Shown: in pieces, positions 1 to 43,402 of the stretch
Layout: each line of letters begins with the position of its first letter
Numbering within the stretch: the first letter of the stretch is position 1
Origin: Gammaproteobacteria bacterium
Lineage (GTDB): Bacteria > Pseudomonadota > Gammaproteobacteria > Pseudomonadales > Halieaceae
Assembly: GCA_030428835.1 (NCBI GenBank)
Contig: JAUIEP010000023.1
Location: 1-43,402 of the forward strand
Length of the DNA: 43,402 bases
Reading direction: 5' to 3'
Notes under the pieces: generated by a model
Databases searched by the model: none
Seen by the model: the letters and a program-made list of their open reading frames with translations, nothing else
Told to the model about the DNA's origin: nothing
Program-made: the position numbers and the translations under genes

Positions 1-578
1 GTATCCGGTGCCAGGCCGGATTGGCGCAGCAGCAGTTCGCCGTTCGAGGTCATGAAGCGCGCGTCCTGGTCGAACAGCAGGTACCGGCCGAGGTCGGTGG
101 GGCGCAGCAGGAAGCGGCTGGCGCCCGTGAGGGACGTCGCCCCAGGCCCGTAGGCGCCCTCGACGAGTGCCGGGTCCGGCAGCGAATTCGCGGCCCCGCT
201 CGCCACCGCGCCCGTCCCGGCCAGGAAGCTGTTGCCGCCGTCGGCGGACAACGCCACGCAGGTGTTCGCCACTGCGTAGATCGAAGCCGTCGATGCGCAC
301 TGTCCGCTACTGCAACGCGTCGCGCACTGCGCCGCATCGTCCAGCGTGATCACGCCGTCCGTGTCGATGTCGCGCACGTCACCCGGTCCAGCAGAGGGCA
401 GCCCCCGGTCGAGCTTGATCAGGTGTATGTCGTGCTCGTCCACGTTGTAGTCGCCGTCGGCGTCGCACAGCAGCGGGACGCGGCCGCCGCACTGGGCGTG
501 GCTGACGCTCGCCAGCAGGAGCAGGGCAAGGGCGGTGGCGCTTGCCGAAAGGAGGCGTAATGGGGGCATGGGTGTCAT
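1..578 (-). CDS. Secreted dockerin-like Ca-binding protein, N-terminal part (runs off left edge)
   Basis: The frame is open from an ATG at 578 (MTPMPPLRLL) to the window edge, so the C-terminus is missing. An in-frame ATG at 569 is an alternative start; neither has a strong ribosome binding site. A short basic segment and a leucine/alanine core ending in SVSHA form a clear signal peptide. Directly after it come two Asp-rich loops, DADGDYNVDEHD and DIDTDGVITLDD, which have the DxDxDG pattern of EF-hand-like dockerin type I repeats. A Cys/Gly-rich stretch follows (CATRCSSGQC). The protein is probably exported and binds calcium. What it does cannot be told from this fragment. It is transcribed away from the DUF3604 gene with about 195 bp between them. 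Confidence 0.7.
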   Translation of the reverse strand, partial: MTPMPPLRLLSASATALALLLLASVSHAQCGGRVPLLCDADGDYNVDEHDIHLIKLDRGLPSAGPGDVRDIDTDGVITLDDAAQCATRCSSGQCASTASIYAVANTCVALSADGGNSFLAGTGAVASGAANSLPDPALVEGAYGPGATSLTGASRFLLRPTDLGRYLLFDQDARFMTSNGELLLRQSGLAPD

Positions 579-773
579 TCCGTATAGCGGGTCGGGCGCG
601 GTCGGCGCCGTCGTTCACGCGGCGCGAAAGCGTGTTTTATTCTTCAGGGGGTGCCTGATGCAAGGAGTGTGCCTGCTACAGCCAAAGGCTTCGGTATCAA
701 TTGCTTAAGTGCGGCCTGCGTCGCGGCATCTGCCGCGGGCAGCGCACAGTGTAAAGAACCGTGACACGCGGCC

Positions 774-2792
774 CTAGTCCGCCCCGTACCAGATCGGCGC
801 CGTCCACGCCCGTTCCTGCACGGTTTTCGGCATGCGCTCGCTGTCGCAGCCCTCCGGCCGTTGATCGTTGGGCAGGGACAGGCACAGGCGCGTGGACCAG
901 CGACAGCTGGGGTTCTCCACCACGCGCGCGTAGTAGACCGCATCCTGTTCCGGGTCGAACTGCGGGTCCTGCCACACCGCGCACAGGCTGGCGTGCCCCC
1001 GGCCCGTGGGCGCGCACGTGGCGAGGTCGACACCGGCGTCGTTATTGGCATCGCCGGCGACATCGATCACCTGCTGGTGGAACTCGTCGCCCTCGCCGAG
1101 CCAGCCCTTGACGACCTGGATGCGTTGCAGCGCCACACCGGGTTGCGTCGCGGTGCCGGGGTCGGCGGCCGCGGAGACGACGAACTCGGGCGCCGCTCCC
1201 TGCCTGCCGGGTGCGGGCAGTACGCCGCCCATCGGCACACCGGCGCGATACCCCTCGGCCGCGAGGTCCGGGTCGGCGCAGATATCCGCCGGGATATTCC
1301 AGCCGCCGAAGAAGCGCGGCGCGATGCGCGGGCCGCTCGTGGCGAAGGTCTCCCTGCGCTTGAGCGCGTCGAAGATGGCGTCGCGGGTGTTTTCTTCCGC
1401 CCACACCCCGGCGAGGCCGCCCGGGTTCTGGTACGCGACCTTGCGCCGTTCGTTACCCACGTTGAGCAGTTTTTCCACGGAGTAGCCGTACTTGTAGGGG
1501 CGGTCGTATTCGCTGACTGCACCCGGTGTGGACGTGTGCGTGTCAGTGCTGCCGATGAAGCCGAAGGCATACGGGTTCACGCCGATGCGCTCCTTCTCGC
1601 GCAGCCCTTCCAGCAGCGCGTAGCGCACGTAGTCGGTGCGCGATGTGCAGCCCCGGCCCGCCTGCGCGCCGCTGCCGCTGCCTGTCAGGCAGTCCTCCAG
1701 CTCCGGGTCGCCGAAGTCGCGTATCTTTTCGAAGCCGCACAGCTCGTCCGCGCCGCCCAGCACGTTGTACATGCCGTTGCGGCACTCGCTCTCGCCCTTG
1801 ATCTGCATCATCTCCACCACGGGTTCCAGCCGCGCGCGCAGCGCCGCCTCCTCGCGCTGGCGCTCGAGCGGCAGGTCGGCGTACTCCACCCGGAACATCT
1901 GCCCGTTGGAGAGGTTGGGATTGTGCGGGATGGCGATCGCGTCGCAGCCGCTGCCGGAGTCGTTGCACTGTTCCAGCAACTGGCGGCGCAGGTCCATGGC
2001 GACCGGCGTTTCGAGGGAGGAGATGGGGAGCTCCGGCACGATCTCGTTGCGCAGGATGATGTTGCGGTGCACCTTGGTGGCCTGCGGCGAATAGCTGTAT
2101 TCCCAGGCGTGGAACGTGGTGAAGGAGCAGTCCGCGCTGCGGTCGTACCAGCGTTCGGCGGAGGCCTGGACAGACCCCCAGATGTTGCCGAGCTCCCTGC
2201 GGCAGATCGCGTCGTCGTCGCCGCACACGTCGTCGCTGCGGCCGGACAGCCCTATCAGCCCGGCGATACGCGCGCGAAATCCCTTCAGCCCTAGCACGCG
2301 GGCGAGGAGCGCCTTGCCCTCGCCGCGGTAGAGCGCGCAACCCTTGCTGTCGTAGGTCGCGGAGCCGGGTGTCGTGCACAGGGAGACTTCCGCGAGCCAC
2401 TCGGAATGGTCGGTCACCGCGGCGAAGTCCAGCGGGCGGTCGATGCGGGCCTTGCGTGTGGGTGTGCCGGTCTCTACCCCGGCCACGCTGATCTCGCCGC
2501 CCGTGGCGAAGGCGTAGGCGTCGTCGGGCAGGGTGCGCGTGCCCTGGGAATTGGCGTCCATCGACAGCGACGTGTGGATGTGCAGGTCGCCGAAAAGTGC
2601 CTGGCGGTGCGGCGCGGAATTGTTGCAGGCCGCGCGGGGCGCGGGGGTCCGCTTCTGCGCCGCCGCGGGCGGCGGGTCCCAGGGTTCCGTGGTGAGCTCA
2701 ATACTGCCCAGGCCGCAGCCGGCGAGCAGCAGCGCGATAGTCGCGGCCGTTATCGTAGCGGTGGCTGGTGCGGGTGTGCGGTGTGTGGTCAC
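774..2792 (-). CDS. DUF3604 family lipoprotein (paralogue 1)
   Basis: This is a 672-aa protein. A hydrophobic N-terminus ends in the lipobox LLAGC (Cys26), so it is probably a lipid-anchored envelope protein. From about residue 68 it carries the DUF3604 signature GDLHIHTSLS, followed by VTDHSEWL near 126-133 and later GFIGSTDTHTSTPG and WAEENTRDAIFDAL. The His/Asp motifs resemble metal-binding motifs of PHP-type phosphoesterases, but no activity is established for DUF3604. A related protein lies at 13502-15364 and shares these motifs and the ending (QERAWTAPIWYG versus QERAVTSAIWYA). Several Cys residues in the middle and C-terminal parts suggest disulfides, which fits export. The family call is secure; the function is unknown. 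Confidence 0.9.
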   Translation of the reverse strand: MTTHRTPAPATATITAATIALLLAGCGLGSIELTTEPWDPPPAAAQKRTPAPRAACNNSAPHRQALFGDLHIHTSLSMDANSQGTRTLPDDAYAFATGGEISVAGVETGTPTRKARIDRPLDFAAVTDHSEWLAEVSLCTTPGSATYDSKGCALYRGEGKALLARVLGLKGFRARIAGLIGLSGRSDDVCGDDDAICRRELGNIWGSVQASAERWYDRSADCSFTTFHAWEYSYSPQATKVHRNIILRNEIVPELPISSLETPVAMDLRRQLLEQCNDSGSGCDAIAIPHNPNLSNGQMFRVEYADLPLERQREEAALRARLEPVVEMMQIKGESECRNGMYNVLGGADELCGFEKIRDFGDPELEDCLTGSGSGAQAGRGCTSRTDYVRYALLEGLREKERIGVNPYAFGFIGSTDTHTSTPGAVSEYDRPYKYGYSVEKLLNVGNERRKVAYQNPGGLAGVWAEENTRDAIFDALKRRETFATSGPRIAPRFFGGWNIPADICADPDLAAEGYRAGVPMGGVLPAPGRQGAAPEFVVSAAADPGTATQPGVALQRIQVVKGWLGEGDEFHQQVIDVAGDANNDAGVDLATCAPTGRGHASLCAVWQDPQFDPEQDAVYYARVVENPSCRWSTRLCLSLPNDQRPEGCDSERMPKTVQERAWTAPIWYGAD

Positions 2793-2898
2793 GGGAATGC
2801 TCCGTTTTTATTCTTGCCCGCCCAGGCGGATTACGTCCTGGCGGAATCTGGCGGGCTGTTATTAATGTAGGCCATTGTACAGGCTCCGGCGTGATTGC

Positions 2899-5082
2899 TC
2901 AGAGATCCTCGACCCTGCGCACCCAGGGCTGCAGCCGGGCCAGCCGTTGTTTCGCCGCATCCGCCTCGGCGCGCGTGCTGTAACTGCCGTACAGCACCAG
3001 GAACTGGTCCGCGCCTTTCTCGCGCCGCTGGCGCACGCTCGCCTGCCCGGCCAGCGCGTTCTGCGCGATGAACGACTGCGCGTTCTGCGCCGTGCTGAAC
3101 ACGCCGAGCTGCAGTGTGAACTGGCCTTTGGTTCGCGCAGCGGCTGTCGTTGTGCTTTTACCGCTGGCGGGCACGGTGCTCGCACGTGCCGGCCCGCTCA
3201 GGTTGCCGCCCAGGCAGCGCGACACCGCCAGTTCGTTGCCCGCGCTCACCTGCTGGTACTTTTCCCAGAACGCGGCGTCGACTTTCCTGCCGTAGCTGGA
3301 GGCTTTCTTGCTGCGGTAGCGCGCCACCTGGCTCGGCCCGCCGTTGTAGGCCGAGTAGCTCGCGCGGGCCAGGTTGTGCAGGCCGCCCGGTTGCTTGTGT
3401 TCGCCCTTGCGCAGGGCGTACTTCACCAGGTAGTCGAGCAGCACCTCCGCTCCCGCCCTGCCGTTGTAGGCGATGTCCCAGCGCAATTGCTGCTGGTCGT
3501 AGAAGCCGCGCCACACGCGTTCGTTCATCTGCATCAGGCCGACGTCGCCCGTGCCCGAGCGCAGCGGCACCAGTTTCCTGTCGTCGCTGACAACGTAGTG
3601 CCGCCAGCAGCTTTCCTGCCACGCGGTCGCGAGCACCAGGTCCTGGAACAACTCGGCGTACTGCGGCTCGAGCTTGCGCCTGGTGCCCGCCTTGTTCGCG
3701 GAGTCGCGCAGCAGCGCCGCCACCTGCGGCAGGTACTGCGGCAGGTCACTGCGCTGCGGCGCCCAGCTGTTCAGCCGGTTCGCGTCCGCCGCCCACGCCC
3801 GCGGCAGTAGCGAAAATCCCGGCCACCACGCCGCCGCCGGCGGCGCTGCATCGGCCTGGCTTTCGTCGAGCAGCTCGCGCAGCGCGGGGTCGACCTCCTC
3901 GGAATACTCCAGCAGGCCGTCACCTTCCCCGGCGTTGATCAGTCGCGCGAGCCGCCGCAGGCCGTCGGCGGAGATGTCCAGGCCGAAACTCGGGCCGAGC
4001 TGGTCGAGGGCCGCCAGCGCATCGGTCGCGGCGACCACGCTGACCAGCAGCAGGTGTTCCTGCCCGGGCTGCTCCAGCGCGATGCGGCCGATGACGGGTG
4101 CCAGGTCCTGCCAGCTCTGCAGGAACCAGGTGCGCACCGCGTCGTCGTCGGTGTCGGGCGCGGCCTGTAAGGCGTCGCGCAGGCGGTAGCGGCTCTCGAT
4201 GAGCACGTCCAGCAGCGCCTCGCGCAGTTCGCGCAGCCCGGTCGCGGCCGCGTAGTGTTTTACCGCCGCGACCAACAGCGCGTCCATCAACTGCCAGCGC
4301 TCCTCCCAGCGCGCCAGTTCCTCCTCCGTCAGCGCGCGCTCCGGCGGCGGGGGCTGCGCGGGCCGCTCCACGGTGAATTCAATATCCGCGGCCAGCGCGC
4401 TGTCTGTCACGCGCAGGTTGCCCACCTTGAGGCTCGCCAGCAGCGCCTCGATCTGCGTCCGCGAATGCCGCGGCAACACGTCGGGCAAGAGCGTGCCGAC
4501 CGACTGCAACTGCGGGCCGAGGTCCACCGTAAAGCGCTCGAACTGCGCCTGCACGCTGGCGCCCGCCAGGCGTTGTACCTGGTCGTTGGCCAGCGGCTTG
4601 CCCGCCCGGTCGAGCAGGCGGATGCGCTGTGCGCCGAAGCCGAGCGCGGTGCCGTCGCCGCGCACCTCGGGCCTGCCCGCCACGCCGATGCGACCCTGCC
4701 AGTTGAGCAGCGTGGTGCACGCCCCGGCGCCGCCCACGCCGATACGGGCGCGCAGGTCGGCCAGCACTTCGAGTTCGGCGCCGCTAGGCGCCATGGCCGG
4801 GTTGCTGAGCACGAGTTCGCTGCAGCCGGTGGGGTCGTCGAGCACTTCACGCGTCTGGCCCGCGCCGGTGAAGAGCTGTGTGACCAGCAGTTGCTGCAAC
4901 AGGGGGTAGTCCATCGCGATCGGCACCGCCACACGCGACGCCGTTGGCGCCGCCGCGCCGGCGGCGGCCGCCGCCACCGCGCACAGCAACAGCGCCGCGC
5001 ACAGTGCCCCGCGCCCCCGGGGCGCGAGCGCAATCCCCGGCAGGACGCGGGTCGTGATGGGGCGTGGCGGGTGCGGAGTCAT
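2899..5082 (-). CDS. Lytic transglycosylase-like SLT domain protein with C-terminal SPOR domain
   Basis: The chosen start is the ATG at 5082 (MTPHPPRPIT), which gives 727 aa. A longer open frame upstream has no export signal and an Arg-rich, non-protein-like composition. Residues 26-46 form a signal peptide or membrane anchor. Residues 50-430 are an uncharacterised region with a Pro-rich break near 241-248. The SLT/lysozyme-like fold covers about 475-600: AWQES with putative catalytic Glu490, GLMQMN at 515-520 and AYNGG at 578-582. The end (653-727) is a SPOR domain, QFTLQLGVFSTAQNAQ to the C-terminus, of the type that binds denuded septal peptidoglycan. It likely cleaves peptidoglycan glycan strands in the periplasm, perhaps at the septum. 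It diverges from the M48 protease gene. Confidence 0.85.
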   Translation of the reverse strand: MTPHPPRPITTRVLPGIALAPRGRGALCAALLLCAVAAAAAGAAAPTASRVAVPIAMDYPLLQQLLVTQLFTGAGQTREVLDDPTGCSELVLSNPAMAPSGAELEVLADLRARIGVGGAGACTTLLNWQGRIGVAGRPEVRGDGTALGFGAQRIRLLDRAGKPLANDQVQRLAGASVQAQFERFTVDLGPQLQSVGTLLPDVLPRHSRTQIEALLASLKVGNLRVTDSALAADIEFTVERPAQPPPPERALTEEELARWEERWQLMDALLVAAVKHYAAATGLRELREALLDVLIESRYRLRDALQAAPDTDDDAVRTWFLQSWQDLAPVIGRIALEQPGQEHLLLVSVVAATDALAALDQLGPSFGLDISADGLRRLARLINAGEGDGLLEYSEEVDPALRELLDESQADAAPPAAAWWPGFSLLPRAWAADANRLNSWAPQRSDLPQYLPQVAALLRDSANKAGTRRKLEPQYAELFQDLVLATAWQESCWRHYVVSDDRKLVPLRSGTGDVGLMQMNERVWRGFYDQQQLRWDIAYNGRAGAEVLLDYLVKYALRKGEHKQPGGLHNLARASYSAYNGGPSQVARYRSKKASSYGRKVDAAFWEKYQQVSAGNELAVSRCLGGNLSGPARASTVPASGKSTTTAAARTKGQFTLQLGVFSTAQNAQSFIAQNALAGQASVRQRREKGADQFLVLYGSYSTRAEADAAKQRLARLQPWVRRVEDL

Positions 5083-5189
5083 TGCGGCGGTGTCCGGTGT
5101 CCAGTGGGCGCGAGGGGCTATTCTAGTCCGGCCGGGCCGGCGACGTCTGCATGCCGGCTGTCGCATTCTCCTGCCGCGCCCGTATTGGC

Positions 5190-5195
5190 TATACT
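5190..5195 (+). promoter_or_regulatory. Putative -10 box (TATACT) for the M48 protease gene
   Basis: TATACT matches five of six bases of the sigma70 -10 consensus and lies 54 bp before the ATG at 5249. The -35 region about 17 bp upstream is poor, so this is a tentative call. Similar boxes in similar context occur before the genes at 9519 and 23941. Confidence 0.4.
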
Positions 5196-5248
5196 TTGCG
5201 ACATCAGGCCAAGCTTTTGCCCGCGCCGTGACGGGCGAGGAGACTCCC

Positions 5249-6457
5249 ATGCATCGAGTTGGATTGCCTAGCCTGCTCCTGGCGCTGCTGCTGGTTGCGG
5301 TACCCGGCGGCGCCGTCGCCAAGAGTTACAAGCCCATCAACGAAATCCCGGGTCAAGTACCGGAAACAGAGGAAGAAGAGGCCGTCTGGCAGGTTGGCAT
5401 CGCGCACCAGGAGGAGGTGCGTGGCAGCGACGAACTGGTCAACGACGCGGCGCTGGAGCGGTATCTCGAAAGTATCGTGGCGCGGCTGATGGGCGAGATG
5501 GTGCAGACCATCGGTCTCGAGGTGGACGTGCTCGTGTTCCGGGATCCCTCCGTGAACGCATGGGTATACCCCAACGGTACGGTGGCTGTACAGACGGGCC
5601 TGCTCGCGGCCATGGACAACGAGGCGCAACTGGCCGCCATCCTCGGTCACGAGGTCTCGCACTTTCTCAACCGCCACGCGTTCATCCAGATCAAGTCGAA
5701 GCAGACCCAGTCGGCTATCGGCAAGGGGCTCGGTGCACTCGCGGCCATCGCGGTTGCGATGGAGACGGGGACTGTATCCACGGGCCTGCTGGACAGCGGC
5801 CAGATCTGGACCGACCTCGTTACCAGTGGTTACTCGCGCAAGCTGGAGACCCAGGCCGATGAACAGGGCCTGCAGATGATGATCGCGGCGGGTTACCCGC
5901 CGGAAGAGGCGTTGCCGGCATTCGAGGAACTGCGCATCGACGAGGACGATGAGATCAATATCAGTAAGGTATGGAGCAGCCACCCGGACATCGACGCGCG
6001 CAAGAAGAACCTCAAGAAGCAAATCAAGAAGGCGAAGGTGTCCGGGAACAGCGCGGGACTCGACGGCGCGGCCTACCTGCGGGCCGTACAACTCGGGGTG
6101 CTGGCCAATTCACAGTTGCTGGTACAGGACCGTGACTTCGAGGAAGCAATCGCGAGCCTGGAACAGTTCACGTCCGCGGTACCCGATAAGCCTACGGGTT
6201 TCTTCCTGCTGGGCGAGGCCTACCGCAAGCGCACCCCGGAGGGGGATTACGAGCAGCGGGTCACGGCCTACCGGCAGACGCTGGCGGTCAATGACGGCTT
6301 TGCGGCCGCCTGGCGCGAACTGGGTATGGCACAGCGCCAGCAGGGCAGGCCGGCGGAGGCCGGGGCGGCTTTTTCCCGCTATCTCGAACTCGCACCGGAT
6401 GCCGCCGACGCGCCGATTATCGCGTGGTATCGCGACCGCCTCGGCGCGGCGCAATAG
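5249..6457 (+). CDS. Periplasmic M48 family zinc metalloprotease with C-terminal TPR-like region (BepA/LoiP-type)
   Basis: Translation starts at the ATG at 5249, preceded by GCGAGGAGA; this gives 402 aa. Residues 1-24 are a signal peptide ending AVA. The zinc-binding motif HEVSH is at 134-138. The third ligand region KLETQADEQGL lies at 198-208, with Glu200 and Asp204 matching the family's ExxxD. The segment after about residue 280 is helical with TPR-like repeats (FLLGEAYRKR, AAWRELGMAQRQQGRPAEAG), the layout of BepA-type outer-membrane quality-control proteases. It probably degrades or assembles envelope proteins. The next gene begins 12 bp after its stop on the same strand, so the two are probably co-transcribed. 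Confidence 0.88.
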   Translation: MHRVGLPSLLLALLLVAVPGGAVAKSYKPINEIPGQVPETEEEEAVWQVGIAHQEEVRGSDELVNDAALERYLESIVARLMGEMVQTIGLEVDVLVFRDPSVNAWVYPNGTVAVQTGLLAAMDNEAQLAAILGHEVSHFLNRHAFIQIKSKQTQSAIGKGLGALAAIAVAMETGTVSTGLLDSGQIWTDLVTSGYSRKLETQADEQGLQMMIAAGYPPEEALPAFEELRIDEDDEINISKVWSSHPDIDARKKNLKKQIKKAKVSGNSAGLDGAAYLRAVQLGVLANSQLLVQDRDFEEAIASLEQFTSAVPDKPTGFFLLGEAYRKRTPEGDYEQRVTAYRQTLAVNDGFAAAWRELGMAQRQQGRPAEAGAAFSRYLELAPDAADAPIIAWYRDRLGAAQ

Positions 6458-6469
6458 GAGGGGTTGACC

Positions 6470-7171
6470 ATGCAGCGACTGACCTGCCTTGCAGTGTTCT
6501 TCTTCTGTCTTCTCGCCGCCACACCCCTGCAAGCGCAGAAGCTGAAAGACGCGTACATCGACATCAAGGAAAAGACCCTGCGCAAGGAGTACTCCAACCT
6601 GGCGATGCTGCCGGTGGTGGCGGCCAGTTCGGCCCATGCGCCCCAGGCCATCATCGAACGTATCGCGGCGCAAGTGCGGGAAATCATGGAAGACGAGGAC
6701 TTCACCCTGCTGCCGCCGGAGGAGGTCGCGGCGATTCGCGCCGAGTTTGCGGCGCTGTATTCCGAACCCTCCGCGGCCGAAAACCAGGCGGCAATAGATG
6801 AGCACACGATCCGCGAGTTGTTTTACCGCCACCCGGTAGACGGCCTGCTGACGGTGCAGGTGCTGCCCGTGGGTGCGCCGTTTCGCGACGATAAGGCCGA
6901 GTGGGCAGGCACCTCCCAGAAGATCGAACACGAGGGCGACGGCTTTTTCGGCACGCTCATGGGCACGGACTACGGCGGCACCATCGCCGCGTCGGCCATC
7001 CGCGTTATTATCAGTGATCGCGCGGGCAGACCGCTGTACAACTGGATGGGCGGCGTCGAGGTGATGATGATGCGCAAGGGCGAGTCACTGGAGCCGCTGC
7101 CGCCCGAGGCGCTGTGGCAGAGCGACAAGCGGGTGGTGAAGGCGGTGAAGTACGCGCTTAAGCCCCTGTAG
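6470..7171 (+). CDS. Secreted protein of unknown function, partner of the M48 protease gene
   Basis: The ATG at 6470 is favoured by an AGGAGGGG ribosome binding site at 6457-6463; an upstream in-frame TTG overlaps that site. The product has 233 aa, with a signal peptide ending in PLQAQ (about residue 22). The mature part has no Cys and no motif I recognise. It holds a segment LAMLPVVAASSAHAPQAIIERIAAQVREI that reads like the start of proteins which build a variable, name-dependent envelope component, and later a Gly-rich stretch GDGFFGTLMGTDYGGT. It sits 12 bp behind the protease gene, so it may be a substrate, partner or accessory factor in the periplasm. Function is not assigned. Confidence 0.75.
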   Translation: MQRLTCLAVFFFCLLAATPLQAQKLKDAYIDIKEKTLRKEYSNLAMLPVVAASSAHAPQAIIERIAAQVREIMEDEDFTLLPPEEVAAIRAEFAALYSEPSAAENQAAIDEHTIRELFYRHPVDGLLTVQVLPVGAPFRDDKAEWAGTSQKIEHEGDGFFGTLMGTDYGGTIAASAIRVIISDRAGRPLYNWMGGVEVMMMRKGESLEPLPPEALWQSDKRVVKAVKYALKPL

Positions 7172-7237
7172 CAAGTGGGGCAGCACCCGGCCTGCGGACG
7201 ATTTATCCTTCTCCCTGACCGTTATCCAGGAGTCTTT

Positions 7238-8146
7238 ATGAAGCGGGGCTTTATCGAAGCGGACGTGCCGGAGCAGCACGGCAGGACCTTCGTCGTGACC
7301 GGTGCCAATACCGGGCTGGGCTACGAGACCGCCAGGGTGCTGTCAGCCCGCGGCGCCCGCGTGCTCATTGCCTGCCGCTCGCGGGAGAAAGCCGAGGACG
7401 CGATCGCGCGCATACAGCAGGCCAACGGTGACGTCGATGTCAGTTTCGTGCCGCTCGACCTGGGCGACCTGTCCTCGGTGCGCGCGTGCGCCCAGACTCT
7501 CGCGGGCGAACCGCGCATCGATGTACTCATCAACAACGCGGGCGTCATGGTGCCGCCCTTCGAGCTCACGGTAGACGGGTTTGAGTCGCAGTTCGGCGTG
7601 AATCACCTGGGGCCGTTCGCGCTGACCGGCCTGCTGCTCGACAAGTTGGCGCAGACGCCCGCATCGCGGGTGGTCAACACCAGCAGCCTGGCGCACAACG
7701 CCGGCAGGATACGTTTCGACGACATCAACGCCGGGCGCGGTTACAACGCCACGGCGCGCTATGCCATGAGCAAGCTGGCCAACCTGCTGTTCACCTACGA
7801 GTTGCAGCGCCGCCTGGACGCCGCCGGGATCCCGATCCTGTCCGTGGCGTGCCACCCCGGCATCGCGAGCACCGAGCTGAGCCGCTACATGCCCGGCCTG
7901 CTCACCGCCGCGACGAACCTCCTGCAGCCGCTCCTGAACACCGCGGCCCAGGGCGCCTGGCCCACGTTGTGTGCGGCGGTGTCCGACGAGGTCGAGGGCG
8001 GCGCCTATTACGGTCCCGCCCATCGCTTCGAGGCGGCCGGCCCCGCGGTGCGGGTGCGCTCCAATCGCGCCAGCCGCAGCGAGCGCGCGGCGCGACGCCT
8101 GTGGGAGCTCTCCGTCGAGATGACGGGGGTCGACCCGGGCATCTGA
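7238..8146 (+). CDS. Short-chain dehydrogenase/reductase (retinol dehydrogenase-like)
   Basis: The start is the ATG at 7238 with CCAGGAG eight bases upstream; 302 aa. The NAD(P) Rossmann motif TGANTGLG is at 21-28, followed by RVLIACRSREKAE, which suggests NADP preference through Arg47 and Arg49. NNAGV is at 99-103, catalytic serines lie in NTSSLAH (about 149-150), and YAMSK gives Tyr175 and Lys179. The order and the xYxxSKLAN variant match the SDR subgroup of retinol dehydrogenase/WWOX-like oxidoreductases. It probably reduces or oxidises a lipophilic alcohol or ketone. Substrate is unknown. It converges with the CoA-transferase gene across 39 bp. Confidence 0.88.
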   Translation: MKRGFIEADVPEQHGRTFVVTGANTGLGYETARVLSARGARVLIACRSREKAEDAIARIQQANGDVDVSFVPLDLGDLSSVRACAQTLAGEPRIDVLINNAGVMVPPFELTVDGFESQFGVNHLGPFALTGLLLDKLAQTPASRVVNTSSLAHNAGRIRFDDINAGRGYNATARYAMSKLANLLFTYELQRRLDAAGIPILSVACHPGIASTELSRYMPGLLTAATNLLQPLLNTAAQGAWPTLCAAVSDEVEGGAYYGPAHRFEAAGPAVRVRSNRASRSERAARRLWELSVEMTGVDPGI

Positions 8147-8185
8147 GCGGGCAGGGCGGGTCACCTCGCGCGCGGCGGGCGGGGT

Positions 8186-9421
8186 TTATTGCGCCGCCGT
8201 CTCGCGCGCAAACCGGATGCAGTGTCGCACCGTCCCCACGAGTGACAGCGACAGCAGGGCGCCGCCGCCCGAGCGCCAGGTAGCCAGCGCGGCGAGCGCC
8301 GCGTGCATCCCCGTGAGCGGGTCGGCGATCGCGTCGCCGCAGAACATCCAGCGGCCGGTGGCCCGGTGCAGCAGGTCCGACAGCCCCGCCGCGACCCCGG
8401 CGTCATCGCCGTAGGCGACCCAGTTGGCCTGCGGCTCGCCGCGCCCATAGCCGGTGATGCTGAGCCAGGTGAGCCCCGGCACCTCCTCGAGAAGTTGTTC
8501 GGCGTGGATACCCATCTGGCGCAGCGCCCGCGGGCGCGAGCCCTCGATGACGATGTCGGCATCGCGCAGCAGCGCCAGCAGCGCGTCGCGCCCCGTGGCC
8601 GTGTGCAGGTCCAGGGACAGTTCCTGCTTGCCGGCATTGAGGAAGTGGAAGAACGCCGGGTCGCCCCGCCGCGCGCCGTCGGGCCGACGGCTGCTTTCCA
8701 CCTTCAGCACCTCGCAGCCCGCCTCCCGCAACAGCAGGCTGCACAGCGGGCCCGCCCACAACGACGAGAGGTCGATGACGCGCGCCGGTTGCCGCGGCGC
8801 CGGCGCGGCGGCGACCGCGTGGCACCGCTCGAACCAGGCGGTAGCTTCCGGCGGGTCGGGCTGCGCATCGACCACCGCGAGCCCCAACAGGCGGCCGCGC
8901 TCCACCAGCGTGCCCTTCGACAGGCGGGAGACGACCGCCGCCACGGCCGGCCAGTCGGGCGGCGTCGGCACCTGCAGCCAGGCCTCGAGCGCCTGCCAGT
9001 CGCTGTCCCTGGCGAGGTTCACGGCCACGTGGCCGTCGGCGCAGGGCAGGATGCGGCAACTGCCGCCGGGGGCGATGTTCCCCCGGCGGCCGAGGCCGGT
9101 CATGGCCGCGCGCAGGGTCAGCAGGTCCGCGCCGCGCAGGTCGCGCAGGATGCCGGCGCCGCCCGCGCTGCGCAGGGCCTCCAGGACCCCGTCGGCCAGG
9201 CTCGCGATCGGCACCGGGCAAGCCGCCACGGGGGCATCCGGGTAGCCCGTGAGCGCCATGAGGCCGCTCTCGCGCCAGCGGTCGGCGTCGGTGGGCGGCG
9301 TGGCGCCCGCGGCCCGCGCCGCCGGCTCGCCCACATCCTCCAGCAGGCGCTGCGCATAAAGCCCGGCAGTGGGGTCGACGGGGTGCCCGCCGGGGCGCGC
9401 GTTCGGTACAAAGGTTCGCAT
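8186..9421 (-). CDS. Family III CoA-transferase (CaiB/BaiF type)
   Basis: The 411-aa length fits the family. The first 200 residues are divergent. The second half carries the recognisable blocks: VIDLSSLWAGPLCSLLLREAG, VLKVESSRRPDGAR, FHFLNAGKQELSLDL, DADIVIEGSRP, LSITGYGRG and GDAIADPLTGMHAAL. These correspond to the CoA-binding and active-site regions of CaiB, formyl-CoA transferase and alpha-methylacyl-CoA racemase. The order is unusual: in typical members the DLS..AGP block is near residue 10, whereas here it follows about 210 residues. The protein may therefore be a permuted or two-lobed variant. It moves CoA between carboxylic acids or racemises an acyl-CoA; the substrate is unknown. 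Confidence 0.82.
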   Translation of the reverse strand: MRTFVPNARPGGHPVDPTAGLYAQRLLEDVGEPAARAAGATPPTDADRWRESGLMALTGYPDAPVAACPVPIASLADGVLEALRSAGGAGILRDLRGADLLTLRAAMTGLGRRGNIAPGGSCRILPCADGHVAVNLARDSDWQALEAWLQVPTPPDWPAVAAVVSRLSKGTLVERGRLLGLAVVDAQPDPPEATAWFERCHAVAAAPAPRQPARVIDLSSLWAGPLCSLLLREAGCEVLKVESSRRPDGARRGDPAFFHFLNAGKQELSLDLHTATGRDALLALLRDADIVIEGSRPRALRQMGIHAEQLLEEVPGLTWLSITGYGRGEPQANWVAYGDDAGVAAGLSDLLHRATGRWMFCGDAIADPLTGMHAALAALATWRSGGGALLSLSLVGTVRHCIRFARETAAQ

Positions 9422-9492
9422 CGCTGCAGGTTAAGTGCCGCGCTGCCCTGCGACAAGGGCGGGGGCGCGTTCCGGCAGCGGCCCCGCGCGGC

Positions 9493-9498
9493 TATAAT
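9493..9498 (+). promoter_or_regulatory. Consensus -10 box TATAAT before the hydrolase gene
   Basis: A perfect TATAAT stands 21 bp before the ATG at 9519, and the GGAGG ribosome binding site follows at 9507-9511. Transcription from it would start almost at the ribosome binding site, giving a very short leader. No good -35 box is visible. Confidence 0.45.
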
Positions 9499-9518
9499 CC
9501 GCTGCCGGAGGTGCTCCC

Positions 9519-10673
9519 ATGAAAAAGTTTTTCGTCGTCCTGCTGGTCCTTGTCGTCGCGCTCGGCCTGCTGTTTGCCGTGCTGGCGACGGGCCGGCAGC
9601 CTGAACCGTTTCCCGCGAACTCGGCGAGCGAGGCCCGCCTGCAGCCCGGTCCGCTCGAGGTCGTGCACTACGACCTGACCCTGGTCGACGACAGCCGCCC
9701 GACGAACGCCAACGGCGACTATCCCGGCGACCCGGTACGCACGCTCACCGGCAGGGTCTGGCACCCGGCACAGAAGACCGGCGCGCCGTATCCCCTGGTG
9801 ATCTATAGCCACGGCTTCTTTTCCAACATCGAGGGCGGGGCGTATATCGCCCAGCACCTGGCCAGCTTCGGCTATGTGGTGGCGGCCGTGAACTTCCCCC
9901 TGACCAATTTCTCCGCGCCCGGCGGTCCCAACGTGATGGACGTGGTGAACCAGCCCGGCGATGTCAGCTTCGTGATCGACAACATGCTGGCCGCCAACAC
10001 GACCGCGGGGCACGTGCTCGAGGGCATGATCGACCCGGCGCGCATCGGCCTGACCGGCATCTCGCTCGGCGGCATGACCACCATCCTGACCACCTTCCAC
10101 CCGGAATGGCGCGATAAGCGAGTCCGTGCGGCGCTGGCGATCGCCGGTCCGACGTCCATGTTTACCGAGCGTTTCTTCACCCACGCCGACGTGCCCTTCC
10201 TGATGCTCGCAGGCGACATCGACGCGCTGGTGCCCTACCGGTCCAACGCCGCCCCGGTGCCCGACATCGTGTCGCATTCGCAACTGGTCACGCTGGCCGG
10301 CGCCTCCCACGCGGGCTTCGCCGGTCCCGCGGCGGGGTTGCGCTGGCTCGACAACCCCGACACCGTGGCCTGTCTCACGGTCAGGGGCAGCGTCGACGAT
10401 TCCCTCGCGGAGGATGAGCCCTGGTACGACCGGATAGGCACAGTGGAGCAGGGCATCAACCACGCTGCGGTCAACGAGCTGTGCAGGATGGACCCGTTGC
10501 CGAGCGCGATGAACGTGTTGCGCCAGCACATGATCACGCGCGTGGTCGTCAGCAGCTTCTTCCAGAGCCAGTTTGCCGCAGACCCCGACGTGCGTGCGGC
10601 CGCCCGTGACTACCTGAGCGACACCCTGGCCAGTGAACTGGCCGAGGTCAGCTATGAGGCCGGCCGGGGCTAG
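9519..10673 (+). CDS. Exported or membrane-anchored alpha/beta hydrolase (PAF-acetylhydrolase/dienelactone hydrolase-like)
   Basis: ATG at 9519 with GGAGG upstream; 384 aa. Residues 3-24 are a hydrophobic anchor or signal. The oxyanion region YSHGF is at 96-100, the nucleophile elbow GISLGG puts the catalytic Ser at 182, AGDIDALVP (231-239) supplies the acid and ASHAGF the His at 264. This is a complete Ser-Asp-His triad of a secreted esterase or lipase. The large segment after 270 contains WYDRIGTVEQGINHAAVNELCR and forms a C-terminal lid or cap of unclear role. It is followed after 6 bp by the VOC-SDR fusion gene, so the two are probably translated from one mRNA. An ester- or lactone-hydrolysing role is likely. 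Confidence 0.85.
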   Translation: MKKFFVVLLVLVVALGLLFAVLATGRQPEPFPANSASEARLQPGPLEVVHYDLTLVDDSRPTNANGDYPGDPVRTLTGRVWHPAQKTGAPYPLVIYSHGFFSNIEGGAYIAQHLASFGYVVAAVNFPLTNFSAPGGPNVMDVVNQPGDVSFVIDNMLAANTTAGHVLEGMIDPARIGLTGISLGGMTTILTTFHPEWRDKRVRAALAIAGPTSMFTERFFTHADVPFLMLAGDIDALVPYRSNAAPVPDIVSHSQLVTLAGASHAGFAGPAAGLRWLDNPDTVACLTVRGSVDDSLAEDEPWYDRIGTVEQGINHAAVNELCRMDPLPSAMNVLRQHMITRVVVSSFFQSQFAADPDVRAAARDYLSDTLASELAEVSYEAGRG

Positions 10674-10679
10674 GTCACC

Positions 10680-12428
10680 ATGACCGCGATGAACCAGGTC
10701 GCCATGAGCGTGCGCGACCTGCGTCGCACACATGCCTGGTACCAACGCGTGTTCGGCTTCACGCCCGCCGGCGGCACCAACGCGTTCAAGGGTTTCATCG
10801 CGGAACGTGTGCAGGGCGTGCCCGGCGCCGCCAGCACCTGCTGGTGGCTGATGGACGGCCGCGATTTCTTCCAGCTCGAGTTGTTCGAGTTCTACAGCCC
10901 CGTGACGCGGCCACTGCCCGCCGACTGGCGCCTGTGCGACATCGGCTACGGCATGGTGAGCCTGGTGGTCACGGAATTCGACGCGGTGCTGGCGCGGCTG
11001 GCCGAGACCGGTGCGGCGAGCCTGACGCCGCCGCTGGGCGAGCTCGGCAGGCGCCGCGCCTGCGTGCGCGACCCCGAGGGTGTGCTGCTGGAAATCATGG
11101 AGGGCGATCCGCTCGACGGCGTCGAGCCGCGCGCGCCCGGTCCCGTGACGGTGCGCGGCGTGACGCTGTCGGTGCGCGACCTGGACGCCTCGCGGCGCTT
11201 CTTCCGCGACACGCTGGAACTCGAGGAATTCACAGGGGTACTGCACGAGCCGGAACACGGTGCGCTGTGGGGCCTGCCCGATGCGCAGCGCGAGGCGCTC
11301 GTGCTGCGCGCCGGCGGCGTGTTGCTGGAGATCGTCCGGTACGAGACGCCGCGGGGTCGTGACCTCCCGGCCGACTACCGCATCAGCGACCAGGGGCTGC
11401 TCAACATCGCGCTGGGTTTCCGTGACCGCCGCGCGTTCGAGCGCATGCACAACAAGTGCGTCGCCGCGGGCTATCGCGGCAACTGGCGGCCGCTGCGCCT
11501 GGGCGCGTGGTCGGTCGTGTATGTCAACGATGACCAGGGCTGTAGCGTGGAGCTGCTGCACGTGATGCCGTGGTACGACGGCCGCATGGGTTTCCGTCCC
11601 GGTCCGCCGCCGCCCTACCGCGGCAGGGGCGGCCTGCCGCAGTGGCGCACCGCGATCGTGACCGGCGGCTGCAGCGGCATAGGCAGGGAACTGTCGCGGC
11701 GGTTGCTCGCGGCGGGCACCGCGGTGGCGATAGTGGACCGCGATATAAATGACGACGCCCGCGCCGCACTTGCGACAGTGGGCAACGGGCGCGCCGTTTT
11801 CCACGCCGCAGACGTGACTGACATGGCGGCGCTCGACGCCGCGATCGGCGCCGCCGTCGCGGACCTGGGCGCGCCCGACCTCGTGGTCAACTGCGCCGGC
11901 ATCCAGAACGCCAAATCCTTCAGCGCGCTCACCCGGGAGGAGTTCGAGACGGTCGTCGGCGTGAACCTGTTCGGCAGCCGCAATCTCGCCGAGGCGGTGT
12001 TACCGCACATGGAACACGGCGCGCAGCTCGCGCTGGTGGCCTCGCTGGCAGGGCTGTTGCCCAGCCACAGTTACGCCGCGTACAACGCGTCCAAGTACGG
12101 CGTGGTCGGACTGGCCGGCGCACTGCGCCTGGAGTGCGTGGAGCGCGGCATCGAGGTGTCGGTGATCTGCCCGCCGGAGGTCAACACGCCGATGGTGGTG
12201 ACGGAGCGCAAGACGCTGCCGCCGGTCGCGGCACGCCTCAAGGACACCGCGGGCACGCTGGAGGTCGGCCCGTGCTGCGAGTACATCCTCGAACAATTGC
12301 GGCGCAGGCGCGTGCTCATCATCCCGGGCCGGCGGGCGCGCTGGGTCGCGCGCGTGGCGCGCTGGTTCCCGGGGCTGTTGCGCAGGGTCAGCGAACGCAT
12401 CGTGCGCGCGGCGTCCGCCGGGCGCTGA
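10680..12428 (+). CDS. Fusion protein: two VOC (glyoxalase/dioxygenase superfamily) modules followed by an SDR domain
   Basis: 582 aa, starting 6 bp after the hydrolase stop; an in-frame ATG at 10689 is an alternative start. Residues 3-142 form the first VOC module (MNQVAMSVRDLRRTHAWYQRVFGF, ending DPEGVLLEIM). Residues 155-296 form the second (VTLSVRDLDASRRFFRDTLELEEF, ending DDQGCSVELLHVM). A Pro/Gly linker (307-320) leads to a complete SDR domain: TGGCSGIG 328-335, NCAG 404-407, Ser455 and YNASK with Tyr468 and Lys472. An Arg-rich tail closes it (RRARWVARVARWFPGLLRR), as in membrane-associated ketosphinganine reductase-like SDRs. I see no stop or frameshift between modules, so it appears to be one polypeptide. 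The SDR probably acts on the VOC module's substrate or product. The reaction is unknown. Confidence 0.85.
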   Translation: MTAMNQVAMSVRDLRRTHAWYQRVFGFTPAGGTNAFKGFIAERVQGVPGAASTCWWLMDGRDFFQLELFEFYSPVTRPLPADWRLCDIGYGMVSLVVTEFDAVLARLAETGAASLTPPLGELGRRRACVRDPEGVLLEIMEGDPLDGVEPRAPGPVTVRGVTLSVRDLDASRRFFRDTLELEEFTGVLHEPEHGALWGLPDAQREALVLRAGGVLLEIVRYETPRGRDLPADYRISDQGLLNIALGFRDRRAFERMHNKCVAAGYRGNWRPLRLGAWSVVYVNDDQGCSVELLHVMPWYDGRMGFRPGPPPPYRGRGGLPQWRTAIVTGGCSGIGRELSRRLLAAGTAVAIVDRDINDDARAALATVGNGRAVFHAADVTDMAALDAAIGAAVADLGAPDLVVNCAGIQNAKSFSALTREEFETVVGVNLFGSRNLAEAVLPHMEHGAQLALVASLAGLLPSHSYAAYNASKYGVVGLAGALRLECVERGIEVSVICPPEVNTPMVVTERKTLPPVAARLKDTAGTLEVGPCCEYILEQLRRRRVLIIPGRRARWVARVARWFPGLLRRVSERIVRAASAGR

Positions 12429-12443
12429 TATGGCCGCGCCGCG

Positions 12444-13217
12444 CTACAGGTTGTGCGGGTTGACCAGCATGCCGCCGTCGACGTTCAGCACGTGGCCGGT
12501 AATAAACGACGCCCGGTCGCTCAGCAGGTAACTCACGGCGTCGGCGATTTCCTCCGGTTCGCCGAGGCGCCGCATGGCGTGGGTGGCGATGGTGGCCTCG
12601 CGCTCCTCGGGCAGGGCGTCGAAGTAGGCCTGGATGGCCGGCGTCCGGATGCCGCCGGGGGCCACGCAGTTGGCCCTGATGCCGCGCTGCGCGTACTCGG
12701 CCGCGACCGTTTTCGTCAGCGCGATCACGCCGCCCTTGGCGGCGCTGTAGGGCGACATCTTCGCTTCGCCGCGCACGCCGCCGACGGACGAAATATTCAC
12801 GATGGCGCCGCCGCCGGAGGCTTCGATCGCCGGGAGCTGGTACTTCAGACACAGCCACACACCTTTCAGCGTGACGTCGTTGATCAGTTCCCACTCTTTC
12901 TCGGACCAGTCCGTCACCGGCTTGAAGCCACCACCGAAGGCCGCGTTGTTAGAGACGGCGTGCAGGGCGCCGTAATGCTCGACAATCGCGGCGATGGCCG
13001 CGCCGACATCCCCGTCGCTGGCGACGTTGGCCTTGAGCGCGATGGCGTCACCGCCGTCGGCGACAACCGCGTCGCGCACGCGCTCGGCCGCCGCGAGGTC
13101 ACGATCGATGATCGCCACCTTCGCGCCGTCCCTGTGGAACGTCATGGCGGTCGCCTCGCCGATACCGCTACCGCCGCCGGTGACCATGGCGACCTTGTTC
13201 TCGAGTAGTCTCTGCAT
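12444..13217 (-). CDS. Short-chain dehydrogenase/reductase (classical SDR)
   Basis: 257 aa, the usual size of a classical SDR. TGGGSGIG at 13-20 binds the dinucleotide, and Asp38 in IIDRD favours NAD. NNAA is at 90-93, Ser143/144 in NISSVGG, and YSAAK gives Tyr157 and Lys161. The C-terminal block ends GHVLNVDGGMLV, as in FabG-like enzymes and hydroxysteroid or cyclohexanol dehydrogenases. It converges with the VOC-SDR fusion gene across 15 bp and diverges from the DUF3604 gene. The substrate cannot be read from the sequence. Confidence 0.9.
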   Translation of the reverse strand: MQRLLENKVAMVTGGGSGIGEATAMTFHRDGAKVAIIDRDLAAAERVRDAVVADGGDAIALKANVASDGDVGAAIAAIVEHYGALHAVSNNAAFGGGFKPVTDWSEKEWELINDVTLKGVWLCLKYQLPAIEASGGGAIVNISSVGGVRGEAKMSPYSAAKGGVIALTKTVAAEYAQRGIRANCVAPGGIRTPAIQAYFDALPEEREATIATHAMRRLGEPEEIADAVSYLLSDRASFITGHVLNVDGGMLVNPHNL

Positions 13218-13241
13218 GTGTGTATTCCAGGTTCGATAGGG

Positions 13242-13271
13242 GCCGGTGTGTCTATTGTATACAGCACCGGC
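13242..13271. repeat. Inverted repeat in the divergent SDR/DUF3604 intergenic region
   Basis: GCCGGTG (13242-13248) and CACCGGC (13265-13271) are perfect 7-bp inverted arms around a 16-base AT-rich loop that contains the palindrome TGTATACA (13256-13263). It lies 25 bp before the SDR start, where an operator would be expected. A second hairpin, CCGCCCG/CGGGCGG with an 8-base loop, lies at 13337-13358. The 284-bp region between the two genes holds no other gene I can support. Confidence 0.45.
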
Positions 13272-13302
13272 ACACTACATGCTCGCGCGCGGAGCGGTCC
13301 AG

Positions 13303-13329
13303 TTGCCGGCGACACGCACGGATTACTAT
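13303..13329 (+). promoter_or_regulatory. Weak promoter candidate for the second DUF3604 gene
   Basis: TTGCCG (13303-13308), a 15-base spacer and TACTAT (13324-13329) resemble a sigma70 promoter with a short spacer. It would leave a leader of about 165 bases that includes the hairpin at 13337-13358. Confidence 0.3.
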
Positions 13330-13501
13330 TCTGTACCCGCCCGCGAATACTCGGGCGGTAGCAGGAGGCGGCTACCGATCGTTCAAGAATTTGGCCCTCC
13401 AGGGTCGCCACGGGTCCGCGCAGCGGTTAACCTGCGGGCGTCCGGCGTTACCTCCAATCATTCACCCCGGTAGCGTGCGAAGTCCCTTGAGTCCCGATGC
13501 A

Positions 13502-15364
13502 ATGATCTCCAAGCGTATCGTTGTCCCGTTTGTCGCGCTGCTCGCCCTGGCGGCCTGCGGCGCTGCCGAGGATCCCAGCCTGTACCCGGAATACAACGCG
13601 GCCACGGCCGCGCCCATACCGGACAAGTCGGCGACCGAATACAATCCGCAGCGCAACCTGTACTGGGGCGACCTGCACATCCACACCAGCTACTCGACCG
13701 ACGCCTGGACGATGGGTGTGCGCGCTACGCCGGACGACGCCTACACGTTCACGCGAGGTGGCGAGATCGAGCACGCCGGCGGTTACGGCATCAGGTTGAA
13801 ACATCCGCTGGACTTCGCCGCAGTCACGGACCATTCGGAATACCTCGGCCTGCTGCGCGCGACGGAACCCGACCTGCCGCTCGCCAGGCGCGGTTTCAAG
13901 GAGCGCGTGCGCAACGACGGCAAACTGCGCAACACCATCGCGTTTCTGCGTTCCACGCTGGGCTTCGATTTGAAGAAGGTTGCGGTCGACGGCTGGGAGA
14001 ATTTCGCCCAGGACGTCTGGCGCGATACCATCGCCGCGGCCGAGCGGCACAACCGGCCCGGCGAGTTCACCGCCTTCGTGGCGTACGAGTGGAGCTCTGC
14101 GCCCGAGAAGCGCAACCTGCACCGCAACGTCGTGTACCGCGACGCAAACGTACCCGCCATTCCCTACAGCTCGCTCAACTCCAACGACCCGCGCGACCTC
14201 TGGGCCGAGTTGGAACGGCAGCGGGAGGAGGGCAGGCGGGTGTTCGCCATTCCGCACAACGGCAACGCCAGTGACGGCATCATGTACGACGACGTGATGT
14301 ACGACGGCGCCGCCATGAACGCGGCGTACGCGGCGCGGCGCATGTCCAACGAGCCGCTCAGCGAGATATTCCAGGTCAAGGGTTCGTCGGAGACGCACCC
14401 GATGCTCTCTCCCGACGATGCGTTCGCGGGCTTCGAGATCGACGATCGCCAGTTGTCGCAGGAAGGAGAACTGTCGCAACCGGAGGGCAGCTACATTCGT
14501 GATGCCCTGCGCCTCGGCCTCGAAATGTCCCACGCAGAGGGCTTCAACCCCTACCGCTTTGGTGTGATCGGCAGCTCCGACGGCCACAACGCCTCGTCCC
14601 CTGTGGAGGAGGACAGCTACCACGGAAAGTTGCCCCTGCTCGACGGCAGTGCCGCGACGCGCATGCGCACCAACACCTATATCCCGACGAGCATCCAGGG
14701 CGGCAAGGACTGGAGCTCGGCGGGACTCGCGGCGGTCTGGGCCGAGGAAAACACGCGCGCCGCGCTGTTCGACGCCATGCGGCGCAAGGAGACCTACGCC
14801 ACGTCGGGCCCGCGCATCGCGGTACGCTTCTTGGGCGGCTGGGGTTATGACGACGACCTGCTTGAGCGAAATGATTGGATAGCCGCGGCCGAGGGCGATG
14901 GCGTTCCCATGGGCGGCCGGCTGCCGCCGCCCGCGGGCGATGCACCCACGTTCGCCGTGTGGGCCCTGCGCGACCCGGACAGCGGCAACCTCGACCGCAT
15001 CCAGGTCATCAAGGGCTGGGTGGACAGCGTGGGAGAATCCCACGAGAAAGTCTTCGACGTGGCCTGGTCCGGCGCGCGCACCCCGGACGCCGACGGCAGG
15101 GTGCCGCCGGTGGGCAACACCGTGGACGTCGCGAGCGCGAGCTACACGAACGCTATCGGCGCCGACCAGCTCGCCACCGTGTGGCGTGACCCGCAGTTCG
15201 ACCCCGCGGTCGAGGCGTTCTACTACGCCAGGGTCATCGAGATCCCAACGCCGCGCTGGACGACCTACGACGCCAGAACCCTGGGCATAGCAGCGCCCGA
15301 GCCGACCTCGCTGCAGGAACGCGCGGTCACGTCGGCGATCTGGTACGCCCCGCCGGAACGCTAA
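13502..15364 (+). CDS. DUF3604 family lipoprotein (paralogue 2)
   Basis: The ATG at 13502 (MISKRIVVPF) starts a typical lipoprotein signal with lipobox LAAC (Cys19). The open frame extends further upstream, but that part is not protein-like. The mature protein ends at residue 620. The signature GDLHIHTSYS is at 56-65 and AVTDHSEYL at about 107-115. FGVIGSSDGHNASSP, WAEENTRAALFDAM and RKETYATSGPRI also occur, and each has a counterpart in the paralogue at 774-2792. It probably sits on the periplasmic side of a membrane. The next gene follows after 19 bp on the same strand. The enzymatic role of DUF3604 is not established. Confidence 0.9.
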   Translation: MISKRIVVPFVALLALAACGAAEDPSLYPEYNAATAAPIPDKSATEYNPQRNLYWGDLHIHTSYSTDAWTMGVRATPDDAYTFTRGGEIEHAGGYGIRLKHPLDFAAVTDHSEYLGLLRATEPDLPLARRGFKERVRNDGKLRNTIAFLRSTLGFDLKKVAVDGWENFAQDVWRDTIAAAERHNRPGEFTAFVAYEWSSAPEKRNLHRNVVYRDANVPAIPYSSLNSNDPRDLWAELERQREEGRRVFAIPHNGNASDGIMYDDVMYDGAAMNAAYAARRMSNEPLSEIFQVKGSSETHPMLSPDDAFAGFEIDDRQLSQEGELSQPEGSYIRDALRLGLEMSHAEGFNPYRFGVIGSSDGHNASSPVEEDSYHGKLPLLDGSAATRMRTNTYIPTSIQGGKDWSSAGLAAVWAEENTRAALFDAMRRKETYATSGPRIAVRFLGGWGYDDDLLERNDWIAAAEGDGVPMGGRLPPPAGDAPTFAVWALRDPDSGNLDRIQVIKGWVDSVGESHEKVFDVAWSGARTPDADGRVPPVGNTVDVASASYTNAIGADQLATVWRDPQFDPAVEAFYYARVIEIPTPRWTTYDARTLGIAAPEPTSLQERAVTSAIWYAPPER

Positions 15365-15383
15365 CAACGCAGGTGTAACCGCT

Positions 15384-16637
15384 ATGCGCAATGATCCGCT
15401 CAGTAAACTGTCCCGCGAGCAACTCGCCCAACTCGGCCGCGAGTACATGCTGGCCGCGCAGTGCAACAGCCGCACCGGCTACGCGGCGCTGGCCATGAAC
15501 CACGGCACGGACGCCTACAAGGACGTCGCCATCGACAACTGGATGGCGGCCAGTCCCGTGTACACGCGGCGCATGCAGCGCGCGCTGCGGCTGCGCGGCG
15601 ACTCGGACGTCGAGACGATCCTCAAGGGCCTGCAGCTCGAGGTCGGGTTCAGTCACCAGTACTTCGACGTGCATTTCAGGATGGTGGGCGAGGAGGAGGG
15701 CGAGTTCTGGCTGCCCAGTTGCGGCCCGCTGCTGGAGACCGAGCCGCGCGGCGAAGAGGCGGTGCGGGTGATGTGCCACGATATCGAGGACCCCACCTTC
15801 GACGCGACCGCCGTCGCCACCAACGCGCGGGCGCAGGTCCGGCCGATTCACCGCCCGCCGCGCGCCAGCGCGGACCAGACGCCGCACTGCCACTGGCGGG
15901 TGACGATCAACCGCGACGCCGAGCCGGTGGTGGAGCGCGACATCACCCACACGATGGGCGCGCGGCGCCTGGCGGGCGTTGAAATTGGGCGCGGCGCGAA
16001 TACCGAGCCGGGCGGCTGGGACTACTACGACGGCGAACTCGTCGAACAGATGCACCTGGAGTATTTCTCCCAGTCCGCGCTCGTGGTGATCTGCAAGGAA
16101 CTGGCTGTCCAGTCCCACCTGCTCGCGGCGAGCCTCGGGCTGGCCGTCGCGCAGCGTTACGGCGCGGAGGCGGCGCGCGCGGTGGCACAGTTCCAGATGA
16201 CGGGCTCGGGCTGGGCCACCAGCGAGCGGCTCGCGCGCTGGCTCGGCGTCGCGGGCGGCGGACTCGACGCGATCGCGCGGGTGCTGGACCTGCATCCCGC
16301 GTTGCAGCCGCGCGAGTACATCGATGTGGACATCTCACACGATGCCGCGGGCGCTTTGCGCATCGCGCTGCACGATTGCCCCGCGGCGCACGAGGAGCAG
16401 CCGCTCGGCTGGTTCCCGCTGGTGCAGGACGGCGGCGAGGCGCCCGCGCTGGAGGCGCTCGTGCAGGGCGTGGATCGGCGGGCGCGACTGGTACCCGTCG
16501 CGGGTGAGACCGCCGCGTGGGAGGTGCAGTTGGCGGCCGCGCCCGCCGACGAACCCCTGGCGGTGCAGATTGCCAAGGGTACGGTCCTGTACGGCACGCA
16601 GCTCGAGAACCACATCCAACTGCTCGAGGTGGTCTGA
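15384..16637 (+). CDS. Conserved-looking 417-aa protein of unknown function
   Basis: The ATG at 15384 lies 19 bp after the DUF3604 stop; the preceding AGGTGTAACCGCT gives a modest ribosome binding site. No signal peptide or membrane segment is seen, so it is probably cytoplasmic. It is rich in His, Trp and acidic residues. Notable segments are SHQYFDVHFRM, WLPSCGPLL, VRVMCHDIEDPTFD and HCHWRVTINRD, which together offer several His/Cys residues that could bind a metal. The codon use matches the neighbours and no frameshift is visible, so it appears to be a real gene. I do not recognise the family. Its position suggests a shared role or regulation with the DUF3604 lipoprotein. Confidence 0.7.
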   Translation: MRNDPLSKLSREQLAQLGREYMLAAQCNSRTGYAALAMNHGTDAYKDVAIDNWMAASPVYTRRMQRALRLRGDSDVETILKGLQLEVGFSHQYFDVHFRMVGEEEGEFWLPSCGPLLETEPRGEEAVRVMCHDIEDPTFDATAVATNARAQVRPIHRPPRASADQTPHCHWRVTINRDAEPVVERDITHTMGARRLAGVEIGRGANTEPGGWDYYDGELVEQMHLEYFSQSALVVICKELAVQSHLLAASLGLAVAQRYGAEAARAVAQFQMTGSGWATSERLARWLGVAGGGLDAIARVLDLHPALQPREYIDVDISHDAAGALRIALHDCPAAHEEQPLGWFPLVQDGGEAPALEALVQGVDRRARLVPVAGETAAWEVQLAAAPADEPLAVQIAKGTVLYGTQLENHIQLLEVV

Positions 16638-16680
16638 CGGCGCGGCGCGGGAAGTCCGCGCTGCCGGTGGCAGGGCAACA

Positions 16681-17247
16681 CTAGTTGCGGCTGAGATCTT
16701 CCGGCCGGTCCACGTCGCGATGTATCGCCGGGTCGTCGACGGCAACGCGTTGCACGCAGCCCGCGTGCCGCCGCAGCAGTTGGCGCCCCCCGACATCGCC
16801 GGCGAGTTGGGCCAGCTCATTGAAATACGCCGCGCCGAAACCCACGGGGTGTCCCGGCGAACCCGCGAACGCGGGCTGGCAGATCGTGTCCCGGGTGAGG
16901 GCGGCCGCCACGCGGCGGTAGGTGTCCGGCGCGATCCAGGGCATATCGGCGAGCGCGACCAGTGCCCCGTCCCATGCCCCGACATGCGCGATCCCCTCCG
17001 CCAGCGTACCCCCCATACCCTCCGCGGCCCGCGCGCAGCGCACACAGTCGAGTCCGTCGCGGGTGAGTCGCGCGGCGAGTTCGTTGTCGTCCTCGCCCAG
17101 GCACACGAGCAGCGGTAGCCCGCTGGCGCGCAGGTTGTCCAGCAGGGCATCGATCACGCGCCGACCGTCCGGCAGTGCGGCGCTACGCTTGTCGCTGCCG
17201 AAGCGCTCCGCGCGGCCCGCGGCGAGTACGAGGATGCCGGCGCGCAT
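16681..17247 (-). CDS. MocA/MobA-like nucleotidyltransferase (molybdenum cofactor cytidylyl/guanylyltransferase family)
   Basis: 188 aa, the usual size. The N-terminus LVLAAGRAERFGSDKR has the LAAGxSxRFGxxK nucleotide-binding loop, and VALADMPWI holds the conserved metal-binding Asp. PGHPVGFGAAYFNEL corresponds to the GHP motif of MocA-like enzymes, and VDRPEDL near the end matches the usual D.DTPEDL. It would attach CMP or GMP to molybdopterin. It starts 5 bp after the XdhC-like gene stop, an arrangement common for CTP-type maturation of xanthine-dehydrogenase-family enzymes. No such molybdenum hydroxylase is in the window. Confidence 0.85.
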   Translation of the reverse strand: MRAGILVLAAGRAERFGSDKRSAALPDGRRVIDALLDNLRASGLPLLVCLGEDDNELAARLTRDGLDCVRCARAAEGMGGTLAEGIAHVGAWDGALVALADMPWIAPDTYRRVAAALTRDTICQPAFAGSPGHPVGFGAAYFNELAQLAGDVGGRQLLRRHAGCVQRVAVDDPAIHRDVDRPEDLSRN

Positions 17248-17252
17248 GCGGC

Positions 17253-18200
17253 TCAGGTCGAGGCGCGCCGCAGCTGTGTCAGTTGCGCGAGGATCGACAC
17301 CGCGATCTCGAGCGGCGTCTTGCTGCCGATATCCAGCCCCACGGGCGCGTGCAACCGATCGATCGCAGCGCCATCGATGCCGAGTTCACGCAGTCGGGCC
17401 AGGCGTTTCTCGGTGGTGCGCTGCGAGCCGAGCGCGCCGACGTACCACGCGTCGCTCTCCAGCGCCTCCATGAGGGCCATGTCGTCGATGCGCGGGTCGT
17501 GCGTGAGGGTAATGACGATCGAGTGACTGTCGGACGCGTTGGTGCGGATCACGTCGTCCGGCATGCCCTGCAGGAGGCTGACGTCCGGGCCCTCCCACTG
17601 GTCGAGGAACTGCTGCCGCGGGTCGGTCACGATGACCTCGTAGTCCATCGCCTGGCCGAGTTCCGCGAGGCTCCTGGCCAGCTCGCCGGCGCCCACCAGC
17701 AGCATGCGCATGCGCGGCCCGAAGCACTGCCGCAGTTGTTCATCGGTCAGCTCGAGTTGGGTGAAGCGGTCGGTCGCTCGCAGCGTGGTGGCGCCGGTCG
17801 CGAGGTCCAGGTGGCGCTCCACGCAGCGCCGTTCCCGCAGTGCCGCCAGCACGCCGGCGAGCCAGTCGTTGTCGTGTTCGCCGAGGCGTTGCAGCAGCAG
17901 CACGATGCGGCCGCCGCAGGGCAGGCCGAGGCGCTCATTCTCCTCGGCGCTGACGCCGTACTCGACCAGTTCCGGACCGTCGCCGGCAAATTCACCGGCG
18001 CGCAGTCGTGCCAGCAGGTCCTCCTCGACGCAACCGCCCGACACGGAGCCGACCTGGCGGCCGTCGTCCGTCACGACCACGACGGAGCCCACCGGACGCG
18101 GCGAGGAGCCGACGGTCCGCACGATGGTGCAGAGCCAGGGGCGTGTATCGCGCAGCCAGTCCCGCGCGTGCACCAGTACCTCGTGGTCTATCGTCTGCAT
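17253..18200 (-). CDS. XdhC/CoxI family molybdenum cofactor insertion/sulfuration protein
   Basis: The ATG at 18200 (MQTIDHEVLV) gives 315 aa; a longer reading upstream runs into the neighbouring gene and is not protein-like. The N-terminal XdhC/CoxI domain has TIVRTVGSSPRPVGS (25-39) and GSVSGGCVE (51-59) with the conserved Cys57. The C-terminal Rossmann-like domain starts with RMRMLLVGAGELARSLAELG and includes TLTHDPRIDDMAL and YVGALGSQRT. Proteins of this family bind Moco, aid its sulfuration and load it into xanthine dehydrogenase or CO dehydrogenase. It is followed directly by the MocA-like gene. Its client enzyme must lie elsewhere in the genome. Confidence 0.88.
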   Translation of the reverse strand: MQTIDHEVLVHARDWLRDTRPWLCTIVRTVGSSPRPVGSVVVVTDDGRQVGSVSGGCVEEDLLARLRAGEFAGDGPELVEYGVSAEENERLGLPCGGRIVLLLQRLGEHDNDWLAGVLAALRERRCVERHLDLATGATTLRATDRFTQLELTDEQLRQCFGPRMRMLLVGAGELARSLAELGQAMDYEVIVTDPRQQFLDQWEGPDVSLLQGMPDDVIRTNASDSHSIVITLTHDPRIDDMALMEALESDAWYVGALGSQRTTEKRLARLRELGIDGAAIDRLHAPVGLDIGSKTPLEIAVSILAQLTQLRRAST

Positions 18201-18228
18201 GCGGTGCGTCCGACGGGCGGCCGGTGTC

Positions 18229-19251
18229 TCAAGCCGCCGCGCGAATGGCGGCGGCGAGCTCGGGGCTGAAGCCGCCCTCGCTGTAGGCGTCGCCGGTGTA
18301 CACGCTGCAGGTGGTGATGTCGAAGACATCGCCGTAGCGTTGCTGCAGTTTCTTCCCGATCTCGGCCGGCGCGCCGACGATGGCGATCTTGTCGAGCAGC
18401 GTGTCGTCGATCAGCGCGCCCATCGCCACCCACTGCCCGGCCTTGGACAGCCGGTTCAGCTCCGGCTGGAGCTGCCCGTATCCCACGGACTCCAGCACCG
18501 CGCGATAGGCCGGCGTGGAGCCGTAGAAGGCGATCTGGTTCTGCGCGGCGCGCTTGACCTTGTCAAACTGTTCCTCGGTTTCCCCGGTCACGAAGAAGGG
18601 CGCTCCCGCGATCTGCAGGTCGGCGCGGCTCCTGCCGCCTTTCGCGAGGCCGGCCTCGATGGCCGGCAGGCTGACCGTGCGCACATACTCCTGCGTCGTG
18701 AACGCGTGCAGCATGATGCCGTCGGCCACCTCCGCCGCGTTCTCCGTCATCAGCGGCCCCACCGCCGCGGCGAACACCAGCGGCGCGCCGTACTTGCCGT
18801 CGCGCGGCGTGAACATGGGCGTCATCAGGGTGTGCGTGTAAAACTCGCCGCGAAAATCGAGTGGTTCGCCGTCGTACCAGCAGGCCCAGATGGCCTTGAG
18901 CGCCAGGATGTACTCGCGCATGCGCGCCGCCGGCTTCGACCAGGGCATGCTGTAGCGCTTCTCGATATGCGGCTTGATCTGCGAACCCAGGCCGAGGATC
19001 AGCCGCCCCCGCGACAGCGAGTTCACGTCGTGCGCGGACAGCGCCATGGTCATCGGCGAGCGCGCGAAGGCGACCGTGATGCCGGTCATGAGCTGGATGC
19101 GCTCGGTGGTCGTGGCGGCCAGCGCCAGTTGCAGCAGCGGGTCGTGTGTGAGCTCCGCGGTGGCGCCGATGTCGATGCCGGCGTCCTCCAGTTCGCGCGC
19201 CTCCTGCGCCAGTTGGCCCAGGGGGCGGGAAAAGCCGCTGATGATTTTCAT
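18229..19251 (-). CDS. LLM-class flavin-dependent oxidoreductase (luciferase-like, F420-dependent subgroup)
   Basis: The ATG at 19251 (MKIISGFSRP) gives 340 aa. The TIM-barrel of the luciferase-like superfamily is shown by ELEDAGIDIGATAEL, TTERIQLMTGITVAFARSPM, SLSRGRLILGLGSQIKPHIEKRY and PLVFAAAVGPLMTENAAEVADG. These blocks resemble the TIGR03617-like set of proteins annotated as F420-dependent. Gammaproteobacteria often use FMN instead, so the cofactor is uncertain. It likely oxidises or reduces a small hydrophobic compound in the cytoplasm. It lies 28 bp upstream of the XdhC-like gene in the same direction. Confidence 0.87.
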   Translation of the reverse strand: MKIISGFSRPLGQLAQEARELEDAGIDIGATAELTHDPLLQLALAATTTERIQLMTGITVAFARSPMTMALSAHDVNSLSRGRLILGLGSQIKPHIEKRYSMPWSKPAARMREYILALKAIWACWYDGEPLDFRGEFYTHTLMTPMFTPRDGKYGAPLVFAAAVGPLMTENAAEVADGIMLHAFTTQEYVRTVSLPAIEAGLAKGGRSRADLQIAGAPFFVTGETEEQFDKVKRAAQNQIAFYGSTPAYRAVLESVGYGQLQPELNRLSKAGQWVAMGALIDDTLLDKIAIVGAPAEIGKKLQQRYGDVFDITTCSVYTGDAYSEGGFSPELAAAIRAAA

Positions 19252-19348
19252 GCTGCGCTCCTGCAGTGCGGGGCGACCAGAATAGCCAGCGCACACCGGG
19301 CCTTCAACCTGCGCGGCCGCCGTTACTACGGCGCTGGTCGCGGGCGGG

Positions 19349-19825
19349 CTAGCCGCCGAGTTGCGCGAAGGCCTCGATCACATCCGCGGGCGCCTGCACG
19401 AGTTCCACCAGCACGCCCTCGGCGCCGATCGGCGACTCCTCGTTGCCCTTGGGGTGGATGAAGCAGACATCGTGCCCGGCGGCGCCCTTGCGGATACCGC
19501 CCGGGGTGAAGCGCACGCCCTGTTCCTCCAGCCAGCTCACGGCGGCGGCGAGGTCGTCGACCCACAGGCCGATGTGGTTCAGGGCGGGGTCGTGTACCTT
19601 CGGGCGCTTCTCGGGGTCGATCGGCTGCATGAGGTCCACTTCCACCTTGAACGCGCCGGCGCCGGTCACGGCGATGTCCTCGTCGACGTTCTCCTTCTCG
19701 CTCTTGTAGGTGCCGGTGGCCTCGAGGCCGAGTGTATCGATCCAGAATCTGCGCAATGCGGCCTTGTCGAGGCCGCCGACGGCGATCTGCTGCAGGCCCA
19801 GTATCCTGAAGGGGCGATCAGACAT
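19349..19825 (-). CDS. VOC family protein (glyoxalase I-like)
   Basis: The ATG at 19825 ([10 protein letters not shown]) is preceded by CAGGAAGC; 158 aa. The fold is two beta-alpha-beta-beta-beta modules: [25 protein letters not shown] and [25 protein letters not shown]. Metal ligand candidates are Gln13, His82, and Glu in GVLVELVQ near the end. The ending [10 protein letters not shown]...VLVELVQAP matches methylmalonyl-CoA epimerase or lactoylglutathione-lyase-like members. It could be an epimerase, lyase or dioxygenase. The substrate is not clear. It is separated by about 100 bp from both neighbours. Confidence 0.85.
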
Positions 19826-19930
19826 GGGGAAGCTTCCTGTGCGATGGCTTGAGGGGCGAACCTTACAGCGTTTTGCCGGCAAGTCCAGCGGCGCGCCGCG
19901 AGTGCATGCGGCCGGTTCGAATCGCGATAC

Positions 19931-20932
19931 TCAGGATGTGGCGGGTCGTTCCCCGAGGGCATGGCCCAGGAAGAACGCGACGATCTCCTCGGGGCCGGAG
20001 ATGTCCCCCGCGTTGCCGCCCAACAGGCGGTCGAACGGGAACGGCATGCGCGCCACGCGCGAGGGCAGGGTGTGCCCGGAACCCTGCAGGGTGTAGTGCC
20101 TGACCTCGAGACCGCCCGGCGCGCCCCAGCGCTGTTCGACGATGCGCGTGTCCGGGTCGCCGTCCGTTTCCGGGTGCGTCACGGTGGTGCCGGGACCGTC
20201 CAGCCCGGCCAGGTCGCGCCAGTAGTGCGCGGTCTCCTCGGACGAGCGCACGATGCCGCGCGAGGCGTTGCCGAGGATCGACACTGCGCCGCCCTCGTAG
20301 GGGTTCACCGGGTCCCCGGTGCCGTTGAATATGGCGATGGACGCGGGTGTGCCGCTCTCTGTGCAGCCGAACGTCGCCGGCGCGGGCAGGCTGGCGGCCG
20401 CGGGAGCGTGCGCGGCGAACAGCCCCGGCGCCTCGAGTGCGACGCGGTAGGCCATGTGGCCGCCATTGGACAGGCCGGTGATGTACGCCCGCGCGGTATC
20501 GATGCGGTAGCGCCGGGCCAACTCGTCGATGACCCGCGCCAAAAAGCCCACATCGTCGATGTTCAGCGTGTTGGCGGCGTAGTCCGCGGTGCCGCGACAG
20601 CCGTTCCAGTGGTTGTCGAAGCCGTCGGGGTAGACGATCACCAGGCCCTCCCGATCGGCGATGTGATCGAACTCGCGCCCCGTCATCTCGCGCATGCCGA
20701 GGCCGGTGCCCATGGAGCCGTGCAGGACAAAGACGGCCGGCGCGCCGTCCGCCAGTGCTGCAGGCCGGTAGACGGAATAACTGCGCGTGCGACCGTCGTG
20801 CGAGAACTCGTGGGTGGTGAGTTCTCCGGTCACAGGCAGGGGCTCGGGGGGGAACCGTGTGTAGACGTAGAAGCCGTACAGGCCGAGCAGTATGGCCAGG
20901 GCCGCGAGTGTAAGGAGAAAACGCCTGCCCAT
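19931..20932 (-). CDS. PHB depolymerase/feruloyl esterase-like serine hydrolase (LpqC family)
   Basis: The ATG at 20932 overlaps the stop of the upstream gene in TGATG, so translation is probably coupled. The product has 333 aa with a hydrophobic N-terminal anchor (5-24). VFVLHGSMGTG (68-78) gives the oxyanion hole, TGLSNGGHMAY places the nucleophile at Ser155, NGTGDPVNPYEGG contains the probable acid and GSGHTLPS the catalytic His. This layout is that of esterase PHB depolymerases and LpqC-type polyester or feruloyl esterases. It likely hydrolyses an ester in the periplasm. It belongs to a run with an SRPBCC protein and a TonB receptor, suggesting that an imported ester is handled. Confidence 0.87.
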   Translation of the reverse strand: MGRRFLLTLAALAILLGLYGFYVYTRFPPEPLPVTGELTTHEFSHDGRTRSYSVYRPAALADGAPAVFVLHGSMGTGLGMREMTGREFDHIADREGLVIVYPDGFDNHWNGCRGTADYAANTLNIDDVGFLARVIDELARRYRIDTARAYITGLSNGGHMAYRVALEAPGLFAAHAPAAASLPAPATFGCTESGTPASIAIFNGTGDPVNPYEGGAVSILGNASRGIVRSSEETAHYWRDLAGLDGPGTTVTHPETDGDPDTRIVEQRWGAPGGLEVRHYTLQGSGHTLPSRVARMPFPFDRLLGGNAGDISGPEEIVAFFLGHALGERPATS

Positions 20933-21498
20933 CAGGACTCGACCAGCTCCGGCCTGTACCGGGGGTGTTCCGTCAGCCACGCCGACATGGCGCGCATCGA
21001 CTCCTCGTTCTTGCGGTTGATAAACCCGTAGATCTGTTTCTCGAACAGCCGCCAGGGAAATACGGTCAGGTTGTAGCGCTCCTCGAAGTGCAGGCGCGAC
21101 CGGTTGGGTCCCAGTCGTTCGATTCGCAGGCGGCCGGTCTGGTCGTTGCCGGGTGTGTCGCTGATCATCGTGTAAGTATACCCCTGTGCAGACTGCACAT
21201 CCGTCACCAGTTCCAGTGCTGCACCGGTACGCCCGAATGGCATCTGGTAGATGACGCGGCGCAGCAGGCCGTTGCCGCGTTCGTCACCGGCGTGCAGCAC
21301 CTGTACCTCGAGGACCATCGGCGCGTACTGCGTCCACTTGTCGTAGTCCTGCATGAGCGCCCACAGGCGTTCGGGCGAGTGCGGCAGGTCGACGGACCAG
21401 GTGTGTTCCAGCGGCGGGTCGGTGTCGTTGGCGGTCGCGGCACAGGCACCCACGTAGATGATGAACAGCGCCATGCACACGATGACAAGGTAGCGCAC
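20932..21498 (-). CDS. SRPBCC (START-like) family envelope protein, possible lipoprotein
   Basis: 188 aa. The hydrophobic start ends in VGAC (Cys19), a plausible lipobox, so the protein may be lipid-anchored. The rest is a polyketide cyclase/START-like fold: TWSVDLPHSPERLWALMQDYDKWTQYAP, LRRVIYQMPFGRTGAALELVTDV, SRLHFEERYNLTVFPWRLF and a long C-terminal helix. Such folds bind hydrophobic ligands in a cavity. It lies 12 bp behind the TonB receptor gene and overlaps the esterase gene. This suggests a periplasmic carrier or chaperone for the receptor's hydrophobic substrate, which is an inference. Confidence 0.82.
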   Translation of the reverse strand: MRYLVIVCMALFIIYVGACAATANDTDPPLEHTWSVDLPHSPERLWALMQDYDKWTQYAPMVLEVQVLHAGDERGNGLLRRVIYQMPFGRTGAALELVTDVQSAQGYTYTMISDTPGNDQTGRLRIERLGPNRSRLHFEERYNLTVFPWRLFEKQIYGFINRKNEESMRAMSAWLTEHPRYRPELVES

Positions 21499-21510
21499 CG
21501 CCGCAACGCC

Positions 21511-23715
21511 TTAGAATGCGTAGGTCGCTGTCACGCCGTAGGTGCGCGGCTCACCGAAGATCTGCGTCTCGTCGGCGCCCAGCGGCTGCAGCGCGGTCTG
21601 GCCGGACAGGCCGTACTCCTCGTCGAGCAGGTTGCGGCCCCAGAGCAGCAGTTGCAGCGTGCCGGGCGCACCCGGGACCGGGACTTCGGAGAAGCTGACC
21701 GAGGCGCCCAGTAAACCGTAGGAATCCACCACGAAGTTGCCGTTGTCGGTAACGCTGGTGCCCACGTCGTCCTGCCAGCCGTAGTTGAGGTGGACGCCCA
21801 ACGTGCCCGGCCCGAGTGCGCGGCGGTAGTCGAACGCGGTGTAGACGCTGTGGTCGGGTGCGTACGGCAGGTTGTCACTCAGTACTTCAGACAGGCCGAG
21901 GTCGGTCGTCAGCGCGCTCTCGCCGAGCTGCGTATCCAGGTAGCCGTAGCTCAGTGTGAAGGTCAGTCCGTCGGCCAGCAGCAGGTTCATGTCGACCTCG
22001 GCGCCCAGTACCTCGTTGTTGTCCGAGGGCAGGAAGTCGCGACCGCCGGGGCTGACCGGGTCGGTCTGGATGCTCGATTGCAGGCCGTCGATCTCCATGT
22101 AGAACAGCGCGGAGTTGTAGCGCCCGCGGCCGTCCCAGAACTCGCCCTTGAAGCCCAGTTCGTAGCTGACGATCTCCTCCGGGTCGAAGCCGTCCGCGAA
22201 AAGGTCGGCCCGCGCCGAACGCTGCGAGGTTCCGCCCGCCTTGTAGCCGGTCTCGATCTTGGCGTAGATGTTCATCTCGTCGTTGACGTCGAAGGCGACG
22301 ACGAAGGACGGGTTGAATTGCGTGAAGTCCTCGTCGTACATCCCGATGAAGGGCACTATCGCGCCCTGGTTGTTGCGCACGGATTTGCGTTCGTCGTAGG
22401 AGTAGCGCCCACCGGCGGTGATATGCCAGCGGCGCTCCATCCAGGCCGGGTGCCAGGTCACCTGCGTGTAGGCGGCCGCCGACCAGTTCTCCGTGTCCGT
22501 GGTTCTCACGATGCAGCACTCGCCGAGTGTCTCGCCGAGGAAGTTGTCCTGGAACGCCTCGTCCCTGTAATAGAACAGGCCGGTCACATATTCCCAGTTG
22601 CCGGTCTCGCCCTGCAGTTGCAACTCCTGCGACCACTGCTCGAAGTCCGTCTCGAAGCGGCCGAGCACCGGTGCGTCGCCGGCGAGGGTGATGCCGGTGG
22701 GCACGAAGTCCGAGGGCGAGAAACTGTCGAGGTCGCGGTAGGCGGTGATGCTCTCCAGCCGCAGTGTGTCGTTGATCTGCCAGTTCACCCACAGGCTGTG
22801 CGCGGCGATGTCCTGGTCCGAGGACGGGATGACGCGCTGCGAGGTCGGCTTCGCGATGCGGTCGGTATCCCAGTCGTCGTTGTAGTTGATCGCCGCCGCG
22901 ATGAGCCCGGTGGACAGGTCCGGGTCGGTCAGCACCTGGTTGTACGGCTCGGTATCGTTGATGCGGGCGCGCTCGAAGCGGTAGTCAACCGTGACGTCCT
23001 CGCCGGCGAGCCAGCGCAGGTCGGCCACCACGGTCTGGCGGTCCTCGTTCATGAAGTCCTCGCCCGGCCCGCGGTTCTTCGCGATGCCGTCGCGCTCCGT
23101 GTAATTGAAGTTCACCTTGGCCGCGACGGAGTCCGACAGGGGCAGGTTGAGCATGCTCTTCGACTGGAACTTGTCGAGGTTGCCCACGGTGAGGTCCTGG
23201 CGGAACTCCACGCCCTCCACGCTGGCGCGCCGGGTGATGATGTTCACCGCGCCGCCGGTCGCGTTGCGGCCGTACAGCGTGCCCTGCGGCCCGCGCAGCA
23301 CCTCGATGCGCTGCACGTCCACGCCCTCGAAGCCCGCCGCCACGCTGGTGCCGATGTACACGCCGTCCAGGTACAGGGCCACCGAGGGGTCCTGCGTGAT
23401 CTGGGCGTCGTTCTGGCCGATGCCGCGGATGAACAGGCGGATGGTGGTGGAGTCGGACGGGAACGTGTTGACGGTGAAGTTGGGTATGTCGAGGCTGATG
23501 TCCTCGATCTCGTCGATGCCGCGCATCTCCAGCACCTGCTGGTCCATGGCCACGATCGAGATCGGCACGTCCTGCAGTGACTGGGTGCGGCGCTGGGCGG
23601 TGACCAGGATCTCCTCCAGCGCCAGGCCCTCCGCCGCGCTGCCCGCGGGGGCGCCGAGGGTGAGTGCCGCGCCGACGGCGGCCAGTACGGGTATTGTCGG
23701 GTTCGGTCTGTTCAT
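21511..23715 (-). CDS. TonB-dependent outer-membrane receptor (first copy)
   Basis: 734 aa with a signal peptide ending near GSAA (about 28), then a TonB-box-like EEILVTA at 34-40. The plug domain contains the usual VQRIEVLRGPQGTLYGRNATGG block, and strands of the 22-stranded barrel follow to the end, TYGVTATYAF, with the terminal Phe needed for outer-membrane assembly. It transports a substrate across the outer membrane using TonB/ExbBD. The family resembles receptors found in marine oligotrophs for hydrophobic or aromatic compounds, but the ligand is not known. It heads the minus-strand run that continues with the SRPBCC and esterase genes. Confidence 0.92.
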   Translation of the reverse strand: MNRPNPTIPVLAAVGAALTLGAPAGSAAEGLALEEILVTAQRRTQSLQDVPISIVAMDQQVLEMRGIDEIEDISLDIPNFTVNTFPSDSTTIRLFIRGIGQNDAQITQDPSVALYLDGVYIGTSVAAGFEGVDVQRIEVLRGPQGTLYGRNATGGAVNIITRRASVEGVEFRQDLTVGNLDKFQSKSMLNLPLSDSVAAKVNFNYTERDGIAKNRGPGEDFMNEDRQTVVADLRWLAGEDVTVDYRFERARINDTEPYNQVLTDPDLSTGLIAAAINYNDDWDTDRIAKPTSQRVIPSSDQDIAAHSLWVNWQINDTLRLESITAYRDLDSFSPSDFVPTGITLAGDAPVLGRFETDFEQWSQELQLQGETGNWEYVTGLFYYRDEAFQDNFLGETLGECCIVRTTDTENWSAAAYTQVTWHPAWMERRWHITAGGRYSYDERKSVRNNQGAIVPFIGMYDEDFTQFNPSFVVAFDVNDEMNIYAKIETGYKAGGTSQRSARADLFADGFDPEEIVSYELGFKGEFWDGRGRYNSALFYMEIDGLQSSIQTDPVSPGGRDFLPSDNNEVLGAEVDMNLLLADGLTFTLSYGYLDTQLGESALTTDLGLSEVLSDNLPYAPDHSVYTAFDYRRALGPGTLGVHLNYGWQDDVGTSVTDNGNFVVDSYGLLGASVSFSEVPVPGAPGTLQLLLWGRNLLDEEYGLSGQTALQPLGADETQIFGEPRTYGVTATYAF

Positions 23716-23905
23716 GGGCCTCTTCTTTAGAGTTGGTGGTGAGTACCCTGCGTGAATACACGTACAGTTATAGCGCAGCCCGGACCATCCTGCCTGCCAT
23801 GCGGCATTCGATGCCCAAATACGGTATCTCCCGCCCGGCCCCGCGCCCAGGTGGCGGGCCTCTCTGCAGGGGTCCGATATTTCGGCAGCAGCCCGGTTCG
23901 CCGCC

Positions 23906-23911
23906 TATACT
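23906..23911 (+). promoter_or_regulatory. Putative -10 box (TATACT) of the RCC1-like gene
   Basis: TATACT in the context CCGCCTATACTCTTTGC lies 30 bp before the ATG at 23941. The box and its downstream TTTGC match the one before the M48 gene at 5190. The -35 region is poor. The 225-bp divergent region shows no other feature. Confidence 0.4.
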
Positions 23912-23940
23912 CTTTGCAGTGGACGTCGAGGACAACCGAT

Positions 23941-26130
23941 ATGAAGCAGTCAGATCGTTGTTACCGGGATGTGTACCACGGCGCACGGATGTTGTTGGTT
24001 GTCGTGCTGGCACTGCTGACCGGCGGGTGCGAACTCTTCGCCTTCGGGCGCAACACGTCGGGCGAGCTGGGTGACGGCACGACGACGAACCGCAGCATCC
24101 CGACGCTCATCCAGGGTTCCTCGTTCGATCTCGTGAGCGGTGGCGGCACGCACAGCTGCGGCCTGCGCTCGGACGGCACCGCCTGGTGCTGGGGTGAGAA
24201 CAACTACGGCCAGTTGGGCGACGGCACCACGGTAGACAAGACGCTGCCGGTGCAGGTGGGCACGGAAACCGACTGGATCGCCATCGAGGCGAGCGCCTTC
24301 CACACCTGCGGCCTGCGCGACCCGGGCACCCTGTGGTGCTGGGGCGGCAACAACTTCGGCCAGATCGGCGACGGTACTACCGCCCTGCGCACGGCGCCGG
24401 TGCAGATCGGCACGGCGACCGACTGGGTGCAGGTGAGTTCGGTGGAGAACCATACCTGCGGCCGGCGCTCCAGTCTCGGCAACTTCACCGCCTGGTGCTG
24501 GGGGCACAACAGTAACGGCGAACTGGGCATCGGCAATACCACGCAGCAGCTCACTCCGTTACAGGTCGGCAGCGAGACCGACTGGCTGGAACTGCGCGCC
24601 GGGCTGAATCACACGTGTGGGGTCCGGGCACTCGGCTTCAGCCGCATCTGGTGCTGGGGCGGCAACCTCAATAGCGAGCTCGGCGACGGCACCACCATCC
24701 AGCGCAACTCGCCCGTGCAAATTGGCAGCGACAACGGCTGGCTGTATGTCAGTCCCGGCAATTTCCACACCTGTGCCCACCGCGTCGACGGGGCGATCTT
24801 CTGTTGGGGCAACAACAGCTCCGGCCAGGTCGGCGACGGCACGAACACCAAGCGGTCCACGCCCGTTCAGGTCGGGACCGCCACGGACTGGGCGGAGGTG
24901 GAGACCGGCAGCAACCATACCTGCGCGCGCCGCACGAACGGCACCGCCTGGTGTTGGGGCATGAATTTCTTTGGCCAGCTCGGCGACGGTACGGCGGTGG
25001 CGCGCAACACGCCGACCAAGGTCAATGACGCGACCAACTGGGCGGGTATCAATGCGGCGGCATTGCACAGTTGCGGTGTGCGCGGCGACGGCAGCACCTG
25101 GTGCTGGGGCGACAATGACAAGGGTGGCGTGGGCGACGGCACCACCGTCCAGCGCAACGCGCCGGTCAATGTCGGCCAGCCGATCGACTGGCGCACCGCC
25201 ACAGCGGGCTTCCGCAACACCTGCGCGGTGGCGCTGGACCGCAGCCTGTGGTGCACCGGTTCCAATGCGCAGGGGCAGCTCGGTAACGGCACCACGGCCG
25301 ACAGCAGTACGTTTGTCAGGGTCGGGTCGGACAACGACTGGGACACGGTGGCCTCGGGCTTCGACCACACCTGTGCCATCCGCACCGACGATACCCTGTG
25401 GTGCTGGGGCGACAACAGCGCCGGCCAGCTCGGGGACGGCACGACCACGCAGCGCCTGACGCCGGTGCAGGTCGGCGGCGACGCCGACTGGCAGTCCGTG
25501 AGCGCCAGTTTCTTCGACCACACCTGCGCCACGCGCACGGGAGGCACCCTCTGGTGCTGGGGCACCAACGTCGGGCCGGGTGGCGTCTCCAGCTACAGCA
25601 CGCCGACGCAGATCGGCAGCGACACGGACTGGCGCCAGGTGAGCAACACGGGGCTGTACGTGTGCGCCACGCGTACGGGCGGCACGCTGTGGTGCTGGGG
25701 CGCCAATGACCAGGGCCAGCTCGGCGACGGGACCACGGATTTCAACCTCACCCCCACGCAGGTGGGTACCGCCACGGACTGGAACAAGGTCAGCACGGGT
25801 ACGGGCCACGCGTGTGCCACGCGCACCAACGGCACGCTGTGGTGCTGGGGCAGCAACGCCTCGGGACAGCTCGGCACCGGGGGAGGTTCTGAACTGTCCC
25901 CGGTGCTGGTGAATCCGGCCACGGACTGGAAGAACCCGGATCTCGGCGCCCTGCATACCTGCGCACTGCGCCTGGACAACAGCCTCTGGTGCTGGGGCAG
26001 CAACGTGTACGGCCAGGTGGGCGTGGCGTCCGGTCCCACGCTTATCCCGCGGGAGGTGGGCACCGCGCGCTCGATGTGGATAGAGGTGTCCGCGGGCGGC
26101 GGCCACACGATCGCACTGCCTTTCGAGTAA
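23941..26130 (+). CDS. Exported RCC1-like repeat protein, 14 beta-propeller units with paired cysteines
   Basis: ATG at 23941; 729 aa. A hydrophobic segment (17-29) ends TGGC (Cys30), a relaxed lipobox, so it may be lipid-anchored. From there to the end it is a series of about 50-residue RCC1-like units, each with HTCGLR followed by GTxWCWGxNxxGQLGDGTT and a spacer ending DW. I count 13 full units with the two-Cys pattern. A fourteenth is split: LFAFGRNTSGELGDG at the N-terminus and GGGHTIALPFE at the C-terminus, and it lacks both Cys. Such splitting is typical of closure of a propeller ring. Fourteen is twice seven, the blade number of RCC1. The paired Cys suggest disulfides, and the role is probably protein or cell-surface binding. 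Confidence 0.85.
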   Translation: MKQSDRCYRDVYHGARMLLVVVLALLTGGCELFAFGRNTSGELGDGTTTNRSIPTLIQGSSFDLVSGGGTHSCGLRSDGTAWCWGENNYGQLGDGTTVDKTLPVQVGTETDWIAIEASAFHTCGLRDPGTLWCWGGNNFGQIGDGTTALRTAPVQIGTATDWVQVSSVENHTCGRRSSLGNFTAWCWGHNSNGELGIGNTTQQLTPLQVGSETDWLELRAGLNHTCGVRALGFSRIWCWGGNLNSELGDGTTIQRNSPVQIGSDNGWLYVSPGNFHTCAHRVDGAIFCWGNNSSGQVGDGTNTKRSTPVQVGTATDWAEVETGSNHTCARRTNGTAWCWGMNFFGQLGDGTAVARNTPTKVNDATNWAGINAAALHSCGVRGDGSTWCWGDNDKGGVGDGTTVQRNAPVNVGQPIDWRTATAGFRNTCAVALDRSLWCTGSNAQGQLGNGTTADSSTFVRVGSDNDWDTVASGFDHTCAIRTDDTLWCWGDNSAGQLGDGTTTQRLTPVQVGGDADWQSVSASFFDHTCATRTGGTLWCWGTNVGPGGVSSYSTPTQIGSDTDWRQVSNTGLYVCATRTGGTLWCWGANDQGQLGDGTTDFNLTPTQVGTATDWNKVSTGTGHACATRTNGTLWCWGSNASGQLGTGGGSELSPVLVNPATDWKNPDLGALHTCALRLDNSLWCWGSNVYGQVGVASGPTLIPREVGTARSMWIEVSAGGGHTIALPFE

Positions 26131-26232
26131 CGCGCGCATGCCTTGCCGCCGGGCACTGCACGCCCCGCGCGTTGGAGTGCGGCCGCGGCGTGGGCTACCA
26201 TGCCCGCTCCTGTTTCACTCTCCGGATCAACG

Positions 26233-28443
26233 ATGACTGACAAAGTGACGACCGCAACGGTGCCGACCGTATGCCGCCTGTGCATTGCACACTGCGGCGT
26301 ATTGGCCACCGTGGAAAATGACGCCGGCCGGCGCAAGGTGACCCGTGTTACCGGCGATCCCGACAACCCCGTGTTCGCGGGCTACACCTGTCCCAAGGGC
26401 AGGGCGCTGCCTGAGTTACACAACCACGCCGGTCGCCTGTTGCACTCGCTCAGGCGCGGGGAGGACGGCTCCCACAGTGCAGTAGGGAGTGAGTCGGCTA
26501 TCGCGGAGATCGCACAGCGCATCCAGGCGATCGTGGCGGAACACGGCCCGCGCGCGGTCGCCTGTTATGTCGGCACGCCGAACGCGGGGCAGCCCACCGC
26601 CGCCGCCACCGGCAACGCCTTCCTGCGCGCCATCGGCTCGCGCATGTTTTTCACGTCGAACACGATCGACCAGCCCGGCAAGCAGATCTCGATGGCGCTG
26701 CACGGCAAGTGGCTCGGCGGCGAGCCCGACTTCGAGCGGGCGGATGCGTGGCTGTTGGTCGGCAGCAACCCCATTATTTCCAAGTCCGCGGGCATCCCCG
26801 GCCAGAATCCCGCGCAGAAGCTGAAGGAGGCCAACGCGCGCGGCCTGCAGCTCATCGTGATCGATCCACGCGTCTCGGACGTGGCGCGCAAGGCCGCGGT
26901 GCACCTGCAGTGCCTGCCCGGCGAGGACCACGCCATACTCGCGGGCCTCATCAACATCATCGTGAGCGAGGACCTCTACGACCACGAGTTCGTCAGTGAC
27001 AACGTCACGGGCTTTCGGGAACTCGCGGCCGCCGTCAGCGACTTCACGCCGGCGTACGTGGCGCAGCGCGCCGGTATCGACGAGGCCGACCTCCTGCGCG
27101 CGGCGCGCATCTTCGCCGGCGCGCGCGTGCGTCACGCCAACAGCGGCACCGGGCCCAGTTTCTCGATGTACTGCAACCTGAAGGAGTACCTGCTGCACTG
27201 CCTCAACACCGTGTGCGGGGCGTACGCCCGGGCGGGCGAACGCGTCACGCGGCCGAACGCCATGCTGCCCGCCTACACCCCGCGCGCGCAGGCGTTTCCC
27301 CCCTTCAAGGCGTGGGGCTTCGGCGAGAAGCTGCGGGTGCGCGGGCTCACGGATACCGCCGCCGGTATGCCGACGGCGGCGCTGGCGGACGAGATCCTGC
27401 TGCCGGGTGAGGGACAGGTGAAGGCGCTGATCTGCATCGGCGGCAATCCCATGGCGGCGTGGCCGGACCAGCGCAAGACGCAGCGCGCGATGGAGGCGCT
27501 GGACCTGCTGGTGACGCTGGATGTGGAGATGTCGAGCACCGCGCGCCTCGCGGATTACGTGATCGCCTGCAAGCAGACGCTGGAGACACCGGGCATGAGC
27601 CAGAGCGGCGAGGCGATCAAGTACTTCGGTAGCGGCATCGGCTTCTCCTGCGCCTACGCGCAGTACTCGCCCGCCGTGGCGGATGTGCCGCACGGCTCCG
27701 ACCTGGTCGAGGAGTGGGACTTCTTCTACCAGTTGGCGGGGCACCTGGACCTGGACCTCGTCTTCGCCACGGCATTCGGTTTCTCCCGCTACCAGGAGGC
27801 GCCCTACGTGGTCATGCCCCTGAGCCGCACCGAGAAACCGACGATGGAGGACTTCTACGAGGCGATCTGCGAGAACTCGCGTATTCCGCTGGACCAGGTG
27901 AAGCGTTACCCCCACGGCCACGTTTTCGATGCCGAGGTGTTCGTGGAGCCGCGCGAGGAGGGCAACGACGACCGGCTCGACTGCGGCAACGCCGACATGC
28001 TGGCGCAGCTGGCGGAGGTGCGCCTGCAGGACTTCCGGGCGCTGCAGGACACGCCGGACTATCCCTACCGCTACATACCGCGCCGCCACAACAACTTCAT
28101 GAATTCCTCCGGGCGGTCGATCGCCAAATTGAACGGCGGGAAACCCTGGAACCCGGTGTGGATACACCCCGATGACATGCGCGCCATCGGCGTGTCCGAC
28201 GGCGACATGGTCGACATTGCGACGCACCACGACAGTATCGCGGCCATGGTGGAGGCCGATACCACGCTGCGCCCCGGGGTCGTGGCGATCGCCCACGCCT
28301 TCGGCGGCCTGGTGGGTGAGGAGGATGACTACCTGCAGGTGGGCGCGAACACCGGTCGCCTCGTGCGGACCGACGAGGACTACGACCCCGTCACGGGCAT
28401 GCCGCGCATGGGCAACATACCCGTCGCGATCACCCCGCGGTAG
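26233..28443 (+). CDS. Molybdopterin-dependent oxidoreductase, DMSO reductase family, with N-terminal [4Fe-4S] site
   Basis: The ATG at 26233 gives 736 aa without a Tat signal, so it is likely cytoplasmic. Cys14, Cys17, Cys21 and Cys53 (CRLCIAHC, YTCPKG) bind a [4Fe-4S] cluster. Core bis-MGD blocks include LLVGSNPIISKSAG, LIVIDPRVSDVARKA and, at the C-terminus, NSSGRS, WIHPDDMRAIGVSDGDMVDI. The region that normally supplies the molybdenum ligand reads TSNTIDQPGKQ and has no Cys or selenocysteine, so Asp may serve. The substrate is unknown. It converges with the lyase gene across 5 bp. XdhC/MocA-type maturation genes at 16.7-18.2 kb are not expected to serve this family. Confidence 0.88.
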   Translation: MTDKVTTATVPTVCRLCIAHCGVLATVENDAGRRKVTRVTGDPDNPVFAGYTCPKGRALPELHNHAGRLLHSLRRGEDGSHSAVGSESAIAEIAQRIQAIVAEHGPRAVACYVGTPNAGQPTAAATGNAFLRAIGSRMFFTSNTIDQPGKQISMALHGKWLGGEPDFERADAWLLVGSNPIISKSAGIPGQNPAQKLKEANARGLQLIVIDPRVSDVARKAAVHLQCLPGEDHAILAGLINIIVSEDLYDHEFVSDNVTGFRELAAAVSDFTPAYVAQRAGIDEADLLRAARIFAGARVRHANSGTGPSFSMYCNLKEYLLHCLNTVCGAYARAGERVTRPNAMLPAYTPRAQAFPPFKAWGFGEKLRVRGLTDTAAGMPTAALADEILLPGEGQVKALICIGGNPMAAWPDQRKTQRAMEALDLLVTLDVEMSSTARLADYVIACKQTLETPGMSQSGEAIKYFGSGIGFSCAYAQYSPAVADVPHGSDLVEEWDFFYQLAGHLDLDLVFATAFGFSRYQEAPYVVMPLSRTEKPTMEDFYEAICENSRIPLDQVKRYPHGHVFDAEVFVEPREEGNDDRLDCGNADMLAQLAEVRLQDFRALQDTPDYPYRYIPRRHNNFMNSSGRSIAKLNGGKPWNPVWIHPDDMRAIGVSDGDMVDIATHHDSIAAMVEADTTLRPGVVAIAHAFGGLVGEEDDYLQVGANTGRLVRTDEDYDPVTGMPRMGNIPVAITPR

Positions 28444-28448
28444 GCGGC

Positions 28449-29300
28449 TCAGCGGGTGTCGCGGCCCGTCCTGGCGGCCCAGTCGCGGATGATGTCGTCG
28501 TACAGGTCCATTTCCAGCAGTTCGTCCTTCTCCGGGAACACGTGGTCGAACGTGACGCTGCCGGTTTCCATGAGTTCGCGCGCAAACGCCAGGTGCTGCT
28601 TGGCCGCGCCGATCATGCCCCAGCCCGTATGCAGCGCGAACGCGGTGCCCGGTACGACCGGGCCGAGTACACAGACCGGTACGGGCAGTTCCGCGACCAG
28701 CGTGGCGCAGGCCTCGGGCGAGGCCAGCGGGTAGAGCAACACGTCGGCGCCGCACTCGACATAGGCCCTGCCGCGCGCGATCGCTGCCTCCAGGTTGCCG
28801 TCGCCGGCGCCGCGGTAGCTCTTCGGGTAGAGCTCGTCGCAGCGGGCGATGATCACGAAGGGCGAGTCGCCGCGGGCGCGCGCGCAGGCATCCAGCTTGG
28901 CCTGCATCTCCTCTACCGGCACCAGGTCGCCGGCGTACGCCGAGTGTCGCGGGTTGCGGTTGTCCTCCACGTGGTAGCCGGCGATCTCGGAACGCACGTA
29001 GCGGCGGGTGAAGTGAAAGGCGTCGGCCACAGTTTCGCCCAGCGTGTCGGCGTCGGCGATCAGGGGGATGCTCATCGCCTCGGCGATGCGGCTCGCCTGC
29101 TCCAGTTGTTCCACCTGGGAGTACACGCCGTAATCCGGCATCGCGTAGTGAAACGCACTGCAGGCGTGGCCGCCCAGGTAGGCCGCCTTGAAGCCCACCT
29201 TCTCCACGATCTTGCCCGTGAGTGCGCTGTAGGCGTCCGCGGCGATGAAGTGTTCGCCGCTCTCGATAAGCTCGCGTAGCTGTTGCGCCTTGCCGGTCAT
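28449..29300 (-). CDS. Isocitrate lyase/PEP mutase superfamily protein, divergent
   Basis: 283 aa, the typical size of 2-methylisocitrate lyase and phosphonopyruvate hydrolase-like proteins. The barrel signatures are present: FIAADAYSALTGKIVEKVGFKAAYLGG, IPLIADADTLGE (Asp83/Asp85) and HVEDN, with IIARCDEL. However, the flexible loop that normally carries KRCGH reads RNPRHSAYAGD. This means the lyase-type catalytic Cys/His is absent, as in some oxaloacetate decarboxylase- or hydrolase-like members. It overlaps the upstream NTF2-like gene by 4 bp. It is the last gene of the minus-strand catabolic operon. It could split a C-C bond in a downstream intermediate. Confidence 0.85.
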   Translation of the reverse strand: MTGKAQQLRELIESGEHFIAADAYSALTGKIVEKVGFKAAYLGGHACSAFHYAMPDYGVYSQVEQLEQASRIAEAMSIPLIADADTLGETVADAFHFTRRYVRSEIAGYHVEDNRNPRHSAYAGDLVPVEEMQAKLDACARARGDSPFVIIARCDELYPKSYRGAGDGNLEAAIARGRAYVECGADVLLYPLASPEACATLVAELPVPVCVLGPVVPGTAFALHTGWGMIGAAKQHLAFARELMETGSVTFDHVFPEKDELLEMDLYDDIIRDWAARTGRDTR

Positions 29301-29707
29301 GATTGCTCCTCTTTACGCTGCACGGTCTGCTGGAACTCTACACGCGTGTGGGAAATTCGCCAGCCCCGGTCGGTGCGCACCAGCGTGCGGTAGTACCAGC
29401 CGTTGTTGGAATACGTGTCGTCGTTGCCGAAGAAGGCGTAGCTCTGGATGGTGTCGGCGCGGTCGCCGTCGAGGCTGATACGCAGCGGCCCGCCAAAGTG
29501 CACACCGTGTGGCGCTTTGGACAGCATGGCGTCGATCTCCTGGCGCCCGGTGAGCGTCTTGCCGTAGACCTCGTACACCGCGTCGTCGGTGAACAGGTCC
29601 AGCCACTCCTCGAAGTCGTTGACCTCCAGGCGCAGGCAGTATTCGTCCAGGACTTCGCGGATGGCCAGTTTGTCAGCAACGCGGTCCACAGCCGGTGTCT
29701 CGCCCAT
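29297..29707 (-). CDS. NTF2-like/SnoaL-like small protein
   Basis: 136 aa; its stop overlaps the next ATG by 4 bp (ATGA). The sequence AIREVLDEYCLRLEVNDFEEWLDLFTDDAVYEVYG and the later GWYYRTLVRTDRGWRISHTRVEF are typical of cone-shaped NTF2-like folds. Members include small subunits of ring-hydroxylating dioxygenases, ketosteroid isomerase and SnoaL cyclases. Here it sits 29 bp behind the Rieske oxygenase gene. It could be an isomerase or dehydratase for the hydroxylated product or an accessory subunit. Confidence 0.83.
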   Translation of the reverse strand: MGETPAVDRVADKLAIREVLDEYCLRLEVNDFEEWLDLFTDDAVYEVYGKTLTGRQEIDAMLSKAPHGVHFGGPLRISLDGDRADTIQSYAFFGNDDTYSNNGWYYRTLVRTDRGWRISHTRVEFQQTVQRKEEQS

Positions 29708-29736
29708 AATTCGCTCCGCAGCCGGGTGAACGGGGA

Positions 29737-30741
29737 TCAGTGACGCGCCGCGATGTTCCCGGGTTCGGCGTCGTCGTCGAAGTCGTAGTATTTCGCGTAC
29801 TGCTGGCGGTACGCGAGGATCGGGCCGTCGCCTTTCACCAGCAGGGGCTTGTCGTGAAAGCGCTTCCTGTTCCAGATCGGGATATCCTGGTTCACCTGCT
29901 TCACCAGGTCGCGCATGCGCGCTGCGGTCACGCGCAGCCTGCCGTCACTGAGTCCGGGTATGTGGTACATCTGCCAGCGCAGGTGCGTCCTGTGCGCATC
30001 GATGGGCGTGACCTGCTGTGACTGCACCACGTGGGTGACGTCGATGAACTCGGTCATGGACTGGCCCGGGCCGGTGGCGGTCACGTCGATCTTGCCGGTC
30101 ATCAGGCCACGGGGCGTTTCCATCTCCGCGACCACGGTGCTCCTGCGCACCCAGCCGTCGATTTTCATCTCGCCCGCGGGGGCGAAGGGCACGCCGTGCA
30201 CCGCGCCGAAGTGCGCGTAGTCCTGCCCGTTTTCGGTGATTTCCTGGCAGTGGATGTCGATCACCCAGTCGTGGGTTTCGGCGAGTATCCACTCGCCCTC
30301 AGGGCACTCGGGCAGCCGCGCCACCTCCCATTTGGGCGCCGCGCGGCGCGGGTGGTACCAGACGAAGATCACCCCGTCGACCTCGCACACCGGCCAGGCG
30401 GGCAGGCACGAGCGCTTGAGCTTGGGCGGGATCACCTCGGTGTAGGGGATGTCGGTGACGCCGCCCTCGCCGTTGAAACGCCAGTGGTGGAACGGGCAGC
30501 GCAGGTCGTCGCCGACCACGTCGCTGTTCACGCCGAGGTGCGCGCCGAGGTGCGGGCAGAAGGGGTCCACGGCGTGTACCTCACCCTGCTCGCCGCGCCA
30601 GATGACGAATTCGGTGGCGAAGTACTCCAGAGTCTTGACCTCGCCCGCTGCGAGTTCCGTGGAGAGCGCAACCGCGAACCAGCCGAAGGGAATCGGCATC
30701 TCGTCGTAGCCGCGCGGGAGTACGGGTCCTGTGTCGTTCAT
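29737..30741 (-). CDS. Rieske [2Fe-2S] non-heme iron oxygenase, KshA-like alpha subunit
   Basis: 334 aa, starting 4 bp after the ferredoxin stop. The Rieske ligands are Cys62/His64 and Cys82/His85 (FCPHLGAHLG, RCPFHHWRF). The mononuclear iron site follows as N171xxD174xxH177xxxxH182 (ENGQDYAHFGAVH), which matches the bridging Asp and 2-His part of the facial triad; the second Asp ligand should lie further C-terminal. Length and pattern resemble 3-ketosteroid 9-alpha-hydroxylase (KshA) and related single-component-alpha oxygenases more than biphenyl-type alpha subunits. It would hydroxylate a hydrophobic substrate using electrons from the neighbouring ferredoxin. No reductase is seen in the window. 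Confidence 0.88.
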   Translation of the reverse strand: MNDTGPVLPRGYDEMPIPFGWFAVALSTELAAGEVKTLEYFATEFVIWRGEQGEVHAVDPFCPHLGAHLGVNSDVVGDDLRCPFHHWRFNGEGGVTDIPYTEVIPPKLKRSCLPAWPVCEVDGVIFVWYHPRRAAPKWEVARLPECPEGEWILAETHDWVIDIHCQEITENGQDYAHFGAVHGVPFAPAGEMKIDGWVRRSTVVAEMETPRGLMTGKIDVTATGPGQSMTEFIDVTHVVQSQQVTPIDAHRTHLRWQMYHIPGLSDGRLRVTAARMRDLVKQVNQDIPIWNRKRFHDKPLLVKGDGPILAYRQQYAKYYDFDDDAEPGNIAARH

Positions 30742-30745
30742 CGTG

Positions 30746-31063
30746 TCAGTCCTCGTGCAGCAGCGCGACCGCGCCGCGTTGCAGGTTGTCGCCTACGATC
30801 ACCTGGCAGCCCAGCCGCGCGCCGCCTGGCGCGTCCAGCGCCTCGAGCATCTCGGCCTCGTCGTCGCCCGGTCCCGCCAGCGACTGCGACCAGTCCGGGT
30901 CCAGCCGCACCATGCAGGTGCCGCAGGAGATCTCGCCGCCGCACACGCCGATGTCCAGGCTGATGTTGTCGCGCAGTACGTGCATCAGTACGTCGCCCGG
31001 TTGCGCCGTGAGCGTGTGCCCGGCGCCGTCCGTGTCGGTGACATTAAGCGTAATCTCACTCAC
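30746..31063 (-). CDS. Adrenodoxin-type [2Fe-2S] ferredoxin
   Basis: The start is a GTG at 31063 (VSEITLNVTD), with GGAGG about 10 bases upstream; the nearest ATG at 31079 is in another frame and ends at once. The 105-aa product has Cys41, Cys47, Cys50 and Cys86, i.e. C-X5-C-X2-C-X35-C, the spacing of adrenodoxin/putidaredoxin-type ferredoxins, which usually serve cytochrome P450s or Rieske oxygenases. The motif reads GVCGGEISCGTC. It lies 20 bp behind the acyl-CoA dehydrogenase and 4 bp before the Rieske gene, so it is very likely the oxygenase's electron donor. The matching reductase is not in the window. Confidence 0.9.
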   Translation of the reverse strand: MSEITLNVTDTDGAGHTLTAQPGDVLMHVLRDNISLDIGVCGGEISCGTCMVRLDPDWSQSLAGPGDDEAEMLEALDAPGGARLGCQVIVGDNLQRGAVALLHED

Positions 31064-31083
31064 CGGTGCGCGCCTCCATCGGT

Positions 31084-32307
31084 TCAGCGGCCATGGGGAA
31101 TCTCGCGGAAGGGTACGTGCTTGTCGACGCGGATATCGCCGGGCAGGCCCAGAACGCGTTCGGCGATGATGTTCTTCATGATCTCGTCGGTGCCGCCGCC
31201 CAGGCGCAGGCCGGGCGCCCACAGGAAGCGGTGCTGGAACGCGCCGCCCGCCAGTGCCTCGTCGCCGTCCAGCAGCCCGAAGTGGTCCTGCAGGTCCAGC
31301 GCGTGGCCGGTCATCTCCTGCGTGTTGTTGGACCACAACAGCTTGCCGGCCGAACTCTCCGGCCCCGGGGTCTCGCCCCGCGACAGCGAGGTCAGCGTGC
31401 GGAAGCTCAACAGGCGGACCGCCTCGACGCGCACGTAGTAGTCGGCCAGCCACTCGCGGAATGCGGGGTCCTGCAGCACGGTGCCGTCGCCGTCCGGGGT
31501 GGAGCCCGCCAGTTGCATGACGTCGCGCCACGACAGGCCCGTGCCGGAACCCAGTGCGGCGCGCTCGTTCATCAACGTGGAGATCACGACCTTCCAGCCG
31601 CCGTTGACCTCGCCCACACGCTGCGCGTCGGGAATGCGCACCTCGTCCAGGAACACCTCGTTCAACTCCGCCTCGCCGGACATCACCCGTATCGGCCGCA
31701 CTTCCAGGCCCGGCGTCTTCATGTCCAGCCAGAAGACGGTCATGCCCTTGTGCTTGGGCAGGTCGGGGTCGGTGCGCGCGACCAGCATGCCGTAGTCGGC
31801 GACGTGCGCGCCGCTGTTCCAGACCTTCTGCCCGTTGATCACCCAGTCGTCGCCGTCGCGCGTGGCGGTGCAGCGGATACCGGCGGAGTCGGAGCCGCTG
31901 GCGGGTTCGGAAAAGAGCTGGCACCAGATCTCCTCGCCGCGCACGGCCGGCGGCACGCGCGCCAGCGACAGCGCGTCCCGGTTGTGCTCCAGCAAAGCCG
32001 GCAGGAGCATGTTGAGGCCGGTCATGAAATAGGTGAACTGGACGCCGGCGCGCGCTTCCTCCTGGTTGAAGATCGCCTCCTGGATGGCGGTGCCGCCGGC
32101 GCCGCCCCAGTCCTGTGGCCACGAAATACAGGCGTAGCCGGCGTCCGCCTTGCGCGCCTGCCACCGGCGCGCGACCTCCTTGTGTCGCGGGTGCCAGTTG
32201 CGTCGCTCCTGCGTGCTCAGCCCCTCGAGGTCGGGCGCGTTGTCGGCGATCCAGGTGCGCACCTGCGCGCGGTACCGCGCTTCTTCCGGCGTGTCCTCGA
32301 AGTTCAT
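31084..32307 (-). CDS. Acyl-CoA dehydrogenase, FadE-like subunit A
   Basis: 407 aa. N-terminal helices are followed by QLFSEPASGSDSAGIRCTATRDGDDWVINGQKVWNSGA, the FAD- and substrate-binding region, and the C-terminal GGGTDEIMKNIIAERVLGLP that contacts FAD. The pattern is that of the catalytic chain in FadE pairs. It overlaps the upstream acyl-CoA dehydrogenase gene by 4 bp (ATGA). Two different overlapping acyl-CoA dehydrogenase genes are typical of alpha2beta2 enzymes acting on steroid side chains or ring-derived CoA esters in actinobacteria and proteobacteria. It would form a double bond in an acyl-CoA, passing electrons to ETF. Confidence 0.9.
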   Translation of the reverse strand: MNFEDTPEEARYRAQVRTWIADNAPDLEGLSTQERRNWHPRHKEVARRWQARKADAGYACISWPQDWGGAGGTAIQEAIFNQEEARAGVQFTYFMTGLNMLLPALLEHNRDALSLARVPPAVRGEEIWCQLFSEPASGSDSAGIRCTATRDGDDWVINGQKVWNSGAHVADYGMLVARTDPDLPKHKGMTVFWLDMKTPGLEVRPIRVMSGEAELNEVFLDEVRIPDAQRVGEVNGGWKVVISTLMNERAALGSGTGLSWRDVMQLAGSTPDGDGTVLQDPAFREWLADYYVRVEAVRLLSFRTLTSLSRGETPGPESSAGKLLWSNNTQEMTGHALDLQDHFGLLDGDEALAGGAFQHRFLWAPGLRLGGGTDEIMKNIIAERVLGLPGDIRVDKHVPFREIPHGR

Positions 32308-33443
32308 GCGGCACGCGCTCCCGCGGCCTGCTCACTGGCCATGGACGCCTCCAGCCGGTCGGTGAGCCTGCGCTGCCACTCGCGGCGGCCGCCGATGGCG
32401 AGTCCCAGGTGACCGGCGCGGCGGTAATAAAAGTGGCAGTCGGCCTCCCAGGTGAAGCCGATGCCGCCGTGGGCCTGGATGTTCTCCTTGGCGGCGAACC
32501 AGTAGGCCTCGCTCGCGGCGACCCGCGCGGCCGCGGCGGCCAGCGGCAGCTCGGGCGCGTCGCCCGCCAGCGCCCAGGCGCCGTAGTAGGCGTTGGCGCG
32601 CGCCACCTCGTTCTTCACGAACACGTCCGCCAGCTTGTGCTTGATCGCCTGGTAGCTGCCGATCTGGCGCCCGAACGCGTAGCGCTCCAGCGCGTAGTCG
32701 CGCGCCATTTCCAGCGCGCGGTCCGCGCCGCCGAGTTGTTCGAACGCGAGCAGCACCGCGGTGCGATCGTGGATGCGCGCGAGTTGCGCGAGGCCGTCGT
32801 CGCCGGGCAGCGGCTCGGCGGGGGCGTTGTCGAAGCGCAGCTCGGCCGCGCCGCGTGTGGGGTCGATGCTCGACAGCGACCGGCGGCTCACACCCGGACC
32901 TTCGAGATCGACGAGGTAGAGTCCGGTGCCCGTGTCGTTCCGCGCCAGCACCACCGCGCGTTGCGCGGCGCAGCCGTCAGTCACCGGGATCTTCACGCCG
33001 TTTAACGCGCCGTTGGAAAATTGCGTCGCGAGGCGCTGCGCGGACATTATGCCCGGCCCCTCGGAGAAGGCGAGGGTGCCGATCAGCGCACCGCTGGCCA
33101 CGTCCGGCAGCAGCGCGAGTTTCTGCGCCTCGGAGCCCGCCTGCAGCAGCGCCTCGGCGAACTGGTAGATGCTGGAGGCGAACGGCACCGGCGCCACCGC
33201 GCGCCCGAGTTCCTCCGCCAGGCCGCACAGCTCGACGTAGCCGAACGCGAAGCCGCCGTAGGCCTCCGGGATGGCCGCGCCGCACCAGCCCTGTGCGCCG
33301 ATGCGCGACCACAGCGCCGCGTCGTGGTCCCGGCCGGGGTCCTCCAGCACGGCGCGCACGACCTGCGGCGCGCACACGTCGGACAGGAAGCGCCGGGCCT
33401 GGTCCTTCAGGGCTTTCTGTTCGTCGGAGTAGTCGAAGTTCAC
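32304..33443 (-). CDS. Acyl-CoA dehydrogenase, FadE-like subunit B
   Basis: A GTG at 33443 (VNFDYSDEQK) is the likely start, because family members begin with the same helix; an ATG at 33503 adds a basic, unlikely tail. This gives 379 aa. Blocks include PEAYGGFAFGYVELCGLAEELG, TLAFSEGPGIMSAQRLATQF, DYALERYAFGRQIGSYQAIKHKLAD and NIQAHGGIGFTWEADCHFYYRRA. The usual catalytic Glu region differs from that of subunit A, as in heteromeric pairs where one chain is catalytically weaker. It overlaps subunit A by 4 bp. It lies 95 bp downstream of the synthetase, an AT-rich gap that may contain an internal signal. Confidence 0.88.
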   Translation of the reverse strand: MNFDYSDEQKALKDQARRFLSDVCAPQVVRAVLEDPGRDHDAALWSRIGAQGWCGAAIPEAYGGFAFGYVELCGLAEELGRAVAPVPFASSIYQFAEALLQAGSEAQKLALLPDVASGALIGTLAFSEGPGIMSAQRLATQFSNGALNGVKIPVTDGCAAQRAVVLARNDTGTGLYLVDLEGPGVSRRSLSSIDPTRGAAELRFDNAPAEPLPGDDGLAQLARIHDRTAVLLAFEQLGGADRALEMARDYALERYAFGRQIGSYQAIKHKLADVFVKNEVARANAYYGAWALAGDAPELPLAAAAARVAASEAYWFAAKENIQAHGGIGFTWEADCHFYYRRAGHLGLAIGGRREWQRRLTDRLEASMASEQAAGARAA

Positions 33444-33538
33444 GCGCCGCCAATACCTTGCTGCCAACTCGTCGCGGGTCCCGCGAGGGGGCCGCCAGTG
33501 CACAGGATTCTAGCAAATGCTGAAAAAATGACAATTTC

Positions 33539-35125
33539 TCAATTCTGGGCGGGAAACAGTTTCTCCACCTCGACCTTGGCGATCTTGCCGTTCGGGGTCA
33601 TGGGGAACTCGTCCACGAACAGCCAGTGCCTGGGCACCTTGAAGTGCGCCACGCGCTCGGACAGGTGCTCCGCGAGCGCCTCGCCCGTCGTTTGCGCCCC
33701 GGCGCGCAGCCGCACGGCGGCGCCCACCTGTTGGCCCCATTTCTCGTCCGCCACACCGACCACGGCCGCCGCCGCGACGTCGGGGTGCGCCAGCAGCGCG
33801 TCCTCGACCTCGGCGGGGTAGATGTTCTCGCCGCCGCGGATGATCACGTCGCGCACCCGGCCCAGCACGCGTACGTAGCCAGCGTCGTCCAGTGTGCCGA
33901 GGTCGCCGGTGTGCAGGAAACCGTCCCGGGTGATGGTCGTCGCGGTGGCCTCGGGTGCCTTGTAATAGCCCAGCATCATCAGCGGCCCGCGCGCGCAGAT
34001 CTCGCCCTTTTCGCCCCAGGGCAGGGTGGCGCCGGTTTCCATGTCGACGATCTTGAGCTCCACGTGCGGTGCAACGCGGCCCACCGTCCGGGAGAGCAGG
34101 GCGGGGTCCTCGCCGGGTTTGCTCAGCGTGATGACCGGGTACTCGGACTGCCCGAAGGTCACCAGCACCGGGGCGCCGAACTCGCGCGTCAGCCGCTCGA
34201 TGAGCGGCTGCGGCACCTGCGAGCCGCCCGCGCCGATGGAGCGCACCTGCGCCGCGCCCGGGGTCCAGTCCGGGTGCTCGAGCATGCCCAGCAGCATGGT
34301 CGGCACGCCGCCGATACGCGTGGCGCCGAACAGGCGCATAAGGCGCAGGTACTCCCCCGCGTCGAAGCGCTCCATGATCACGTAGCAACTGCCCGTGACG
34401 ACCGCGCCGGGCAGCATGGACACGGCGCCGCCGACATGGCTGAGCGGCGACGGGTTGACCCACACCTCGGTCTCGTCCGCCCCGCTCATCTGCGTGCGCA
34501 GCCAGGCGCTGTTGACCACCGTGTGGTGGGACAGCATCGCGCCCTTGGAGCGACCGGTCGTGCCGGAGGTGAACTGGATGAGGAAAAGGTCGCTCGGCGC
34601 GACGTCCGGCAGCGGCCGTGGTGCGGCCTCGCGCGCGAGGTCGCGCAGCGCACCCAGGTCGAACACCGGTATGTCGCCGGCCAGGTCGGTCGCACGGGCG
34701 AGCAGCGCCTCGCCGCGTGTGTCGAGGCCCGCCAGTATAAGAGCGGGTTCCGCGAGGTCGCGCGCGTGCTCGCACTCGGGGTCGCGCCACCCGGGGTTCC
34801 ACGCCGCGATGACCATGCCGGCCAGCGCGCAGCCGAATTCCAGCAGCGTCCACTCGAGCGAATTGCGCGACCAGACGCAGACGCGGTCGCCCGGCCGCGC
34901 GCGTTCGAGCAGCCAGTACGCCACCTGTTCGGCGGCCTGCAGGGTCGCGCGGTAGTCCATCGAGTCGCTGCCGTCCGCGGTCGGCCACGCCAGCGCGGGG
35001 CGCTCGCCGAAACGCGCGGCGGCGTCGCGCAGGGCGTCGCCCAGTGTCTGGTCGCGCAGTTCGATGGACGGGTCCAGCGGCCAGTGGCTGAGTCCGGCGC
35101 CGGTGGGCGTGTGTGTATCGTTCAT
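33539..35125 (-). CDS. Acyl-CoA synthetase (AMP-forming, ANL superfamily)
   Basis: The ATG at 35125 (MNDTHTPTGA) gives 528 aa; a longer reading upstream runs through the promoter region. FTSGTTGRSKG (185-195) is the A3 phosphate-binding loop. Adenylate-forming blocks include VTFGQSEYPVITLS, LHTGDLGTLDDAGYVRVLGRVRDVIIRGGENIYPAEVE and the catalytic lysine in NGKIAKVEV. It activates a carboxylic acid to its CoA thioester with ATP. As the first gene of the operon it probably feeds the two acyl-CoA dehydrogenases. The substrate could be a fatty, steroid-derived or cyclic acid. Confidence 0.92.
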   Translation of the reverse strand: MNDTHTPTGAGLSHWPLDPSIELRDQTLGDALRDAAARFGERPALAWPTADGSDSMDYRATLQAAEQVAYWLLERARPGDRVCVWSRNSLEWTLLEFGCALAGMVIAAWNPGWRDPECEHARDLAEPALILAGLDTRGEALLARATDLAGDIPVFDLGALRDLAREAAPRPLPDVAPSDLFLIQFTSGTTGRSKGAMLSHHTVVNSAWLRTQMSGADETEVWVNPSPLSHVGGAVSMLPGAVVTGSCYVIMERFDAGEYLRLMRLFGATRIGGVPTMLLGMLEHPDWTPGAAQVRSIGAGGSQVPQPLIERLTREFGAPVLVTFGQSEYPVITLSKPGEDPALLSRTVGRVAPHVELKIVDMETGATLPWGEKGEICARGPLMMLGYYKAPEATATTITRDGFLHTGDLGTLDDAGYVRVLGRVRDVIIRGGENIYPAEVEDALLAHPDVAAAAVVGVADEKWGQQVGAAVRLRAGAQTTGEALAEHLSERVAHFKVPRHWLFVDEFPMTPNGKIAKVEVEKLFPAQN

Positions 35126-35207
35126 GGGATCGTCTCGCGCGGGCGTTGCGACACGGAGTCGCGGGCGCCTTGCCCTGGTCTTTGTGTTTGTCGGTACGAT
35201 TCTCGGT

Positions 35208-35235
35208 TTGATATAGTTGACACTTTGACAATAAT
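35208..35235 (+). promoter_or_regulatory. Promoter candidate for the amidohydrolase gene
   Basis: TTGATA (35208-35213), a 16-base spacer and AATAAT (35230-35235) form a near-consensus sigma70 promoter 40 bp before the ATG at 35275. The shared palindrome-like element at 35217-35231 lies inside the spacer, so a bound repressor would block this promoter and the divergent synthetase promoter. Confidence 0.5.
35217..35231 (-). promoter_or_regulatory. Shared operator-like element, copy A (synthetase operon/amidohydrolase)
   Basis: Read toward the synthetase gene the core is TTGTCAAAGTGTCAA, followed at once by CTATATC, a possible -10 box. Its halves TTGTCA and TGTCAA form an imperfect palindrome (5 of 6 positions). 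The same pattern, in the same orientation relative to transcription, is found upstream of the MFS gene and the second TonB receptor. It is 92 bp before the synthetase start. A TetR-family gene at 39921 is the obvious candidate for the binding protein; this is inference. Confidence 0.5.
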
Positions 35236-35274
35236 TAATGCAAGCCCCGTTGCTCCCACCCACAGGTTAACGCC

Positions 35275-36141
35275 ATGAGCCGCCCCCTCGACATCCCCGT
35301 CATCGACACCCTGATCGGTTTTCGCGACCTCGACCACGGCGGCCGCGTTGCCAGCGCGAAGGACACGTGGCAGCGCCACCCTGCGGAGTACATGTTCAAG
35401 GACGTGCCGCGGGAGCTGCGTGACGAGACGCAGCGCCTCGACGCGATCGACGAGACCGTGCGCGAGATGGATGCCTACAACATCCGCACGGGCCTGATTC
35501 ACCTGTCGGACGACCGCGCGGCGGAGGCGCTCGCGCGCTACCCCGGGCGCTTCGTGGCGCTGCTCCCGGTCGATGCGAACCTCGGCATGGACGCGGTGCG
35601 CGCGATCGTGCGGGCGAAGGAGGAGCACGACATCCGCGGTATCTCGATGTTCCCGTCGGGCCTCAAGCCGCCGGTGCCCATCGACCACAAGTTCTGGTAC
35701 CCGGTCTACGCGAAGTGTGTCGAACTGGACATCGCGGCGTTCTGCACGACGGGGGTGCCGGGCCCGCGCGTGCCGATGAAGGCGCAGTACCCCGGCCTGC
35801 TCGACGAGGTCTGCTACGACTTCCCGGAACTCAGGATCGTCATGCGCCACGGCGCCGAGCCCTGGGAGGACCTGGCCGTCAAACTGCTGCTCAAGTGGCC
35901 CAACCTGTATTACTCGACGTCGGCGTTCGCGCCGAAGTACTGGCCGGAGGCGATTGTGCGCTTCGCCAATTCGCGCGGCGCGGACAAGGTGATCTACGGC
36001 GGCTATTTCCCGGCCGGCCTCGAGTTGTCGCGCATCTTCAGCGAGATGGACGATGTGCCGTTTCGCGAGCACGTGTGGCCGAAGTTCCTGCACGACAACG
36101 CCGCGCGCGTGCTGGGTCTGCCCGCGCTGGACGCCGGCTGA
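35275..36141 (+). CDS. Amidohydrolase-fold (amidohydrolase_2-like) protein lacking the usual metal-ligand motifs
   Basis: 288 aa, divergent from the synthetase operon. The barrel is recognisable: VIDTLIGFRD near residues 9-18, RFVALLPVDAN, IRGISMFPSG, FPELRIVMRHGAEPWEDL (His192) and KVIYGGYFPAG. In most ACMSD-type members the first motif is DxHxH and the late motif is GSDYP with a catalytic Asp; here they read DTLIG and GGYFP. The lost ligands suggest a metal-independent or changed activity, or that the fold serves another role. The start is the ATG at 35275; the preceding bases hold only a weak ribosome binding site (ACAGGTTAACGCC). It converges with the SMP-30 gene across 9 bp. Confidence 0.83.
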   Translation: MSRPLDIPVIDTLIGFRDLDHGGRVASAKDTWQRHPAEYMFKDVPRELRDETQRLDAIDETVREMDAYNIRTGLIHLSDDRAAEALARYPGRFVALLPVDANLGMDAVRAIVRAKEEHDIRGISMFPSGLKPPVPIDHKFWYPVYAKCVELDIAAFCTTGVPGPRVPMKAQYPGLLDEVCYDFPELRIVMRHGAEPWEDLAVKLLLKWPNLYYSTSAFAPKYWPEAIVRFANSRGADKVIYGGYFPAGLELSRIFSEMDDVPFREHVWPKFLHDNAARVLGLPALDAG

Positions 36142-36150
36142 AGCCTGCGC

Positions 36151-37035
36151 CTACTCCGCCAGCAACGGCTCGGGTACGCCGGCGAAGCCCGGACGCAGCG
36201 CGTAGATGCCGCCGTTGGCCGCCGGGTCGGCACCGAGCGGCAGCCGCGTGGTCGTCACGTAGAGCGTGTCCAGTTGCGGGCCGCCGAACGTGGCGTTCGT
36301 CGGGTTGCAGACCGGCAGGTTCAATGTGCGTTCCAGCGTGCCGTCCGGCAGGTAGCGCCGCAGCGTGCCCGCACCCACCGCCGCTAGCCAGTACCCGCCC
36401 TGCGTGTCGACGCACGCGCCGTCCACGAAGCCCTCGCCGTCGGGCAAGCGCGTGAAGTCTCTGCGCTTGCTCGCCGCGCCCGTCGCGGGGTCCAGGTCGA
36501 GCTGTTGCACCATGCGCGTGGGCGCGTCGGCGAGGTACAGGGTGCGGCCGTCGGCACTGACGGCGAGCGCGTTGGCCACGCTGATGCCGTCGACGACGCG
36601 GGTCAGGCAGTCGCCGTCGAGGCGGAAGTACGCGCCGTCACGCGCATCGCGGGTGGTCGGCGTGAAGTTGTGGTCGTACGCGCCCACCCACAACCTGCCC
36701 TGCCGGTCGCACGTGCACTCGTGCAGTGAGACATGCGCCGGCAGCGGCGAGGCGCAGCGCAGCGCGAGGTCGCCGGCCGCAGGGTCGAAGTCGTAGAGGC
36801 CGTCCGCCAACACCACCAGCAGCTTGCCGTTCGCGCGCAGCGCGATGCCGCCGACGCGCTGCGGCATCGCCCAGGTGTCATGTGCGCCGGTGTCCGGATT
36901 GAAGCGGTGCACCTGCGGCGGGTTTTCGCAGTTGATGAAGTACAGCGCCCGTTCGGCAACCGACCACAGCGGCGTTTCGCCGAGGTGGTTGCCCGCCTCC
37001 AGCACACACTCGGCGTCACTCGCGACGGTCGTCAT
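36151..37035 (-). CDS. SMP-30/gluconolactonase/LRE-like lactonase
   Basis: The ATG at 37035 overlaps the MFS stop by 4 bp (ATGA), so translation is probably coupled. The product has 294 aa forming a six-bladed propeller: ECVLEAGNHLGETPLWSV with the conserved metal-binding Glu, DRQGRLWVGAYDHNF, VANALAVSADGRTLYLADAP and DGACVDTQGGYWLA, the last two carrying the Asn and Asp that bind the divalent metal. It would open a lactone ring. With the transporter it could handle a lactone formed in the pathway. Confidence 0.88.
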   Translation of the reverse strand: MTTVASDAECVLEAGNHLGETPLWSVAERALYFINCENPPQVHRFNPDTGAHDTWAMPQRVGGIALRANGKLLVVLADGLYDFDPAAGDLALRCASPLPAHVSLHECTCDRQGRLWVGAYDHNFTPTTRDARDGAYFRLDGDCLTRVVDGISVANALAVSADGRTLYLADAPTRMVQQLDLDPATGAASKRRDFTRLPDGEGFVDGACVDTQGGYWLAAVGAGTLRRYLPDGTLERTLNLPVCNPTNATFGGPQLDTLYVTTTRLPLGADPAANGGIYALRPGFAGVPEPLLAE

Positions 37036-38387
37036 GCGTCGAGGTGCGGCGCGACCAGTTCGCGGTAGGGACGCAGCGCCTGGTAGGCGAGCAGCATGGC
37101 AATGGGGCACAGCACGACCGGCAACAGCGCGAGTGAATAACGCAGTGCGGCGTCGTCGCCGAACACGAAGTCGGTCAGGCTGGCGACGATGGTCGGGCCC
37201 AGCGCGAGGCCGAACAGGTTGGCGAAGAACAGTGACAGGGCGCTTACCTGTGCCTTCATGCGGTTGGGCGTGATCGTCTGTAATGCCGTGATGCCGGGCC
37301 CGTAAAAGCCGTTGAGGAGGAACATGGCGGGGCAGGCCAGCAGTACCGCGAGGGTGGGATTGGGACTCAGCGGGCCGAGGGCGGCGGGCAGCAGCACCAG
37401 CGCCGCCACGATCAGCAGCATGCGCGCCGGCGCATCGACCGTGCCGCGCTGCACCATCGGCTGCACCAGCCAGCCGATGACGATAGCCCCGAGGCTGCCG
37501 GCGATGATGTTGATCATGCCGAACTGCAGGCCCGCTTGCCCCCTGTCCACGCCGTAGGTGCGAATGAGGAACTCGATATACCAGGCGAGCATGCCGTAGG
37601 TCATTACCGTGAGCATCGAGTTGGCGCCCATGACGCCGATGTAGATGCGCTTGTGTCTTTTCAGGTGCGTCCAGAACTCGCCGAAACTTGTCCCGGCCTC
37701 TGTCGTCGCGCCGAGGTCGCGGTCCGTGCGCCGCTGCGGTTCGCGAATGAAACCGAGCAGCACGACGATGAGCAGCCCGGGCAGTCCCACCGCCACGAAC
37801 GTCATCTGCCAGGCGCTGACGTGCCCCAGCAGCGGCAGCGTGGCGCCGCCCGTCGCGGCGTAGTACTGGTAGACGAAACCGCCGACGATGGCGGAGAGCC
37901 CGCCGCCCACCGTCACCCCGAGACTGTAGATCGCGAACGCCCGCGCCTGCTTCGCCGGCGGAAACAGGTCGGCGAGCATGGAAAACGCGGGCGGCGAGAG
38001 GGCGGCCTCACCCACGCCCACACCGATACGCGCGACAAACAGCATTGCCACCGTGCGCGCCATGCCGCACAGGCAGCACATGATGCTCCAGAAGAAGATG
38101 CCGATCGTCACGATCCACTTGCGGTTGGTGTGATCGGCGAGTCGCGCGATGGGAATCCCGAGCACGATGTAGAACATCGAGAACGCGAAGCCGTGCAACA
38201 GGCTGTACTGGAAGTCCGATATAGCCAGGTCCTGCCGGATCGGCCCGATCAGCACCGCCATCACGTTGCGGTCGATAAACGACAGGATATAGGCCGCCAG
38301 CAACACGCCGAGCGCGTAATACGCCTGCGGCGTCGCCTTCTCCTCGTTCGCCGCGCCGGGCGGAGCGGGTGTCGCGGTTGTCGCCAT
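37032..38387 (-). CDS. MFS transporter
   Basis: The ATG at 38387 (MATTATPAPP) gives 451 aa; the longer frame runs through the upstream regulatory region. About 12 hydrophobic segments are present, and the loop between TM2 and TM3 reads RLADHTNRK, the MFS GxLaDrxgrk signature. FIDRNVMAVLIGPIRQDL in TM1 and ARIGVGVGEAALSPPAFSMLADLFP match the MFS subgroup of hexuronate/aromatic acid-like (spinster-type) transporters. It likely imports or exports an organic acid of the pathway. An operator-like element lies 54 bp upstream. Confidence 0.92.
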   Translation of the reverse strand: MATTATPAPPGAANEEKATPQAYYALGVLLAAYILSFIDRNVMAVLIGPIRQDLAISDFQYSLLHGFAFSMFYIVLGIPIARLADHTNRKWIVTIGIFFWSIMCCLCGMARTVAMLFVARIGVGVGEAALSPPAFSMLADLFPPAKQARAFAIYSLGVTVGGGLSAIVGGFVYQYYAATGGATLPLLGHVSAWQMTFVAVGLPGLLIVVLLGFIREPQRRTDRDLGATTEAGTSFGEFWTHLKRHKRIYIGVMGANSMLTVMTYGMLAWYIEFLIRTYGVDRGQAGLQFGMINIIAGSLGAIVIGWLVQPMVQRGTVDAPARMLLIVAALVLLPAALGPLSPNPTLAVLLACPAMFLLNGFYGPGITALQTITPNRMKAQVSALSLFFANLFGLALGPTIVASLTDFVFGDDAALRYSLALLPVVLCPIAMLLAYQALRPYRELVAPHLDA

Positions 38388-38440
38388 CCGGGCTATCCTC
38401 GCGCGGGCCGCGGGAGCGGTACCGCGAACATGTTTTATAG

Positions 38441-38455
38441 TTGATGTTCTGTTAA
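38441..38455 (-). promoter_or_regulatory. Shared operator-like element, copy B (MFS gene)
   Basis: Toward the MFS gene it reads TTAACAGAACATCAA, followed by CTATAAA, which could be a -10 box. The flanking TATTAT on the left and CTATA on the right match copy A. The palindrome is weaker here (3 of 6). The rest of the 315-bp region between the MFS and MDR genes holds the 108-bp structured repeat. Confidence 0.45.
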
Positions 38456-38529
38456 TAATATAACCGGCCAGCGACAAGCGTCCAGCTACAGAACTTCGGA
38501 CTACGAACACGCGAGCGGGCCTGAGGAGT

Positions 38530-38637
38530 ATGGGCGCACACCGCCTGCCGGGGGCGTCTGGCGACAGGACGTCGCCAGCCGAGCCTGTACAGGGATGTAC
38601 GCTTTTTGGCGGTCCCCGGCGGGCGGTGTGCGCTCAT
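38530..38637 (+). repeat. 108-bp structured repeat, copy 1
   Basis: The element is closed by 24-base inverted arms (38530-38553 and 38614-38637), which pair throughout with two G-U wobbles on this strand. The core includes a perfect 8-bp hairpin CTGGCGAC-AGGAC-GTCGCCAG, a small GTAC-AGGGAT-GTAC hairpin and a run GCTTTTTGG. Copy 2 at 39681-39788 is the same length and lies on the other strand; the cores are nearly identical, while the arms differ with compensating changes. There is no transposase. It ends 65 bp before the MDR gene. Confidence 0.9.
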
Positions 38638-38702
38638 GCTCCGTTAACCGAGAGCGTTCCGAGTGCAAGAAGAGGCCCAATGGTGAAAAGAAAGGCATAC
38701 CA

Positions 38703-39614
38703 ATGAAGGCAGTAGTACAGGAAGAATACGGCCCCCCGGAGGTCCTGCACCAGGCAGAAGTCGCAACGCCCACGCCGGGCAGCGGTGAACTGCAGATCAA
38801 GGTGGCCGCGGCGGGCGTCAACCCGGCGGACTGCAAATGGCGCGGCGGCCTGCTGCGCCAGTTCCGAGAACTGGAATTCCCCGCCGTGCTCGGCTACGAC
38901 GTGGCGGGCACGGTGAGCGAAACAGGGCCGTCCGTGACCGGCTTCGCGCCCGGCGACCGCGTGGTGGCGATGCTCGACCACGGCATCAGGGCGGGCTACG
39001 CCGAGTACGCCGTGGCTGCGCAGGCCGCGTGCGTGCGCGTGCCGGACGACATGGACCTGGCCCTCGCCGCCGCGATCCCGACACCGGGCCTGACCGGCCT
39101 GCAACTGGTGGCACAATTCATAGCGCCGGTTGCCGGCGACAGGCTGCTGGTGACCGGCGCCTGCGGCTCGGTCGGGCGCTTCGCCGTCCACGCGGCCCGC
39201 GAGCGCGGCGCGCACGTCGTGGCGGCGGTGCGGCCCGAGCAGTGCGACACCGCGCGGTCGCTGGGTGCCGACGAGGTCATCGTCCTGGAAGAGACCTATG
39301 TCGGCGCGCCTTTTGACCACGTCGCCGACACGGTCGGCGGACCTGCCGTGGCGGCGCTGTGCGCGCATGTGCGTGCGGACGGCAGGATTCGCACGGTGGC
39401 GACCGATCCCATCGACCCTGTCGGGTTGCCGTCGCAGCCGGAGTTTGTCGCCCTGCACATGGATGCGGTGCAGTTATCGGCGTTGGTTGCCGCGGTGCAC
39501 GGTGGTCTGATCGATTACAGTGTTGCGCGGCGGGTGTCGCTCGGGAGTGCGGCGGAAGCGCATCGGCTTATGGAGCGGGGTGGCCTGTCGGGCAAGATCG
39601 TCCTTATGCCCTGA
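38703..39614 (+). CDS. MDR family NAD(P)H-dependent reductase (quinone oxidoreductase-like, zinc-free)
   Basis: The ATG at 38703 (MKAVVQEEYG) gives 303 aa, preceded by a GAAAAGAAAGG stretch. GroES-like N-terminal part: GVNPADCKWRGG, ELEFPAVLGYDVAGTVSETG, FAPGDRVVAML. Rossmann part: DRLLVTGACGSVGRFAVHAARERGA, with GSVG binding NADPH. No Cys cluster or His-Glu catalytic zinc site is seen, so it belongs to the zinc-independent quinone reductase/enoyl reductase group. It probably reduces an alpha,beta-unsaturated carbonyl. It is flanked symmetrically by the two structured repeats. Confidence 0.9.
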   Translation: MKAVVQEEYGPPEVLHQAEVATPTPGSGELQIKVAAAGVNPADCKWRGGLLRQFRELEFPAVLGYDVAGTVSETGPSVTGFAPGDRVVAMLDHGIRAGYAEYAVAAQAACVRVPDDMDLALAAAIPTPGLTGLQLVAQFIAPVAGDRLLVTGACGSVGRFAVHAARERGAHVVAAVRPEQCDTARSLGADEVIVLEETYVGAPFDHVADTVGGPAVAALCAHVRADGRIRTVATDPIDPVGLPSQPEFVALHMDAVQLSALVAAVHGGLIDYSVARRVSLGSAAEAHRLMERGGLSGKIVLMP

Positions 39615-39680
39615 GTTGCACCAAACTACTTTCGCTGTTCCTTGCTACTGCAGTCTTCACAGGTCTTTGGCAATCGGCAC

Positions 39681-39788
39681 ATGAGCCTGTACCGGCTACC
39701 GGGGACCGCCAAAAAGCGTACGTCCCTGTACAGGCTCGGCTGGCGACGTCCTGTCGCCAGACGCCCCCGGTAGCCGGTACAGGCCCAT
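39681..39788 (-). repeat. 108-bp structured repeat, copy 2 (inverted relative to copy 1)
   Basis: On the + strand it starts ATGAGCCTGTACCGGCTA and ends with the inverted arm, TAGCCGGTACAGGCCCAT. Between them lies a core that matches copy 1 read on the opposite strand except for one base (GTACGTCC here, GTACATCC there). The variable 12-base arms differ from copy 1 at seven left-arm positions and remain paired. It starts 66 bp after the MDR stop. The 306-bp gap between the MDR and TetR genes otherwise holds only the inverted repeat at 39865-39900. Confidence 0.9.
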
Positions 39789-39864
39789 GCGCCTCGGTCA
39801 GCTCTGTGAATCTCACAAGACAACGATCCCCGGCTCTTTATCTGTTCATTGCAGCACCTGTGGA

Positions 39865-39900
39865 GTTGATATATCTTCACTTCTACAACCTCGTATCAAC
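39865..39900. promoter_or_regulatory. Inverted repeat upstream of the TetR gene
   Basis: GTTGATA (39865-39871) and TATCAAC (39894-39900) are perfect 7-bp inverted arms separated by 22 bases, ending 20 bp before the TetR start. GTTGA is also part of the shared elements A and B. It could be an autoregulatory site, but the long spacing makes this uncertain. Confidence 0.35.
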
Positions 39901-39920
39901 GTCATTCCTCAAGGGCGCAC

Positions 39921-40541
39921 GTGGCACCTGAATCGCGCAATCTCCTCGGCCAGAAGATGGGTCGCAAGGGCAGGGAAACCCGCCAGCGGATCATGGAGGC
40001 CGCCCTCGAGTTGTTGAAAACCTCCTCCTACAAGGATCTGAGCGTGTCCGAGATCGCGGGGGAGGCGGGGATGTCGAACGCCACGTTCTATGTGTACTTC
40101 AAGGACGTGGAAGAGGTGTTGTACGCCTGTGTCGAGGCGGCGGCGCTCGACCTCGGTGAGTTGCACGCCATCCTGGACGCCCAGTGGACGCCCGCCAATA
40201 CCGCCGGTTACGTCAAGCAGTTCGTCGAGGTGTACAACGACCTGTGGGAGAAATACCGCGTGGAACTGCGGGTGCGCAACCTCGAGGCCGACCAGGGCAA
40301 CCTGCGCTTCATGAACCTGCGCATCGAGACCACGCGCACCCTGCTGCAGAAACTCGGCAAGAAATTCGCCCAGAGCAACCCGGATCTCGAGAATCCCTAC
40401 CAGATCGCCGTCGCCATCCATGCCGCCATGAGCGCGCTCGCGGCGCAGCACGATATCGGCATCACCAATGCCACCGGCCAGTCCCGCAGGAAGCTCAACG
40501 CGGGCGTGGTCGAGCTCATCCTGACCACGCTCAGGCAGTAA
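39921..40541 (+). CDS. TetR/AcrR family transcriptional regulator
   Basis: The GTG at 39921 (206 aa) is favoured by AAGGG about 6 bases upstream; an ATG at 39957 has no such site and would give 194 aa. The helix-turn-helix domain is clear: RETRQRIMEAALELLKTSSYKDLSVSEIAGEAGMSNATFYVYFKDVEEVL. The C-terminal all-helical ligand domain is not specific. It stands between the MDR gene and the second TonB receptor, inside the catabolic locus, and probably controls it by binding an acyl-CoA or the substrate. Its operator may be the shared element described at 35217, 38441 and 40657. Confidence 0.92.
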   Translation: MAPESRNLLGQKMGRKGRETRQRIMEAALELLKTSSYKDLSVSEIAGEAGMSNATFYVYFKDVEEVLYACVEAAALDLGELHAILDAQWTPANTAGYVKQFVEVYNDLWEKYRVELRVRNLEADQGNLRFMNLRIETTRTLLQKLGKKFAQSNPDLENPYQIAVAIHAAMSALAAQHDIGITNATGQSRRKLNAGVVELILTTLRQ

Positions 40542-40582
40542 TCCCACCCCGCGCCCTCGGGCGCCGACACAGCATCGCGTGC

Positions 40583-40600
40583 GGGCAACCCGGGTTGCCC
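40583..40600. repeat. 18-bp perfect palindrome between TetR and TonB receptor genes
   Basis: GGGCAACCCGGGTTGCCC is perfectly self-complementary. It lies 42 bp after the TetR stop and is not followed by a T-run, so it is not a standard terminator. It could be a terminator variant, a recognition site, or chance in GC-rich DNA. Confidence 0.55.
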
Positions 40601-40620
40601 CGGCCGGGGGCGGTTGTCGC

Positions 40621-40647
40621 TTGCCAAATCGCCATCGGGGGTATAAT
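40621..40647 (+). promoter_or_regulatory. Promoter candidate of the second TonB receptor gene
   Basis: TTGCCA (40621-40626), a 15-base spacer and a perfect TATAAT (40642-40647) form a good sigma70 promoter. Transcription would start near 40654, just before or within the operator-like element at 40657-40671. Confidence 0.6.
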
Positions 40648-40656
40648 CTGAAATAA

Positions 40657-40671
40657 TTAACAATGTGTCAC
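40657..40671 (+). promoter_or_regulatory. Shared operator-like element, copy C (TonB receptor gene)
   Basis: Toward the receptor it reads TTAACAATGTGTCAC, preceded by AATAA and followed by TAATGG. It aligns with copies A and B over about 25 bases without gaps. Placement directly downstream of the promoter fits a repressor site. Confidence 0.5.
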
Positions 40672-40776
40672 TAATGGTGTGGAGACAGGTGCACGCCGGC
40701 GACCGCGTCCTGCAGGGCGCCGGCACAGGGCCTGGCTCCGCAAGCCAATCCACACGCGTTGCTTCCTGGGGGAAAT

Positions 40777-43221
40777 ATGAATAAGCCAACTCACCGGACT
40801 GCGTTACCCACCCGTCGTTTCCAGGCCACCGCCCTCGCGGCCGCGATTTGCGCCGCGCTCGCACCGTCGACGTTCGCCGCGGTCGCCACCAGCAGGGGCC
40901 TCGCGCTGGAGGAGGTGTTCGTCACCGCGCAGAAGCGCGAACAGAGCATGCAGGATGTGCCGGTGGCGGTGACCGCGGTGACGCAGGAGTCACTGGCGAC
41001 GAACCGCATCTTCACGGTCGGCGACCTCAACGGCATCGCGCCCAATGTCACGGTCCGGCCCGCGGCCGGCGGCGTCAACCTGCCGGCGTTCAGCGCGCGG
41101 GGGATCACCAGCTACGGCGTGGCGCCGGGTTCCGACAAGCAGCTCTCCATCTACCTCGACGGCGTTTACCTCGGCAATCCGCGGGGCACCATCTTCACGC
41201 TGCCCGATATCGCGCAGATGGAAGTGCTGCGCGGTCCCCAGGGGACGCTGTTCGGGCGCAACGCCACGGCGGGTGCGGTGAGCGTGACGACGCGCGATCC
41301 CTCGGGGGAACTGGGGCTGAAGCAGGTCCTGGATTTCGGCAGCAACGACCACTTCCGCACGCGGACCACGCTCGACACGCCGCAGTGGCACGGGTTCAGC
41401 GCCTACGTGACGTACCTGAGCGAGGAGCGCGACGGCGACGTCGAGAACACGGGCGCGGGCACGTACTGGGATCGCACCGGCTTTGGTGAGGGCACCGCGC
41501 GGTCGCCGAAGACACTGCGCGAGACGGACGTCGAATCCTGGTTCTTCGCGGCCCGCTGGGAGGCCAGCGACACACTGTCCGTCACCTACAAGTACGATTA
41601 CGCCGAAGACACGGGCACACCCGACGCGCAGACACTGATTTTTCTCGAGCCGGAGGGGCTGGGCGGCTTCGAGCCTCTGATCGAGCAGATCCAGGATTTC
41701 AACCCGGACTTCCCCGCGACCATGAATCCGCAGCGTCCCAGCAAGACGAACAACGCATTCACGCTGCGCAGGGAGCAGGAAACGGAAGGGCACAGCCTCA
41801 CCGCGGTGTGGGACATCGAGGACAACTGGACGGCCAAGGCAATTTTCGGGATGCGCGAAACCACTCAGGTCGCCATCACCGATATCAGCGGCACCAGCGG
41901 CTGGCTGGTCGGCCCCGTCGGCGCCTCGGTGCCCAACCTGCCAGGCCTGTTGTCGGGGCCCTATCCGGAGGACGCCCGTTTCTGCTACATCTGTTCGAAC
42001 TCGTTCAACGACGCCGAGCAGTGGAGCGCCGAACTGCAGTTCAACTACACCGCGGAGCGACTCGCGCTGACCTTCGGCGCACTGTACTTCGAGAGCGAGG
42101 ACGATTCCGGCAGCCCGGTCAACTCGGCGGGAACGCTGTCGGTCAATTCGGGCCTGCTGCCCGCCGACGGGACGATCCCGACGGCAACGGACGATATCAT
42201 CTTCGCAGAGGCACGCTCGTTTAACGATGCGGAGTCCTATGCAGCTTATGTGCAGGGTGAATTCCACGTGCTGGACAACCTGGACGTCGTGCTCGGCGCG
42301 CGACTGACCCGGGACGAGAAGTCCGGTTCGTTCCGCAGCGGCGCGCCCGGCGCCTACGAGGTGATTTCGTTCGATTACAACGACACCCGCCCGAGTTACA
42401 CCGTCGGGGTCAATTACTTCCTCAGCGAGGACGTGCTGTTGTACGGCAAGTACGATTCGTCGTTCGTGTCGGGCGGCTCTGCCGCCGGCCTCGAGTTCGA
42501 CCCGGAGGAGGTGCAGTCGATCGAGCTGGGCCTGAAGGGGGATTTCTTCAACGGCCGGCTGCGCAGCAACCTGGCGGTGTTCCACGCCGAGTACGACCAG
42601 GTGCAGACCGCCCAGACGTCCGAGAACGTGCCCGGCTTCGAGGGGCGCGGCGTCGTCGTCGTCGAGGGCGGCAACCTGGAGGCCGAGGGTGTCGAACTCG
42701 AGCTGACTGCCCTGCCGCTGGAGGGCCTCACCATGGGCCTGACCGTGGGCTACGTGGATACCAAGTACACGGAGGTCACCCCACTGCTGTTTGCCTCGGT
42801 CGACGGCCGCCCGGGTGATCTCTACCCCACCAACGAATTCCGGCAGGCGCTGAATCCCGAGTGGACCGGCAACATCTCGCTCGCCTATGCCTCGCAGCCG
42901 CTGTTCGACAGCGCCTACATGGTGTTCAGCGCCATGGGTATCTGGCGCGACGACATGCTGCTGCAGCCGAACGAGACCAAGGCCGACGCACAGCCGTACT
43001 ACAAGGCGGTTGAATACTCGCCCTCGACCTGGCAGGTGAACGCGCGCCTGGCACTGCAGGAGATCGCCCTGGGCGACAACCTGACAGGGGAGGTCGCCCT
43101 GTGGGGACGCAACCTGACCGACGACGACGAGATTACCTTCGTACTCACCGCCGTGGGCGCGGTCACCGCGGCGCATGCGGAGGAGCGCACCTACGGCGTC
43201 GAGTTCAGCGTGCAGTTCTAG
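40777..43221 (+). CDS. TonB-dependent outer-membrane receptor (second copy)
   Basis: ATG at 40777 with GGGGGA upstream; 814 aa. The signal peptide covers about residues 1-35, followed by a TonB-box-like EEVFVTAQ (45-52). The plug shows MEVLRGPQGTLFGRNATAGAVSV, and the barrel ends in YGVEFSVQF with a terminal Phe. It is clearly related to the first receptor but not a close duplicate. The leader carries a hairpin, GCCGGCG at 40695-40701 and CGCCGGC at 40718-40724. As the last gene of the catabolic locus it probably brings the substrate through the outer membrane. Confidence 0.93.
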   Translation: MNKPTHRTALPTRRFQATALAAAICAALAPSTFAAVATSRGLALEEVFVTAQKREQSMQDVPVAVTAVTQESLATNRIFTVGDLNGIAPNVTVRPAAGGVNLPAFSARGITSYGVAPGSDKQLSIYLDGVYLGNPRGTIFTLPDIAQMEVLRGPQGTLFGRNATAGAVSVTTRDPSGELGLKQVLDFGSNDHFRTRTTLDTPQWHGFSAYVTYLSEERDGDVENTGAGTYWDRTGFGEGTARSPKTLRETDVESWFFAARWEASDTLSVTYKYDYAEDTGTPDAQTLIFLEPEGLGGFEPLIEQIQDFNPDFPATMNPQRPSKTNNAFTLRREQETEGHSLTAVWDIEDNWTAKAIFGMRETTQVAITDISGTSGWLVGPVGASVPNLPGLLSGPYPEDARFCYICSNSFNDAEQWSAELQFNYTAERLALTFGALYFESEDDSGSPVNSAGTLSVNSGLLPADGTIPTATDDIIFAEARSFNDAESYAAYVQGEFHVLDNLDVVLGARLTRDEKSGSFRSGAPGAYEVISFDYNDTRPSYTVGVNYFLSEDVLLYGKYDSSFVSGGSAAGLEFDPEEVQSIELGLKGDFFNGRLRSNLAVFHAEYDQVQTAQTSENVPGFEGRGVVVVEGGNLEAEGVELELTALPLEGLTMGLTVGYVDTKYTEVTPLLFASVDGRPGDLYPTNEFRQALNPEWTGNISLAYASQPLFDSAYMVFSAMGIWRDDMLLQPNETKADAQPYYKAVEYSPSTWQVNARLALQEIALGDNLTGEVALWGRNLTDDDEITFVLTAVGAVTAAHAEERTYGVEFSVQF

Positions 43222-43254
43222 GGACGTGGTTGCACGGTTGCCGGCCGCACACCT

Positions 43255-43322
43255 CCCGACCGAGCGCGGCCCGACCGAACGCGGCCCGACCGAACGCGGC
43301 CCGACCGAACGCGGCCCGACCG
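43255..43322 (+). repeat. 15-bp tandem repeat, four copies plus a partial
   Basis: The unit CCCGACCGAACGCGG is repeated at 43255, 43270, 43285 and 43300, and a partial unit (CCCGACCG) ends at 43322. The first copy has GAG in place of GAA. It lies 33 bp after the TonB receptor stop and is outside any supported gene. It is too short and unspaced for a CRISPR array. The 181 bp after the receptor hold nothing else I can support. Confidence 0.9.
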
Positions 43323-43402
43323 CAACCCGTTGCTTTTTTCGGTAACATGCCCGGGTAACCGCGCAGTGATCGACAGGGGGAGTGGTGGCAACAGGCAATA
43401 AC

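What the first reader, a model, noticed from the sequence alone, without database searches (positions are those of the whole stretch)
38530..39788. Two inverted 108-bp structured elements with compensatory stem changes around the MDR gene
Read in the same orientation, both elements run ATGAGC, a variable 12-base arm, a common core, the complementary 12-base arm and GCCCAT. The arms are CTGTACCGGCTA/TAGCCGGTACAG in copy 2 and GCACACCGCCCG/CAGGCGGTGTGC in copy 1. Of seven changed left-arm positions, six are matched by the complementary change in the right arm (for example C-G to G-C, T-A to C-G, G-C to A-T). The core differs at one base. Loss of sequence with preserved pairing indicates selection for a fold, as RNA or as single-stranded DNA. 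The leftover mismatches are A-C in one orientation and G-U in the other, so the transcribed strand, if any, is + for copy 1 and - for copy 2, both pointing toward the MDR gene. Spacing to that gene is 65 and 66 bp. It may be a structured mobile element such as a REP/MITE or a new RNA family.
Basis: seen in the sequence. Interest (0 to 1): 0.85.

Follow-up and report, generated by a model that had tools for sequence, protein, structure and literature searches.

The report
Scattered mobile RNA elements, likely CsrA-binding
Two matching folded elements beside a dehydrogenase gene belong to a family of dozens of copies in this marine bacterium, a new branch of a known RNA family (TwoAYGGAY) that appears to spread like a small transposon, and the copies keep an RNA-like fold and two loops expected to bind the regulator CsrA.

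Summary
The two elements belong to a dispersed family: 34 matched places in this genome, three of them pieces of interrupted copies, and model matches in 25 of 57 genomes searched, own included.

The fold is strongly supported: 97.2% of cells paired against 69.1% in shuffles, and 37 of 44 pairs with changes on both sides. One strand folds: arm mispairs are G-U 92 against A-C 4. On that strand two CA(N)GGA(N)G motifs, the CsrA/RsmA site, occur in 109 of 110 and 47 of 56 aligned copies.

It is not a new RNA family: siblings in this genome reach the gathering score of Rfam TwoAYGGAY, RF01731, proposed in 2014 to bind CsrA. What seems new is dispersal as a MITE-like unit with inverted ends and 8-bp target duplications, shown in kin, not in the window's own subfamily. 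There the outer ends decayed while arms stayed paired and the core constant. No RAYT link and no promoter of its own were found. Expression and CsrA binding are untested. The dehydrogenase gene looks incidental.

The parts
38523..38643 (+). Copy 1, whole element (folding strand +)
   Evidence: 121-nt match to other copies; fold; R1 hit 38527-38639, 123.6 bits
38525..38553 (+). copy 1 left arm of the long outer stem (variable, covarying)
38559..38577 (+). copy 1 hairpin 1, loop CAGGACG (38565-38571), CsrA-type site
38578..38585 (+). copy 1 conserved linker GCCGAGCC between the hairpins
   Evidence: (near-invariant GAGC)
38586..38601 (+). copy 1 hairpin 2, loop CAGGGATG (38590-38597), CsrA-type site (GUACAGGGAUGU fits SELEX consensus RUACARGGAUGU)
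38601..38610 (+). copy 1 near-invariant GCTTTTTGGC
38614..38642 (+). copy 1 right arm of the outer stem
39675..39795 (-). Copy 2, whole element (folding strand -)
   Evidence: fold; R1 hit 39679-39791, 122.2 bits
39765..39793 (-). copy 2 5' arm of the outer stem (on the folding strand)
39741..39759 (-). copy 2 hairpin 1, loop CAGGACG (39747-39753)
39717..39732 (-). copy 2 hairpin 2, loop CAGGGACG (39721-39728)
39708..39717 (-). copy 2 near-invariant GCTTTTTGGC
39676..39704 (-). copy 2 3' arm of the outer stem
38703..39614 (+). neighbour, not part of the element: zinc-binding dehydrogenase (medium-chain dehydrogenase/reductase)
   Evidence: Pfam ADH_N, ADH_zinc_N_2

Best explanation
The two elements are members of a dispersed, MITE-like repeat family whose cargo is an RNA of the TwoAYGGAY type: a long outer stem carrying two short hairpins, each presenting a CsrA/RsmA site in its loop, the two GGAs 23 nt apart in copy 1, a spacing that one CsrA dimer can bridge. 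The units were spread by a cut-and-paste (DDE-type) transposase supplied from elsewhere. After insertion each copy kept the cargo, and drift took the outer ends. The most likely working is that whenever transcription runs through a copy on the folding strand, the RNA snaps into this structure and captures a CsrA dimer. That either lowers free CsrA (a distributed decoy) or marks the carrier transcript for CsrA-dependent control. Shown: copy number, fold, covariation, strand, loop motif, target duplications in kin, and constraint on core and arms but not on the frame in one kin genome. Inferred: transcription, CsrA binding, decoy or cis effect, the kind of transposase, and that the window's own subfamily spread in the same way as its kin.
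For: Fold: A1 (50 rows): cells paired 97.2% against 69.1% shuffled; covariation score 0.694 against 0.153, and 0.075-0.099 for slid partners. Strand: arm mispairs G-U 92 against A-C 4 of 2640 cells (A2, 110 rows) and 55 against 9 (A3, 56 rows); the outer frame in G016 gives 45 against 69, so the bias belongs to the fold. Motif: two CA(N)GGA(N)G motifs in 109 of 110 and 47 of 56 rows, median GGA-GGA gap 23 and 21 nt; the CsrA review gives RUACARGGAUGU, an ANGGAN hexaloop and bridging of sites >=10 to <=63 nt apart (PMC7652899, passages). CsrA: a csrA gene over the Pfam cut-off in this genome, and csrA in 47 of 47 genomes at least 90% complete. Family: RF01731 at 43.0 and 47.4 bits (gathering 43) for siblings in this genome. 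Mobility: 11 of 41 G016+G002 copies have 8-mers at least 7/8 identical exactly at the repeat ends, unrelated offsets at most 2. Constraint: G016, 31 copies: frame 31% divergence per site and 62% paired; arms 19% and 98.8%, with 170 compensated doubles against 11 single-side changes; core 2.6%. Placement: 0 of 72 copies inside a gene by a home-made codon-usage caller; 400 kb of G016 is 86% coding by the same caller.
Against: Orientation to neighbouring genes is neutral (17 sense, 19 antisense in tandem contexts), and the strand-specific G-U excess is equally present in antisense copies (13 against 0). No promoter-like signal favours the folding strand: 12 against 15, 9 against 8 and, in sense tandem contexts, 2 against 14, the wrong way (crude score, 61 of 72 copies). 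So it is not shown how antisense copies would ever be transcribed. No target duplication was found in the window's own subfamily (2 of 29, control 1.5). The window's two copies do not match RF01731, and a 90%-identical sibling (C285, L004) reaches only 40.2 of 43 bits. csrA was not found in G002 (89% complete, 30 model matches) nor in G025 (66% complete, 1 match). 1 of 110 and 9 of 56 rows keep only one motif.
Confidence: 0.6

Rival explanations
1. The folded molecule is single-stranded DNA or a cruciform: a hairpin read by a transposase, nuclease or nucleoid protein. RNA and CsrA play no part and the loop motif is a protein-DNA signal.
For: Orientation to genes is neutral; antisense copies keep the same strand bias; no own promoter seen. 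In G040 and G054 all 13 close pairs are divergent, a BIME-like layout, although G023 has a convergent pair (L142) and the window pair is convergent. An IS110 transposon has hit the core twice at the same base, as REPs are hit (PMC1525189 seen in listing only).
Against: In kin the repeats have 8-bp target duplications and terminal inverted repeats, the mark of double-strand DDE transposition, not of the Y1/HUH single-strand kind (recalled). No element lies in 8 Y1_Tnp loci. The loop consensus, with its free N and near-fixed Y, matches the published CsrA site, which a DNA reader would not explain.
Confidence: 0.15
2. The arms co-vary by mutation, not selection: quasi-palindrome correction or template switching copies one arm onto the other, and gene conversion between copies keeps the core uniform.
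For: The middle arm pairs are almost perfectly Watson-Crick while very variable in sequence (pairs 9-17: no A-C, 0-3 G-T of 110). Cores are uniform within a genome (2.6%). The core appears inverted relative to its frame in some copies, e.g. L099 against L100.
Against: Correction has no preferred strand, yet residual mispairs are 92 G-U to 4 A-C, while the frame shows 45 to 69. By eye, arms change stepwise in lineages. The core is also kept between genera, with compensated hairpin changes.
Confidence: 0.1
3. A transcribed hairpin that acts in the neighbouring mRNA as a terminator, RNase III site or stabiliser, without CsrA.
For: Very stable stem of about 30 bp in intergenic regions, often near gene starts. 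Neisserial Correia elements are cut by RNase III in this way (review PMC10969869, passages).
Against: Such roles need a stem, not two nearly invariant GGA loops at fixed spacing, and would favour sense orientation, which is not seen.
Confidence: 0.13

Closest known systems
TwoAYGGAY RNA (Rfam RF01731, clan CL00106)
   Same: Same architecture: outer stem, two hairpins with GGA loops, conserved linker and GGCG-type closing side. Siblings in the same genome and kin reach the gathering score. CsrA binding already proposed (PMC4333381, passages).
   Different: Window copies give no match. Loop 1 is often CAGGACG rather than CAYGGAYG. Here dispersed in dozens of copies, with transposon ends in kin; the passages I saw treat the family as an RNA or sRNA and do not speak of copies or mobility.
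CsrB/CsrC, RsmX/Y/Z CsrA-sequestering sRNAs
   Same: GGA sites in hairpin loops, in multiples, expected to bind CsrA dimers (PMC7652899, passages).
   Different: Those are one or a few loci with many sites each and own promoters (partly recalled); these are many loci with two sites each and no visible promoter.
Bacterial MITEs (e.g. QMITE, Correia, ERIC)
   Same: Short, non-coding, terminal inverted repeats, direct repeats at the ends, intergenic, many copies (review PMC10969869, passages).
   Different: Here the terminal repeats decay while an inner structured core is kept on one strand.
REP/BIME elements with RAYT
   Same: Palindromic, intergenic, often in inverted pairs; hit by an IS110-family element.
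   Different: No RAYT association seen; target duplications in kin.

Membership tests
TwoAYGGAY RF01731 | covariance-model score at or above 43 bits | tested here: inconclusive
   Window copies: no match. Same-genome sibling of the same subfamily L170 (C267): 43.0; another sibling L004 (C285) 40.2; another subfamily L176 (C262): 47.4. Kin L151 44.9 and 43.2, L146 43.5, L135 41.6.
TwoAYGGAY RF01731 | two hairpins with GGA loops inside one outer stem | tested here: met
CsrA-binding RNA | ANGGAN-type loop closed by C-G, two sites >=10 to <=63 nt apart | tested here: met
   C-G closing pair invariant 50 of 50 in both hairpins of A1; gap median 23 and 21 nt, range 20-61; rule from PMC7652899
CsrA-binding RNA | binds CsrA | not testable with these tools
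   needs a gel-shift or CLIP-seq
CsrB/Rsm-type sponge sRNA | own promoter, expressed as an sRNA | tested here: inconclusive
   No promoter-like signal into the folding strand (crude sigma-70 score, 61 of 72 copies); no RNA-seq
MITE (kin subfamily, G016+G002) | terminal inverted repeats and target-site duplication | tested here: met
   Repeat GGTAGTGGCTCAGTTTGAAAT and 8-bp duplications in 11 of 41 copies, one of them (L101) palindromic and so ambiguous
MITE (the window's own subfamily, G000) | terminal inverted repeats and target-site duplication | tested here: inconclusive
   No duplication above control (2 of 29, control 1.5); the kin repeat is absent from G000 (0 matches)
MITE | autonomous partner with the same ends | tested here: inconclusive
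   Pattern with up to 3 mismatches in 4 genomes: no transposon-sized pair among the listed places except the two ends of a two-element stretch in G016 C12. Of 18 short regions fetched, 9 show both repeats at 17 or more of 21 letters, 91-241 bp apart. A partner with more diverged ends would be missed
REP/RAYT | Y1 transposase gene flanked by the repeat | tested here: not met
   0 of 8 Y1_Tnp loci (about 1.5 kb either side); own RAYT has another repeat

The most novel reading that the evidence does not exclude
A transposon-built CsrA network: a MITE family carrying a ready-made two-site CsrA-binding RNA (TwoAYGGAY) seeded dozens of intergenic sites, and nearly every copy was then kept by selection on one strand. 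The cell's free CsrA would thus be set by the summed transcription of dozens of scattered decoys, and TwoAYGGAY as a whole would be a domesticated mobile RNA rather than an ordinary sRNA or riboswitch candidate.
Probability: 0.33. Interest if true: 0.8.

Novelty: new variant of a known kind. Interest (0 to 1): 0.62.

Why it matters
TwoAYGGAY was listed in 2010 and was still called a family of unknown function in 2014 (passages). Finding it as a high-copy element, with transposon ends in kin whose decay can be set against the preserved core copy by copy, gives an internal control that separates function from hitch-hiking. It also makes the CsrA hypothesis testable genome-wide. If true, mobile DNA has wired a global post-transcriptional regulator into dozens of loci.

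Tried and rejected
REP/RAYT origin: the single Y1_Tnp gene found in G000 (L064) carries another repeat and no element, and 7 further loci in 6 of 8 kin genomes searched have none.

Unit centred on the MDR gene: rejected, because other copies have other neighbours and G016 lacks copy 2 between its MDR and TetR homologues.

Arms as fresh random sequence at each insertion: considered because G016 arms look random, but by eye they change stepwise in lineages, and at the orthologous place L057/L058 the flanking intergenic DNA is also strongly diverged. I dropped a claim of hypermutation.

Own promoter: no signal; in sense tandem contexts the score even favours the other side, 14 to 2. Conserved flanks in G000: only weak consensus letters for about 15 nt beyond the ends.

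Placement bias: divergent intergenic 28, convergent 4, tandem 36, undetermined 4 of 72, against 14.2, 6.9 and 32.5 kb of such space in 400 kb of G016. Suggestive only; it differs between genomes (G002: none divergent of 10).

Rfam miRNA-named hits lie far below their gathering scores and were read as generic long hairpins.

A literature search for MITE, hairpin and small RNA terms returned nothing.

Rows dropped before counting: A1 used 27 of 31 G000 and 23 of 28 kin stretches, leaving out rows with insertions or poor alignment. A2 lost 4 of 114 and A3 3 of 59 rows (antisense or partial hits of the same elements). G016 statistics used 31 copies, where the model search gave 66 matches, its scoring cap. 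One search used 66 of 72 classified copies, and one search used 61 of 72. Counts of matches per genome are bounds: one search scored 40 of 63 candidates, at most 66 per genome, at most 7, and model matches can include antisense folds of the same element (seen).

Full report
WHAT IS THERE. The two elements head the list of inverted repeats in the window (121 nt, 85%) and fold far better than shuffles (z -8.6 to -10.4).

A FAMILY, NOT A PAIR. A DNA search of the window's own genome (5.23 Mb, 319 contigs) gives 36 matches; two are the arms of copy 1 read backwards, leaving 34 places, of which three (C255 twice, C118) are pieces of interrupted copies. The flanks differ from copy to copy, except that L028 and L032 share a left flank. 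The covariance model R1, built from 50 copies, gives 44 matches here (possibly with some antisense folds) and matches in 25 of 57 genomes, own included, among them five other families of the order with 2, 29, 3, 11 and 28 matches. The core pattern in GTDB genomes hits Halioglobus, Seongchinamella, Mangrovimicrobium, Parahaliea and gammaproteobacterial MAGs without genus (86 stretches, 80 listed; the window's own genome may be left out there). The two named species looked up are Halieaceae. By equal contig lengths, G023 is Mangrovimicrobium sediminis, G031 Parahaliea aestuarii, G002 Halioglobus sp. HKST-UBA220, G001 Halioglobus japonicus BC5_1, and G016 the MAG 7_bin.18.

THE FOLD IS REAL AND ONE STRAND FOLDS. 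On alignment A1, 97.2% of 2187 cells are paired against 69.1% in shuffles; 37 of 44 pairs have changes on both sides, 527 cells against 125.7, and sliding the partners destroys the signal. In the arms the leftover mispairs are G-U in 92 cells and A-C in 4 (110 rows, kin and own), and 55 against 9 in more distant rows (56 rows). Cells are not independent events, but the control below shows no such skew. The folding strand is + for copy 1 and - for copy 2.

THE LOOPS. On that strand two CA(N)GGA(N)G motifs, with the N free (A, C, G, T or absent) and the base after GGA nearly always C or T, occur in 109 of 110 and 47 of 56 rows, the GGAs separated by a median of 23 and 21 nt. The closing C-G pair is invariant in both hairpins of A1 (50 of 50). 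The review PMC7652899 (passages) gives the CsrA SELEX consensus RUACARGGAUGU, the ANGGAN hexaloop, and bridging of two sites 10 to 63 nt apart. Copy 1 hairpin 2 reads GUACAGGGAUGU. The genome has two csrA-family matches, one a standard csrA beside a gene that I recognise from memory as an aspartokinase. csrA is found in 53 of 57 genomes and in all 47 well-completed ones, but not in G002 (89% complete, 30 model matches) or G025 (66% complete, 1 match). Since nearly all have it, co-occurrence is weak evidence.

THE KNOWN FAMILY. Rfam RF01731 TwoAYGGAY fails on the window copies but reaches its gathering score in a sibling of the same subfamily in the same genome (L170, 43.0 bits) and in another subfamily there (L176, 47.4 bits, with a divergent neighbour at 39.9), and in kin (44.9, 43.5 and 43.2); other siblings fall short (40.2 and less). 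In a sample of 377 genomes of the class, 26 hold a match at E <= 0.001, 16 over the cut-off, and in 10 of them 6 or 7 of the at most 7 candidates scored match, so many copies per genome may be usual for this family. The 2010 paper lists it as a probable RNA and probably not cis-regulatory (PMC2864571, table passage), although Rfam types it Cis-reg. A 2014 paper notes CsrA-motif matches and tandem G-A pairs and proposes CsrA binding (PMC4333381, passages). Paper searches for the name, and for CsrA together with repeat, REP, MITE or sponge terms, listed no work that by title or start of abstract describes it as a dispersed or mobile repeat. Of the 7 papers that hold the name (5 listed) I saw passages of four. 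That is a statement about those searches of one open-access library only.

IT SPREAD LIKE A SMALL TRANSPOSON. In G016 and G002 the element sits inside a longer frame ending in GGTAGTGGCTCAGTTTGAAAT inverted repeats. Scanning all offsets, 8-mers at exactly the repeat ends are at least 7/8 identical in 11 of 41 copies; offsets not sliding along this same peak give at most 2, and a jittered control averages 1.7 (max 6) against 13 observed. So an 8-bp target duplication is shown for that subfamily. In G000 none was found (2 of 29, control 1.5) and the kin repeat is absent. No longer element with the same ends was noticed. One orthologous site (L097 in G016, L127 in G002) carries the unit in opposite orientations with the same duplication.

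THE CARGO WAS KEPT AFTERWARDS. In 31 G016 copies the frame has diverged 31% per site and its two sides no longer match well (62% paired; G-T 45, A-C 69). The arms have diverged 19% per site yet pair at 98.8%, with 170 compensated double changes and 11 single-side changes. The core has diverged 2.6% (46 changes in 1767 letters; 16 of them at the free N and Y of the second loop). Same copies, so presumably the same age: the ends rot while the fold stays. One search shows the same between species: L057 and L058 lie at one orthologous place with arms of different sequence, each self-complementary, and similar cores.

PLACE AND ORIENTATION. Of 72 copies in G000, G016 and G002, none lies in a gene predicted by a home-made caller: 28 are between divergent genes, 4 convergent, 17 tandem sense, 19 tandem antisense, 4 undetermined. 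Antisense copies show the same G-U skew (13 to 0), and no promoter-like signal favours the folding strand. This is the main unexplained point. Either antisense or divergent transcription from nearby promoters makes the RNA, or the fold matters as DNA.

THE WINDOW PAIR. In G016 the MFS homologue (82% DNA identity) has an element upstream, as copy 1 here. The MDR (68%) and TetR (79%) homologues lie about 4 kb further on with no element between them. The symmetric spacing around the MDR gene is therefore most likely coincidence.

VERDICT. A real, strongly constrained, dispersed structured element; a new branch of a known RNA family, with transposon ends shown in kin. A CsrA-binding RNA is the best reading (0.6). 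It is unproved at the level of expression and binding.

Noticed in passing
L162 854-1804 (G000 C255); junctions in L032, L033, L034: An IS110-family transposon (Pfam DEDD_Tnp_IS110, Transposase_20) has entered the element core; two left halves (L032, L034) share the identical junction GCCAGCCGAG|ATTCTATG. Arms suggest that halves have been exchanged: L034-left pairs with L033-right (26 of 28, the other two G-U) and L032-left does not (18 of 28) - IS recombination or misassembly.
   Followed up: partly
G040 and G054 (coordinates); L176 in G000; L142 in G023: In other genera elements often come as divergent pairs: 8 of 8 close pairs in G040 and 5 of 5 in G054 are - then +, 33-118 nt apart; the pairs read out have different arms. 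One pair in G023 (L142) is convergent.
   Followed up: partly
L206-L210, L216, L217, L222; L027, L029-L031: Variant copies have an extra stem around hairpin 2 or an enlarged hairpin-1 loop; some frames (L211, L212) have lost the core.
   Followed up: partly
L099 and L109 against L100 (G016): The core is flipped relative to the asymmetric outer frame in a few copies, as if inverted through its arms.
   Followed up: no
window 24144-26021: Tandem protein-like repeats of about 150 nt (10 copies in the largest family); ARAGORN calls a tRNA-Thr inside them at 25764-25835 on the - strand, probably false.
   Followed up: no
window 43241-43322: 15-bp tandem repeat, 4 copies of CCGACCGAACGCGGC type just after the TonB receptor gene.
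   Followed up: no
L064 (G000 C105): A Y1_Tnp gene with its own AAGGGGTCAGAGCCC repeats on both sides, an apparently separate REP system.
   Followed up: partly
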